Of a stretch of DNA of 40,551 nucleotides, positions 1 to 40,551 are shown one piece after another. Location of the stretch: assembly GCA_016212215.1 (NCBI GenBank), contig JACRGV010000106.1, forward strand, positions 1 through 40,551, written 5' to 3'. Both the position numbers and the translations under genes were made by a program. Under the pieces are notes generated by a model. It was not told the DNA's origin. It worked only from the letters and a program-made list of their open reading frames with translations, and searched no databases. Within the stretch, counting starts at the first letter, position 1, and each line of letters begins with the position of its first letter. Source of the DNA: Nitrospirota bacterium. GTDB lineage: Bacteria; Nitrospirota; 9FT-COMBO-42-15; HDB-SIOI813.

Positions 1-273
1 CAGCAGGAGGTGGCAAAACGCACTTACCTGGAATTTGTAAAGGCCGGGCTTGTCACACCTGATAGGATTCTTGAGGCCGGATGGGATGAGCTGGTGAAGG
101 TTCTGGATGAGGGACACTATGTCCGGTATGATTTCTCAACTCCATTCTGCAATGCTGCTTTCCGCCATTCCGGTAAATTCATGCCTCTCTTCGGGTGTGA
201 CTTCAGGCTGTGCCGTCAAGAGCGTTATATCAAGATGCAGGGCATCTGCAATCTTCCTCAAGGTAGTGAGTGA
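1..273 (+). CDS. Partial conserved protein running in from the left edge, 3' end probably replaced
   Basis: The frame is already open at base 1, so the gene begins outside the window; a GTG at 10 is only an internal candidate. Residues up to about base 135 (YLEFVKAGLVTP, ILEAGWDELVKVLDEG, HYVRYDFST) look like a real soluble helical protein, possibly of the helix-hairpin-helix type, but I cannot name the family. From about base 136 onward the frame lies antisense to the XRE regulator and turns Cys/Phe-rich, which looks non-coding. I infer that the original 3' end was lost at the junction with the regulator gene. Confidence 0.4.
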   Translation, partial: QQEVAKRTYLEFVKAGLVTPDRILEAGWDELVKVLDEGHYVRYDFSTPFCNAAFRHSGKFMPLFGCDFRLCRQERYIKMQGICNLPQGSE

Positions 274-627
274 AGGTACATGGTGCCCTTGTTCTAAGCG
301 GACTATATTGGGCCTTGCTATTCCGGTCATCTTTGCAAGGTCTTCCTGTCTTAACTCCTGCTGTTCTCTCGCCTCTCTGATTCTCTGAGCAATAGCCCAA
401 ACGATAACCCTATTTGGATTTGCCTCTTTACGGATACTTATCTTTTTCTTCGGAATATGTTGTTTTATGGATGTTGCAAAATGGCACCCGCTAATAGCAG
501 CTAACAGATATTTGATTATCCCCGGACCAAATTGAAAGTAGAGGATTTGTTCAGCCTCCTTAGTCTGTTTCTTATACCGCCTAAGATTCTTTGATGAGGA
601 GTAAAGCATTGAATCAATATTAAGCAT
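136..627 (-). CDS. XRE-family helix-turn-helix regulator (antitoxin-like)
   Basis: The C-terminal half carries a standard XRE/HipB-type helix-turn-helix (IAQRIREAREQQELRQEDLA, then MTGIARPNIVRLEQGHHVPS, then LRKIADALHLDI), so it should bind DNA as a dimer. The N-terminal ~80 residues are not typical of small XRE antitoxins. They contain ILYF and HIPKKKI patterns faintly like the tail of HigB/RelE-type toxins, so the ORF may be a degenerate toxin tail fused to its HigA-type antitoxin; this is weak inference. The ATG overlaps the stop of the upstream coiled-coil gene by 8 nt, indicating translational coupling. No intact toxin is adjacent. Confidence 0.7.
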   Translation of the reverse strand: MLNIDSMLYSSSKNLRRYKKQTKEAEQILYFQFGPGIIKYLLAAISGCHFATSIKQHIPKKKISIRKEANPNRVIVWAIAQRIREAREQQELRQEDLAKMTGIARPNIVRLEQGHHVPSLTTLRKIADALHLDITLLTAQPEVTPEERHEFTGMAESSIAEWS

Positions 628-1024
628 TCTTTTCCCTCTTTACTACACGTCTTTTCTTTTTGACAGGCGACCCAGACATGGAAGTCTTGAGCTTAAGATT
701 CTCCTTTTTAAAAGTGTCCAGTTCCTTTATAAGTCTGTTATTTTCTTTGTACAACTCGGCGACTACATCATTAAGGGTTTGTATCTCCTTATATAAAGCC
801 GTATTAACACTCTTCATGGACAGATAGGCACTTGAGACCTGTTCATAACGCCCTATCATGTTGTCATAATGATGCTTGAGGTTGTCTGCGTATGCCTTTA
901 AATTTTGATGTTGGTCTTCAAGTCTCTTTTGTTTAACAATCTGTAATATATTTGCTATCAAACTCCCAAATGTGACCAGGCCGAGGAAATCATCTGATAT
1001 ATTTTTTGGTTTGTAATTCCCCAA
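620..1024 (-). CDS. Small coiled-coil protein with an N-terminal hydrophobic segment
   Basis: 134 residues of unknown function. Residues ~13-30 (FLGLVTFGSLIANILQIV) form a short hydrophobic stretch that could be a membrane anchor. Residues ~32-115 are a heptad-patterned helical region rich in Leu, Lys, Glu and Asn, consistent with a coiled coil. The tail is strongly basic (PVKKKRRVVKREK). The gene overlaps the XRE regulator start by 8 nt and is probably co-transcribed with it. I do not recognise the family. The basic tail could contact nucleic acid or membrane, which is speculation. Confidence 0.55.
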   Translation of the reverse strand: MGNYKPKNISDDFLGLVTFGSLIANILQIVKQKRLEDQHQNLKAYADNLKHHYDNMIGRYEQVSSAYLSMKSVNTALYKEIQTLNDVVAELYKENNRLIKELDTFKKENLKLKTSMSGSPVKKKRRVVKREKNA

Positions 1025-1058
1025 ACTGACCTACCTTTGTCACCTCGATGTATTATGC

Positions 1059-1085
1059 TCCTTCTCCAATAGTAGTGGAGAAGGA
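1059..1085 (+). promoter_or_regulatory. Hairpin covering the ribosome-binding site of the TonB-like gene
   Basis: TCCTTCTCC (1059-1067) and GGAGAAGGA (1077-1085) are perfect 9-bp inverted repeats with a 9-nt loop. The right arm contains the GGAG/AGAAGGA Shine-Dalgarno-like sequence ~11 nt before the preferred ATG at 1096. The stem could hide that site, or it could be a chance or terminator-like palindrome. No T-run follows, so a classical terminator is less likely. Confidence 0.35.
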
Positions 1086-1095
1086 CTTCTTCCAA

Positions 1096-1434
1096 ATGAT
1101 TATTTTCAGAAAAGATAACAATAATTTCCTATTCAAAAAGATCCTCACCATTGCATTTATAGTTTCTTTTGTATTTGTACTGAATATATGCTCAGTCTCT
1201 CTCAGCAAGGCGGCAGCAGGCGGAGAAGGAAATGGTTTATTTAAACCAAGAAGCCGTGAGTCAATAAAAGAGGTACTCACATCCTACAGTGGAAGCATAA
1301 CCTTCCTTTACAAGAAGGCACTCAGGGACAATCCGGAACTCAAAGGGACAATAACTGTTGAATTTACTATTGAGCCCAGCGGAGAGATTATAAATGCACG
1401 AATTGTCTCAAGTACAGTTAATCCTTATTGACAG
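1096..1434 (+). CDS. Exported TonB/AgmX-type C-terminal domain protein, truncated
   Basis: I place the start at 1096 rather than 1048: it has a GGAGAAGGA site upstream and immediately yields a signal peptide (basic MIIFRKDNNN, hydrophobic ILTIAFIVSFVFVLNI, cut near SKAAAG). The mature part (RESIKEVLTSYSGSITFLYKKALRDNPELKG, then TITVEFTIEPSGEIINARIVSS) matches the first two thirds of the TonB/AgmX-PglI C-terminal fold, with the usual KALRDNPELKG and IEPSGE signatures. The family then normally continues into an NP.L..CI...I..WRFP strand; here a TGA follows VNPY, so the last strand is missing. Probably a decayed or minimal energy-transducer-like protein. A GC-rich repeat begins ~40 bp downstream. 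Confidence 0.6.
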
Positions 1435-1471
1435 TGAAATATCATCCTGCTACTTTAAACCCAGAAACATT

Positions 1472-1624
1472 CATGAGCCGGGGATCACAAAGGGGAATGA
1501 AAATCAGCGGGACAAGAAAACCCCACCCTCACCCTAACCCTCTCCCTGAGGGAGAGGGGGCTATGTTGATTCCCTCCCCTTCAAGGGGAGGGGTAGGGTG
1601 GGGATGGGGTTGATTTTCGGATGA
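1472..1624 (+). repeat. Modular GC-rich palindromic repeat: flank plus CCCCACCC payload
   Basis: The flank (CATGAGCCGGGGATCACAAAGG through ATGAAAATCAGCGGGACAAG) is followed by a payload of two nested palindromes: CCCTCTCCCTGAGGGAGAGGG and CTCCCCTTCAAGGGGAG. The payload as a whole is bounded by CCCCACCCTCACC and GGTGGGGATGGGG. It ends in GATTTTCGGATGAA, the shared terminal sequence of this family, and the ATG in that terminus is the start codon of the next gene. Near-identical payloads are at 32412-32515 (plus) and 40425-40520 (minus). Confidence 0.85.
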
Positions 1625-2346
1625 AACAGATAATTAATACAGGCAAATGGACTGTTGAGGAATTAGACCGCATCCTGCATGAATCATCCTGCATAGAAGA
1701 TGCCGGGGCACGGATAGAATTTATCTCAGGGATATTTCTTGATGTTGGTTATTCAGGATCAACTTTGATTGGAGACGTAACTACGCCGGAGGTCTTTGTT
1801 GTTAATCTGGCAAAGGTGGACTGTTTTACATTTATTGATTATGTTGAGGCAATGAGGCATTCAGGTTCTTTTTCGGGGTTCATGGAAAATCTTGAGCGGG
1901 TGAGGTATCATGCAGATCTAATTTCCTTTGAAAACAGGAACCATTTTTTTACAGACTGGATTGAATATAATGGAGGGTTCGTTGAGGATGTTACAGATAT
2001 AGATGGAGGACACAAGGCAATTCAAGTCATAAAAAAGTTAAATCTCAAAAAAGATGGCACTTATGTTGTTGATGGGATAAAACCGGTAGAACGGAATATT
2101 GAATACATCCCTGCAAATGCATTGGATAACACTGTGATAGAAAGGCTTAAAACCGGCGACTATGCAGGTATATACTCGGATGAAGAGGGATTGGATGTCT
2201 CGCATGTGGGAATAATTATCAGGGCAGGAGATAAGATTTATATTCGTCATGCATCTTCACGACCGGCAATCAGGAAAGTGCTTGATGAGGATTTTATAAA
2301 ATATATGGCTGAGAAACCCGGTTTGATTGTATTAAGACCTAAGTGA
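1621..2346 (+). CDS. DUF1460 family, NlpC/P60-like N-acetylmuramoyl-L-alanine amidase/peptidase
   Basis: 241 residues matching the DUF1460 family of papain-fold peptidoglycan enzymes. Recognisable blocks are GARIEFISGIFLDVGY, LIGDVTTPEVFVVNL, KVDCFTFIDYVEAMR with the presumed nucleophile Cys68, ENRNHFFTDW, and DVSHVGIIIR with His195 followed by IRHASS. It would cleave muropeptides. No signal peptide is visible, so it may act in the cytoplasm or have lost its export signal. The ATG belongs to the terminal TTTTCGGATGAA of the upstream repeat, so the present start context is repeat-derived. It converges on, and overlaps by 8 bp, a NagZ-like gene, which fits muropeptide recycling. Confidence 0.85.
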   Translation: MKQIINTGKWTVEELDRILHESSCIEDAGARIEFISGIFLDVGYSGSTLIGDVTTPEVFVVNLAKVDCFTFIDYVEAMRHSGSFSGFMENLERVRYHADLISFENRNHFFTDWIEYNGGFVEDVTDIDGGHKAIQVIKKLNLKKDGTYVVDGIKPVERNIEYIPANALDNTVIERLKTGDYAGIYSDEEGLDVSHVGIIIRAGDKIYIRHASSRPAIRKVLDEDFIKYMAEKPGLIVLRPK

Positions 2347-3943
2347 CTATCTTCACAGGCAGGCGGCCATTAAACTCTATCTTACCCATCAGGCAATTCA
2401 TCACAGCACGCTGAGTCTTTTCATTATTGCCATAGGCCGCGATAAGGACATCTGCATCACTGAAATATCTCAGGACATAAGGGCTTCCCAAGGAGATAAC
2501 AATAGATTTGCCGGAACTTTTAAGTATATCTATAAGAAGGTCTTTCTCCTGTTCATTAATGCCTGATCTGCCTTTCCATCCGGCGGTTTCAGAGAAGATG
2601 GCGAAGATGGTGGTGGAATGTGAAAATCCTTCCGGCGGGGTTGAAAAACCCTTCGTATCCACTCCCATGCCATCCCACACCGAAGGGTCATAAAACTTCT
2701 TCTCCCCTGCAATGATCAATTGGACATTTTCATCCGCAAATCCCTCCGGCGGGGTAAGAAAACCCCGCCTATCCAAACCTATATCAAGGATAGGTGGGAC
2801 ATTCTTGTCCCATCCATTTTCATTTCTCCCTTGAAAGATATGTGGAACATTCCTGCCCCGCCCATTTTCATCATCCTTTGTGAGGCCAGCTTTCACAAGT
2901 GTAATTGCCCTCTCTGTAATATGCTCAGAAAGGGCTTCGTGTTTATTGTAATCAATATGTACTTTTTTTATTTTACTCAGGTCTCTCTTTGCCTTTATGA
3001 TACGCTCTACAGCATTATCAATAATCCCTTTATCAAGCATCCCTGAATATATTGCCTCTTCAAGTTGTTTTACAGTTACGTCTGGGTCAGTGGGATGGAG
3101 AAGTATATCAATGCCTGCTGACATACACCTTGCAGGGACATTATCAAAATCATCGAGGGCAGACATATTTAATGCATCAGTGATTATGAGGCCGTTGAAG
3201 CCGAGCTTTTTTCTTAATATCTCTGTGATTATCTTAGCGGATAGGCTTGCAGGGGCTGAGTCAACAGCCGGTAATGTTAAATGTCCGACCATTATACTCC
3301 TTACCCCGGCATTAACTGCCTCAACAAAAGGTACTAACTCCGTCTTCACAAGTTCATCATAAGATTTTGTTATAACGGGAAGTGCAATATGAGAATCTAT
3401 TGAAGTATCGCCATGACCGGGGAAATGCTTTGCACAAGATATGAGACCTGTTCCCTCAAGAGCCTTTATATATTCAGTGCCGAACCATGACACATCTCCG
3501 GCATTGTCAGAGAACGCCCTTGTGCAGATAATGGGATTGTCAGGATTAGAATTGATATCCAGAACCGGGATGAGAGGCATGTTAATTCCGACATCTGTTG
3601 CCTCAAGTGCAATCGCCCTGACTGCATCTCTCAACATGCAGACATCTTCCGGATTATGCTTATCTACAGCCGCTGAGAACGCCATTTGAGAAGGAAAAAT
3701 TGTACAGCCATTAATCTGCTGTCCGACACCGCGTTCTATATCCGAGGCGATGAACAAAGGAATCTCAGCTAAAGACTGCATCTCATCAATAAATGACCTG
3801 ATACTTTCCAACTCTCCTCCGAAGACTATGAAGCCGCCTATCCCTTTCCTGACAAGCTCAATGATTCTTGCCCTGTAAGCCTCTGAATGAATATCATGGC
3901 CATTAAGCCTGCTGATGATGAGCTGGTATAATTTTTGTTGCAT
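2339..3943 (-). CDS. nagZ: Glycoside hydrolase family 3 beta-N-acetylhexosaminidase (NagZ-like) carrying repeat-derived inserts
   Basis: The N-terminal TIM barrel has the GH3 hallmarks: FIASDIERGVGQ, the KHFPGHGDTSIDSH loop (residues ~172-184, containing the NagZ His/Asp pair), SIMVGHLTLP, and LIITDALNMSAL with the nucleophile Asp near residue 256. It should remove GlcNAc from anhydro-muropeptides. I choose ATG 3943 (MQQKLYQLI); the GTG at 3979 lies in an adjoining repeat. The protein is far longer than single-domain NagZ (~340 aa) because a second Rossmann-like domain follows (VQLIIAGE, KSIVISLGSPYVLRYF). Residues ~354-406 and ~425-443 read as translated copies of the genomic palindromic repeat (PPILDIGLDRRGFLTPPEGF; VDTKGFSTPPEGF), kept in frame. 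Whether the enzyme tolerates them is unknown. Confidence 0.85.
   Translation of the reverse strand: MQQKLYQLIISRLNGHDIHSEAYRARIIELVRKGIGGFIVFGGELESIRSFIDEMQSLAEIPLFIASDIERGVGQQINGCTIFPSQMAFSAAVDKHNPEDVCMLRDAVRAIALEATDVGINMPLIPVLDINSNPDNPIICTRAFSDNAGDVSWFGTEYIKALEGTGLISCAKHFPGHGDTSIDSHIALPVITKSYDELVKTELVPFVEAVNAGVRSIMVGHLTLPAVDSAPASLSAKIITEILRKKLGFNGLIITDALNMSALDDFDNVPARCMSAGIDILLHPTDPDVTVKQLEEAIYSGMLDKGIIDNAVERIIKAKRDLSKIKKVHIDYNKHEALSEHITERAITLVKAGLTKDDENGRGRNVPHIFQGRNENGWDKNVPPILDIGLDRRGFLTPPEGFADENVQLIIAGEKKFYDPSVWDGMGVDTKGFSTPPEGFSHSTTIFAIFSETAGWKGRSGINEQEKDLLIDILKSSGKSIVISLGSPYVLRYFSDADVLIAAYGNNEKTQRAVMNCLMGKIEFNGRLPVKIVT
2621..2662 (-). repeat. Partial copy of the palindromic repeat tail inside nagZ
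   Basis: On the minus strand GGATACGAAGGGTTTTTCAA followed by CCCCGCCGGAAGGATTTTCA resembles the tail of the repeat (GGATAGGCGGGGTTTTCTTA, CCCCGCCGGAGG, ATTTTCGG). It is translated in the same frame as the larger insert, giving GFSTPPEGF versus GFLTPPEGF. Confidence 0.6.
2729..2900 (-). repeat. In-frame copy of the GGGACAAGAA-type palindromic repeat inside nagZ
   Basis: Read on the minus strand this contains the family flank (CTCACAAAGGATGATGAAAAT), a diverged first payload (GGCGGGGCAGGAATGTTCC), then ATGAAAATGGATGGGACAAG, AATGTCCCACCTATCC, GGATAGGCGGGGTTTTC, TTACCCCGCCGGAGG and the terminus TTTGCGGATGAA. No stop codon occurs in the nagZ frame. Intergenic relatives lie at 25040-25150, 6900-6994 and 32760-32857. 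Confidence 0.8.
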
Positions 3944-3959
3944 GGTTGTTATCTGAAAG

Positions 3960-4200
3960 CCTCCATAGCTCACCCCCACCCTGTCCCTCCCCCCTCAAGG
4001 GGGAGGGGATTAAGAGAAGGCGGGGTAAGAAAACCCCGCCTATCCATTTCTACGAGGATAGGCGGGACTTTCTTGTCCCGCTGATTTTCATTCCCCTTTG
4101 TGAGCGCCCCGCCTCATGACGGTTCACTCGAAAATCTCCATAGCTCACCCTCCCCCTTCCCCCCTCCCATCAAGGGAGGGGGGAAGATGGGGGGGACGTA
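3960..4200 (-). repeat. Cluster of palindromic repeat modules between nagZ and the lipoprotein gene
   Basis: Three modules abut. 3963-4010 is a CCCTCCCCCCTCAAGGGGGA palindrome with the terminus GGTGAGCTATGGAG. 4019-4128 is a minus-oriented GGGACAAGAA payload (CCCCGCCTATCC, GGATAGGCGGGAC, CTTGTCCCGCTGATTTTCAT) plus its flank hairpin. 4130-4200 is a second CCCCCTCCCATCAAGGGAGG module. The last module supplies the final residues and stop codon of the neighbouring lipoprotein gene. Confidence 0.8.
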
Positions 4201-6821
4201 TAATTCAGCCCGCCGGTATCAGGGTTATAATAAATTACATGGATATCACTGTCTGCAATAATGGACGTGAACATACCCGGATTATCGAACATGTCTAAGA
4301 TGTAGGTTGTCCAGTTATCCGCTATCCCGTCGTTCTTCTCAGGATTACGGGTGATGTTTTCAACATTGTCTGATGTGCAATTTAGATTTAAAGAACATAC
4401 CGCATATTTCAATACGCTCAAGCCGGCAGAGATACGGTTATACACAATGTATACCTTATTATCTGTTCCTATTGAGAGGGCTGAATGAATCCCTGCCCTG
4501 TCATAATTATCAACCACAACACGATCCCAACCACCGCTTCTATTGGTTGCATATTTCAGGTCACCTGTTGTCTCATTAAAATAACTTATGTGAACATATC
4601 CATCCTGATCCACTTTCACAGAGGTATAAAGCCCTCTTGCATCTATTGCGCCGCTGACAGGTTCTTTCTTTCCTTCATCAATAACCTCTGTTGTCCAGTT
4701 ATCTCCTATACCATCTCCGTCACCATCCTCTATACAACTACCCCCACATACGGCAATCATTAAAGAACCCTTTATCCTTTCAAAGTAACTCATATAAATC
4801 TTATTTGCAGATTTATCTATGGCAATTGAACTATATTGCCCGACATCATATATGACAATATTATTGACTATCACACTCTTATCAACAAAAACCCTTTTCC
4901 AGTTATCACCAATGCCGTCTTTGCCATTATCAACAGTACATCCTGTATTACAGAAGGCATACTTCAATGACCCTGATGAAATATCATAATAACTAATATG
5001 AATACCGTCGTCTTCATCCGTAATCAATGACACATGAGAGAAACTGATGTTACCGGGAAGCCCCATCTCAATTATTGTGCTTGTCCAATTCTCAGGTTTA
5101 ACACAGTTATTTTTACACACAGCATATTTAAGCCCATTAATATCATTATCATAGTAACCTATATGTATATTTCCTCCGGAATCTATTGCCATAGATGTGT
5201 ACTCCCCTGATGATGACCCGTTTCTGCCGACAACCGCTGTCCTCCATGTTCCTGTTGTATTCTCTGCATATCTGAGCGCTCCCCCGCCTAGGTAGCTGAC
5301 ATGAAGATTCCCGTCAGCATCCATTGCAATAGAATTGTGCCTGCCTGCATCTCCGGAACTTAGTACACGTTCGATTGACCAATTAGAAGCATCTGTGCAA
5401 CTGCCGGTACAAACAGCATATTTAACGGATAGATTAGTGCTGTCAAAATAACTTATATGAATATTATCTGAATCAGCAGCAATAAGATTATAAAGACCGG
5501 ATGTTCCAACCGTGTCCAAAGAAACAGTTACCCACGAACCGGTCTCATTAGTTGCATACTTGAGCACTGAAGTCTTTGTGTCAAAGTAGGATATATGAAC
5601 AATGTCTCCGGCATCCACAGTGATTGAAAGAAAGTTTGCTGTAAAACTATCTTTGTCCAATTCAGCAGGCTCCCAGTTACCTGAGACAACAGAGGCATAT
5701 CTTAGAATACCTGTAGTGTCATAATAAACGATATGTGGTTTGTTGTTGGAATCTAATGCAATATCACTATAATCGCCGGAATTATTATCTACAGTAACAG
5801 GAGTACCCCATGTACCATTACTATCAGCAGTCACATATTTTAGAGAATTATTCGTATTATCAAAATAACTTATGTGAACACTGCCGTCTGTCCCTGTTTT
5901 TATAGAACTATGGTTTCCCACATCCCCCGTGCTATCCAAAACTTTGCTTGTCCAATTAACCGGTTCAGAACAGTCCGACACACAATTTACATACCTGAGG
6001 TCCCTGCCTCCTGCATCATAGTAACTTATATGCACCCCGGCTGTACTATAATCAATATCAGGAATCCCGGATACATGTCCGGAGCTATCCACTGTTGTAT
6101 ATTTCCACGCACCTGATGAGTTTGTTGCATAGATAAGATTTTTATTCCCATCAATGTAACTCAAGTGGACATTTCCTGAAGAGTCGAATGATGTGCCGGC
6201 ATGTGAACCGCCTATATCAATGTCATCTAACTTTTCTATTGTCCATCCTGTTGCATCCTGGACAGCATGATATAATTTATTTTCACCGAATACTATATTG
6301 GGATAACCATTACTATCAACCAGTAATGCATGGCTGAACAGACCATTTGCAAAATCCCTCTCCCCGTCAATAGTCTCTTTCTTCCATCCTTTTTTAATCT
6401 GACCTGATACAAGAAGCACCTCAGCAGTTGTAACATCCGATATTTTCCCGCCAAGGTCCTTAATCCACACCTTTATCTTCTTTATCCCGTCACCGGACGG
6501 GGACGGCAGACTATAAGTAATAGTCTCATCATAAGTTGTACCTGCAGGGGCAATGGTGATCCAGTTAGCAGGAATCAAGGCATCCCCGGATGTGATATAG
6601 TAACCTGCGATTCCAACGTCATCACTCCCTTGTATCCTGACCTTAACAGTAATCACATCAGAAGGGTCGCTTCTGAGCATACATGGGACATCTTTGCCGC
6701 CCTTATTACAAATGTCATTAGCCTCAATAGAAACACCGAGTATCTTAGGCGCCTCAACATCATTCAGCCCGTGAGTACAGCCGCTCAGAATCAGCAATAA
6801 GAAGATTATAAGAAAGTGCAT
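4170..6821 (-). CDS. Large surface lipoprotein with repeated HISYxD...LKYA beta-propeller-like blades
   Basis: 883 residues. Residues 1-15 (MHFLIIFLLLILSGC) form a lipoprotein signal peptide with lipobox LSGC, so it is probably outer-membrane anchored. Residues ~25-140 resemble an Ig-like/cadherin-type domain. After it come about 14 imperfect ~50-residue repeats of the pattern D..G.IHISYYD...G.LKYA....G.W, which suggests one or two beta-propellers. Several blades carry paired Cys. No catalytic motif was seen; a binding or adhesion role is inferred. The last residues (SPPSSPLP) and the TGA lie within a GC-rich repeat module, so the original C-terminus may have been changed. It follows the C25 peptidase gene after a 180-bp gap that also holds a repeat. 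Confidence 0.75.
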   Translation of the reverse strand: MHFLIIFLLLILSGCTHGLNDVEAPKILGVSIEANDICNKGGKDVPCMLRSDPSDVITVKVRIQGSDDVGIAGYYITSGDALIPANWITIAPAGTTYDETITYSLPSPSGDGIKKIKVWIKDLGGKISDVTTAEVLLVSGQIKKGWKKETIDGERDFANGLFSHALLVDSNGYPNIVFGENKLYHAVQDATGWTIEKLDDIDIGGSHAGTSFDSSGNVHLSYIDGNKNLIYATNSSGAWKYTTVDSSGHVSGIPDIDYSTAGVHISYYDAGGRDLRYVNCVSDCSEPVNWTSKVLDSTGDVGNHSSIKTGTDGSVHISYFDNTNNSLKYVTADSNGTWGTPVTVDNNSGDYSDIALDSNNKPHIVYYDTTGILRYASVVSGNWEPAELDKDSFTANFLSITVDAGDIVHISYFDTKTSVLKYATNETGSWVTVSLDTVGTSGLYNLIAADSDNIHISYFDSTNLSVKYAVCTGSCTDASNWSIERVLSSGDAGRHNSIAMDADGNLHVSYLGGGALRYAENTTGTWRTAVVGRNGSSSGEYTSMAIDSGGNIHIGYYDNDINGLKYAVCKNNCVKPENWTSTIIEMGLPGNISFSHVSLITDEDDGIHISYYDISSGSLKYAFCNTGCTVDNGKDGIGDNWKRVFVDKSVIVNNIVIYDVGQYSSIAIDKSANKIYMSYFERIKGSLMIAVCGGSCIEDGDGDGIGDNWTTEVIDEGKKEPVSGAIDARGLYTSVKVDQDGYVHISYFNETTGDLKYATNRSGGWDRVVVDNYDRAGIHSALSIGTDNKVYIVYNRISAGLSVLKYAVCSLNLNCTSDNVENITRNPEKNDGIADNWTTYILDMFDNPGMFTSIIADSDIHVIYYNPDTGGLNYTSPPSSPLP

Positions 6822-6864
6822 GGCCTGTATTTTAAATATTAAGGCGTCTAAAGTAAAGAGAATG

Positions 6865-6994
6865 AAAATGGAACTCCGATGAACCTATGTTCACAAATGT
6901 CAATGAAAATCAGCGGGACAAGAATGTCCCGCCTATCCTCATAGAAATGGATAGGCGGGGTTTTCTTACCCCGCCGGAAGGGATTTTCGCATGA
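6865..6994 (+). repeat. Palindromic repeat, GGGACAAGAA payload
   Basis: The flank CGATGAACCTATGTTCACAA (a degenerate version of the hairpin GGTGAAC...GTTCAC) is followed by ATGAAAATCAGCGGGACAAG, AATGTCCCGCCTATCC, ATGGATAGGCGGGGTTTTC, TTACCCCGCCGGAAGG and the terminus ATTTTCGCATGAA. It lies between two minus-strand surface-protein genes and ends 8 bp from the stop of the C25 peptidase gene. Confidence 0.85.
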
Positions 6995-7001
6995 ATAAAT
7001 T

Positions 7002-9611
7002 TCAGATCAATAACCACGCTAATAAGATCACAGGCAGCAATAAAACCCTTACTACAGCCTTTGCCCAAGGTCTTTGGGAAATCCAGTCAGCCGCGGGAGG
7101 AGAGAGCCGGTAATATGCGTCCACAAACCTCCGGCCTAAAAAACTCTGCATCAGCACATCATCACGAAAGTCCCGTAATATCCTGACATAAGGATGCAGG
7201 TACGAGCCGAAAGCTGCTGTAGCAATAAAACATCCGCCTCCACCACCGCCGCCGCTCTTTCCACCGCTGCCTGAGCCTGTATTATCTTTGGCGGCAGCCA
7301 GGGCAAGTCTTGTAGCAGGGTCCCCGAAGAATGTAAATACATCCAGGTTTTCCTCATATATTTCACCCTTTATAAATGGATTAACCTTTGCCGCAGTTGT
7401 TACTGACCCTAATATCTTATTCCCTTTCTCAAATATCCCTGAAAAGAGTTCCTTGCCGATTAACCTCTGCTCTGATGGATATGCAAATGCAGAGGGACTC
7501 CACATTGCAATCGCACCCTTGCTATCCTGCATCAGCATGGCCTCTGCAAGGGGAATAGAATATGTGATTTCGCTGCCGTCAGGAAGTTTAATGGGTACAC
7601 CCTCTGAAGGCTCTGCAAACAGCCCGTTAAGGCAGGCAAAGACGACAATAAAGGGATACATCCCCTGGTTCGATAGTCTGGATGCATCATCCGAAGTAAA
7701 CAGCTCCTGAATATCAGCGGTCACTGCCCACAGGTCAATACTACCGTGACCGAAAAAACTTGTTAGTGCTACCCCGTTATTCAATTGATTAATAAGGTCA
7801 GTCCTCGGCTGGGTCTTATCCATATATTGACTGGCGTATATCTTCGTGGTGGTGTAATCCGGCGGGATATTACCGATCCACTCATCAGAATTCTCATCAA
7901 ATCTTGGGTCCTGATCATTGGTTGCAAATAATGTGCGGCTTTTCCAACTGCCGTACCCGCTCGTCTCATAAGATAAAATCTTATTAACGACAGCCTTTAC
8001 TTCCTCCGGTGATTTAGCGGGTATCCTCCCGATAAACATATCAGGGAGAAGGTCATCGCCAGCCACTGTTACAAACCAGTTATCACTGGGCGTCTCTCCA
8101 ATCTCTGTGTCCACAAGAAAAGTTGGGACATAGTTGATCTGTTTTGTCACTATATAATCTTTAAGGTAGTCTTTATAATCTACATTAGCATCTCCAATAA
8201 GTACAACAAACTCAGGGGGATCACCTTTCCAATTTTCATAAGCATATTTCAGGAAATTCTTTATTGCCTCAGGCGTGAATATGCCGCCTGAAAATTCATT
8301 ATATATTTCCCTTGTTGTAACAACCTTTACCCTGTAGCCCTGCCCTTCCCTGTGGGAGGCAAGAGGGAGAACAGAATCTTTCAAATCCTCATGTGTAATT
8401 ATAATGTAATCTGCCCCGTTATCTGCTGATTTAAGAGATAATGGCTCAGTAAAAAAATCAAACTTGTTTTCTTTGATAACAGGGCGTGCTATAGCAAGAT
8501 ATGTTGCCTTCTCCGATATTACGTCAGAGAATTTTACTTTATTCCCTACTCCGCCGACTCCGGTGGATGAGGTAATTACGGGATTTTTAAGCCGCCTTAC
8601 GTTATAAGGGTCAGTTACATCAAAGACATTAATCAGCGGACTGCTGAAACCTGAAATAGAGAAATTCCGCTCACCCTGCCCCTCTGCTGTAAATTTAATG
8701 CGGTCTCCTTCTGCAATAAATTTCTTGAAATAATCTATCTCTATCCAGTTGACGAATATGCTGTCTACGGTTACATCCGGATTCTTGATCTCTTCAAAGG
8801 TTACTATATTATCTCCATCCTTTAACCGGCTTGCCGGTATATCATTGAATGTATAGGTAACCGGCTTTTGGCCATCCCATTGTACCTCACCAAGTTCATT
8901 CCCATTTAGACTGACCTTTGTTGTATGGTCAGAGGCGGCTGAATCATCCGTTCGCCCATGCAGATAAACCCTTACATCAGCAGACTTAGAGCTATCTAAG
9001 TTAGTAAGGTCCAACCCTTTTAATCCATGCGGCCGGCTTTGTCCTGCCTTAATCCTGTCTCCCCAGAACCAGTGGTCCAGTCCGGCACCATCAGGCATAC
9101 TCTCCCAGTAGAACCAGTTAGACTCCCAGTGGTTTGTATGCAGGTAGGACGTCTGCGTTTCACCTGAACCTGTAGAATCCCATTCGGTCATCCTGGCGGC
9201 AGGGTCAGAACTTATTTTAAGCCAGTAAATGTTTTCATCTGTATATTTATATTCTGCATCACCAGCCCTTATTGGTACAGCATAAAATTCTATGAAATCG
9301 CCTGCATCAAATGTCCCGTCTTCTTCGCCTTCCACATATACTGCAACATCCTTTTCCCTGTTATAAACATGAATCTGTGAGGGAACAATGTTCTTTGGAT
9401 TAATGCCGTTAGACTTGACATATTCAGCCCCAAGGTATTCATAGGTAATCCTGTATATACCCTCCTCAGTAACAGGTATCCTGAGGATGAAATCCTGAGC
9501 ATGGACTTCATCCGGAGAACTGATAAGGATTAATAAACACAGAATTATAGAAGAAGATAATAAAGGAAAGACTGCTTTAATATTATTAAAGCTCACATCA
9601 ATAAAACTCAC
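7002..9611 (-). CDS. Secreted gingipain-type C25 cysteine peptidase with CFI-box C-terminal anchor
   Basis: 869 residues. An N-terminal signal peptide (hydrophobic SSSIILCLLILISS, cut near VHA-Q) precedes a beta-rich N-terminal region. From residue ~395 a Peptidase_C25 domain follows (DYIIITHEDLKDSVLPLASH, PPEFVVLIGDANVDY) with the catalytic pair in FFGHGSIDLWA (His) and VVFACLNGLFAEP (Cys). The C-terminus has a Ser/Gly linker, then CFIATAAFGSYLHPYVRILR, the YYRLSPPAADWI block and a terminal hydrophobic helix (VVRVLLLPVILLAWLLI); this is the CFI-box C-terminal module seen on exported proteins. Its start overlaps the upstream gene's stop as ATGA, so the two are translationally coupled. Probably a surface-anchored peptidase; its substrate is unknown. 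Confidence 0.85.
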   Translation of the reverse strand: MSFIDVSFNNIKAVFPLLSSSIILCLLILISSPDEVHAQDFILRIPVTEEGIYRITYEYLGAEYVKSNGINPKNIVPSQIHVYNREKDVAVYVEGEEDGTFDAGDFIEFYAVPIRAGDAEYKYTDENIYWLKISSDPAARMTEWDSTGSGETQTSYLHTNHWESNWFYWESMPDGAGLDHWFWGDRIKAGQSRPHGLKGLDLTNLDSSKSADVRVYLHGRTDDSAASDHTTKVSLNGNELGEVQWDGQKPVTYTFNDIPASRLKDGDNIVTFEEIKNPDVTVDSIFVNWIEIDYFKKFIAEGDRIKFTAEGQGERNFSISGFSSPLINVFDVTDPYNVRRLKNPVITSSTGVGGVGNKVKFSDVISEKATYLAIARPVIKENKFDFFTEPLSLKSADNGADYIIITHEDLKDSVLPLASHREGQGYRVKVVTTREIYNEFSGGIFTPEAIKNFLKYAYENWKGDPPEFVVLIGDANVDYKDYLKDYIVTKQINYVPTFLVDTEIGETPSDNWFVTVAGDDLLPDMFIGRIPAKSPEEVKAVVNKILSYETSGYGSWKSRTLFATNDQDPRFDENSDEWIGNIPPDYTTTKIYASQYMDKTQPRTDLINQLNNGVALTSFFGHGSIDLWAVTADIQELFTSDDASRLSNQGMYPFIVVFACLNGLFAEPSEGVPIKLPDGSEITYSIPLAEAMLMQDSKGAIAMWSPSAFAYPSEQRLIGKELFSGIFEKGNKILGSVTTAAKVNPFIKGEIYEENLDVFTFFGDPATRLALAAAKDNTGSGSGGKSGGGGGGGCFIATAAFGSYLHPYVRILRDFRDDVLMQSFLGRRFVDAYYRLSPPAADWISQRPWAKAVVRVLLLPVILLAWLLI

Positions 9612-12370
9612 TTCACATTGTTGTTAAGACCTGGTTTTTCTGTTGATGAAATCTTAAAGATCATCCCCATCTCATGATCAGCCATTAACGGCTCAATCCG
9701 ATAATCATACTTAATCCCAGGCTTCACACTGTTATCAATATAAATATACTCATAAATATCCTGTTTGTTACTGCTGAAATTCGGTATCTCACCTGAAACT
9801 GGCTGATATTCTTTGCTGTTATTTTCAGCCCTGTTCAGAACAAAACCTTTCACCGGCCCTGCCCCTTTCCATGAAATTATCATACGCCCGGCATCCTCTT
9901 TTACATTAAATGAGGATACCGATGACTCTGTTAAGACAGAACCATTAATCCTGCTTATTGTAAGAAGGTTTCCCTTCTTATCTTCAATAGAGACCGACAG
10001 AGATGAATGAGCAGTATCAGTATTCGGATTGGGGGCATAAGCTATGTCCTGCCTATGACCGTCAACATGCGGTTTGCCGGCTGCGTTCATGCCTTCGGTG
10101 TTCACCTTATCCGCAGCCGCAGGCATTTCGATATTATTGTTTGCATCTGCAGGGATAAGAGTTTCAGTATTATTTGCCGGTACAGGCTTTTCTTGGTAAT
10201 CCTGAACAGCAATAGTTACCGTCTGACTGCGGGAATTTTCCGGGGCCTTGGCACTAACCTCAGTATTCGTTGAAATAACTTCCTCCGCCTTGCTTATTAC
10301 ATCAGCCTTCCCTTTCAATTCCGCAACATCAACTAAAACAGAAACAACATTATGAGCAGTTACAATCCCTTTGGCATCAATATCCTGCAGCTTGTAATAA
10401 TATTTTTTCCCTGCATCAACTCCATTATCTGTAAAGGCATACGATGCCTTCATACCGACACCGCCCCTGGTTGGAATCATACTCGGATTAATTTGTATAA
10501 ATTGACCATCAGCAGATTCACTCCTCAGGATATTAAACCCTTCATTGTCTGTCTCAGATGAAGTTGACCATGTCAGCACCACTCTCTCGCTGTTTGCCTT
10601 TGCAGACATTCCGGATATGGATACCGCTGTGGACCTCTGTTGTGCAACAATAAAAGGTGAAAACCCTCTTGTCCTGCCGCATATAATATTGGCAGTGGTA
10701 TCTACATTTGTAGTAATATCATCCCATTTAGTCAGATTATAATGGAGCAGTCTCAACCGGCTTTCCCATGTATATTTTGTCTGATCGTAAGGAAGACAAA
10801 CTGTTGCATAACCGGTAAATGCAACATTGGTAATAATATCATGGTAAACAGGGTTAGGGCCTTTGTCATATCCGGAAGGTACTTCCGGGCCTGTACTGTC
10901 AGTTATATCCGTAGTTGTACCGCTCATTGAGACCGAAGAAAAAGAGACCTTAGTTACGCCATCCGGTGTGTGTTCAGCAACTTCAACGTTCGCCCCGCAT
11001 GTTGTGTTGCCCCCCTGAAAGCCCTCATCAACGTTGCCGTCATGGTCATTGTCAATACCGTCACATTTCTCTAAATGCTCTGTTGGGTCAAAGCTATTTA
11101 TTATCTGACCATAAACATCATAGTCTGTGTTATTCCTGAAGTCCTGCCACACTGCAAAGAGATTCGTTCCATCAAAGGCAACACGCGGACGGGATTGGTC
11201 TCCGGATGCAGACGATACCTTAAATTTATATTCAAGCACAGCACCGGTCTTCTTTATGAACCTGCCATATATATCCCCAAGTGTTGTCCGATAACAAGAG
11301 GCGGCAGGACATTCATCCCATACTACAAAATAGCGGTCATCATTATCAAAGATTATATTTCCAGGCTTCTTATACCCTGCTCCTGTAGTGATCGCAAACG
11401 GACTGCCTATAAGTGCCCCTGTTACAGACAATCTCTGCCCATAAATATCCGTCTGTATCCCGCTGTTGTTATCCCGCCACACAACAAAGAAACGGGTACC
11501 ATCAAAGCCTATCATAGGGCTGTCTTCATTGTTTACTGATGAGGCTATTGGAAACTCCGTACCTGAAAGAGCGCCTGCAGACGTAACGAACCGGCCATAC
11601 ACATCCAAATTACCGTTTCTGTCATCCTCCCATACGACAAAGAAGTCTGAGCCATAAGCCTTGATCTCAGGACGCTGCTGATTACCCACAGAAGTGCTGA
11701 TAGGAATCTCACTACCGGCCAACGCACCGGATGGAGATACCATTTGACCGTATATGTCTGCGTCCACCCCATTCCGGTCATCCCACCAAATTATAAGATA
11801 ATTAACACCATTGAAGCCTATCACAGGTCTTAACTGCGAACCTGCGTTAGTAGTGATTGGAATCTCAGGCCCTATCAGTGAACCATTCTTTGAAAGAATC
11901 TGTCCATATATATCAGATGTGCCGGCCCTGTAATCGAACCAGACAACAAGATAGTTTGTTCCGTTAAAATATACTGCAGGACGGTACTTATTATAAAGCG
12001 AGGTGCTTATTGGAAAATTTGTTAATGACGGGACTCCTGATGTGGATACAAACCGCCCGTAAATATCAGATGCACTGCCATTATTATTCTCATAAGTAAC
12101 GAGATAATTTGACCCGTCAAAAGCAACCAGAGGCCCCTCCTCACTATTAAGTGAGTTATCAATAACAGCCTCTACGCCCAAAATCGTCCCATCAAATCCT
12201 GTCAGCGTCCCTTCAAACGACCCTAACAATTCTTCCTGACTACTGCTTGCAACAGCATGAGGAGGAACAGAAAATAATACTATCAATCCGATTAATAACA
12301 GAGGTAAAAACAACTTTGCACTAAATCCGGTTGAATCAGACTGATAACGAAGAGATACACCTTTGAACAT
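9608..12370 (-). CDS. Large exported repeat protein with MopE-like metal motif and FnIII-like domains
   Basis: 920 residues with a Sec signal peptide (FLPLLLIGLIVLFSVPPHAVA). Residues ~55-430 hold seven tandem ~55-residue repeats of the pattern P.VAFDG.NYLV.W.D.RNG..DIYG..VS..G.L, likely a beta-propeller. Around residue 440 is CDGIDNDHDGNVDEGFQGG, the DNDxDGxVDEG calcium-binding-like motif of MopE-type proteins. Near residues 590-680 an FnIII-like domain follows (RVVLTWSTSSETDNEGFNIL), then a low-complexity linker and a second such domain (GRMIISWKGAGPVKGFVLNR). The strong ribosome-binding site CAGGAGG precedes the ATG. It is the first gene of a coupled pair with the C25 peptidase. Confidence 0.8.
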   Translation of the reverse strand: MFKGVSLRYQSDSTGFSAKLFLPLLLIGLIVLFSVPPHAVASSSQEELLGSFEGTLTGFDGTILGVEAVIDNSLNSEEGPLVAFDGSNYLVTYENNNGSASDIYGRFVSTSGVPSLTNFPISTSLYNKYRPAVYFNGTNYLVVWFDYRAGTSDIYGQILSKNGSLIGPEIPITTNAGSQLRPVIGFNGVNYLIIWWDDRNGVDADIYGQMVSPSGALAGSEIPISTSVGNQQRPEIKAYGSDFFVVWEDDRNGNLDVYGRFVTSAGALSGTEFPIASSVNNEDSPMIGFDGTRFFVVWRDNNSGIQTDIYGQRLSVTGALIGSPFAITTGAGYKKPGNIIFDNDDRYFVVWDECPAASCYRTTLGDIYGRFIKKTGAVLEYKFKVSSASGDQSRPRVAFDGTNLFAVWQDFRNNTDYDVYGQIINSFDPTEHLEKCDGIDNDHDGNVDEGFQGGNTTCGANVEVAEHTPDGVTKVSFSSVSMSGTTTDITDSTGPEVPSGYDKGPNPVYHDIITNVAFTGYATVCLPYDQTKYTWESRLRLLHYNLTKWDDITTNVDTTANIICGRTRGFSPFIVAQQRSTAVSISGMSAKANSERVVLTWSTSSETDNEGFNILRSESADGQFIQINPSMIPTRGGVGMKASYAFTDNGVDAGKKYYYKLQDIDAKGIVTAHNVVSVLVDVAELKGKADVISKAEEVISTNTEVSAKAPENSRSQTVTIAVQDYQEKPVPANNTETLIPADANNNIEMPAAADKVNTEGMNAAGKPHVDGHRQDIAYAPNPNTDTAHSSLSVSIEDKKGNLLTISRINGSVLTESSVSSFNVKEDAGRMIISWKGAGPVKGFVLNRAENNSKEYQPVSGEIPNFSSNKQDIYEYIYIDNSVKPGIKYDYRIEPLMADHEMGMIFKISSTEKPGLNNNVK

Positions 12371-12649
12371 GAAAAGCCTCCTGTAAAAAAAGAATTAACA
12401 ATAGAAATCCACAAACTCAAGTCCGTATTTTTAAGTCCTTTCAAATAATATGCAAATTCAATACCTGATAAAATAATTTTAAATAATTTGTTATAACTAC
12501 TTGAAATCCTTAGTTTTATATGGCCACATTAGAAAATATAGAAGGAACCCGGCCGGCGTATATTTTTTATACAGATTGGCTACAAAAGTAACAATAGCGT
12601 GAATGTGGGAGTTTAAAAAACCGTATTGGTTTGATATTAACGGGAACGA
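12371..12649. other. AT-rich gap upstream of the surface-protein genes
   Basis: About 280 bp with no convincing gene. Apart from the ribosome-binding site of the 12370 gene I see AT-rich, promoter-like sequence, but no box clear enough to call. Confidence 0.5.
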
Positions 12650-12835
12650 TCAAGACACCTTCCCCTCCCCTTGCGAGCTGAGTATCCCGCACAATTCATC
12701 CATGCTATGAAACGCCTGTTTCTCCTCTGCCCCCACATGCTCCACTATCCCTACCACTTTCCGAATATCCTCTTCATCCCTGCGATAGATACGGACGATG
12801 TAATTGTCCACAATAAACGGTTTTTTATTTTTCAT
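12650..12835 (-). CDS. Small conserved protein of unknown function (KKPFIVDNYIVRIYRR type)
   Basis: About 61 residues from the preferred ATG at 12835 (MKNKKPFIVDNYIVRIYRRD, then IRKVVGIVEHVG, AFHSMDELCGIL); an upstream ATG at 12853 is less likely. The pattern (short beta strand, RIYRR, IVGIVE, central Phe, DEL..IL) resembles a widespread family of tiny soluble proteins of unknown function. It lies immediately downstream of the tandem 11-mer operator and TGATAAT box at 12844-12881. If that is its promoter, the transcript would start only a few bases before this ATG, so the mRNA may be almost leaderless. Confidence 0.6.
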   Translation of the reverse strand: MKNKKPFIVDNYIVRIYRRDEEDIRKVVGIVEHVGAEEKQAFHSMDELCGILSSQGEGKVS

Positions 12836-12843
12836 AAGAACTA

Positions 12844-12881
12844 TTATTATCATGGGGAGATAACGGATTGATAACGGATTG
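12844..12881 (-). promoter_or_regulatory. Candidate BTAD/SARP-type promoter, copy 1
   Basis: On the plus strand 12857-12881 contains two perfect tandem copies of GATAACGGATT (11-bp period, one helical turn). Read on the minus strand this is CAATCCGTTAT twice, followed after 6 nt by TGATAAT, a plausible -10 box. The same 25 bp is identical at 20497-20521 with the same box 7 nt downstream. Direct repeats at 11-bp spacing next to the -10 region are the known architecture of SARP/BTAD-activated promoters. A BTAD-gene relic lies just upstream, as the intact BTAD gene does for copy 2. Confidence 0.6.
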
Positions 12882-12921
12882 GGGGGGTATTTTGAAAATA
12901 TTTTGTTTTTAAAAGAAAGTT

Positions 12922-13099
12922 TTACCTTTTCAGGAGTAATTTATGGATGGCTTCAGTCTCTGCGGAGGGTTCTATGCCGAGGTGGGTAGATAGGAATGTT
13001 TTTAATCTTTTATACGCCCGTATTGCCTCAGTACGGCTGCCTGTGCGTTGCCGGCAGAGCATGAGGCGCTGGTATAGTCTCTCGGCAAGTTCATATGCC
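12922..13099 (-). pseudogene. Relic: C-terminal ~57 residues of a BTAD-family regulator
   Basis: The minus strand translates as ELAERLYQRLMLCRQRTGS, RTEAIRAYKRLKTFLSTHLG, IEPSAETEAIHKLLLKR and a TAA, colinear with the end of the intact regulator at 20602 (ELAEKLYQRLMLCLQRTGNS...LGIEPSRETAEIYKAILAG). Upstream the frame hits a stop, so only this fragment survives. The reading frame and many third positions are preserved, so decay is fairly recent or this part was under selection. Confidence 0.8.
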
Positions 13100-13170
13100 T
13101 ACATCCATTTAAAGATAACTTAAATTTCTCTCAAGTTTTTATTAAGATAAAAACATTCTGGGGGATGAAT

Positions 13171-13371
13171 ATGTCAAGAGTTGAACAAATTGAACATGAA
13201 ATTCAGAAGTTAAACCGTGAGGAGCTAACAAATTTCCGGAACTGGTTCCGTGAATACGATGCGGATGAGTGGGATCGACAGATTGAAGGTGATATTCATG
13301 CAGGAAAACTGGATAAGTTGGCAGAAAAAGCCCTTGCAGAACATAAAGCCGGAAGGACTAAACAGTTGTAG
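13171..13371 (+). CDS. Orphan type II antitoxin-like small protein
   Basis: 66 residues from ATG 13171, which has a GGGGG tract 6 nt upstream; the ATG at 13165 overlaps that site. The sequence (SRVEQIEHEIQKLNREELTN, NWFREYDADEWDRQIEGDI, HAGKLDKLAEKALAEHKAG) follows the common antitoxin pattern EIE..I..LP.EE...L..WL....DEWD.QIE.D...GKLD.LAE.AL.E...G, normally followed by a RelE/ParE-type toxin. No toxin frame follows, and a convergent DUF2283 gene begins within 20 bp. It sits inside the broken regulator copy. Confidence 0.65.
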   Translation: MSRVEQIEHEIQKLNREELTNFRNWFREYDADEWDRQIEGDIHAGKLDKLAEKALAEHKAGRTKQL

Positions 13372-13389
13372 CATCTTTTGACAACAGCT

Positions 13390-13629
13390 TTATCCTGATA
13401 CTTGTCTTTTACTCGCATGAAGGACTGTAATACCTACAATTTCCCCCTTTTCGTACCTTATAATAATATCATCATCAGTAAGCTCGCTATCATCCGCATG
13501 ACTCGGTTTCTTAAAGTTTAAATACAACACATCCGCCTCCTCATCATAACTGGACCAGATACGTTTAAATGGTATGTTCAAGAGTCCGGATGTAATGTTT
13601 AAAACCTCTCTGACGTCTACTGTGGCCAT
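13390..13629 (-). CDS. DUF2283 family small protein (antitoxin-like)
   Basis: 79 residues with the DUF2283 signature: IWSSYDEEADVLYLNFKKPS, a central acidic turn, DIIIRYEKGEIVGITVLHAS. These proteins are usually paired with a small upstream toxin-like gene. Here the start overlaps the end of a shortened partner (13617-13766) by 13 nt, and a strong site (AAGAGGAGAAAACT-ATG) precedes it. The role as antitoxin is inferred from family context only. Confidence 0.75.
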   Translation of the reverse strand: MATVDVREVLNITSGLLNIPFKRIWSSYDEEADVLYLNFKKPSHADDSELTDDDIIIRYEKGEIVGITVLHASKRQVSG

Positions 13630-13766
13630 AGTTTTCTCCTCTTCTGGATCTGTTTAATCCTCCTAAAATAATACCCGGCCATTTCAGAATGTTCTTCAGT
13701 AATATGAAGCCATCTATTTTCATTAAGCCTGATCGGCACACTATTTTTTGATTGTACTATATCCAT
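13617..13766 (-). pseudogene. Internally deleted toxin-like partner of DUF2283
   Basis: A 49-codon frame: MDIVQSKNSVPIRLNENRWL, HITEEHSEMAGYYF, then RRIKQIQKRRKLWPQ and TAG. The first part matches the N-terminus of the small toxin-like family that precedes DUF2283 (SKNGVPIRLTDERW.HI.E.H.EMAGYY). The last 15 residues look like that family's C-terminal end. The middle ~50 residues are missing, in frame. Upstream the same frame is coding-like for another ~45 codons (ECLVL-stop-NNHGEWNCTKSGKWFRSS) but is broken by a TAG. Confidence 0.5.
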
Positions 13767-13897
13767 AATATATTGAGCTTTCCTGTCTGAACCTGAAGAT
13801 CTGAACCACTTTCCTGACTTTGTACAATTCCATTCACCATGGTTATTCTATAATACCAGACATTCCAATGCAATAATCGAAATTAGATTATCAAATT

Positions 13898-13969
13898 CTA
13901 CCCCGCCAGGATGGCCTTAGAGATCGTCTCGGTCTCCCGTGAGGGTTCAATTCCGAGTGGGTAAAGAAT
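13898..13969 (-). pseudogene. Relic: last ~20 residues of another BTAD regulator copy
   Basis: The minus strand reads LGIEPSRETETISKAILAG and TAG, nearly identical in sequence and stop position to the end of the intact regulator (LGIEPSRETAEIYKAILAG). It differs from the relic at 12922, so it comes from a separate copy. Upstream of LG homology is lost. Confidence 0.75.
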
Positions 13970-14003
13970 ATTCCCTCCACATTGACGGGGTGGGGGTGAT
14001 TCT

Positions 14004-14099
14004 ATGGGGAACAGAATAATAACATTGGGAAAAGATATTAGGAAAAGACCTACAGATGCGGAACAATTGTTATGGATTCACTTGAGAATCAAACGGTAA
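14004..14099 (+). pseudogene. Truncated DUF559 (restriction-endonuclease-like) N-terminus
   Basis: A 31-codon frame (LGKDIRKRPTDAEQLLWIHL, RIKR, TAA) matches the opening of DUF559 proteins (ARELRKNPTDAEKLLWSHLR). The remaining ~80 residues of that very-short-patch-repair-like nuclease fold are absent, and GC-rich repeat sequence follows. Confidence 0.6.
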
Positions 14100-14114
14100 T
14101 AAGGGAGAACTGCT

Positions 14115-14385
14115 TATACCACCCTCCCCTTACCCCCTCCTACCTCCCCCTGCAAGTGGGGGAGAGATAAGGAAGTGGAATAATTATAGCCCTCCAGTCA
14201 AGGGAGGGGAAAGAGAAAATGTTATTCATTACGGAAGATGGTTTACCCACTTGAAATGAGAAAGAACCAAATAATTTTTTTCAGGATTTTTTTACCCCGG
14301 GCGACGTTACAACCGACGTTACAACCGATTTGACACCACGGATAAACTCTTCTATCATAATTTCCACAAGGTAAAGGATTGGACA
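14115..14385. repeat. GC-rich repeat remnants in a gene-free stretch
   Basis: 14117-14215 holds two palindromic modules (CTACCTCCCCCTGCAAGTGG and CCCTCCAGTCAAGGGAGGGG), variants of the CCCTCACCC payload seen at 32575-32710. Downstream to 14385 there is no gene; the tandem words GACGTTACAACC, CGACGTTACAACCGA occur at ~14303-14327. Confidence 0.6.
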
Positions 14386-14715
14386 ATGTCATTGATTGCA
14401 GTTTTACAGGAGAGAGAAAAAAGGCTTAAATGCTTACGAGAGGATGCCATAATCGAGGCTGAAAGGCTCGCATCCCTTTTAAGAAAAAAGTATGACTTCG
14501 ACGCTATTTATCTCATTGGCTCTGTTCTGACAGGAAGATTCAGGATTAACTCGGATATAGATATGGTTATAAAAGGCTTGAAGATAGAGGATTTCTTCAA
14601 GGCTTATGCCTTTATCATCAAAGAGGCCGGATACAGGGTTGATCTGAAACCTTTTGAAGACCTCTCAGAGGAATTTAAAAAAAGAATTTCAACTGAAGGG
14701 AAGCAGCTTGGATAA
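14386..14715 (+). CDS. MntA-type minimal nucleotidyltransferase (antitoxin-like)
   Basis: 109 residues with an N-terminal helix and the nucleotidyltransferase motif in the exact GS-X10-DXD form (GSVLTGRFRINSDID, Ser46 to Asp57/Asp59), preceded by FDAIYLIG. MntA antitoxins of this class neutralise HepT-family toxins, in characterised cases by transferring AMP groups to them. The stop overlaps the next frame: that gene can start at TTG 14708, inside this gene's last codons, so the pair is coupled. It lies inside the decayed regulator copy, consistent with arrival as a unit. Confidence 0.75.
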   Translation: MSLIAVLQEREKRLKCLREDAIIEAERLASLLRKKYDFDAIYLIGSVLTGRFRINSDIDMVIKGLKIEDFFKAYAFIIKEAGYRVDLKPFEDLSEEFKKRISTEGKQLG

Positions 14716-15184
14716 AGAGATTATAAGAAGTCTGATATCCGGCATTGAAAGAGAGTTAGAAAATCTCAATGAACATAAAAGAGAGTTAAAAGATATAGAT
14801 TCCTACAACTCGATCATCATCAGACGTTCAATCGGTTCAATCCTCCATGATTTTTACAACTGTTGTGAAAGGATATTCAAGAACGTAGCCATTGAGATAA
14901 ACGGCGGATATGAGGATAGTGATAAGTGGCATAAGGCCCTGTTATATAAAATGACCATGGCAATTAAGGACACCAGGCCGGCGGTTATTTCAGAAGAACT
15001 TGCCGCTGACCTCGACGAATTTCTCTCCTTCAGGCATGTTTTTAGAAACATCTACGGATTTGGGCTCAAAAGTGAAAGGATAGATTACCTCGCAAAGAAA
15101 TTCGATAAAGTTGTAGACCGGTTTATCGAAGAAACCACTAAATTCCTTGCCTTCCTGAATGAGGAACTCGTAGAAGAAGCATAG
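14708..15184 (+). CDS. HepT/HEPN-like protein paired with MntA-type gene, catalytic His replaced
   Basis: I start it at TTG 14708 (GAAGGGAAG upstream), giving 158 residues that begin DKEIIRSLISGIERELENLN; an upstream ATG at 14654 would overlap the partner by 62 nt. It is all-helical and the end resembles HEPN/HepT-like ribonuclease proteins (DLDEFLSFRHVFRNIYGFGL, ERI.YLAKKFDKVVDRFIEE). In many relatives the motif is FRH.FRHAYG with R-X4-H; here R109-X4 is followed by Asn114, so the catalytic His position appears substituted. It may be an inactive toxin, or belong to a subfamily using another His (H110). Confidence 0.65.
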   Translation: MDKEIIRSLISGIERELENLNEHKRELKDIDSYNSIIIRRSIGSILHDFYNCCERIFKNVAIEINGGYEDSDKWHKALLYKMTMAIKDTRPAVISEELAADLDEFLSFRHVFRNIYGFGLKSERIDYLAKKFDKVVDRFIEETTKFLAFLNEELVEEA

Positions 15185-15262
15185 ACAACATTAGCAGGCA
15201 TAGCCGTAATCCATGACTCCAGCACCTGATACCTTCACTGTGACAACAACAATTCTGAATAT
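15185..15262 (-). pseudogene. Relic: middle fragment of a BTAD/MalT-like regulator
   Basis: The minus strand reads SELLLSQ-stop-RYQVLESWITAMPAN, matching the intact regulator at ~22603-22680 (SELLLSQGRYNVLESWITSVPAE). The Gly codon has become TGA. Together with the C-terminal relic at 12922-13099 it suggests one regulator gene pulled apart by the toxin-antitoxin genes now lying between. Confidence 0.75.
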
Positions 15263-15264
15263 GC

Positions 15265-15350
15265 AGAAGAACTTATCTCAAAGATACACAACTCAGAACT
15301 GATCATCCTTGAGGGTGCCGCCCATTCTTTCAAATTTGAAAAATCCGACA
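15265..15350 (+). pseudogene. Relic: C-terminal fragment of the alpha/beta hydrolase
   Basis: The plus strand reads ELISKIHNSELIILEGAAHS, FKFEKSDIS, colinear with the end of the hydrolase at 24136-24948 (GLASKIPNSELIILENAAHSMIFEEPE), including the presumed catalytic His. The order and orientation (regulator fragment minus, hydrolase fragment plus) copy the 20.6-24.9 kb arrangement, with the 5' halves of both genes deleted. Confidence 0.75.
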
Positions 15351-15378
15351 TTTCCGGTACATATTTCATCTACTATAG

Positions 15379-17211
15379 CTAAAACGACTCAAGCCCATAC
15401 CTAACCTCCGTCCCGTTAGTAAATGTAAATACTCCTCCCTTGAGATCAAGATTGTGTTTTGCAACACCCACCTTTGTCTCAATATCAAGGCCTTCATCAC
15501 AGTAATACTCGGTATAATTCTGTGACCTGTTGGACACAAACCCCTTCTGATAATATATGTCCTTGTCCTTTTCAACCTTTGATTTATAATCTCCTTCCCA
15601 GAACCAGCCGGTAGCATCCTTTGTCATCAGGAAAACAGAATCATGGAAATCCTGTTTAATACCATAATATGTACTGTTATAAACAGTGCCGTCATAGGAT
15701 ATGCCATATCCGCCGGTGTAGAATTGATTGTGTATATTATCGAATGGCGCAAGTGATGTTGTAATACTGAGGGTGAGAGTGTCCTTGTCACGTGGAGGTA
15801 CCCCATTATAAATCTCCTTACTGTTTACCATGAATGCAATATAATCAGTCCTTAATCTGAAGGATACATTGAGACTGCTAATATCCATCCCTGCGAAACT
15901 TATATCCCCGTCAATGAAATCATAAAGCGGTCCATGGTCGAAATTATATTTCACCCCTTTCAGTGATATAGAGATTTTTATATTTGATATGAATGTCTCT
16001 TTATCAAATAAGTTGTATGGTATTAAATCGCCGGTGTGATACGTCCCTAAGTCTTTTGCAAAATACAATTTAAAACTTATTCCCGTCCCGTCCTTTGACA
16101 CCTTGTATACTCCATCATTAAATGAAATCTTATAGTCAGAGAGGCTTGTAAAATCAATGCCATTAAGGACAATGTCTTCAATAAGCCCCTTTATAATATC
16201 TGAACTGGTACTGCCTTTATCCCTGTAAGCCCCTACAATAACAAGATTTCCATTAAAGAAATCCATGAACTCGTCCCTGCTTAAATCTTTCCCGCAAAAA
16301 TCATACTTAACAGTTATTGTTATATTGTCAGTTACCAGTGATGATGACTCCCTGACTGAAATAGTCGCTGAACCTCCGTCTGTTCCAGTTACACGTCCAT
16401 TTTTATCAACAGTAAGAACCAAAGGGTCTGAAGATGTCCATGAGAATCTATCTGATGAAAGCGGTAATTTATTTCCGGAACTATCGTAAGCAGACGCAGA
16501 CAGTTGTGCTGTTCTCCCTGTTTGAATATCCTGCACATCTGGGGTAATTCGCAAATAAGCAATATCATACTTTACATTCATTATCACTGATATGCTTTTC
16601 CCTGACACAGACTCAGTAGCAGCAATCTGAGTACTCCCTTCTGATAAGCCTGTGACAATCCCATTCTTATCAACAGAGGCAGCCGATGGAGTTGAAGATG
16701 CCCATGAGAATCTGTCTGAAAGAAGCGGTAGTATATTTCCAGAGCTATCATAGGCAGACACAGTGAACTGTACAGTCTTGCCAATTTTAATCTCCTGAGT
16801 ATCAGGTATCACACGCAAATAAGCAATGTCATACGTTACCTTTATTGTTATTGATGTTTTTATCCCGGAAGCAGATTCCGCCGCAGAAAGCTGTGTACTG
16901 CCTTCTGATACTCCTGTAACAAGTCCATTCTTATCAATAACAGCAATTGCCGTATTCGCAGAACTCCATGATATGCTCTCATTTGAGACTGATACCGGAT
17001 TTCCTGATGTATCATACGCTGATGCTGTCAGAAGCATTGCTTTCCCAACCACCACAGAGGGGTTTGCAGGAGTAATGCGTATCTCTTGAATCTTTGGTGC
17101 CTGTTGTTCATTCTCAGGCGTCTCCACATGAGATGTACAACCATCCAGTAAAACTGCAATAGAAAATAATACAACGATTACTTTACATGAGAGAATATTT
17201 TTTTTATTCAT
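15379..17211 (-). CDS. Lipoprotein with three Big_2 (bacterial Ig-like) domains
   Basis: 610 residues from ATG 17211, preceded by AGAGGT; GTG/ATG sites at 17244 would nearly abut the upstream gene. A signal peptide (ILSCKVIVVLFSIAVLLDGC) ends in LLDGC, an imperfect lipobox. Three tandem ~85-residue Big_2 domains follow, each of the form ITP..Q.I..GKT.QLTASAYDSSGN, FSWTSS.P..A.VDKNGIVTG, GS.QI.A.ES. The C-terminal ~280 residues are unassigned and contain three Cys. Big_2 domains are common in adhesins. It lies 35 bp downstream of the PKD protein fragment and probably belongs to its operon. Confidence 0.8.
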   Translation of the reverse strand: MNKKNILSCKVIVVLFSIAVLLDGCTSHVETPENEQQAPKIQEIRITPANPSVVVGKAMLLTASAYDTSGNPVSVSNESISWSSANTAIAVIDKNGLVTGVSEGSTQLSAAESASGIKTSITIKVTYDIAYLRVIPDTQEIKIGKTVQFTVSAYDSSGNILPLLSDRFSWASSTPSAASVDKNGIVTGLSEGSTQIAATESVSGKSISVIMNVKYDIAYLRITPDVQDIQTGRTAQLSASAYDSSGNKLPLSSDRFSWTSSDPLVLTVDKNGRVTGTDGGSATISVRESSSLVTDNITITVKYDFCGKDLSRDEFMDFFNGNLVIVGAYRDKGSTSSDIIKGLIEDIVLNGIDFTSLSDYKISFNDGVYKVSKDGTGISFKLYFAKDLGTYHTGDLIPYNLFDKETFISNIKISISLKGVKYNFDHGPLYDFIDGDISFAGMDISSLNVSFRLRTDYIAFMVNSKEIYNGVPPRDKDTLTLSITTSLAPFDNIHNQFYTGGYGISYDGTVYNSTYYGIKQDFHDSVFLMTKDATGWFWEGDYKSKVEKDKDIYYQKGFVSNRSQNYTEYYCDEGLDIETKVGVAKHNLDLKGGVFTFTNGTEVRYGLESF

Positions 17212-17246
17212 AATCTGACCTCTGCAAATCCTATTCATTTCCATAC

Positions 17247-19154
17247 TTACTGCACTGTCACAATCCCGCTTTTTATATATGAATAATTCAACGCCTTATC
17301 CTTTGCCTGTATCTTGTAGGTGTATGTGCCTGCAGGAACGAGCACTCCTGAGTTGTTCTTTCCATACCATGTTACGGAGCTTGCTGCTCCTGCTGTTGGA
17401 CATGGTGCCCATGTCTTGTTAATTGTTTTCACAAGGACATTTGCTGAATTGTAAATCTTCACTGTAACGTCACACGTAACTGATAGATTATCCGAGACTG
17501 TAAAGCTGAAGGTTGTCTTACCACCGGTACTAGGATTGAATGGGTCTGGGGTATCTGCGACAGAGATAACTACTGGTTTAGTTGTATCCAGCTTGATGCT
17601 GTCGGAGTATCTAATTGAGATATTTCCTGCTAAATCCCTGAATCTGACATATACCCATCTGTTTCCATTTCCTGTAGCTAATGTCCATGCCTTGCTTGTA
17701 ACATAAGACTCCCACAGCTCTGTATCAAATATACCGTCACGTGAAATCTGCATATCAACACATCCACTGCCGCTCCCATCATCACAACTGATTGTTAAGG
17801 TCACGGATGTGGTCTTTGTCCAGACAGCGTTGTTGTTGATTGAAATAGAGCCGGTTGGAGAAGCGCCGTCTGCAACCACGACCATATTATCCGTTGTCAC
17901 AGCCTGTCCATCACTTACGGCAATCTGCAGTACATAACTGCCTGATACATCAGGTGTAAAATCTGCACGAACAGTATTGCTGTTAATTATAGAGGCATTC
18001 GTAAGGGTACTTCCTGAAGGGCCTGCCGGGATTGAGACAAAGCCCCACTGGTATGTAATCGGTTGCGGGCGGCCATCCTGGTCATAGCTTCCTGAACCAT
18101 CAACTGTTACTCCCACTCCCAGTTTGATTAACTGATCTAATCCTGCATTTGCAACAGGCGGAACACTGACATCCGCAGTGATTATTACCTGATCGTGAGT
18201 TGTGTCAGTACCATCGCTGACAGCAAGATTAATATTATAATCACCATCCGTATCAGGGACAAAACTTGCCATCGGGAGATTATTTCCTGTTATGTCATTA
18301 TTTGTTATGACGCTTCCTGAAGGGACACTCATAAAACTCCACAGATATGATAAAGTATTCGGCCCATGGTCAGGGTCATTACTGCCGCTGCCATTCAGCA
18401 GAACAGCAAGCCCTGTAAGAACATTCTGGTCAGGGCCTGCGGATGCATTCGGCAGAACGTTCGGAGTGACAGCAGATATAACAACAGAATCTGCCCCGTT
18501 GCAGACCCTATGGTCGCAGACCGTCAGGTTAAAACAATATGTCCCCACTATATCAGGGATAAATACAGGCTTTGGTATCGTAGAATCAGACAGGGCAGAA
18601 GAACTGCCGGAAGGCAGGCATGTCATTGTCCAGTTATAGGTTATCAGGTCATCATCAGGGTCAGAGCTTGCACTGCCGTCAAGGGTAACCTGACTGCTGA
18701 TCAAAACATTCTGGTCAGAACCACCATTGGCTGCCGGTGGATGGTTTGGTAAAGATGCCGGATCAACCGGGCTTGATCCCCCTGAAAATTCTGCACTATT
18801 TGTAAATCCGTCGCCGTCAGGGTCCCCATCAGCGCCATTATTGCCTGTCGCATCAAGTGGATTTAAGCCATATTGGGCTTCCCATGTGTCCGTTAATCCA
18901 TCGTTGTCGTCATCTGTATCAAGGCAATCAGGAATACTATCAAAATCAGTGTCAACCATGGGACAGTGAATCAACTGTCCGCCGTAAACAGTACCACCCA
19001 AGTCATCCAGATTATTGTAAAAAAGATCGTGTCCGTTAAGGTTCAGAGACGCACCTGAACTTAAAGAGAGTTTGCCGACATAAAAGGTTGAACCACCACC
19101 CCCGGTAATCATAAGGTTTCCCCCATCTCTCAATTCTAATCTAATGTACCCCAT
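17247..19154 (-). CDS. C-terminal part of a split surface protein: thrombospondin-3 calcium repeats, PKD domains and FlgD-like Ig
   Basis: This frame is the continuation of the gene at 19136-20368, in the other phase. It opens in a beta-strand repeat zone (LELRDGGNLMITGGGGSTFY). Near residues 68-115 are Asp-rich calcium-binding repeats (DTDFDSIPDCLDTDDDNDGL, DGDPDGDGFTNSAEF), then three PKD/K319-like domains (PPAANGGSDQNV..VTLDGSAS, two more at ~230 and ~330). A domain with two Cys follows, and finally a FlgD-type Ig fold (TPDPFNPSTGGKTTFSFTVS, GVLVPAGTYTYKIQAKDKA). The ATG at 19154 lacks a good ribosome-binding site, so separate expression is doubtful. Confidence 0.75.
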   Translation of the reverse strand: MGYIRLELRDGGNLMITGGGGSTFYVGKLSLSSGASLNLNGHDLFYNNLDDLGGTVYGGQLIHCPMVDTDFDSIPDCLDTDDDNDGLTDTWEAQYGLNPLDATGNNGADGDPDGDGFTNSAEFSGGSSPVDPASLPNHPPAANGGSDQNVLISSQVTLDGSASSDPDDDLITYNWTMTCLPSGSSSALSDSTIPKPVFIPDIVGTYCFNLTVCDHRVCNGADSVVISAVTPNVLPNASAGPDQNVLTGLAVLLNGSGSNDPDHGPNTLSYLWSFMSVPSGSVITNNDITGNNLPMASFVPDTDGDYNINLAVSDGTDTTHDQVIITADVSVPPVANAGLDQLIKLGVGVTVDGSGSYDQDGRPQPITYQWGFVSIPAGPSGSTLTNASIINSNTVRADFTPDVSGSYVLQIAVSDGQAVTTDNMVVVADGASPTGSISINNNAVWTKTTSVTLTISCDDGSGSGCVDMQISRDGIFDTELWESYVTSKAWTLATGNGNRWVYVRFRDLAGNISIRYSDSIKLDTTKPVVISVADTPDPFNPSTGGKTTFSFTVSDNLSVTCDVTVKIYNSANVLVKTINKTWAPCPTAGAASSVTWYGKNNSGVLVPAGTYTYKIQAKDKALNYSYIKSGIVTVQ

Positions 19155-20368
19155 GCAAACCTGCCGACCGCCATATCCCCAGGGTAAAATTTATGCGTAC
19201 CAGTCCCGGTAAATGCAAGATAGGCGATTGCCGTATCCCAGAGAGCCGGCTGATTGCTGTAGTTGAGATAGTTGTTGCTTACAAAGAACCGGTCATAAGC
19301 ACCTCCAACAAGATAACCATCTTGATAGATGGTGAGATCATGAAAATAGTTGTCAGATGTGTCGCTGATAAAACCGCCATTGTTTATAAATGTATCTGTA
19401 AACTCTGCCGTTGTCCCGGTTGTTTTAACAGTGCCTCGGGGGACATTTGAGAAATTTCCGTTTACAGTCCTTGTGCCGCTGCCGCTCATGTTGAAGTGAG
19501 CACCATTAATTACGCCAGTGTTAAGTGTGCCGCCTGAGTAATTGAAGGTACCGTAATTTTCAAAAAATACGGTTGTTAAGGTTCCTCCGCTTAAGTTATA
19601 TGTGTCGTTTAGACTGGGATAATAATAATTGCCAATGTAGATTTTTTGGGCCACACTGTTAGTCCCGCCTGTCTGCGTGTACGTGCCGATGCCTTTATTA
19701 GGGTTACCACCTATGGACTCCCAGCTTGCAGTGTTCGTCCCGCCTGTCTGTGTAAACGTGCCGGTGCCTGATAAACCAATGTCTTCACTCTCTGCCGTTA
19801 GGTTTCCGCTGTTAAGATTATACGTGCCATTTGAACCGGAATCATAACCGAGGAAGAGATTTTTCACATTGTTCGTCCCCCCATATTGATAGAAAGTACC
19901 CGTATTTGAATAGTACAGGGGACCAAGTGTTTGATTTATTCCCGGTCCTGTAGTTATATTATACCCCCAGTTGCTTCCGATGATCTCCCTATCATAGGTT
20001 GCACTGCTGCTCCCTGATAAGTAATAGGATGATGGATACATATTTGTATACCCATAATGTCCCGGCAACACTTCGCTAACAGGGGATAGCTCAAGAGTGA
20101 TGTATCCAGAATCAACCTCACCATCAATATTGTACCAATTAATTGGCTGAGGCCCACCCGTAGTGGACCAATTACCCAATGGTGGTGGTGCAAAGACAAG
20201 CGGTTTACCATTTGGATCAGGTTGGAAGACCAATTGTGATGGTACCCATGTATTAAGACCGAAGTTTTTGTCATATCGTAAGTGTCCGTCTATCGCGCTT
20301 ACTCCGGCAGGCGATAAAAATGCTGTTACAGACAGTACAGCGATCATCTTAAGAATTCTATGTTTCAT
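19136..20368 (-). CDS. N-terminal part of a split surface protein with autotransporter-like G-T-N repeats
   Basis: 410 residues with a Sec signal peptide (MKHRILKMIAVLSVTAFLSP, cut near VSA-I). Residues ~150-330 hold repeats such as GTFTQTGGTN, GTYTQTGGTN, GTYNLNSGNLT, DTYNLSGGTL, the beta-helix style of passenger domains. The frame ends GTLD-TAG at 19136. One base back, the other phase reads directly on as RLELRDGGN, so a single lost base near 19138 (ACATTAGATTAG, perhaps once ACATTAAGATTAG) splits one ~1,040-residue protein. No classical slippery heptamer is present, which favours mutation or sequencing error over programmed frameshifting. Confidence 0.75.
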   Translation of the reverse strand: MKHRILKMIAVLSVTAFLSPAGVSAIDGHLRYDKNFGLNTWVPSQLVFQPDPNGKPLVFAPPPLGNWSTTGGPQPINWYNIDGEVDSGYITLELSPVSEVLPGHYGYTNMYPSSYYLSGSSSATYDREIIGSNWGYNITTGPGINQTLGPLYYSNTGTFYQYGGTNNVKNLFLGYDSGSNGTYNLNSGNLTAESEDIGLSGTGTFTQTGGTNTASWESIGGNPNKGIGTYTQTGGTNSVAQKIYIGNYYYPSLNDTYNLSGGTLTTVFFENYGTFNYSGGTLNTGVINGAHFNMSGSGTRTVNGNFSNVPRGTVKTTGTTAEFTDTFINNGGFISDTSDNYFHDLTIYQDGYLVGGAYDRFFVSNNYLNYSNQPALWDTAIAYLAFTGTGTHKFYPGDMAVGRFAWGTLD

Positions 20369-20382
20369 AATGGCTTCTTATA

Positions 20383-20472
20383 TTAATGTTTTTTTGTTTT
20401 AGTTATCTTTTCCTTTTCCGGAATGACAGAGACTTTTGCAAGAGGCTCCGCAATAAATAGTTCAATACCCAT
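20383..20472 (-). CDS. Possible 29-codon leader ORF between promoter and adhesin gene
   Basis: MGIELFIAEPLAKVSVIPEK, EKITKTKKH, TAA, ending 14 bp before the adhesin ATG. It starts just after the TGATAAT box of promoter copy 2. The 5' portion (TCCGYAATTATGGGTATYGA) recurs on the minus strand at ~26117-26137, where the frame soon ends. No clear ribosome-binding site is present. It may simply be untranslated leader. Confidence 0.25.
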   Translation of the reverse strand: MGIELFIAEPLAKVSVIPEKEKITKTKKH

Positions 20473-20482
20473 AATTACGGAC

Positions 20483-20521
20483 ATATTATCACAGAAGAGA
20501 TAACGGATTGATAACGGATTG
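20483..20521 (-). promoter_or_regulatory. Candidate BTAD/SARP-type promoter, copy 2
   Basis: 20497-20521 is identical over 25 bp to 12857-12881 (two tandem GATAACGGATT, 11-bp period). On the minus strand it is followed after 7 nt by TGATAAT (20483-20489). It lies 80 bp downstream of the regulator's stop codon and ~115 bp upstream of the adhesin ATG, so the regulator gene itself is not the likely target; the surface-protein genes are. Confidence 0.65.
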
Positions 20522-20601
20522 AAAATTATTTTCCATTTTTTATTGAGGCTATAGGCAGCATTGACTCATTTACAAGCTTCTTCAAATTATACTCTCAATT
20601 T

Positions 20602-23436
20602 CTACCCCGCCAGAATAGCCTTATAGATTTCCGCTGTTTCCCGTGATGGTTCTATGCCGAGGTGGATGGAGAGGAGGGTTTTTAATCTTTTAAAAGTCCT
20701 TACTGCCTCAGTACTATTGCCTGTGCGTTGCAGGCAGAGCATGAGGCGCTGGTAAAGTTTCTCGGCAAGTTCGTCTATCTCTATCCCTTTGTTGTAACAG
20801 GCAATCGCGTTGTCTGTTACTCCCCTTTTCTCGTGATACTGGCCGAGTCTGCTGATTGCTGTAATGAATCTGTCTCTAAGACGTTCGCGCTGTGAAAGTG
20901 TCCAAGGCTCTTTTATATCACCGGGCAGAAAGTGTCCCACGTACATAGTGATGGCCTTTTGGATGCATGGGATTCCCCTTCCCGCTTTACCGCCTGCATC
21001 AATATCCTCAGACTGTTTCAGGAGGTGATTGAAACCCCATGTATCCACCCAGCAGTGTTGCCTGTCTATGGCCAGTCTGCTGTTGTTGTAGATGACTGTC
21101 TTGTCACTTCCTATCAGTCTCCTTAGCCTGCAGAGCGCCATTGAAAATGCCTGATTAGCCTGGTCTCCATCAGAGTCAGGCCAAAGTGAGTCAATAACAT
21201 CTTCCTCTGCAGCTCCTTTCCCCCCTGCGGCAATAAGCATCTTTAGTAAGGACAGCGGCTTTTTCTGTACCTTCCCGGAAAACTCTACTTTCTTGTTATC
21301 TACCCATATCTCAAACCTGCCGAGGGTATATATCTTTATATCCCATGGCCAGTCAAGGACATCCGGCGAAGGTGTGTAATAGGCAGTCAGATTATTCAGC
21401 CGGATCAATTCCCTTACATGAGGTACTTCAATCCCTTCTGCACATAGTCGGGCTGCAGTAGGTAAGGTGGTCAGCATAAATATAGAAATCCCTGTTGTCT
21501 TAGACAGTGCCATGGCTCCCCTGAATTTATCACAAAAGATACTCCTCCTTGCTTTCATCATTGCAGACATTGCTTCTAATAGCAGGCACAGGTATTCATG
21601 AAAAATGCTGTTTACAGCCTTGCCTGTCCTTCGTATTTCAGCAATATCTCCTTTTAAAGATACGGACTTGCCGGCCTCAAGCCTGTATAACGCAAGTACG
21701 TATCTGTGGAAGTTCAGCATAAGAGGCCCGCCCAGTTCTTCGGAATGTCTGACACACTCCTCTGCATGTTCCAGAGCACAATTAATATCAGAAGTGAACA
21801 TGGCTAAGTGCATTGCAATATTTGACATCTGGTGATGATAAAAGACCCTGCTGTAACTGCGGATTTTGTCCATCTCTGCGGTTAATTTCTGGGAATATTT
21901 TTTTGCTGAATCTTTATCACCAAGCAATACTGAATTATAAATCCCGGTTCCATAAAACATAACATTCAATAACTGTATCCCTGTTTTTTCAACAATTCTG
22001 AGACACTCATCAGTCATGTCCATTGATTTCTTCAGTTGTGCAGTGTAGACATAATACATTGCAACAGAGCGGAGCCAGAAAAGGTGAGGTAGATAATGGC
22101 TGACAGAGGTATTATAAGCCTGTGACACAATATCCAAAACAACACTTGCCTTGGCTATCCTGCCTAACCAGAGATAGTATAGAATAATAGTGTGACCGAC
22201 CATAAGCTTACGGTTTATATCCTTGGAATTTTGGATGATATCCAATGCACGGCCTTCCCAATATGCGATTGCCGGATTTTGAGGCTGTCTGAACATCATG
22301 GCGCTGAATATAGCGGATACGGTACGTTCTTCTATCCCTCTTGTTGGAAAATCCGGGTAAGCTGCTATTATGCCCTCAATGTCCTGCAGATAGCGGTCAA
22401 GCGGTTTAAATGCCTTCCACTCATACAGGTATGTCTCTACAATGCCGCTCCATGCCTCAAATATACTGGCTGCATCACCGGCTGTTTTAAACAGCCGGTA
22501 CGCTGATTCGAGACTGGATCTTGCTTTCTCAGGGTCTGCGGACATAAGGCACATTCCAAGATAGTAGAGTAATCGCGGAGATTGGTTCATTACTTCAGCA
22601 GGTACAGACGTAATCCATGACTCCAGCACATTATACCTTCCTTGTGATAACAGCAATTCTGACTGTTCTGATATAACCTCCTTAAGTCCCGGCCACTTTT
22701 CCGCTTTAATAAAGAGATGTGCGGCATTTTCTGGAAAACCTGCATCTTTTAGCACATAAGCGGCAGTTGCAGTAATTTCCCTCCACTCATCCTTATTAAA
22801 CCGCCCTTTAGCATAAGACTGGAGAAACTCCCTGAACATGGGATGATACTGATATATTGCATCCTCATGATTAAGAATATTTATAAAGAATCTACCGGCG
22901 TTTAATTGGTAAAGGATGTCTCCACCGGCAGGATTTAATGTAAGTTTCAGGGCCATTTCAACCGTAATTTCATTAAAGAGTGATATCTTCACTAAAAAGT
23001 CCTGTGTCCCTGCATTAAATTTCTTAAAGACTTCTCTCATAAAGTAATCAAAGAGTACCTTCCTGCCTGTATGTCCTACACCAAATGACTTATCCTTTCT
23101 TTTAATGCCTTCTTTAATATATCCCGTCATCAAAACAAGCCCTGCTGTCCATCCCTTTATAATATCCTGTATCCTGCAAACCTCGTCATTACCTGACAGA
23201 CGGCATCCCAGCAACTTTGCTATCCCTGATACATCTTCATCAGACAGAAGAAGCTCTTCGCTGTCAATAATATCCATTTCACGATTTGTAATATGTCTCG
23301 CAAATATAGATGGAGGGGATGTCCTGCTTATAATGATAATGCTGCAATCGGCCGGTATCTCTTTAATGGCAGTATTGATGATTTCCATGAAGGTTGAGTT
23401 AGCTGAAAACACCCCCCCAGCCCCCCCCTTGAACAA
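20602..23436 (-). CDS. MalT/BTAD-type transcriptional regulator, C-terminal part (split gene)
   Basis: 944 residues in this frame from a TTG. Residues ~13-60 continue a STAND/NACHT-type ATPase (EIINTAIKEIPADCSIIIIS, RTSPPSIFARH). A winged-helix region and a long TPR-like helical array follow (residues ~150-690). Next comes an OmpR-like DNA-binding domain (IKIYTLGRFEIWVDNKKVEF, KPLSLLKMLIA, ALCRLRRLIG) and a bacterial transcriptional activation domain (LAEKLYQRLMLCLQRTGN, LGIEPSRETAEIYKAILAG). This is the architecture of MalT-like/SARP-like activators. The N-terminal Walker A segment is in the upstream frame (23399-24025); a repeat insertion and a one-base shift separate them. Confidence 0.8.
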   Translation of the reverse strand: MFKGGAGGVFSANSTFMEIINTAIKEIPADCSIIIISRTSPPSIFARHITNREMDIIDSEELLLSDEDVSGIAKLLGCRLSGNDEVCRIQDIIKGWTAGLVLMTGYIKEGIKRKDKSFGVGHTGRKVLFDYFMREVFKKFNAGTQDFLVKISLFNEITVEMALKLTLNPAGGDILYQLNAGRFFINILNHEDAIYQYHPMFREFLQSYAKGRFNKDEWREITATAAYVLKDAGFPENAAHLFIKAEKWPGLKEVISEQSELLLSQGRYNVLESWITSVPAEVMNQSPRLLYYLGMCLMSADPEKARSSLESAYRLFKTAGDAASIFEAWSGIVETYLYEWKAFKPLDRYLQDIEGIIAAYPDFPTRGIEERTVSAIFSAMMFRQPQNPAIAYWEGRALDIIQNSKDINRKLMVGHTIILYYLWLGRIAKASVVLDIVSQAYNTSVSHYLPHLFWLRSVAMYYVYTAQLKKSMDMTDECLRIVEKTGIQLLNVMFYGTGIYNSVLLGDKDSAKKYSQKLTAEMDKIRSYSRVFYHHQMSNIAMHLAMFTSDINCALEHAEECVRHSEELGGPLMLNFHRYVLALYRLEAGKSVSLKGDIAEIRRTGKAVNSIFHEYLCLLLEAMSAMMKARRSIFCDKFRGAMALSKTTGISIFMLTTLPTAARLCAEGIEVPHVRELIRLNNLTAYYTPSPDVLDWPWDIKIYTLGRFEIWVDNKKVEFSGKVQKKPLSLLKMLIAAGGKGAAEEDVIDSLWPDSDGDQANQAFSMALCRLRRLIGSDKTVIYNNSRLAIDRQHCWVDTWGFNHLLKQSEDIDAGGKAGRGIPCIQKAITMYVGHFLPGDIKEPWTLSQRERLRDRFITAISRLGQYHEKRGVTDNAIACYNKGIEIDELAEKLYQRLMLCLQRTGNSTEAVRTFKRLKTLLSIHLGIEPSRETAEIYKAILAG

Positions 23437-24025
23437 AGGGGGGGATTTTAATTTCCCTTTGTGAATCTAAGACTCCTGGCGGGACGCCCGACAACCCTTG
23501 TTGCTCGCACTCCCCCTCACCCCCTCCCGTCAAGGGAGGGGGAATTAATTTTGTACCCTGTCCCCCACTTGTGAAAGACTGGGAGGGGCTGGATAAAAAA
23601 GCACCCTCCTGAAAATTATCAAAGACAATTACGGAATGAGGAGGTATCTGTGTAAATAATTCATGGAAAAAGTTTCGTGTAAAGGTGGATAAACCTCCCT
23701 GGTATTCAGAAGTAAAGTGCGGAAGGTCTTTCAGCTTACTGTTTTTCTGTTGTGATTTGACGGCAAGGCTAAGATAGTGGAAAAGGGTGGCAGGGTCCTT
23801 GTCCCCTGAGTCAACCTGATACCATAGACAAGGGGTTTTCTTTTTATCAATGTAACTATTCACAAGGGTTGTCTTACCTGCACCGGGTGGGCCGTTAATC
23901 CAGACTGACTTGTATTTAATCGCATCATTCAGGAGCTTAAAGAGCCGCTTGCGCAGATAGACTCTGGATACAACAGGAGTGGTAATCTTTGCAGGGGCCT
24001 TTATTCGTTGTTGCCGTTGTCGCAC
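23399..24025 (-). CDS. MalT/BTAD-type regulator, N-terminal part with Walker A (split gene)
   Basis: 208 codons from GTG 24025. Residues ~14-40 are the usual lead-in (KITTPVVSRVYLRKRLFKLL), Walker A is NGPPGAGKTTL at ~44-54, and Walker B-like SVIVFDNFQEGAF ends near residue 143. From there to the stop the frame translates inserted repeat DNA (LSSPSQSFTSGGQG, IPPPLTGGGEGE, FVQGGGWGGVFS) without a stop until TAA. Removing one G from the G8 run at 23421-23428 (C8 on the plus strand) joins this frame to the 944-codon frame, giving a 1,140-residue protein. Confidence 0.7.
   Translation of the reverse strand: MRQRQQRIKAPAKITTPVVSRVYLRKRLFKLLNDAIKYKSVWINGPPGAGKTTLVNSYIDKKKTPCLWYQVDSGDKDPATLFHYLSLAVKSQQKNSKLKDLPHFTSEYQGGLSTFTRNFFHELFTQIPPHSVIVFDNFQEGAFLSSPSQSFTSGGQGTKLIPPPLTGGGEGECEQQGLSGVPPGVLDSQREIKIPPFVQGGGWGGVFS
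23414..23605 (-). repeat. GC-rich repeat inserted in the regulator gene
   Basis: About 190 bp containing palindromic modules (CCCCTCCCGTCAAGGGAGGG at ~23521-23540, TGTCCCCCACTTGTGAAAGACTG nearby) and homopolymer runs C7, C8 and G7. It is flanked by near-identical short direct repeats AAAACACC (23406-23413) and AAAAGCACC (23597-23605), compatible with a target duplication. It interrupts the conserved FDNFQE...FMEIIN segment of the ATPase domain. Confidence 0.7.
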
Positions 24026-24135
24026 GAAAATCCTATCTCTGTATTCATGGCTTAGAGGGTTATTTTTACCTTGATTTTTTTCTGTAAAATATACAATAAT
24101 ACAACTCCAATTTCAAGCTAAAGGAGGGGATTTAC

Positions 24136-24948
24136 ATGCCGGTTGTAAAGGTAAATGACATAAACATGTATTACGAGGTTCATGGAGAGGGTGAACCTCT
24201 TGTGCTTATCCACGGCTCATGACTTGATTCAACTGCATGGTCTTTACAAATGCCGGCGTTTTCTGCAAAGTATAGTGTAATAATCTTTGATAACCGCGGT
24301 GTCGGACGAACTGATACGACAAAACCTCCCTACTCGGCAGAACAGATGGCAGGAGACGTAAAGGGGCTGATGGATGTACTTGGTGTCAGGAATGCCCACA
24401 TACTTGGATATTCCATGGGCGGACAGATTGCGCAGGAACTTGCAGGAATGTATCCGGGATATGTAAGGAGCCTGATACTTGCGGGTTCTTATGCCCGGCA
24501 GACGCCTATCGGCCTGAGCAAAACACGATTGCTATTACAGATGTTCATGGAAGGGGTTAACCCTGAATTTGTTGTGAAAACATTCTTCCTATGGCTCTTT
24601 TCAAACCGGTTCTTTGAAGATGAGGAACAGGTAAACATTGCTGTAAAGAACTTTCTGAATCCCCATTATCCTCAGCCACCGGATGGCCTTGAGGGTCAGG
24701 GACTTTCGATTATTAACTATGACGGCCGGGAGCGGGTCGGCAAAATCTCCGCACCAACCCTCATAATAGCCGGCAAGAATGATATAGCCATACCTTTAAG
24801 CTGTACAGAAGGACTCGCCTCCAAAATCCCCAACTCAGAACTCATCATCCTTGAGAACGCCGCCCATTCCATGATCTTTGAAGAACCTGAAAGATTCAAC
24901 CGGATAGTGATGGAGTTTCTGGGGAGGATGAGAATAGGTGATAGGTAG
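24136..24948 (+). pseudogene. Alpha/beta hydrolase with an in-frame TGA at the oxyanion-loop glycine
   Basis: The strong site AAAGGAGGGG precedes ATG 24136. The frame reads PVVKVNDINMYYEVHGEGEP, LVLIHGS, TGA, LDSTAWSLQMPAFS and continues to 24948. Family members have HGSG or HGLG here, so TGA replaces one Gly codon (GGA to TGA). Downstream the enzyme looks intact: FDNRGVGRTD, nucleophile elbow LGYSMGGQIAQEL, acid loop IIAGKNDIAIP, and His in ENAAHSMIFEEPE. Other genes here stop at TGA, so recoding of TGA as Gly is unlikely. Translation could restart at ATG 24250 but would lack the oxyanion loop. Divergent from the regulator, as often seen for regulator-target pairs. Confidence 0.75.
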
Positions 24949-24969
24949 GAAGGCTGAAGTAAGAAATGA

Positions 24970-25153
24970 GTATCCCCCTTTAGAAAAGGGGGGCAGGGGG
25001 GATTTGAAGCGAGGATTTTCGGATGAACTCCCATGAACCGAGGGTTCACAAAGGGGCATGAAAATCAGCGGGACAAGAAAGTCCCGCCTATCCTCGTAGA
25101 AATGGATAGGCGGGGTTTTCTTACCCCGCCGGAGGTCATTTTCGGATGAATAT
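24970..25153 (+). repeat. Palindromic repeat, complete flank plus GGGACAAGAA payload
   Basis: 24970-25001 is a short CCCCCTTTAGAAAAGGGGGG hairpin. Then come the boundary GATTTTCGGATGAACTCC, the flank hairpin TGAACCGAGGGTTCA, CAAAGGGGCATGAAAATCAG, the payload CGGGACAAGAAAGTCCCG plus CCTATCC...GGATAGG and GGCGGGGTTTTCTTACCCCGCC, GGAGG, and the terminus TTTTCGGATGAA. This is the cleanest full copy in the window. Confidence 0.9.
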
Positions 25154-25232
25154 TTTATCTTGGTTCCGGCTTGTACGGTATAGGGCAAACTAACTGATTG
25201 AAACCTACAACCATATTTCATATAATGCTTAC

Positions 25233-25625
25233 ATGGATGAACATCAAGTCACAGAGTTGAGAGCAATCTTTAAAAATTATCCTGAGGTCAAATTGGTCTA
25301 TGTGTTTGGTTCAAGGGCGGCAGGCAAGGAAGGACCATTGAGTGATTACGACTTTGCTGTGTATATAGCTGACGACAATAGGATCAGAAACTTTAATATC
25401 AAATTTTCTTTAATGGACAAAATCAGCCGGTTACTTAGAAATGACAATGTGGATGTTGTGATTTTAAACTTTACAGAGTCTCCAGAATTAAAATACAATA
25501 TTATTGCTCAGGGAAAGTTAATCTATGAGGAGGAACCATTCAGGGTAATTGTAGAACCCCGCATACTTAATGAATATTTTGACTTTCACTCTCTGCTCTT
25601 AAAATACAATTTAACAAAGGCATAA
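25233..25625 (+). CDS. mntA: MntA-type nucleotidyltransferase antitoxin
   Basis: 130 residues. Motif GSRAAGKEGPLSDYDF gives GS-X10-DXD (Ser27, Asp38, Asp40), and a third acidic residue is in NVDVVILNF. It is the size and layout of MntA, the AMP-transferring antitoxin that modifies a conserved Tyr of HepT. The HepT gene starts 4 bp downstream. It follows directly on a palindromic repeat and the hydrolase pseudogene. Not obviously related in sequence to the 14386 copy beyond the motif. Confidence 0.85.
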   Translation: MDEHQVTELRAIFKNYPEVKLVYVFGSRAAGKEGPLSDYDFAVYIADDNRIRNFNIKFSLMDKISRLLRNDNVDVVILNFTESPELKYNIIAQGKLIYEEEPFRVIVEPRILNEYFDFHSLLLKYNLTKA

Positions 25626-25629
25626 ATCT

Positions 25630-26040
25630 ATGACTAATATATCCGTCATTGAAAATAAGATAAGCTCTATCAGAAAATATTTGAAGATTCTGGAAAGGTA
25701 TCCTGAATATTCCAGAAAAGAGATTGGCGAAAACATAGATATAAGAGGCGCGGTTGAGCGTTATCTCTATCTTATGGCTCAATCTGCAATTGATCTTGCA
25801 GAAGCCGTAATCGCATATAGAGATTTAAGAAAGCCGGCTACGATGAGTGAGGCATTTTATATATTAAATGAAGAGAATATAATCTCAGGTGAATGCACGG
25901 ACAAGATGGTAAGGATGGTCGGATTTAGAAACATAATAGCCCATGACTATGAAAGGATTAATTATGATATTGTGTATGATATCCTTCACCATAGATTAAA
26001 AGATATTGAAGAATTTATAGAAAAGATCGAAACCATGTAA
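25630..26040 (+). CDS. hepT: HepT (DUF86/HEPN) ribonuclease toxin
   Basis: 136 residues, all-helical, with the HepT active motif intact: RNIIAHDY at 100-107 (R-X4-H-X-Y), the Arg/His for RNA cleavage and the Tyr that MntA adenylylates in characterised pairs. Blocks IRGAVERYLYLMAQSAIDLA and MVGFRNIIAHDYERINYDIV are typical of DUF86. Operonic with mntA (4-bp gap). This pair looks functional, unlike the HEPN-like pair at 14.4-15.2 kb. Confidence 0.88.
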   Translation: MTNISVIENKISSIRKYLKILERYPEYSRKEIGENIDIRGAVERYLYLMAQSAIDLAEAVIAYRDLRKPATMSEAFYILNEENIISGECTDKMVRMVGFRNIIAHDYERINYDIVYDILHHRLKDIEEFIEKIETM

Positions 26041-26142
26041 TTGCCCCACGAATCCACCATACCCATATCACCTTTCCCATTATCTTATATAAAAATAGTA
26101 TGGATTACGCATGTAGGTTCGATACCCATAATTGCGGATACT

Positions 26143-26180
26143 GTAACCGTTCACAGTTGACAGTTTACAGTTAACGGTTA
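26143..26180 (+). repeat. Left arm of inverted 7-nt-word array around a four-helix-bundle relic
   Basis: Words of 7 nt differing by one or two bases: TTCACAG, TTGACAG, TTTACAG, TTAACGG, after GTAACCG. GTAACCGTTCACAGTT (26143-26158) is a perfect 16-bp inverted match to AACTGTGAACGGTTAC at 26447-26462. Beyond that core the arms remain mostly complementary to ~37 bp. Confidence 0.85.
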
Positions 26181-26207
26181 AGAAAAATATAAAAGTAAGA
26201 GGAAATT

Positions 26208-26440
26208 GTGGGCGCTTCTTTTGAAGATTTAGAAGTATGGAAAGAAATAGTATCCCGGATTTCCAGAGATTCTTAAATATAGCAAAAGGTTCGGCTGCGG
26301 AACTGAGAACACAAGTATATATTTCACAAGAGGTCAAGGTATTTTCTAATAGTAATGCGAAAGAACTCATTCAAGAATTGAAGTCAATTTCAAAAATGCT
26401 CCAAGCGTTACATAACTCGTTGAAAAACCGTGAACCGTAA
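26208..26440 (+). pseudogene. Four-helix-bundle protein (S23/23S rRNA intervening-sequence family), internally deleted
   Basis: From GTG 26208 the frame reads GASFEDLEVWKEIVSRISRD, TAA, the typical opening of the family (FEDL.VW). In the next phase from ATG 26237 the C-terminal half is present: FLNIAKGSAAELRTQVYISQ, EVKVFSNSNAKELIQELKSI, SKMLQALHNSL. Roughly 40 central residues are lost and the halves are out of frame. The relic is enclosed by inverted arrays of 7-nt words. Confidence 0.75.
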
Positions 26441-26462
26441 ACTGATAACTGTGAACGGTTAC
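26426..26462 (+). repeat. Right arm of inverted 7-nt-word array
   Basis: Words CCGTGAA, CCGTAAA, CTGATAA, CTGTGAA, CGGTTAC in strict 7-nt register, the reverse complement of the left arm at 26143-26180. The relic's C-terminal residues (LKNREP) and TAA at 26438-26440 are encoded by the arm. Confidence 0.85.
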
Positions 26463-26501
26463 GAAACTGGATACATATCTGTATTATGGCGGATACCCGG
26501 G

Positions 26502-26831
26502 GCTGCCCCTCTTATCAATGACAGAGACAGGTGGGCAAGGTACATTGTTGATTCCCTCATATAGACAACCATTTCCCGTGACATCCTCCTGATGACACGT
26601 GTTGATAAGCCTGCCCTGTTACGCAGGCTCTTTCAGCTTGGGTGTGTATATTCAGGCCAGATACTTTCCTATCAGAAAATGCAGGGGCAGCTCACTGATG
26701 CAGGGAATACAACAACATTAGCCCACTATCTTGAACTTCTAGCAAAAGGGTCTCGTGGTCCGACCCCTATACACCTCCACTATATCTTTCCCTTTCCTCG
26801 GGATAAACGACTCAGAGGTTTTTTTAAATAA
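26502..26831 (+). pseudogene. Relic of an AAA/DUF4143-type ATPase, middle segment
   Basis: Reads AAPLINDRDRWARYIVDSLI, TAG, TTISRDILLMTRVDKPALLR, RLFQLGCVYSGQILSYQKMQ, GQLTDAGNTTTLAHYLELL, the hallmark middle region of the ATPase-plus-DUF4143 family. A Glu codon has become TAG and homology ends after LELLAKG. The N-terminal P-loop domain is absent. A 79-codon ORF from ATG 26592 is only the tail of this relic. Confidence 0.75.
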
Positions 26832-27056
26832 AATTGACTTATGGTTTCGTCTTTGCTTTAATCTGTAGCTAAGATAATCGAGAAATCATTACAAAATCCT
26901 CTGGGTTAAAACAGGAGTAATTTAAGTGAACGCGGTTAACAATACCCTGATTGAATCACACAAAGACGATTGTATCCAGAATTTCCTGAATGTTTTCCGG
27001 TAATAAGATTTTTGATAAAATGTTAAGGTAAGAAGTTTTAAGATATGGAGGATATT

Positions 27057-27356
27057 ATGAAAGAGGTATCGCCAGCACACATTGATATAACACCGGGAGT
27101 GGCCGGGGGTAAGCCTCGTATAGCAGGTCATCGTATTACTGTTCAGGATATCGTTATATGGCATGAACGTATGGGATCAAGTGCAGATGAAATAGCTACA
27201 GAACATGGCCTCTCATTATCAGATATATACGCTGCCCTGGCATATTATTATGATCACCGTATAGAAATAGATGAGGCCATCCGTTCTGATGAAACATTTG
27301 TTGCCGAACTGCGCCGTAAGACACCCTCCAGGCTGAAAGATAAAATCGGTGGCTGA
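27057..27356 (+). CDS. DUF433 family antitoxin-like protein
   Basis: 99 residues from ATG 27057. An ATG at 27045 contains the ribosome-binding site (ATGGAGG) for the chosen start. The sequence has the DUF433 pattern: ITPGVAGGKPRIAGHRITVQ, DIVIWHERMGSSADEIA, LSLSDIYAALAYYYDHR. DUF433 proteins normally regulate a DUF5615 PIN-like toxin encoded directly downstream; here only a mosaic relic of that toxin follows, overlapping by 8 nt. Appears intact. Confidence 0.85.
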   Translation: MKEVSPAHIDITPGVAGGKPRIAGHRITVQDIVIWHERMGSSADEIATEHGLSLSDIYAALAYYYDHRIEIDEAIRSDETFVAELRRKTPSRLKDKIGG

Positions 27357-27513
27357 CCCCCTAAAGTTCTATATGAAGGTCTCATACTGGCGTGAGCGCG
27401 GCCGTGAGGTTGATTTCATCATAAGCAGAGGGAGACATGAACACATAACAGATAAAGGTAAAGTAGTTGGATTTGTTGTCCAGCATGCTTATTCTGATTT
27501 ATCTATTCTTTGA
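27349..27513 (+). pseudogene. Mosaic relic: DUF5615-like start joined to a DUF4143-like end
   Basis: From GTG 27349, overlapping the DUF433 stop by 8 nt, the frame reads ADPLKFYM, the usual opening of the DUF5615 toxin (MADPLKFYMDEHV). It then switches to KVSYWRERGREVDFIISRG, characteristic of the C-terminal part of DUF4143 ATPases. The last ~26 residues are unassigned. The join suggests deletion or recombination between two neighbouring gene families, one of which also left the 26502-26831 relic. Confidence 0.55.
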
Positions 27514-27523
27514 AATCTATTTC

Positions 27524-27640
27524 TTAGGCAGCCCGAATCTCAATGTGTTGCTGAGGCCCTATAATAACCTGAGCGTCCAGTGCATTGACCAGTTTCAAGA
27601 GGGTCTCAAGTGTTGGGAGATAATCACCGGATTCTATTGA
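27524..27640 (-). pseudogene. Relic: C-terminal end of an XRE antitoxin
   Basis: The minus strand reads SIESGDYLPTLETLLKLVNA, LDAQVIIGPQQHIEIRAA, TAA, matching the recognition-helix end and tail of XRE/HigA-type antitoxins (IARIESG...PTLETLLKLANALG). The N-terminal half of the helix-turn-helix is missing. Confidence 0.65.
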
Positions 27641-27710
27641 TTAATGGTCATTAAGGGGTCTGTTTCTTCATGTCTGGAAGTTAACGGGTAAATCAGACTG
27701 TTACGAAGTG

Positions 27711-28334
27711 TTACTCTGATTTGCTGCGGGTATTTTTGCGGCTGGTTCCACGCATTGTGGAAACTATCTCTTTGATGGCTTTTGAGCGTTGTGTCCTGTC
27801 TTTGATCTCTTTCATAACCTTGTCACGTGCGTTCTTTACATGCTCAAGGCGCTTTTTAAATTCAGGGCCGCCGTATAATTTCTGCAGCTCTTCACGAATC
27901 TCTTTGGCTATTGCAGGACTTGCCCCGCCGGTAGATATGGCGATTGTGAGTAAGCCCCTCTGGAATACAGCAGGGGTGATATAACTGCAAAGTGCCGGTT
28001 CATCAACAACATTTACAAGTTTGTTGGAAGCCCTCGCATCATCAGCAACCTTCTGATTTATCTCTTCATAGTCTGTTGCGGCGATTACAAGAAATGCAGT
28101 ATCAAGGTCACCGGCCTGATAATCACGTTTAATATGGGTAATCTGTCCCTTTGCCTGAATGTCTTTGAGTCCCTTGGTAATCATTGGTGCAATAACTGTT
28201 ACATCAGCACCGGCCTTTATAAGTGACTCGCACTTCCTTTCTGCAACACTCCCGCCGCCTACAACAATGCACTTTTTACCTGTGAGGTCTAAGAATATCG
28301 GAAAGTAATTTTTCTTTTCTTGAGTATCATCCAT
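27711..28334 (-). CDS. Precorrin-2 dehydrogenase / sirohydrochlorin ferrochelatase-type (CysG N-terminal, Met8-like)
   Basis: 207 residues. Opens YFPIFLDLTGKKCIVVGGGS, VAERKCESL, the NAD-binding Rossmann fold (GGGxVAxRK) of siroheme synthases. Further blocks are VIAATDYEEINQKVADDARA, LVNVVDEPALCSYITPAVFQ, RGLLTIAISTGGASPAIAKE. It oxidises precorrin-2 to sirohydrochlorin for siroheme or heme d1 synthesis. It lacks the CysG methyltransferase domain, so uroporphyrinogen methylation must be encoded elsewhere. The tail is basic (RGTSRKNTRSKSE). It stands alone, flanked by relics and repeats. Confidence 0.92.
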   Translation of the reverse strand: MDDTQEKKNYFPIFLDLTGKKCIVVGGGSVAERKCESLIKAGADVTVIAPMITKGLKDIQAKGQITHIKRDYQAGDLDTAFLVIAATDYEEINQKVADDARASNKLVNVVDEPALCSYITPAVFQRGLLTIAISTGGASPAIAKEIREELQKLYGGPEFKKRLEHVKNARDKVMKEIKDRTQRSKAIKEIVSTMRGTSRKNTRSKSE

Positions 28335-28389
28335 AATTGGGAGGGATTATAGCAAATGAGGCTGAAAGAAACAATAGGTTTTTTCATGC

Positions 28390-28480
28390 AAAGATAACCC
28401 CATCCCCACCCTAACCCTCCCCTTGAAGGGGAGGGAATCTCTGAGATTACACCTACCCCTCCCCCGTCAAGGCGGAGCGA
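28390..28480 (-). repeat. GC-rich repeat module (CCCCACCC payload)
   Basis: CCCCATCCCCACCCTAACCC, CTCCCCTTGAAGGGGAGGGA, then a second half-palindrome CCCCTCCCCCGTCAAGG. It matches the right half of the payloads at 1560-1610 and 32470-32515 in reverse orientation and lacks the flank hairpin, so it is a partial copy. Confidence 0.75.
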
Positions 28481-28495
28481 ATTTCTTTTGCAATT

Positions 28496-28656
28496 CTTAT
28501 TTCTTACGTCTTACTTTTTACTCCAGCCTTCTTACTTCTTACTTCTTACTTCTTGCCTCTTACTTCTTACGTCCACCTTCAGTCTTCAGCCTTCAGCCTT
28601 CTTACTTCTTACTTCTTACTTCTTACTTCAACCTTCAACCTTCTTACCTCTTCCCT
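28496..28656 (+). repeat. Single-arm array of 23 seven-nucleotide words
   Basis: Perfect 7-nt register for 161 bp. Eight words are CTTACTT; the rest are close variants (CTTACGT, CTTGCCT, CAGCCTT, CAACCTT, CTTACCT and others). No mirror array is present nearby. It is open in more than one plus frame and would encode Leu/Ser/Tyr/Phe-rich peptides (FLLLTSYF type), which I do not regard as genes. It lies 50 bp before livH, which lacks a clear ribosome-binding site. Confidence 0.9.
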
Positions 28657-28707
28657 GCCATCTCCCCTCATATTGACAATCTTCCGTTATAAAGTGTATT
28701 TTAACGC

Positions 28708-29610
28708 ATGTTGCTTCAGCAGGTTATAAACGGCCTTACGCTTGGCGCTGTGTACGCACTGATTGCACTCGGCTATACAATGGTGTACGGGATACTTGAG
28801 CTTATTAATTTTGCACATGGTGAGATTTATATGCTCGGTGCTTATGTATCAATTATTACACTCTCTTTTCTAACTGTTACTGGATTTACTTCCAATAATC
28901 TTGTCCTGTCATTATTAATAGTGGTGATTGTTGCCGCCATATATGCTGCTGCTTATGGCCTCACTATGGAGAGGCTGGCATACAGGCCATTAAGAAATGC
29001 ACCGAGGCTTTCACCGCTTATTTCTGCCATCGGGGTTTCTATCTTCCTGCAGAATTATGTTATGCTGACTCAGGGTTCTGCTGATAAGATATTCCCGCAT
29101 ATACTCTCATCCGGCGGGGTATCTCTCGGCAACGCAACATTAACTTATCTACAGGGATTTATAATCATTACCTCCATATTCCTTATGACTATCCTTCATG
29201 CATTTATAAAAAAGACCAGATTCGGCAAGGCTATGCGGGCTACTGCACAGGATAAGAAGATGGCATCACTTGTGGGGATAGACATTAATACTGTCATTAT
29301 GACAACATTCATCATAGGTTCAGTCCTTGCAGCAGTTGCAGGATTTATGGTTGCGATGTACTACGGACTTGTAAATTTTTACATGGGTTATGTTGCAGGG
29401 ATAAAGGCATTTACAGCCGCTGTACTCGGCGGCATCGGGAATATTCAAGGCGCTGTTTTAGGCGGCTTTATGCTGGGGATTATGGAAAGCCTCGGTGCTG
29501 CATACATCTCAAGTGAATACAAAGACGCATTCGCATTTATAATCCTCATATTAATCCTGACATTTAAACCAACAGGTCTGCTTGGAGAAAGTGTTCCAGA
29601 AAAGGTATAA
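28708..29610 (+). CDS. livH: Branched-chain amino-acid ABC transporter permease LivH
   Basis: 300 residues with about eight membrane helices. It begins MLLQQVINGLTLGAVYALIA, LGYTMVYGILELINFAHGEI, the LivH signature, and ends with GLVNFYMGYVAGIKAFTAAV, LGGIGNIQGAVLGG, the ATPase-coupling loop. It forms a heterodimer with LivM to import Leu/Ile/Val or a related amide. The livM frame overlaps its end by 29 nt or less. No LivG/LivF ATPases or binding protein follow in the window. Confidence 0.93.
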   Translation: MLLQQVINGLTLGAVYALIALGYTMVYGILELINFAHGEIYMLGAYVSIITLSFLTVTGFTSNNLVLSLLIVVIVAAIYAAAYGLTMERLAYRPLRNAPRLSPLISAIGVSIFLQNYVMLTQGSADKIFPHILSSGGVSLGNATLTYLQGFIIITSIFLMTILHAFIKKTRFGKAMRATAQDKKMASLVGIDINTVIMTTFIIGSVLAAVAGFMVAMYYGLVNFYMGYVAGIKAFTAAVLGGIGNIQGAVLGGFMLGIMESLGAAYISSEYKDAFAFIILILILTFKPTGLLGESVPEKV

Positions 29611-30757
29611 GATTATTTTTTTATCAATATGGTCCGGCTTGCTGTTACTGCCATTCCTCGGCATTTTTAATTCAGCGCTGGCGGCCGGCATTATCTTTTC
29701 AGGTATCCTCCTGTTTCAAGTTACACAAAGGATTGTAACAGCTTCATCTTGCAGAGATACTTTTCAGCAGATTAATGTCAGAATTCAAAAAATAGAAACA
29801 GTGTGCAAGAAAAAAGGTGTTCAAAATGCTCTTCTTGCCGCTCTTTTATTATTGCTCGTGACTGCCCCGTTTTTAATAAATAACTATTATACAGACATCT
29901 TAATTATCACAGGGATATATGTTATCCTTGCACTCGGTCTTAATATTGTGGTCGGACTTGCGGGTCTCCTTGACCTCGGCTATATTGCCTTTTATGCAAT
30001 AGGGGCATACTCTTATGGAATCCTGAATACAAACTTCGGGATACCCTTCTGGCCGGCCATATTAATAGGCGGGACGCTTGCAGGCATTGCAGGCATGATA
30101 CTTGGTATGGTGACCCTGCGTCTCAGAGGTGATTATCTGGCAATAGTTACGCTGGGGTTTCTTATGATTGTCCACCTTATGCTCAATAACTGGGACACTG
30201 TCACACGCGGGCCGAACGGTATACTTGGGATCAAGCCGCCGGCTATCGGAGGCTTTACATTCTCTGAACCGGCGCATTTTTACTATCTTATCCTGCTATT
30301 TGATATAATAGCTATTTTCATTATAAACAGGCTTAATAACTCAAGGATAGGGAGGGCATGGATTGCAATAAGAGAGGATGAGATTGCCGCCTCGGCAATG
30401 GGTATTAATATTACAACAATGAAGATTCTCGCATTCACAATGGGTGCATTGTGGGCAGGGATAGCGGGTGTTTTCTTTGCAGGCCGTTATGCATTCATAT
30501 CACCGGAGAGCTTTACATTTCTTGAAACAGTGCTTGTACTCTCAATGGTAGTTTTAGGTGGAATGGGAAGCATCGCAGGTGTTATAATCGGGGCTGGATT
30601 GCTTATAATACTGCCGGAGGTCTTCAGGGGTTTTCAGGATTACAGGATGCTCGCATTCGGCGGGGCTATGGTACTCATGATGGTATTCAGACCGCAGGGG
30701 TTGATAGGAAATCCGAGGAGGAAGATAGAACTGATAAATGAAAATAGTGAGCAGTAA
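29582..30757 (+). CDS. livM: Branched-chain amino-acid ABC transporter permease LivM
   Basis: 391 residues. The start is TTG 29582 or GTG 29591, both inside the end of livH. An N-terminal ~95-residue hydrophobic and charged extension precedes the LivM core (LIITGIYVILALGLNIVVGL, AGLLDLGYIAFYAIGAYSYG, LRLRGDYLAIVTLGF, VLSMVVLGGMGSIAGVIIGA). Substrate is inferred from family. The C-terminal SEQ and the TAA stop (30755-30757) lie inside the 7-nt-word array that follows. Confidence 0.93.
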   Translation: MEKVFQKRYKIIFLSIWSGLLLLPFLGIFNSALAAGIIFSGILLFQVTQRIVTASSCRDTFQQINVRIQKIETVCKKKGVQNALLAALLLLLVTAPFLINNYYTDILIITGIYVILALGLNIVVGLAGLLDLGYIAFYAIGAYSYGILNTNFGIPFWPAILIGGTLAGIAGMILGMVTLRLRGDYLAIVTLGFLMIVHLMLNNWDTVTRGPNGILGIKPPAIGGFTFSEPAHFYYLILLFDIIAIFIINRLNNSRIGRAWIAIREDEIAASAMGINITTMKILAFTMGALWAGIAGVFFAGRYAFISPESFTFLETVLVLSMVVLGGMGSIAGVIIGAGLLIILPEVFRGFQDYRMLAFGGAMVLMMVFRPQGLIGNPRRKIELINENSEQ

Positions 30758-30820
30758 GCTGTAAGCTGTAAGCAGTGGCGGCAGGTTTTATCTGCTAACT
30801 GCTCACTGTTTACTGCTTAC
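30747..30820 (+). repeat. Mirrored 7-nt-word array after livM (possible terminator)
   Basis: Left arm GTGAGCA, GTAAGCT, GTAAGCT, GTAAGCA (30747-30774). After a short gap, right arm TGCTAAC, TGCTCAC, TGTTTAC, TGCTTAC (30793-30820). The arms pair into a long hairpin. The first left words contain the livM stop codon. Confidence 0.85.
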
Positions 30821-30855
30821 TCAAAAGTATTTTCGCGTGAAAGGGGGATTTTAGA

Positions 30856-32274
30856 ATGGAGTGCAGAACAAAGGTAATCGCAACACTCGGCCCGGCGAGT
30901 AATATGCCGGAGGTAATTGAAGAGCTTATTAAGGCAGGGATGGATATAGCAAGGCTTAACTTTTCTCACGGGAGTGCTGAAGACCACAGGCGGGTAATCA
31001 ATAATGTAAGAACAGCCTCAAAAAAGGCAGGACGGGATATCGGTATACTGCTTGACCTCCAAGGCCCCAAGATACGAATAGGCAAGATCGAAAACAGGGT
31101 AATAACATTAGAAGAGGGCAGGAATATTATAATAACAACACGGGATGTGCCCGGAAATAATAAAGAGGTATCTACAAATTATGAAGGACTGCCGGCTGAC
31201 CTCAACGAAGGCGCTCATATCTTATTGGACGACGGTCTGCTGGAGCTTGAGGTACTGAAGATTTCAGATACTGACATAGAGTGCAAGGTTATCCGCGGCG
31301 GCGATTTGTCTGAGAAAAAGGGGATTAATGTCCCGAATGCAAGATTATCCATCAAAAGCCTTACAGATAAGGACAAGGAAGACATGCTTATAGGGATTAA
31401 TGAGCATGTAGATTTTATTGCAATATCATTTATCAGGGATGCTGAGGACGTACAATCGGTAAAAAATATCCTGAAGATGGAGGGTGCATCTATCCCTGTA
31501 ATAGCCAAGATTGAGATGCCGGAGGCAATAGACAACCTCGAAGAAATACTGAAGGTATCAGATGGGATAATGGTAGCAAGGGGAGACCTTGGCGTTGAAA
31601 TATCTCCTGAAAAGGTGCCTATATACCAGAAGATGATAATAAGGCGTTGTAATGAGGAGGCTATACCGGTTATTACTGCAACCCAGATGCTGGAGTCAAT
31701 GATACAACATCCGAGGCCTACAAGGGCAGAGGCATCGGATGTTGCTAATGCAATTGTTGACGGGACTGATGCAATAATGCTGTCAGGAGAAACGGCCGTA
31801 GGCAAGTATCCTGTTGAGGCCGTTGAGATGATGAAAAGGATTGCTTTTGCAACAGAGGACAACCTGCTCGATTCCATAAGACCCGACCCTGAACAGATTA
31901 AAGTTAAAGGTGACCCTGAACACGCAGTTGCCCATGCTGTTTATTACACTGCAATGGATATAAAGGCAAAGGCCATAGTTGCCTTAACAAAGACAGGCGG
32001 GACTGCAGGTATTATATCCAAGTATCGCCCTGATATTCCTGTGATAGGCATTACACACACAGAACCGATTCTGAGGAGGCTCTCACTTTACTGGGGTGTT
32101 AAAGGTGTCATGGTTGAGGCTATAGATAACACGGATGTCATGATTGATATTGTTGAAAAGAAACTGTTACAGGAAAAACTCGTTGAAAAAGGAGATACCA
32201 TAATCATCACCTTTGGCGTCCCGATGGGCGTGGCAGGATCTACAAATATGTTGATGATACACCATATAAAATAG
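30856..32274 (+). CDS. pyk: Pyruvate kinase
   Basis: 472 residues, ADP + phosphoenolpyruvate to ATP + pyruvate. The barrel starts CRTKVIATLGPASNMPEVIE, with ARLNFSHGSAEDHRR, the B domain near residues 70-165, ISFIRDAEDVQ, and the active-site segment IPVIAKIEMPEA...MVARGDLGVEI. ATQMLESMI, RAEASDVANAIVDGTDAIML and SGETAVGKYPVEAV follow, then the allosteric C domain ending TFGVPMGVAGSTNML. Full length, without the extra C-terminal PEP-utilising domain. Good ribosome-binding site (AAGGGGG). The stop codon abuts the next word array. Confidence 0.96.
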   Translation: MECRTKVIATLGPASNMPEVIEELIKAGMDIARLNFSHGSAEDHRRVINNVRTASKKAGRDIGILLDLQGPKIRIGKIENRVITLEEGRNIIITTRDVPGNNKEVSTNYEGLPADLNEGAHILLDDGLLELEVLKISDTDIECKVIRGGDLSEKKGINVPNARLSIKSLTDKDKEDMLIGINEHVDFIAISFIRDAEDVQSVKNILKMEGASIPVIAKIEMPEAIDNLEEILKVSDGIMVARGDLGVEISPEKVPIYQKMIIRRCNEEAIPVITATQMLESMIQHPRPTRAEASDVANAIVDGTDAIMLSGETAVGKYPVEAVEMMKRIAFATEDNLLDSIRPDPEQIKVKGDPEHAVAHAVYYTAMDIKAKAIVALTKTGGTAGIISKYRPDIPVIGITHTEPILRRLSLYWGVKGVMVEAIDNTDVMIDIVEKKLLQEKLVEKGDTIIITFGVPMGVAGSTNMLMIHHIK

Positions 32275-32361
32275 TGAATAGTAAATAGTGAGCAGTAAGC
32301 AGTGAATAGTAAGCAGTAAAGGAAGTCTTGATCTGCTAACTGCTTACCGCTTACTGCTTAC
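32274..32361 (+). repeat. Mirrored 7-nt-word array after pyk (possible terminator)
   Basis: The left arm has seven words of the form GTRARYA (GTGAATA, GTAAATA, GTGAGCA, GTAAGCA, GTGAATA, GTAAGCA, GTAAAGG) in register from the last base of the pyk stop. The right arm is TGCTAAC, TGCTTAC, CGCTTAC, TGCTTAC (32334-32361). A long imperfect hairpin results. Confidence 0.85.
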
Positions 32362-32370
32362 TTTGAGGTT

Positions 32371-32861
32371 ATTTTCGGGTGAACTCCTATGAACCGAGGG
32401 TTCACAAAGGGCCATGAAAACCCCACCCTCACCCGGACCCTCTCCCTGAGGGAGAGGGTGCTTAGTTTTTATCCCCTCCCCTTCAAGGGGAGGGTTAGGG
32501 TGGGGATGGGGTTGATTTTCGGATGAACCGACATGAGCCTTCGGCTCACAAAGGATGATGAAAATGAGGCCCCCTCACCCGTGCCCCCCTCCTGCCTCCC
32601 CCCGCAAAGGAGGGGGGAGGAATTTGGTAGGAATTTTATTGCAGCTCTCCCGCCGGGCGGAGAGGGTACATGGTTTTATTCCCCCTCCCTTGACGGGAGG
32701 GGGTTAGGGGGAGGGTGAACTATGGAGATTTTCGGGTGAACCGTCATGAAACGGGGTTTCACAAAGGGACATGAAAATCAGCGGGACAAGAATGTCCCAC
32801 CTATCCTCATAGATTTGGATAGGCGGGGTTTTCTTACCCCGCCGGAGGTATTTTCGATTGA
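32371..32861 (+). repeat. Tandem array of three palindromic repeat units with different payloads
   Basis: Unit 1 (32371-32530): TTTTCGGGTGAAC boundary, hairpin TGAACCGAGGGTTCA, CCCCACCC payload. Unit 2 (32518-32735): TTTTCGGATGAAC boundary, hairpin TGAGCCTTCGGCTCA, CCCCCTCACCC payload with GGAGGGGGGAGG and CCCTCCCTTGACGGGAGGG. Unit 3 (32725-32861): TTTTCGGGTGAAC boundary, hairpin TGAAACGGGGTTTCA, GGGACAAGAA payload ending GCCGGAGG, TATTTTCGATTGAA. The last unit supplies the Shine-Dalgarno GGAGG and TTG start of the next gene. Confidence 0.9.
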
Positions 32862-33913
32862 AAAATAAGCGTGTAATTGTACTAATCCTTATAGTGATTT
32901 TCATAGTCGTAGCTCTTACTTATACCCGATGGAACGGCTCTGTTAAAAAGGGGCTTGCTATCGAGGCAACGGGTATGATTGAGGCATTGGAAGTTGATAT
33001 AAGCCCTAAGATTCCGGAGAGGATAGAGTGGTTATGCTGTAAGGAAGGGGACAGGACAACTAAGGGGATGATATTAGTACGCCTTGACAAGAGGGAGATT
33101 ACAGCAAAAGCAGATGAGATAAATGCAATGTTAAAGGGTGCAGAGGCAGGATACAATGTATCACTCTCTAATTATGAAAATGCAGAGACAAAGATTGAAC
33201 GGGCAAATGCAGAGATTAAGGCCGCTGAATATGAGATAGAAAGGGCAACAGCGCTTTTTGAGGATGCAAGGGATAATTTCAATCGTATCACAGAACTGTT
33301 TAAACAAGGCTATGCTGCAAAGAAAGACCTCGACACAGTAAAGACAGCATACAATGCTACTAATGCCCAGCTTAATGCTGCATTATCAAAGAAGCATAGT
33401 TTAGAGGCCGACCGTTCGGCTGCAGGTGCAAACCTGAAGACATCTACTGCACAGGTAACATCAGCAAGGGTCAATATTAAAGAGGCCGAGGCACGGCTCA
33501 GGCTTGCAGGTCTACAGATAAAAGACACGGAAGTATCCTCACCTATAGACGGGGTAGTAGCATACAAATATTTTGAAGAAGGGGAAATGGCATCACCCGG
33601 AAAGACAATACTTACAATATATGACACAAAAAACTTATGGGCAAGAATAGATATAGAAGAAACCAATATAGGGAAAATCAGGCTCGGTGAAAAGGCCGTC
33701 ATTACAGCAGAGTCAGTACAAAACAAAACCTTTGACGGTGAAGTAACAGAGATAAGCAGAGAGGCTGAGTTTGCCACACAGAGAGACGTAACCAGAGGCA
33801 GGCAGGATATAAAAACCTTCAGAATAAAAACGGCAATAAAAGATAATGAAGGAGAATTAAAACCCGGGATGACTGTAAGAGTCAGATTTGAATCAGTAAA
33901 TGGTAAATGGTGA
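32858..33913 (+). CDS. HlyD-family periplasmic adaptor of an ABC exporter (YbhG-like)
   Basis: 351 residues. The N-terminal membrane anchor is residues ~4-22 (RVIVLILIVIFIVVALTY). Next comes a biotinyl-lipoyl half (ATGMIEALEVDISPKIPERI, EGDRTTKGMILVRLDKREI), a long coiled coil (~70-205, Ala/Glu/Lys-rich), the second lipoyl half (VSSPIDGVVAYKYFEEGEMA) and a beta-barrel (LWARIDIEETNIGKIRLGEK). It bridges the inner-membrane exporter to the outer membrane. The TTG start and GGAGG lie in the preceding repeat unit; the C-terminal SVNGKW and TGA lie in the following word array. First gene of the exporter operon. Confidence 0.88.
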   Translation: MKNKRVIVLILIVIFIVVALTYTRWNGSVKKGLAIEATGMIEALEVDISPKIPERIEWLCCKEGDRTTKGMILVRLDKREITAKADEINAMLKGAEAGYNVSLSNYENAETKIERANAEIKAAEYEIERATALFEDARDNFNRITELFKQGYAAKKDLDTVKTAYNATNAQLNAALSKKHSLEADRSAAGANLKTSTAQVTSARVNIKEAEARLRLAGLQIKDTEVSSPIDGVVAYKYFEEGEMASPGKTILTIYDTKNLWARIDIEETNIGKIRLGEKAVITAESVQNKTFDGEVTEISREAEFATQRDVTRGRQDIKTFRIKTAIKDNEGELKPGMTVRVRFESVNGKW

Positions 33914-33981
33914 ATAGTGAATGGTGAATGGTGAGGAAACACCCATCACCCATTACCTATAACCTATTACCTGTTACCTGT
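33896..33981 (+). repeat. Mirrored 7-nt-word array between adaptor and ATPase genes
   Basis: Left arm: GTAAATG, GTAAATG, GTGAATA, GTGAATG, GTGAATG, GTGAGGA (33896-33937). After 2 nt, right arm: CACCCAT, CACCCAT, TACCTAT, AACCTAT, TACCTGT, TACCTGT (33940-33981). Almost no loop is left. It contains the adaptor's stop codon and ends 7 bp before the ATPase ATG. Confidence 0.9.
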
Positions 33982-33988
33982 TTTTAAT

Positions 33989-34990
33989 ATGTATGCAATA
34001 GAAGTCAACAATCTATTAAAGAAATATGGCTCCTTCACAGCGCTGAAGGGTGTCTCTTTTTCAATTAATCAGGGGGAATGTTTCGGGCTTCTCGGCCCGA
34101 ATGGCGCCGGAAAAACAACCCTGATAAGAATTCTCACAACACTGCTAAAATCCACATCCGGTAAGGCAAATATGCTGGGGATTGAGGTAGGAAAAGATAA
34201 TACAGCAGTAAGGAGATTAATCGGGGTTGTCCCTCAGGCCATGACAAGCGATTTAGACCTGACAGGCTGGGAGAACATGGACATATATGCCAGATTTTAT
34301 AGTATGCCCAAAAAGGATAGAAAGGTCAGGATTGATTATTTGCTGGAAAGGGTCGGGCTATCAGAGAGAAAGAATGACCTTGTTGCAGCATACTCCGGCG
34401 GTATGAGAAGGAGGCTTGAGATTGCAAAGGGGCTTGTACACAAGCCGGCCATATTAATCCTCGATGAACCGACTATCGGATTAGACCCGCAGAGCAGGCA
34501 CGCAGTCTGGGACCTTCTTATAAATCTTCGTAAAGAAGATACCCTGACTATTCTACTGACAACACACTATATGGAAGAGGCAGAGTTTTTATGTGAACGG
34601 ATTGCCATAATAGACCATGGAGAGATTGTGGCCATAGATACTTTAGAGGGGTTGAAAAAGGTTATCCCCACAAAAGATATAGTTGAAATCTCTGTTGCCG
34701 GAAAGACAGAGGACACAATTATTGAAGATATTAAGACCCTGCCGAACGTACAATCAGTAATATCTTCAGAAGGGAAATTAAGGATTTCAGTTGAAAATGG
34801 TGCACAGGCCATTCCATTACTTTTAGACAAAATAGAAAAATCAGGCGGCAAGGCAAATTCTATATTGCTGAAACAACAGACATTAGAAGATGTGTTTATC
34901 CATTTCACCGGCAGACCCATAAGGGAAGAAGAGGCAAGGAAGGTGAGCTTCCTGATAGGTGCGGGGATCCCGCAAAAGTGGGGAAGATGA
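33989..34990 (+). CDS. ABC exporter ATP-binding subunit (YbhF/DrrA-like)
   Basis: 333 residues with Walker A GPNGAGKTT (36-44), Q-loop in VVPQAM, signature YSGGMRRRLEIAKGL (135 onward), Walker B ILILDEP (155-161), D-loop and switch His in LLTTHYMEEAE. A C-terminal ~80-residue extension (VEISVAGKTED..., LEDVFIHFTGR) is typical of DrrA/NatA-type ATPases partnering an ABC-2 permease. No ribosome-binding site is evident; the mirrored word array ends just before the ATG. Confidence 0.92.
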   Translation: MYAIEVNNLLKKYGSFTALKGVSFSINQGECFGLLGPNGAGKTTLIRILTTLLKSTSGKANMLGIEVGKDNTAVRRLIGVVPQAMTSDLDLTGWENMDIYARFYSMPKKDRKVRIDYLLERVGLSERKNDLVAAYSGGMRRRLEIAKGLVHKPAILILDEPTIGLDPQSRHAVWDLLINLRKEDTLTILLTTHYMEEAEFLCERIAIIDHGEIVAIDTLEGLKKVIPTKDIVEISVAGKTEDTIIEDIKTLPNVQSVISSEGKLRISVENGAQAIPLLLDKIEKSGGKANSILLKQQTLEDVFIHFTGRPIREEEARKVSFLIGAGIPQKWGR

Positions 34991-34998
34991 AGATAATA

Positions 34999-35089
34999 TC
35001 AAAAATCAAAATGCAAAAATCAAATATACAAATCAAAAAATAATTGCATGGCTTCATATTATTTTTAATTTTTGATTTTTAATTTTTAA
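34999..35089 (+). repeat. AT-rich mirrored 7-nt-word array between ATPase and permease genes
   Basis: Left words TCAAAAA, TCAAAAT, GCAAAAA, TCAAATA. Right words TTTTTAA, TTTTTGA, TTTTTAA, TTTTTAA. Same mirrored 7-nt architecture as the GC-richer arrays but a different word. It ends 8 bp before the permease ATG. Confidence 0.75.
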
Positions 35090-35097
35090 TATAACTT

Positions 35098-36219
35098 ATG
35101 ACCCGTTTATTTGCAGTTGTTGAAAGAGACCTTAGGAGATTTATAAGGAATCCCCTTGTAATCATGTCCAGTATCATAATGCCCTTATTATATCTGGTGA
35201 TCCTCGGGAGTTCATTTCAGGGTGCATTGAAAAATCTCCCGCTTGCTGTCGTAAACATGGACAACGGGCCGTATTCTCTTCGTGTAATTGAACGCCTTCA
35301 GGCAATTGAGGAAGGCCCGAGGTATGTGCAGGTATTCAGGGAAAGTGACCAGGGAAGGGCAATTGAAGGTATTAAGAACGGAAAATATAAAGCTGCATTG
35401 ATCATGCCTCATGATTTCAGCAGGAATATAATAAAAGGCAAGGGCGGCGAGATTGGACTCTTCCTTGATAATACTGAGACCATATCTTCTGAAACAATCC
35501 GGAATGCTGCACTTGGCGGATTATCCTCGATTGAGGTAAGGTTTGTACCGGTCAGAGAGAAACATGAAAGCGCTATTGTACGTTACATTGAATTATATAA
35601 AAAGGTTGATTATGACCAGTCTCTTATACCCGGTATTGTTATCATGGCTATTTTCCTTGGCTCGCTTACCACAGGCGCCTTTAACACAGTGATGGACAAA
35701 TTTCTCGGTCTTGATGAGAGTTACCTGCTTACACCGCTGTCAAAAAGAGATATCGTATTGGGACTTGTAATAAGCGGGGTTATCATCACCACCACAATTG
35801 CAGTCACAGTCCTTTTTTTAGGCTCCCTGATATCCGGGATTCATATATGGAGTACGTTATCTCCCTCTGCCCTGCTATCGGCAGTTACAATTATTATCCT
35901 ATCCACGTTGGGTTTATTAGGTATGATGTTTGTAATACTAGGACGTGCCAATCACCCCAGGGTAGTCGGCGTACTCGGCGGCTTCCTGAATGTTATATTC
36001 TTCTTTCCGAGCGGCGCCATCTATCCTATAGAGAGCTTCCCCGCATGGCTAAAGACATTTGCCAAAGTAAACCCGGAGACTTACGCTGTTCATGCCCTCA
36101 GGATTATACTGTTCAAAGGAGCAAGCCTTACTGCCATTCATGGAGACTTCCTGTTTCTTGTATGCTTTGCCATAATAACATTAACCATCGCAACTTTTAC
36201 TTATAAAAGAGAATTATAG
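35098..36219 (+). CDS. ABC-2 type exporter permease (YbhS/YbhR-like)
   Basis: 373 residues. One membrane helix near residues 20-42 (NPLVIMSSIIMPLLYLVILG), a ~130-residue periplasmic loop (NLPLAVVNMDNGPYS...), then five helices from ~178 (LIPGIVIMAIFLGSLTTGAF, VLGLVISGVIITTTIAVTVL, LLSAVTIIILSTLGLLGMMF, VVGVLGGFLNVIFFFPSGAI, FLFLVCFAIITLTIATF). Only one permease is encoded, so it probably works as a homodimer with the adaptor and ATPase upstream. Substrate unknown; relatives export drugs or hydrophobic compounds. Confidence 0.9.
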   Translation: MTRLFAVVERDLRRFIRNPLVIMSSIIMPLLYLVILGSSFQGALKNLPLAVVNMDNGPYSLRVIERLQAIEEGPRYVQVFRESDQGRAIEGIKNGKYKAALIMPHDFSRNIIKGKGGEIGLFLDNTETISSETIRNAALGGLSSIEVRFVPVREKHESAIVRYIELYKKVDYDQSLIPGIVIMAIFLGSLTTGAFNTVMDKFLGLDESYLLTPLSKRDIVLGLVISGVIITTTIAVTVLFLGSLISGIHIWSTLSPSALLSAVTIIILSTLGLLGMMFVILGRANHPRVVGVLGGFLNVIFFFPSGAIYPIESFPAWLKTFAKVNPETYAVHALRIILFKGASLTAIHGDFLFLVCFAIITLTIATFTYKREL

Positions 36220-36222
36220 CAA

Positions 36223-37257
36223 ATGCGGAGTGTCCATCTTAACTTCTTACTTCTTACTTCTTGTTTCTTACTTCTTCTTAATTCTGCATGCTCTCAGCCC
36301 TTACACATCTACAAACGTTCCCAGCTTCTGATGGGGACAATTGTTGAGATTACGGTTGCGGCAGAGAATGAAAAAAAGGCAGATGATGCCATCACTTCCG
36401 GTTTTCAGGAGATACGGCGGCTTGAAGAGATAATGAGCACGTATAAACCTGAATCTGACATTTCACAAGTAAATGCCTCTGCGGGTATTAAACCGGTGAA
36501 AGTAGATAAAGACCTCATCATTATTGTTAGAAAGGCTCTCGGATTTGCTGAACTATCCGGAGGGGCATTTAACATAGCCATCGGGCCTGCAATAGACTTG
36601 TGGAAGGTCACAGAGTCAGACAGGATACCTTCAAATAGAGAATTGGATTCCGTACGGCCTTTGATTGATTATAAAAATATTATAGTGAATGAGACAGCAG
36701 AAACAATCTTTTTAAAAAAGAAGGGGATGAGGATAAATCTCGGCGGCATCGGCAAAGGATTTGCCGCTGACTATGCCTTGAATATACTAAAAAAACACGG
36801 CATAAATTCAGGGATTATTGCTGTTGCAGGAGACCTGAAAGTATTCGGTAAAAAAACTGACGGTACTCTATGGAATATCGGCATCACACATCCCCGAAAA
36901 ATATCAGGAGGGACAAATGACACACTGGCAAAGGTACACTTTACAGATATGTCAATATCAACATCAGGAGACTATGAGCGATTTTTTATGAAGAATGGGA
37001 AACGATATCACCATATCTTATCCCCTGAGACACTCCATCCTTCTGTAGGATTCCAGAGCGTATCCATAATTGCAAAAGACTCCACAACAACAGACGCACT
37101 TTCAACCGCCATATTTGCAATGGGGCCGGAAAAAGGGATCAAACTTCTTGAAAGCCTACCGGAAATTTATGGGATAACAGTATTAGAAGACGGAAGGATT
37201 AAAATGTCTTCAAACCTTGCGGGAAATAATAAACTGCGAGTAGAATTACTTCAATAA
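36223..37257 (+). CDS. apbE: FAD:protein FMN transferase ApbE, lipoprotein
   Basis: 344 residues. The start is 3 bp after the permease stop. Residues 1-24 form a lipoprotein-type signal (hydrophobic FLLLTSCFLLLLNSA then Cys). The ApbE core shows QLLMGTIVEITVAAEN, LEEIMSTYKPESDISQVN, FNIAIGPAIDLWKVTE, RINLGGIGKGFAADYAL, GIIAVAGDLKVFGKK, and STSGDYERFF with HHILSP (metal/FAD site). It attaches FMN to Thr of flavoproteins such as RnfG/NqrC in the periplasm. The DNA for the signal's hydrophobic core (36242-36276) is itself a 7-nt-word array. Last gene of the plus-strand run. Confidence 0.93.
   Translation: MRSVHLNFLLLTSCFLLLLNSACSQPLHIYKRSQLLMGTIVEITVAAENEKKADDAITSGFQEIRRLEEIMSTYKPESDISQVNASAGIKPVKVDKDLIIIVRKALGFAELSGGAFNIAIGPAIDLWKVTESDRIPSNRELDSVRPLIDYKNIIVNETAETIFLKKKGMRINLGGIGKGFAADYALNILKKHGINSGIIAVAGDLKVFGKKTDGTLWNIGITHPRKISGGTNDTLAKVHFTDMSISTSGDYERFFMKNGKRYHHILSPETLHPSVGFQSVSIIAKDSTTTDALSTAIFAMGPEKGIKLLESLPEIYGITVLEDGRIKMSSNLAGNNKLRVELLQ
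36242..36276 (+). repeat. 7-nt-word array within the apbE signal-peptide coding region
   Basis: ACTTCTT, ACTTCTT, ACTTCTT, GTTTCTT, ACTTCTT in register. The same word (rotated TTACTTC) makes the arrays at 28496-28656 and 39631-39686. Because 7 and 3 are coprime, this word encodes LLLTSYF in any frame. Confidence 0.85.
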
Positions 37258-37263
37258 AAGATG

Positions 37264-37345
37264 TTGAAAAGTTGATTAGTTGAGGAAGTTGACTTCTAAA
37301 AAACCAATCAACTAACCAACCAATCAACTAATCAACCAACAACCT
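37264..37345. terminator. Mirrored word array between convergent apbE and sigma-54 regulator genes
   Basis: Left words around GTTGATTA, GTTGAGGA, AGTTGAC (37270-37292). Right words CAATCAA, CTAACCAA, CCAATCAA, CTAATCAA, CCAACAA (37304-37342). The period here is nearer 8 than 7. The arms pair into a hairpin between two convergent stop codons, so a bidirectional terminator role is plausible. Confidence 0.55.
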
Positions 37346-38768
37346 AATTCTTAAAATACTTCGCAATATTCTTAGACCTGCGGGATAATTTCTTTCTCTG
37401 ACCAAGAATATCGTATATGTTCAGCCTGTTAAATTTATATTTCAATGTACTAATTGGAACACCGAGGATATTTGCTGTCTTTGTCCTGCTCCACCTCTCA
37501 TGTTCAAGTGTCTTTAAGATGAAGTTACGTTCAAAGGTATCACATACATTTTGCAGTAAGCTATCCTGACCGTCTTTTCCTGATTTGGGGAACATATAAT
37601 AATCTACAGGTATATCCTCTTCTGCTATCACATTGTTGTCTGAAACAGCAACGAGCCTCTCTATCAGATTCTCAAGTTCCCTTATATTACCTGGCCAGTT
37701 GAAAGTCAGCAGTATATTCATTGCCTGGTCAGTTATCTTATTTACATTTTTCCTGAAACGCCTGTTGTATTTTACCATGAAGTTTTTTACAAATTCAGGT
37801 ATATCCTGTCTTCTTTCTCTGAGAGGCGGCAGTTTAATAGGAACAACATTTATCCTGTAATAAAGGTCTTCACGAAATTCACCTTTTCTTACTGCGTCCG
37901 TAAGGTCTATATTTGTTGCCACAACAAGCCGGACATCCACCTTTATTGTTTTAGAACTTCCGACCCTCTCTATCTCCTTATCCTGAATTACCCGCAGGAG
38001 TTTACTCTGTGTCTCATATTTAAGACAGCCGATTTCATCAAGGAAAAGGGTTCCTCCGTTTGCCAGTTCAAATTTACCGTAATTTTGTTTATGTGCACCG
38101 GTGAAGGCCCCTTTTTCATGTCCGAAAAGGGTACTCTCAATAAGATTTTCAGGAATTGTTGATAAATCAACTGTGACAAATGGCTTATCACTGAGGTGGC
38201 TCTTGCTATGAAGATACTTAGCAATTAGTTTCTTACCGGTACCGCTTTCTCCAAGTAAAAGAACAGTTGTAGGAAGCGGGGCAATCTTTTCCAATGTCTC
38301 CTCCAACTGACTCATCAATACACTCTGTCCCCTGATAAACTCTACATCAGAGACCTGTTCCAGTTCACCTCTGAGATAATTCTTTTCACGTTTCTCTTCT
38401 ATCTTTTCTTTCATCTTGTCAACCTGGGCCAACACCTCATCAGAATCAAAGTCTTTTGAAATATAGTTGAAGGCACCGAGCCTCATCGCCCTTACAACCA
38501 TCTCAATATCCTTCACAACGGAAACAACCATTACCTCAATATCAGGATAATCTTCCTTTACAGTCTTTAGTATATCCAATCCCTCAATATCAGGAAGACG
38601 CATGTCCAAAAGGACAATGTTTATGTCAACCTCTTTCAATATCTTAAGTGCAGCCTTTCCTGATGATGCTGTAACTACAGTATATTTCTCCTTCAGAATT
38701 GTCCCCAGAAGGTCTCTTATGCTTTGATCATCATCTACTATTAATACTCCTAAGCTTTTGTCTTTCAT
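37344..38768 (-). CDS. NtrC-type sigma-54-dependent response regulator
   Basis: 474 residues. Receiver domain 7-120 with phospho-acceptor Asp55 (IVLLDMRLPDIEG) and Lys near 105. AAA+ domain from ~143 with Walker A GESGTGKK (173-180), the sigma-54 contact loop GAFTGA (220-225), Walker B GGTLFLDE, and RREDLYYRINVVPIKLPPLR-type sensor segment. C-terminal Fis helix-turn-helix (WSRTKTANILGVPISTLKYK). It activates sigma-54 promoters on phosphorylation; the target and the cognate kinase are not in the window. Strong ribosome-binding site (GGGGGAGAGG). Confidence 0.95.
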   Translation of the reverse strand: MKDKSLGVLIVDDDQSIRDLLGTILKEKYTVVTASSGKAALKILKEVDINIVLLDMRLPDIEGLDILKTVKEDYPDIEVMVVSVVKDIEMVVRAMRLGAFNYISKDFDSDEVLAQVDKMKEKIEEKREKNYLRGELEQVSDVEFIRGQSVLMSQLEETLEKIAPLPTTVLLLGESGTGKKLIAKYLHSKSHLSDKPFVTVDLSTIPENLIESTLFGHEKGAFTGAHKQNYGKFELANGGTLFLDEIGCLKYETQSKLLRVIQDKEIERVGSSKTIKVDVRLVVATNIDLTDAVRKGEFREDLYYRINVVPIKLPPLRERRQDIPEFVKNFMVKYNRRFRKNVNKITDQAMNILLTFNWPGNIRELENLIERLVAVSDNNVIAEEDIPVDYYMFPKSGKDGQDSLLQNVCDTFERNFILKTLEHERWSRTKTANILGVPISTLKYKFNRLNIYDILGQRKKLSRRSKNIAKYFKN

Positions 38769-39155
38769 GATTTCCTCTCCCCCTTTATAATGCTATTAAT
38801 AACTACCTCCGATAAACTTCATTCTTCTCATTCTATAAATCATCAAACTGATATTAGTAATAATTTCTATTATTGTTATATAAATAAAATGTTAGCACAC
38901 TTACAACGAAATTTAAACCTTTTTTTTAAAACATTATTTAACCATTTTCTTGACAACATTTTTTCTCCTGAACGAAGTACAATATACTTCAAATCTATAT
39001 ATAATTTCAAGAGAAAAGATTACAAGAAGGTAATTTTTTTATGACCACATGATTCTGGAAAGGAGAGGGAATAAGAGGGGCACCGTTAACGATGCCGCCT
39101 AATTTATTAACCAGTCAAACAATCGGTAAATTAACCGTTTAATCAAATAAACCGT
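38769..39155. other. Gene-free AT-rich interval
   Basis: About 390 bp. A plus-strand frame of 84 codons here is Phe/Asn/Leu-rich and lacks a ribosome-binding site, so I do not call it. TTGACA at 38950 and TACAAT at 38978 are 22 bp apart, too far for a standard promoter. At 39095-39150 the words CGGTAAATTAACCG and AAACCGTTTAC form a weak hairpin that may end the ferritin-like gene's transcript. Confidence 0.5.
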
Positions 39156-39578
39156 TTACTTTTTTATACCTAAAGTAGTCTCCCAAATATCAGCGTGGTT
39201 TTCCTCATCTGTAAGTATCTTTTCCATCATAAGCCTGCTTGTGGGGTCGCCCAATTCATCGAACAGTTTAATATGAGACTTGTATTGTGCAATCGCCTCA
39301 TTTTCTCCATCGAGGTCATCCTGCATCATCTTGTAAAGGTCTCCACCTTTCTTAATGACAGCAGGTGTTGTGGTCGGATCGCCGCCAAGGTAATTAACCC
39401 TCTCTGCAATCATTTCCATGTGTTTCATCTCATCCCGTGAAATCTTCTCAAATAATCCAAGAACTGCCGGACTATCAAAGCCCTCTCCTGTCCAGTGATG
39501 ATGCAGATATTGAAGTGTTGCCGCAATCTCAAGTGCAAGGTCCTTATTAAGCGCCTCTATAATTTTTTCTCTACTCAT
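39156..39578 (-). CDS. Ferritin-like di-iron protein (bacterioferritin-type)
   Basis: 140 residues forming a four-helix ferritin-like bundle. Two EXXH half-motifs are visible: SRDEMKHMEMIAERVNYLGG (near 50-70) and ILTDEENHADIWE (near 125-137), with further Glu in DLALEIAATLQYLHHHWTGE and DLDGENEAIAQYKSH. The di-iron ligands thus appear complete. It probably oxidises and stores iron. A strong site AAGGAGGTG precedes the ATG. It lies next to, and in the same direction as, a DtxR-type regulator, fitting iron homeostasis. Confidence 0.88.
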   Translation of the reverse strand: MSREKIIEALNKDLALEIAATLQYLHHHWTGEGFDSPAVLGLFEKISRDEMKHMEMIAERVNYLGGDPTTTPAVIKKGGDLYKMMQDDLDGENEAIAQYKSHIKLFDELGDPTSRLMMEKILTDEENHADIWETTLGIKK

Positions 39579-39630
39579 ATACCCACCTCCTTTTTTGGTT
39601 GCCGAATATTTATCATTTAGCAGATAGCAC

Positions 39631-39686
39631 CTTATTCTTACTTCTTACTTCTTACTTATTACTTATTACTTATTACTTATTCTTGT
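39631..39686 (+). repeat. 7-nt-word array between the ferritin-like and DtxR-type genes
   Basis: CTTATTC, TTACTTC, TTACTTC, four TTACTTA, TTCTTGT in register. Single arm, no mirror nearby. On the minus strand it lies in the 5' region of the ferritin-like gene, ~50 bp before its ATG. Confidence 0.85.
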
Positions 39687-39715
39687 CTAATCAGCATTCA
39701 TTTGTCAACTACAAA

Positions 39716-40399
39716 TCAGGTTTTCTTAACAAAAATCTCTTTTGCCAGGTCTTTATCAAGTGCAAGCTCAGTCTCACCAATTTTTATAACATAAGTAGGC
39801 TGTTTCTGATGAAGTTTTATTATGCCGCCTGGAAGGATACCGAAGGAGCTTAAGCGATCTAACCTTGCATGATACTTGGATGATATAAATACTATCTTTG
39901 CCTCATCTCCTACAACCAGATCCGTTAAGGATACTACAAGGGGCCTGACCTCAAGTGAGGATTTCTTACAGCACTCCCCACGTGGAATAGCCTTCCCATG
40001 CGGGCATGTGGGCGGATGACCAAGGAATGTGCAAATACTGTCTACTACCACCTGTCCGAGGACATGTGTATGTTCAAGCTCACATGCGTGGTCTTCAAGC
40101 TGTTGTTCATCTACCTCAAAGACCTCAGATAAAAGTCTCTCTGCAATCCTGTGCCTTCTGATTATCTCCCCTGCCAACTTCTCACCGGCGTCCCTAAAAG
40201 CTATCTTACCATTGCTTGTTGAAACCAGCCCTGATGACTCAATATTTTTAAGCAGTACACCGGCCTGAGGATCTTCTGATTTCTTGATCAGGTTATCAAC
40301 AGTCGCCTCTCCGTCTTCTACAAGCATCCAGACCAACTCAAGTAACTCGTCTACCCTGTCATCCTCAAATCTCTGCTCCCGTGTCCTCGAATAATCCAC
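39716..40399 (-). CDS. DtxR/MntR-family metal-dependent repressor
   Basis: 227 residues from GTG 40399 (AAGGAGAAGTGC upstream). The N-terminal winged helix is 10-70 (DDRVDELLELVWMLVEDGEA, VLLKNIESSGLVSTSNGKIA). The metal-binding/dimer domain has RRHRIAERLLSEVFEVDEQQ, LEDHACELEHTHVLGQVVVD, ICTFLGHPPTCPHGKAIPRG and a CC pair, supplying Glu/His/Cys ligands. The C-terminal SH3/FeoA-like domain follows (LTDLVVGDEAKIVFISSKYH, FGILPGGIIKLHQKQPTY, LAKEIFVKK). It should repress iron or manganese genes when metal is bound. A palindromic repeat ends just upstream of its ribosome-binding site. Confidence 0.92.
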   Translation of the reverse strand: MDYSRTREQRFEDDRVDELLELVWMLVEDGEATVDNLIKKSEDPQAGVLLKNIESSGLVSTSNGKIAFRDAGEKLAGEIIRRHRIAERLLSEVFEVDEQQLEDHACELEHTHVLGQVVVDSICTFLGHPPTCPHGKAIPRGECCKKSSLEVRPLVVSLTDLVVGDEAKIVFISSKYHARLDRLSSFGILPGGIIKLHQKQPTYVIKIGETELALDKDLAKEIFVKKT

Positions 40400-40412
40400 G
40401 CACTTCTCCTTT

Positions 40413-40551
40413 CATCCGAAAATCAACCCCATCCCCACCCTACCCCTCCCCTTGAAGGGGAGGGAATCAACATAGCCCCCTCTCCCTCAGGGAGAGGGTT
40501 AGGGTGAGGGTGGGGTTTTCATTGCCATTTGTGAGCCACCGGCTCATGACG
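40413..40551 (-). repeat. Palindromic repeat (flank plus CCCCACCC payload) at the right edge
   Basis: The minus-strand copy is nearly identical to the repeat at 1472-1624: terminus TTCATCCGAAAATCAACCCC, CTCCCCTTGAAGGGGAGGGA, ATCAACATAGCCCCCTCTCC, CTCAGGGAGAGGGTTAGGG. It then runs into the flank CATTTGTGAGCCACCGGCTC and the window edge. The palindromic core of the flank (TGAGCCACCGGCTCA) again has a different stem from other copies. Confidence 0.88.

Follow-up and report, generated by a model that had tools for sequence, protein, structure and literature searches.

Palindromes that code for protein are familiar mainly from reduced intracellular bacteria, such as Rickettsia and Wolbachia, in which relaxed selection readily accounts for them. 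BIMEs, in turn, are extragenic REP mosaics. The Rickettsia palindromic elements (RPEs) are inserted in frame, a guanylate kinase carrying one of them is translated and active (PMC2229807, PMC10969869), and the inserts of RPE-4, RPE-6, and RPE-7 map to solvent-exposed regions (PMC3767692). Intragenic GTAG/CGTC REPs, short palindromes that often form dimers, are found in coding regions of free-living bacteria, including genes for DNA synthesis and repair, and a neutral effect has been argued for them (PMC3733652).

The stretch of 40,551 nucleotides analyzed here (hereafter, the window) contains a gene for a NagZ-type enzyme with repeat DNA inside it. Our preferred reading, to which we assign a probability of about 0.88, is that a non-autonomous dispersed palindromic element was inserted into this gene with the frame kept open. 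Insertion, as opposed to copying by recombination, is not proven, because no transposase could be tied to the repeat and no clear target-site duplication was seen. The original prediction had pointed to the Rickettsia elements as a parallel, which holds for the way of working, the likeness being one by description. Like the RPEs and Wolbachia elements, palindromes of about 100–150 bp that are genic and intergenic and lie in frame in unrelated conserved proteins, the element is a short unit (here, of ~120 nt). However, its host is Nitrospirota-like and not a member of the Rickettsiales, 51-nt covarying connector hairpins alternate with interchangeable cores, and the orientation bias extends outside genes. 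The GTAG/CGTC REPs resemble it as short palindromes within coding regions, but they measure 20–40 bp and carry GTAG or CGTC tags, in contrast to a ~120-nt unit with a three-hairpin core, and the GTAG REPs accompany RAYT transposases, none of which was found in this genome. With BIMEs, it shares an array organization in which palindromic units and linkers alternate as a mosaic, although here some hosts are predicted to translate both connectors and cores, and at least eight unrelated kinds of core exist. Finally, MITE-like repeats with ORFs (Correia 107-bp, ERIC, YPAL; PMC2229807) are also non-autonomous, form hairpins, and give in-frame gene fusions, whereas here target-site duplication was not clearly seen, and the two transposase families searched yielded no parent transposon. 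Because of its lineage, its unit size, and the result for RAYT, the element was not filed as an RPE, compared by description, or as a RAYT-type REP. Searches of the open-access literature turned up no description of this repeat; the kind is already known (Rickettsia RPEs, intragenic REPs), and the family, its modular build, and the lineage appear to be new.

The NagZ gene of the window

The gene for a GH3/NagZ-type beta-N-acetylhexosaminidase occupies positions 2339–3979 of the minus strand and encodes 546 amino acids with no stop. Its product matched Glyco_hydro_3 (E 8.8e-73) and Glyco_hydro_3_C of Pfam, the motif KHFPGHGDTSIDSH is intact, and KHFPGHGDT is kept. About 50 additional residues (364–417) correspond to repeat DNA and read AGLTKDDEN-GRGRNVPHIFQGR-NEN-GWDKNVPPILDIGLDRRGFLTPPEGF-ADE, with the peptide NVPPILDIGLDR spanning the insert in the predicted translation. 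At the DNA level, this first insert (~2729–2890, minus strand) consists of the 3' part of a connector hairpin (2864–2895, positions 20–51 of the connector model, encoding AGLTKDDEN), a half core copy (DENGRGRNVPHIF; GRGRNVPHIF) at 2836–2871 with 8 mismatches in 36 positions against the 5' half of the core, and a full core copy (NENGWDKNVPPILDIGLDRRGFLTPPEGFAD) of spacer type B at 2732–2823 (nhmmer 78.4 bits, positions 3–92 of a 93-position model), all on the minus strand. A second, decayed core copy (VDTKGFSTPPEGFS; residues 439–453) was located on the same strand at 2619–2662 (nhmmer 24.5 bits), in a loop of the GH3-C domain. Both PPEGF pieces predicted for this protein, with no stop introduced, are therefore present, the one at 2619–2662 being the weaker; the proposed extent of the repeat needed correction, as the first insert is longer and also includes the half copy and the connector piece.

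That the domain resumes on both sides of the insert was borne out by the NagZ relatives from the 41 genomes searched, among which the family members matched residues 5–364 and 412/418–544 and skipped the repeat between them. At the first site, the orthologues in the alignment (rows L066 and L068, in a wrong reading frame, were not counted) have just a few residues. Homologues carrying the same residues had been named as what would contradict an insertion; those from the genus, the family, the phylum, and named Nitrospirota MAGs lack the residues of the first site, and the nearest named matches are Nitrospirota-type MAGs. In addition, the full core copy contains a 33-nt exact match to the intergenic copy at 25103–25135. 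It is thus extremely improbable that these residues belong natively to the GH3 domain or that their likeness to the repeat is due to chance or convergence: the GFLTPPEGF tail, loosely aligned with a native GLLPV stretch, is all that speaks for native residues, the orthologue alignment already refutes them, and the exact match, together with ~300 copies per genome, excludes a chance resemblance.

The AlphaFold model of the enzyme (mean pLDDT 84, pTM 0.86, above 90 for most of the GH3 catalytic domain) placed the insert as a loop between strands 360–363 and 419–425, with pLDDT values of 36–53 over most of it and below 50 at residues 367–395 and 401–416. In this model, the insert is a disordered loop and the enzyme fold is intact. 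Because the frame is open, we infer that the insert is translated, so that enzymes of this cell apparently contain a stretch of peptide from mobile DNA in a floppy loop.

Build of the element and its copies in the window

The unit is of ~120 nt, with a core of ~67 nt placed between 51-nt connectors and the element ends TCATGAGC...GGATGAAC. Terminal inverted repeats (GAAAATC/GATTTTC) are present, of only 7 bp, and they are paired in the fold, where the core and its ends (~86 nt) form a cloverleaf of this 7-bp closing stem and three hairpins, with an energy of −41.4 kcal/mol and z scores of −4.65 (RNA) and −5.78 (DNA). The connector, ATTTTCGGATGAAC-NNNC-hairpin-CACAAAGGNNNATGAAAAT, flanks most cores. 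Its stem covaries at three pairs (15 cells), none of 500 shuffles scored equally high, and sliding the partner abolished the pairing; this covariation comes from 20 rows that we chose within one genome, with relatedness controlled by the slide test only. At least eight unrelated kinds of palindromic core occupy the same slot between connectors, the DKNVPP core being the commonest (51 of the 100 slots found), and connectors and cores also form arrays in which palindromic units alternate with linkers.

Intergenic copies had been announced at 6.9, 25.1, and 32.8 kb, and all of them were confirmed, as a connector with a core (6871–6992, plus strand), a connector with a core near the consensus (25015–25148, plus strand), and an array (32371–32859, plus strand) in which three connectors are followed by a CCCCACCC core, a GAGGCCCC core, and a DKNVPP core, respectively. 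In addition to these three, another intergenic core (4019–4091) with its connector (4084–4135) was found on the minus strand upstream of the GH3 gene, together spanning 4019–4135. A connector followed by a CCCTCCCC/GGGAGGG core and the start of the next connector lies at 1466–1625 (plus strand), and the same core with a connector reappears at 40410–40550 (minus strand), with a 111-nt exact inverted match to 1516–1626. No match to Rfam was obtained within the window.

Other repeats were also observed. Heptamer repeats (CTTCTTA and GCAGTAA units) lie between genes and also, read in frame as the peptides KLEARSKKLEARS and SSKQLAVSSKQ, within a series of similar membrane/TPR proteins; the loci noted are 28480–28668 and 39600–39704 of the window and, in contig C47 of this genome (G000), 47535–56875 (in L173) and 72397–74520 (in L174). 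Finally, the window contains a 264-nt tandem duplication (16385–16912, 72% identity) and a 170-nt pair (12941–13110 and 20621–20790, 79% identity).

Reading frame, orientation, and host proteins

A census taken regardless of frame in 1.09 Mb, corresponding to 36% of the genome and 81% coding according to our own simple gene caller, recovered 110 full copies, which extrapolates to ~300 per genome. Ninety were intergenic, 13 were inside genes, and 7 lay at gene edges; given the uncertainty of start codons, the edge copies near gene starts were not counted as in-gene. The density was thirty times lower in coding (0.015 per kb) than in intergenic DNA (0.44 per kb). All 13 internal copies of this unselected census are on the sense strand and in one phase. 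Of 43 intergenic copies, 38 have no stop in the frame used, the other five frames being open in 0, 7, 6, 11, and 24 of them, and the probability of finding 13 of 13 in one frame would be ~2e-5 if insertions were evenly spread over stop-free frames, a figure that excludes the hosts found by peptide search, which are frame-biased. With the latter included, 35 of 36 internal copies are in one open sense frame. This conservation counts against the element being cut out of the mRNA or bypassed by the ribosome, in which case the protein would never contain it, because a removed insert needs no open frame; the compact cloverleaf, with its closing stem, energy, and z score as RNA, and the covarying connector hairpin would suit such a process, but in view of the frame counts and of the lack of a 3' stop in 12 of 12 in-gene copies, we consider it very unlikely.

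In-gene copies also differ from the rest in two details. Spacer type B, longer by one codon, is present in 9 of 10 in-gene copies and in 11 of 71 outside genes (p 6e-6), and a 3' end without TGA is present in 12 of 12 and 27 of 83, respectively (p 7e-6), this end reading FSDE in genes. Survival inside an ORF demands the open 3' end but not the B spacer, which may be the mark of an older wave; the bias in spacer subtype could also reflect a coding-adapted subfamily, a point against the preferred reading. As for the peptide itself, the codon positions of in-gene copies diverge about equally (mismatch of 0.124, 0.100, and 0.098), so it seems unselected, and no purifying selection on it was seen by this comparison. 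The host genes are under purifying selection, with dN/dS values of ~0.20 for nagZ (versus that of the congener) and ~0.14 for two further genes, dS being high. Co-option of the peptide for interaction, regulation, or localization, with selection keeping the element in proteins, could be read from its being recognizable in every host and from the systematic differences of in-gene copies in spacer and 3' end; however, no more than the need to preserve the frame lies behind the open 3' end, and the even mismatch across codon positions, the unrelated hosts, and the predicted disorder point the other way, as does the variable presence of the element between congeners, and co-option is consequently improbable.

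Among the intergenic copies in co-directional gaps, 51 follow the direction of transcription and 10 oppose it (p 1e-7). As this bias exists outside genes too, the reading frame is not the sole cause of orientation, which could result from the element entering transcribed DNA or the lagging strand, or from selection on mRNA hairpins. Antisense use of the repeat was rejected as a general pattern. A search with the antisense frame that is open in most copies gave two ORFs of more than 250 aa, which seem to extend upstream past the true start codons, and the other antisense frame has a TGA in nearly every copy. One true antisense case remains, a core in an antisense open frame of KdpB (L275, contig C22 of G000, near 303–383), followed by other repeats and cut by the contig end; it is the only antisense in-frame case seen.

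The PPEGF peptide, which the original prediction proposed to look for in other proteins, recurs in ~30 other long ORFs of the genome. According to Pfam and sequence reading, the hosts include NagZ, DnaX, MutL, PolA, PolB, UvrD, an AddA-like helicase, a uracil-DNA glycosylase, ValS, PheS, Fmt, a FabG-type SDR, CobU, a NadB-type protein, and a PyrK-type subunit with two copies. Further hosts are a histidine kinase, radical SAM proteins, a lytic transglycosylase, a P-type ATPase, a U32 peptidase, an FG-GAP/HEAT protein, and others. The insert splits Pfam domains in FabG, CobU, Fmt, and PolB. Solved structures align on both sides of it in CobU (8yep) and the histidine kinase (5uht), around the two inserts in PyrK (5ksw), and in FabG, where residues 11–138 and 186–299 align with 25–151 and 156–269 of 4jro. 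In PolA, the copy sits between blocks alignable with Taq polymerase, so no junction was read there. Since the genome is made of 164 contigs, many of them ending in the repeat, a misjoining of repeat-rich reads in the draft assembly was considered; but the joins are frame-perfect in ~30 genes, in-gene copies are more diverged than intergenic ones, and inserts of the same kind are found in three other assemblies (G001, G002, and G007), so that such an artefact can practically be set aside.

Two further observations on the hosts were made. Proteins of DNA replication and repair account for ~7 of ~27 hosts (L191, L194, L180, L247, L251, L256, L192), which looks like an excess as a raw count without gene lengths. 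In addition, a tyrosine recombinase of the XerC/D type (L210; G007, contig C50, ORF from 1614) carries an in-frame insert between conserved blocks.

Distribution among relatives and mode of spread

The core peptide was detected in this genome, in its congener G001, in G002, and in G007, plus one weak match elsewhere; among 245 genomes of the phylum, its own included, five matched, four of them in the same family and the fifth weakly. The connector pattern gave 198 matches in this genome, 36 in G002, 0–3 in the remaining members of the family, and none in any other of the 245. PilM of G002 carries the element. Between the congeners, its presence and absence are reciprocal: CheA has the element in G001 and not in G000, the UvrD/AddA-like helicases of both have one of their own at different places, and the DUF4388 protein has it in both.

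At the second site of NagZ (window 2619–2662), the congener has NPPIPPFLKGGQGGF, encoded by AAATCCCCCCATCCCCCCTTTTCTAAAGGGGGGGCAAGGGGGATTT, in the same GH3-C loop, and this palindrome is itself a dispersed repeat with 12 matches in G001 and 61 in G004. GWC2_42_11 and Kmv42 have related but differing C-run palindromes there, G005 has a GTCCCCGA palindrome, and the other relatives have no insert; the loci of this loop in relatives are L062 near 2689, L091 near 4192, L092 near 4189, and L064 near 2713. One GH3 loop therefore took different palindromes in different lineages, which makes this loop of the C-terminal domain an apparent hot spot for in-frame palindromes.

The search for a mover gave no Y1 transposase (RAYT, PF01797) in this genome, which is 100% complete, with control genomes being positive, so mobilization by RAYT was rejected. 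This absence excludes a RAYT-type REP only, because CGTC REPs also occur without a RAYT transposase. Spread by phages or plasmids was likewise discarded, as no match was found in viral contigs, phages, or plasmids. No significant within-copy match indicative of target-site duplication appeared at 29 boundaries (best p 0.06 before correction); the 5' end of the element follows AA, often in an RTGAA-like context.

Under the preferred reading of an inserted non-autonomous element, new copies would arise through an enzyme acting in trans, which possibly recognizes the connector hairpins. Most insertions into coding DNA would disappear, since a stop usually occurs in the majority of the six frames and ~40 added residues are too many for most sites. 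The surviving copies would be those in sense orientation, with an open frame and a 3' end without TGA, in a surface loop or linker, where their translation would give a disordered segment that hardly affects the enzyme. With time, in-gene copies would drift, because nothing selects the peptide, and their precise deletion would be hard. More tentatively, and at present as a doubtful extension, the family might be a modular selfish system in which the covarying connector hairpin marks the ends of the mobile unit, at least eight unrelated palindromes can take each other's place as its core, the unit is copied along the direction of transcription, and one subfamily with a compatible frame is specialized for residing within genes.

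In this case, the inserts are found in a 3-Mb environmental genome, ~30 of them, some in core enzymes of replication, repair, and tRNA charging and in cofactor enzymes. The build of connectors and interchangeable cores and the GH3 loop with multiple palindromes bear on how such DNA spreads without a known transposase, and the congener, with or without individual inserts, provides natural pairs in which to ask what mobile DNA does to working enzymes.

Follow-up and report, generated by a model that had tools for sequence, protein, structure and literature searches.

A palindromic, high-copy repeat interrupts the gene of a putative MalT-like regulator on the minus strand of the window (the whole 40,551-nucleotide stretch of DNA analysed here). 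It probably arrived as a tolerated, protein-coding insertion that was displaced from its frame by one base only afterwards. According to this reading, the repeat would have entered a surface loop after the Walker B motif and would have been tolerated as a translated in-frame spacer of about 65 codons, like similar repeats in dozens of this genome's genes. A later one-base shift (an eighth G where the repeat family has seven) would then have thrown the two halves out of frame, either as a recent inactivating mutation or as a draft-assembly error. As assembled, the gene would yield a stub holding a fragment of the ATPase, and the full regulator would not be made.

Organization of the Regulator Gene

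The regulator is listed as two minus-strand ORFs, 23399-24025 and 20602-23436, and the split is genuine in the assembled sequence. Walker A, Walker B, TPR and BTAD follow one another in this order, the series being interrupted by the insert, and the gene is predicted from its sequence to encode a MalT-like protein composed of a STAND ATPase, a TPR region and a C-terminal BTAD. The upstream ORF contains Walker A and an AAA match, while the downstream ORF contains the TPR matches and the BTAD (PF03704, E 1e-21). Based on the ORF, the AAA match and the alignment, the 5′ coding part (23606-24025, minus strand) covers the start region and Walker A (GPPGAGKTT) and closes where Walker B (VIVFDNFQE) ends, and this N-terminal part shares 40-59% identity with the N-termini of relatives. 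The 3′ coding part (20602-23406, minus strand), delimited by the ORF, domain matches and alignment, comprises the remaining ATPase domain, the TPR region and the BTAD, including the stop codon.

A profile of the regulator's relatives matched MalT (8bob) over 400 positions with an E value of 6e-57, and it also matched the BTAD domains of AfsR and EmbR. It is the ATPase core that aligns to MalT, and the BTAD that matches AfsR and EmbR. Unlike these known proteins, the regulator unites a MalT-like ATPase with an AfsR-type BTAD located at the C-terminus, and repeat inserts sit in the ATPase loops.

Position of the Insert and Probable Tolerance of the Site

The insert lies in the ATPase-domain loop directly after Walker B, bounded by the codons GAG (23608-23606) and TCA (23406-23404), where the closest orthologue, L051, has GCG instead. 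By alignment, the inserted stretch (23407-23605, minus strand) measures 199 nt, against 3 nt in that orthologue, and repeat matches place its repeat-derived part between about 23567 and 23404. No repeat match was found for its initial ~38 nt (23605-23568) in the sampled genome stretches.

In other genomes, the majority of the full-length relatives are uninterrupted single ORFs of ~1,000-1,120 codons, in which the alignment places the equivalents of DNFQE, at the end of Walker B, directly before the equivalents of SANST. The pieces of L051 are 52-60% identical to the regulator, and its site is empty of insert. The named sequence hits and the loci of the relatives have no 31-mer in common. L033, L036, L040 and L049 carry other in-frame inserts immediately before the Walker B strand, that is, in the neighbouring loop. 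The insert of L036 is itself a repeat, with ~20 matches in its own genome, and those of L040 and L049 have just a few weak matches. In the model of the L036 ATPase, for which MalT was the top Foldseek match, the core is confident and the insert, a loop of low confidence, connects helix 94-115 with strand 136-141; the regulator's insertion point maps onto the next loop, ahead of helix 152-160. An earlier note on this DNA had proposed a repeat insertion in the regulator's ATPase domain, and both the uninterrupted relatives and the dispersed matches to the repeat bear this out.

Structure of the Insert and Its Reading Frames

The insert contains two G/C hairpins (23520-23542 and 23422-23444; DNA fold z = -3.1). 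The first belongs to the repeat hairpin CCCCCTCCCTTGACGGGAGGGGG with its tail (23512-23543, minus strand), defined by hairpin search and copy comparison, in which the regulator has GAG at 23518-23516 where most copies have TAG. The second is part of a module with a G-rich tail and a TTTTCA end (23404-23449, minus strand), recognized by frame and repeat analysis, over which both reading frames overlap. The terminal inverted repeats and target-site duplication of a mobile MITE were looked for: inverted arms of 12 nt are present (23417-23428 and 23581-23592), and the short direct repeats reported to flank the insert do exist, AAAACACC at 23406-23413 and AAAAGCACC at 23597-23605. The downstream AAAACACC corresponds to the conserved end of the repeat family (other copies read G7-TG/TA-TTTTC), so that part of the flanking direct repeat belongs to the element itself and gives no evidence of a target-site duplication.

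The upstream frame runs through the entire insert without a stop and terminates at 23401. In the downstream frame, a stop codon beginning at base 23469 leaves just the final ~65 nt of the insert open, a segment that contains C7, G8 and G7. The earlier claim that both frames are open through the insert thus stands for the upstream frame and fails for the downstream one. The frames of the two halves are one base apart, so that the copy in the regulator fails to continue the host ORF and is one base out of register downstream. As the earlier note had also stated, the split falls at G tracts, and fusion of the halves would total 1,140 codons.

A Repeat Family Residing in Genes

Searches of the 3.0-Mb draft genome with the insert's repeat returned 451 candidates at first look and at least 40 matches scored at E ≤ 0.001. 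With numbers of this size, the identity of the insert as a repeat is not a matter of chance. Weaker matches were obtained in 8 of the 12 relatives searched. In stretches of the genome totalling 820 kb, 293 repeat islands were counted, 41 of them within long ORFs. An island was counted as in-gene on ORF criteria, if its ORF had 200 codons or more and reached at least 60 codons beyond the island on either side; the homology check covered about 13 genes. Genes confirmed by Pfam to carry the repeat between or inside domains encode LigA, LeuRS (in its editing domain), DnaX, E2, SDR, CheA, CheB and CobU, and TilS and a cyclase likewise carry it in frame. The share of islands inside long ORFs and the Pfam-confirmed proteins together indicate that in-frame residence is common in this genome.

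Inserts derived from the repeat, in frame and tens of codons long, were located in LigA (L073:4960-7149), LeuRS (L081:2814-5474), TilS (L144:772-2412) and CobU (L129:17245-18150). Within the window, a glycoside hydrolase family 3 gene has an in-frame repeat insert of ~49 codons at 2756-2902.

The possibility that split genes are a common outcome of these repeats was considered and rejected. Five candidates were tested: all four with Pfam matches on both sides proved to be pairs of different adjacent genes, and the fifth had no Pfam match. No second repeat-split gene was found among them.

Many contig ends (L098, L100, L109, L110, L112 and L113) have a near-identical repeat of the CAT type at a distance of ~95 nt. 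This type probably breaks the assembly, and it may have been recently amplified.

The G Tracts and the Question of Switching

The G runs are part of what the repeat brought in; the regulator gene did not build them. Among the 39 genome copies with the core CCCCTTTGTTCAAGGGG, 36 have seven Gs. Since copies with CAT between the tracts have an equal total length, the tract comparison was made within the CT subtype, where all seven other readable copies have seven Gs and the regulator alone has eight before the CT (23421-23428, minus strand). The run of seven that follows (23412-23418, minus strand) is typical of the family in the copy comparison. Because seven Gs would bring the two frames into register, the simplest history would be that the repeat inserted in frame and a shift by one base came later.

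It had also been suggested that slippage in G8 or G7 toggles the regulator, perhaps together with nearby surface genes, as a reversible phase switch. Such a switch could build on the presence of both tracts within ~65 nt open in both frames, on frames that are one base apart and on the intactness of the remainder of the gene. As in homopolymer-tract phase variation, a single base in a G tract sets the frame; here, however, the tract is part of a repeat and is uniform across family copies, with no sign of hypermutability. The tract was brought by the repeat, and the nearest relative and the neighbouring genes show plain decay. We consider a phase switch very unlikely, and the proposal of the earlier note is not supported on this point. 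The alternatives that it named, a plain knock-out or a homopolymer sequencing error, may account for the split.

Alternatively, slippage on the G tract, by the ribosome or during transcription, could recode the message and give some full-length protein. Both frames are open over the tracts and the upstream codons look maintained, as recoding would have it, but the relatives conserve no slippery motif, the tract is characteristic of the repeat family, and Rfam yielded no RNA family match. Recoding appears extremely unlikely.

Possible Signs of Translation Versus Immediate Inactivation

A further rival to the tolerated, later shifted insertion is a plain knock-out, in which the repeat inserted out of frame and killed the regulator at once, leaving a young pseudogene whose upstream frame is open by chance. 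The copies of the repeat elsewhere bear directly on this possibility. The exact core CCCTTGACGGGAGGGGGTNAGGGG occurs in 78 genome copies, 69 of which have the T that makes the upstream frame's codon a TAG stop. Among the nine without it, four are read through in the same frame within genes (TilS, the cyclase, a YyaL-like protein and the regulator, with its GAG), and the other five lie outside long ORFs. The stop-to-sense change in the regulator falls in the one frame that matters. It is important to note that the stop is also absent in 5 of ~74 copies outside genes, which puts the likelihood of this mark alone arising by chance at roughly 7%. Additionally, the forward frame is open in only 3 of 27 near-full-length copies, those of the regulator, CobU and a TonB-like protein, and in none of the remaining 24, which are non-genic.

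Furthermore, besides the one-base shift, no stop or frameshift was found in the regulator's 3,222 coding nt, and under assumed rates the probability of finding no lesion in this length is ~0.02 at 1% neutral divergence. The frames would, moreover, be in register with the tract length typical of the family. From these sequence features, the regulator's insert looks adapted to translation in place. Two further points weigh against the tolerated insertion: the initial ~38 nt of the insert are unaccounted for by the repeat family, and the copy that gave rise to the insert may have diverged beforehand.

The case for a plain knock-out comes from decay of the gene family in this lineage. In L051 (L051/L122), residue ~150 is joined to ~603, so that ~450 codons after the same region are lost, and a frameshift is present; this state represents either a second, independent loss or a misassembly. 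Heavily decayed shreds of a second regulator copy, 68-91% identical, occupy 12845-15267 of the window. In the neighbouring alpha/beta hydrolase gene (24142-24948, plus strand), the HGS motif is followed at once by an in-frame TGA (24220-24222), and the listed ORF begins downstream of this codon. The other window genes checked appear intact. Together, the loss in L051, the shreds and the hydrolase TGA make locus decay a serious possibility for the present state of the gene. Set against the copy comparisons and the otherwise intact coding sequence, a repeat that killed the gene on arrival is an unlikely account of it, and the preferred reading remains a tolerated insertion that was later shifted by one base.

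Relation to Known Systems and Biological Meaning

Small palindromic, high-copy repeats have been described in frame within conserved protein genes of Rickettsia, with Wolbachia also cited (PMC2229807, PMC10969869). The repeat studied here resembles these Rickettsia palindromic elements (RPE) and their Wolbachia equivalents in its mode: it is dispersed in high copy, palindromic and hairpin-forming, and resident in frame in conserved genes. The likeness is one of mode; the present repeat consists of G/C-tract hairpin modules and belongs to a different lineage. In the literature searched, no account was found that places this repeat within protein-coding genes of such bacteria or of this lineage.

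A broader proposal is that translated palindromic repeats pervade the proteome and that their G/C tracts act as one-base frame toggles in many genes, regulators included. We regard this as most improbable; if true, a selfish repeat would also serve to generate switchable genes.

The finding carries little weight as a switch. Its main yield is a repeat family that resides in frame in many conserved genes, including those of LigA, LeuRS, DnaX, CobU and TilS. It also carries a warning: in a draft genome, repeat-bearing genes can easily be mistaken for broken ones. The many independent natural insertions constitute a resource for asking where proteins accept foreign peptide.
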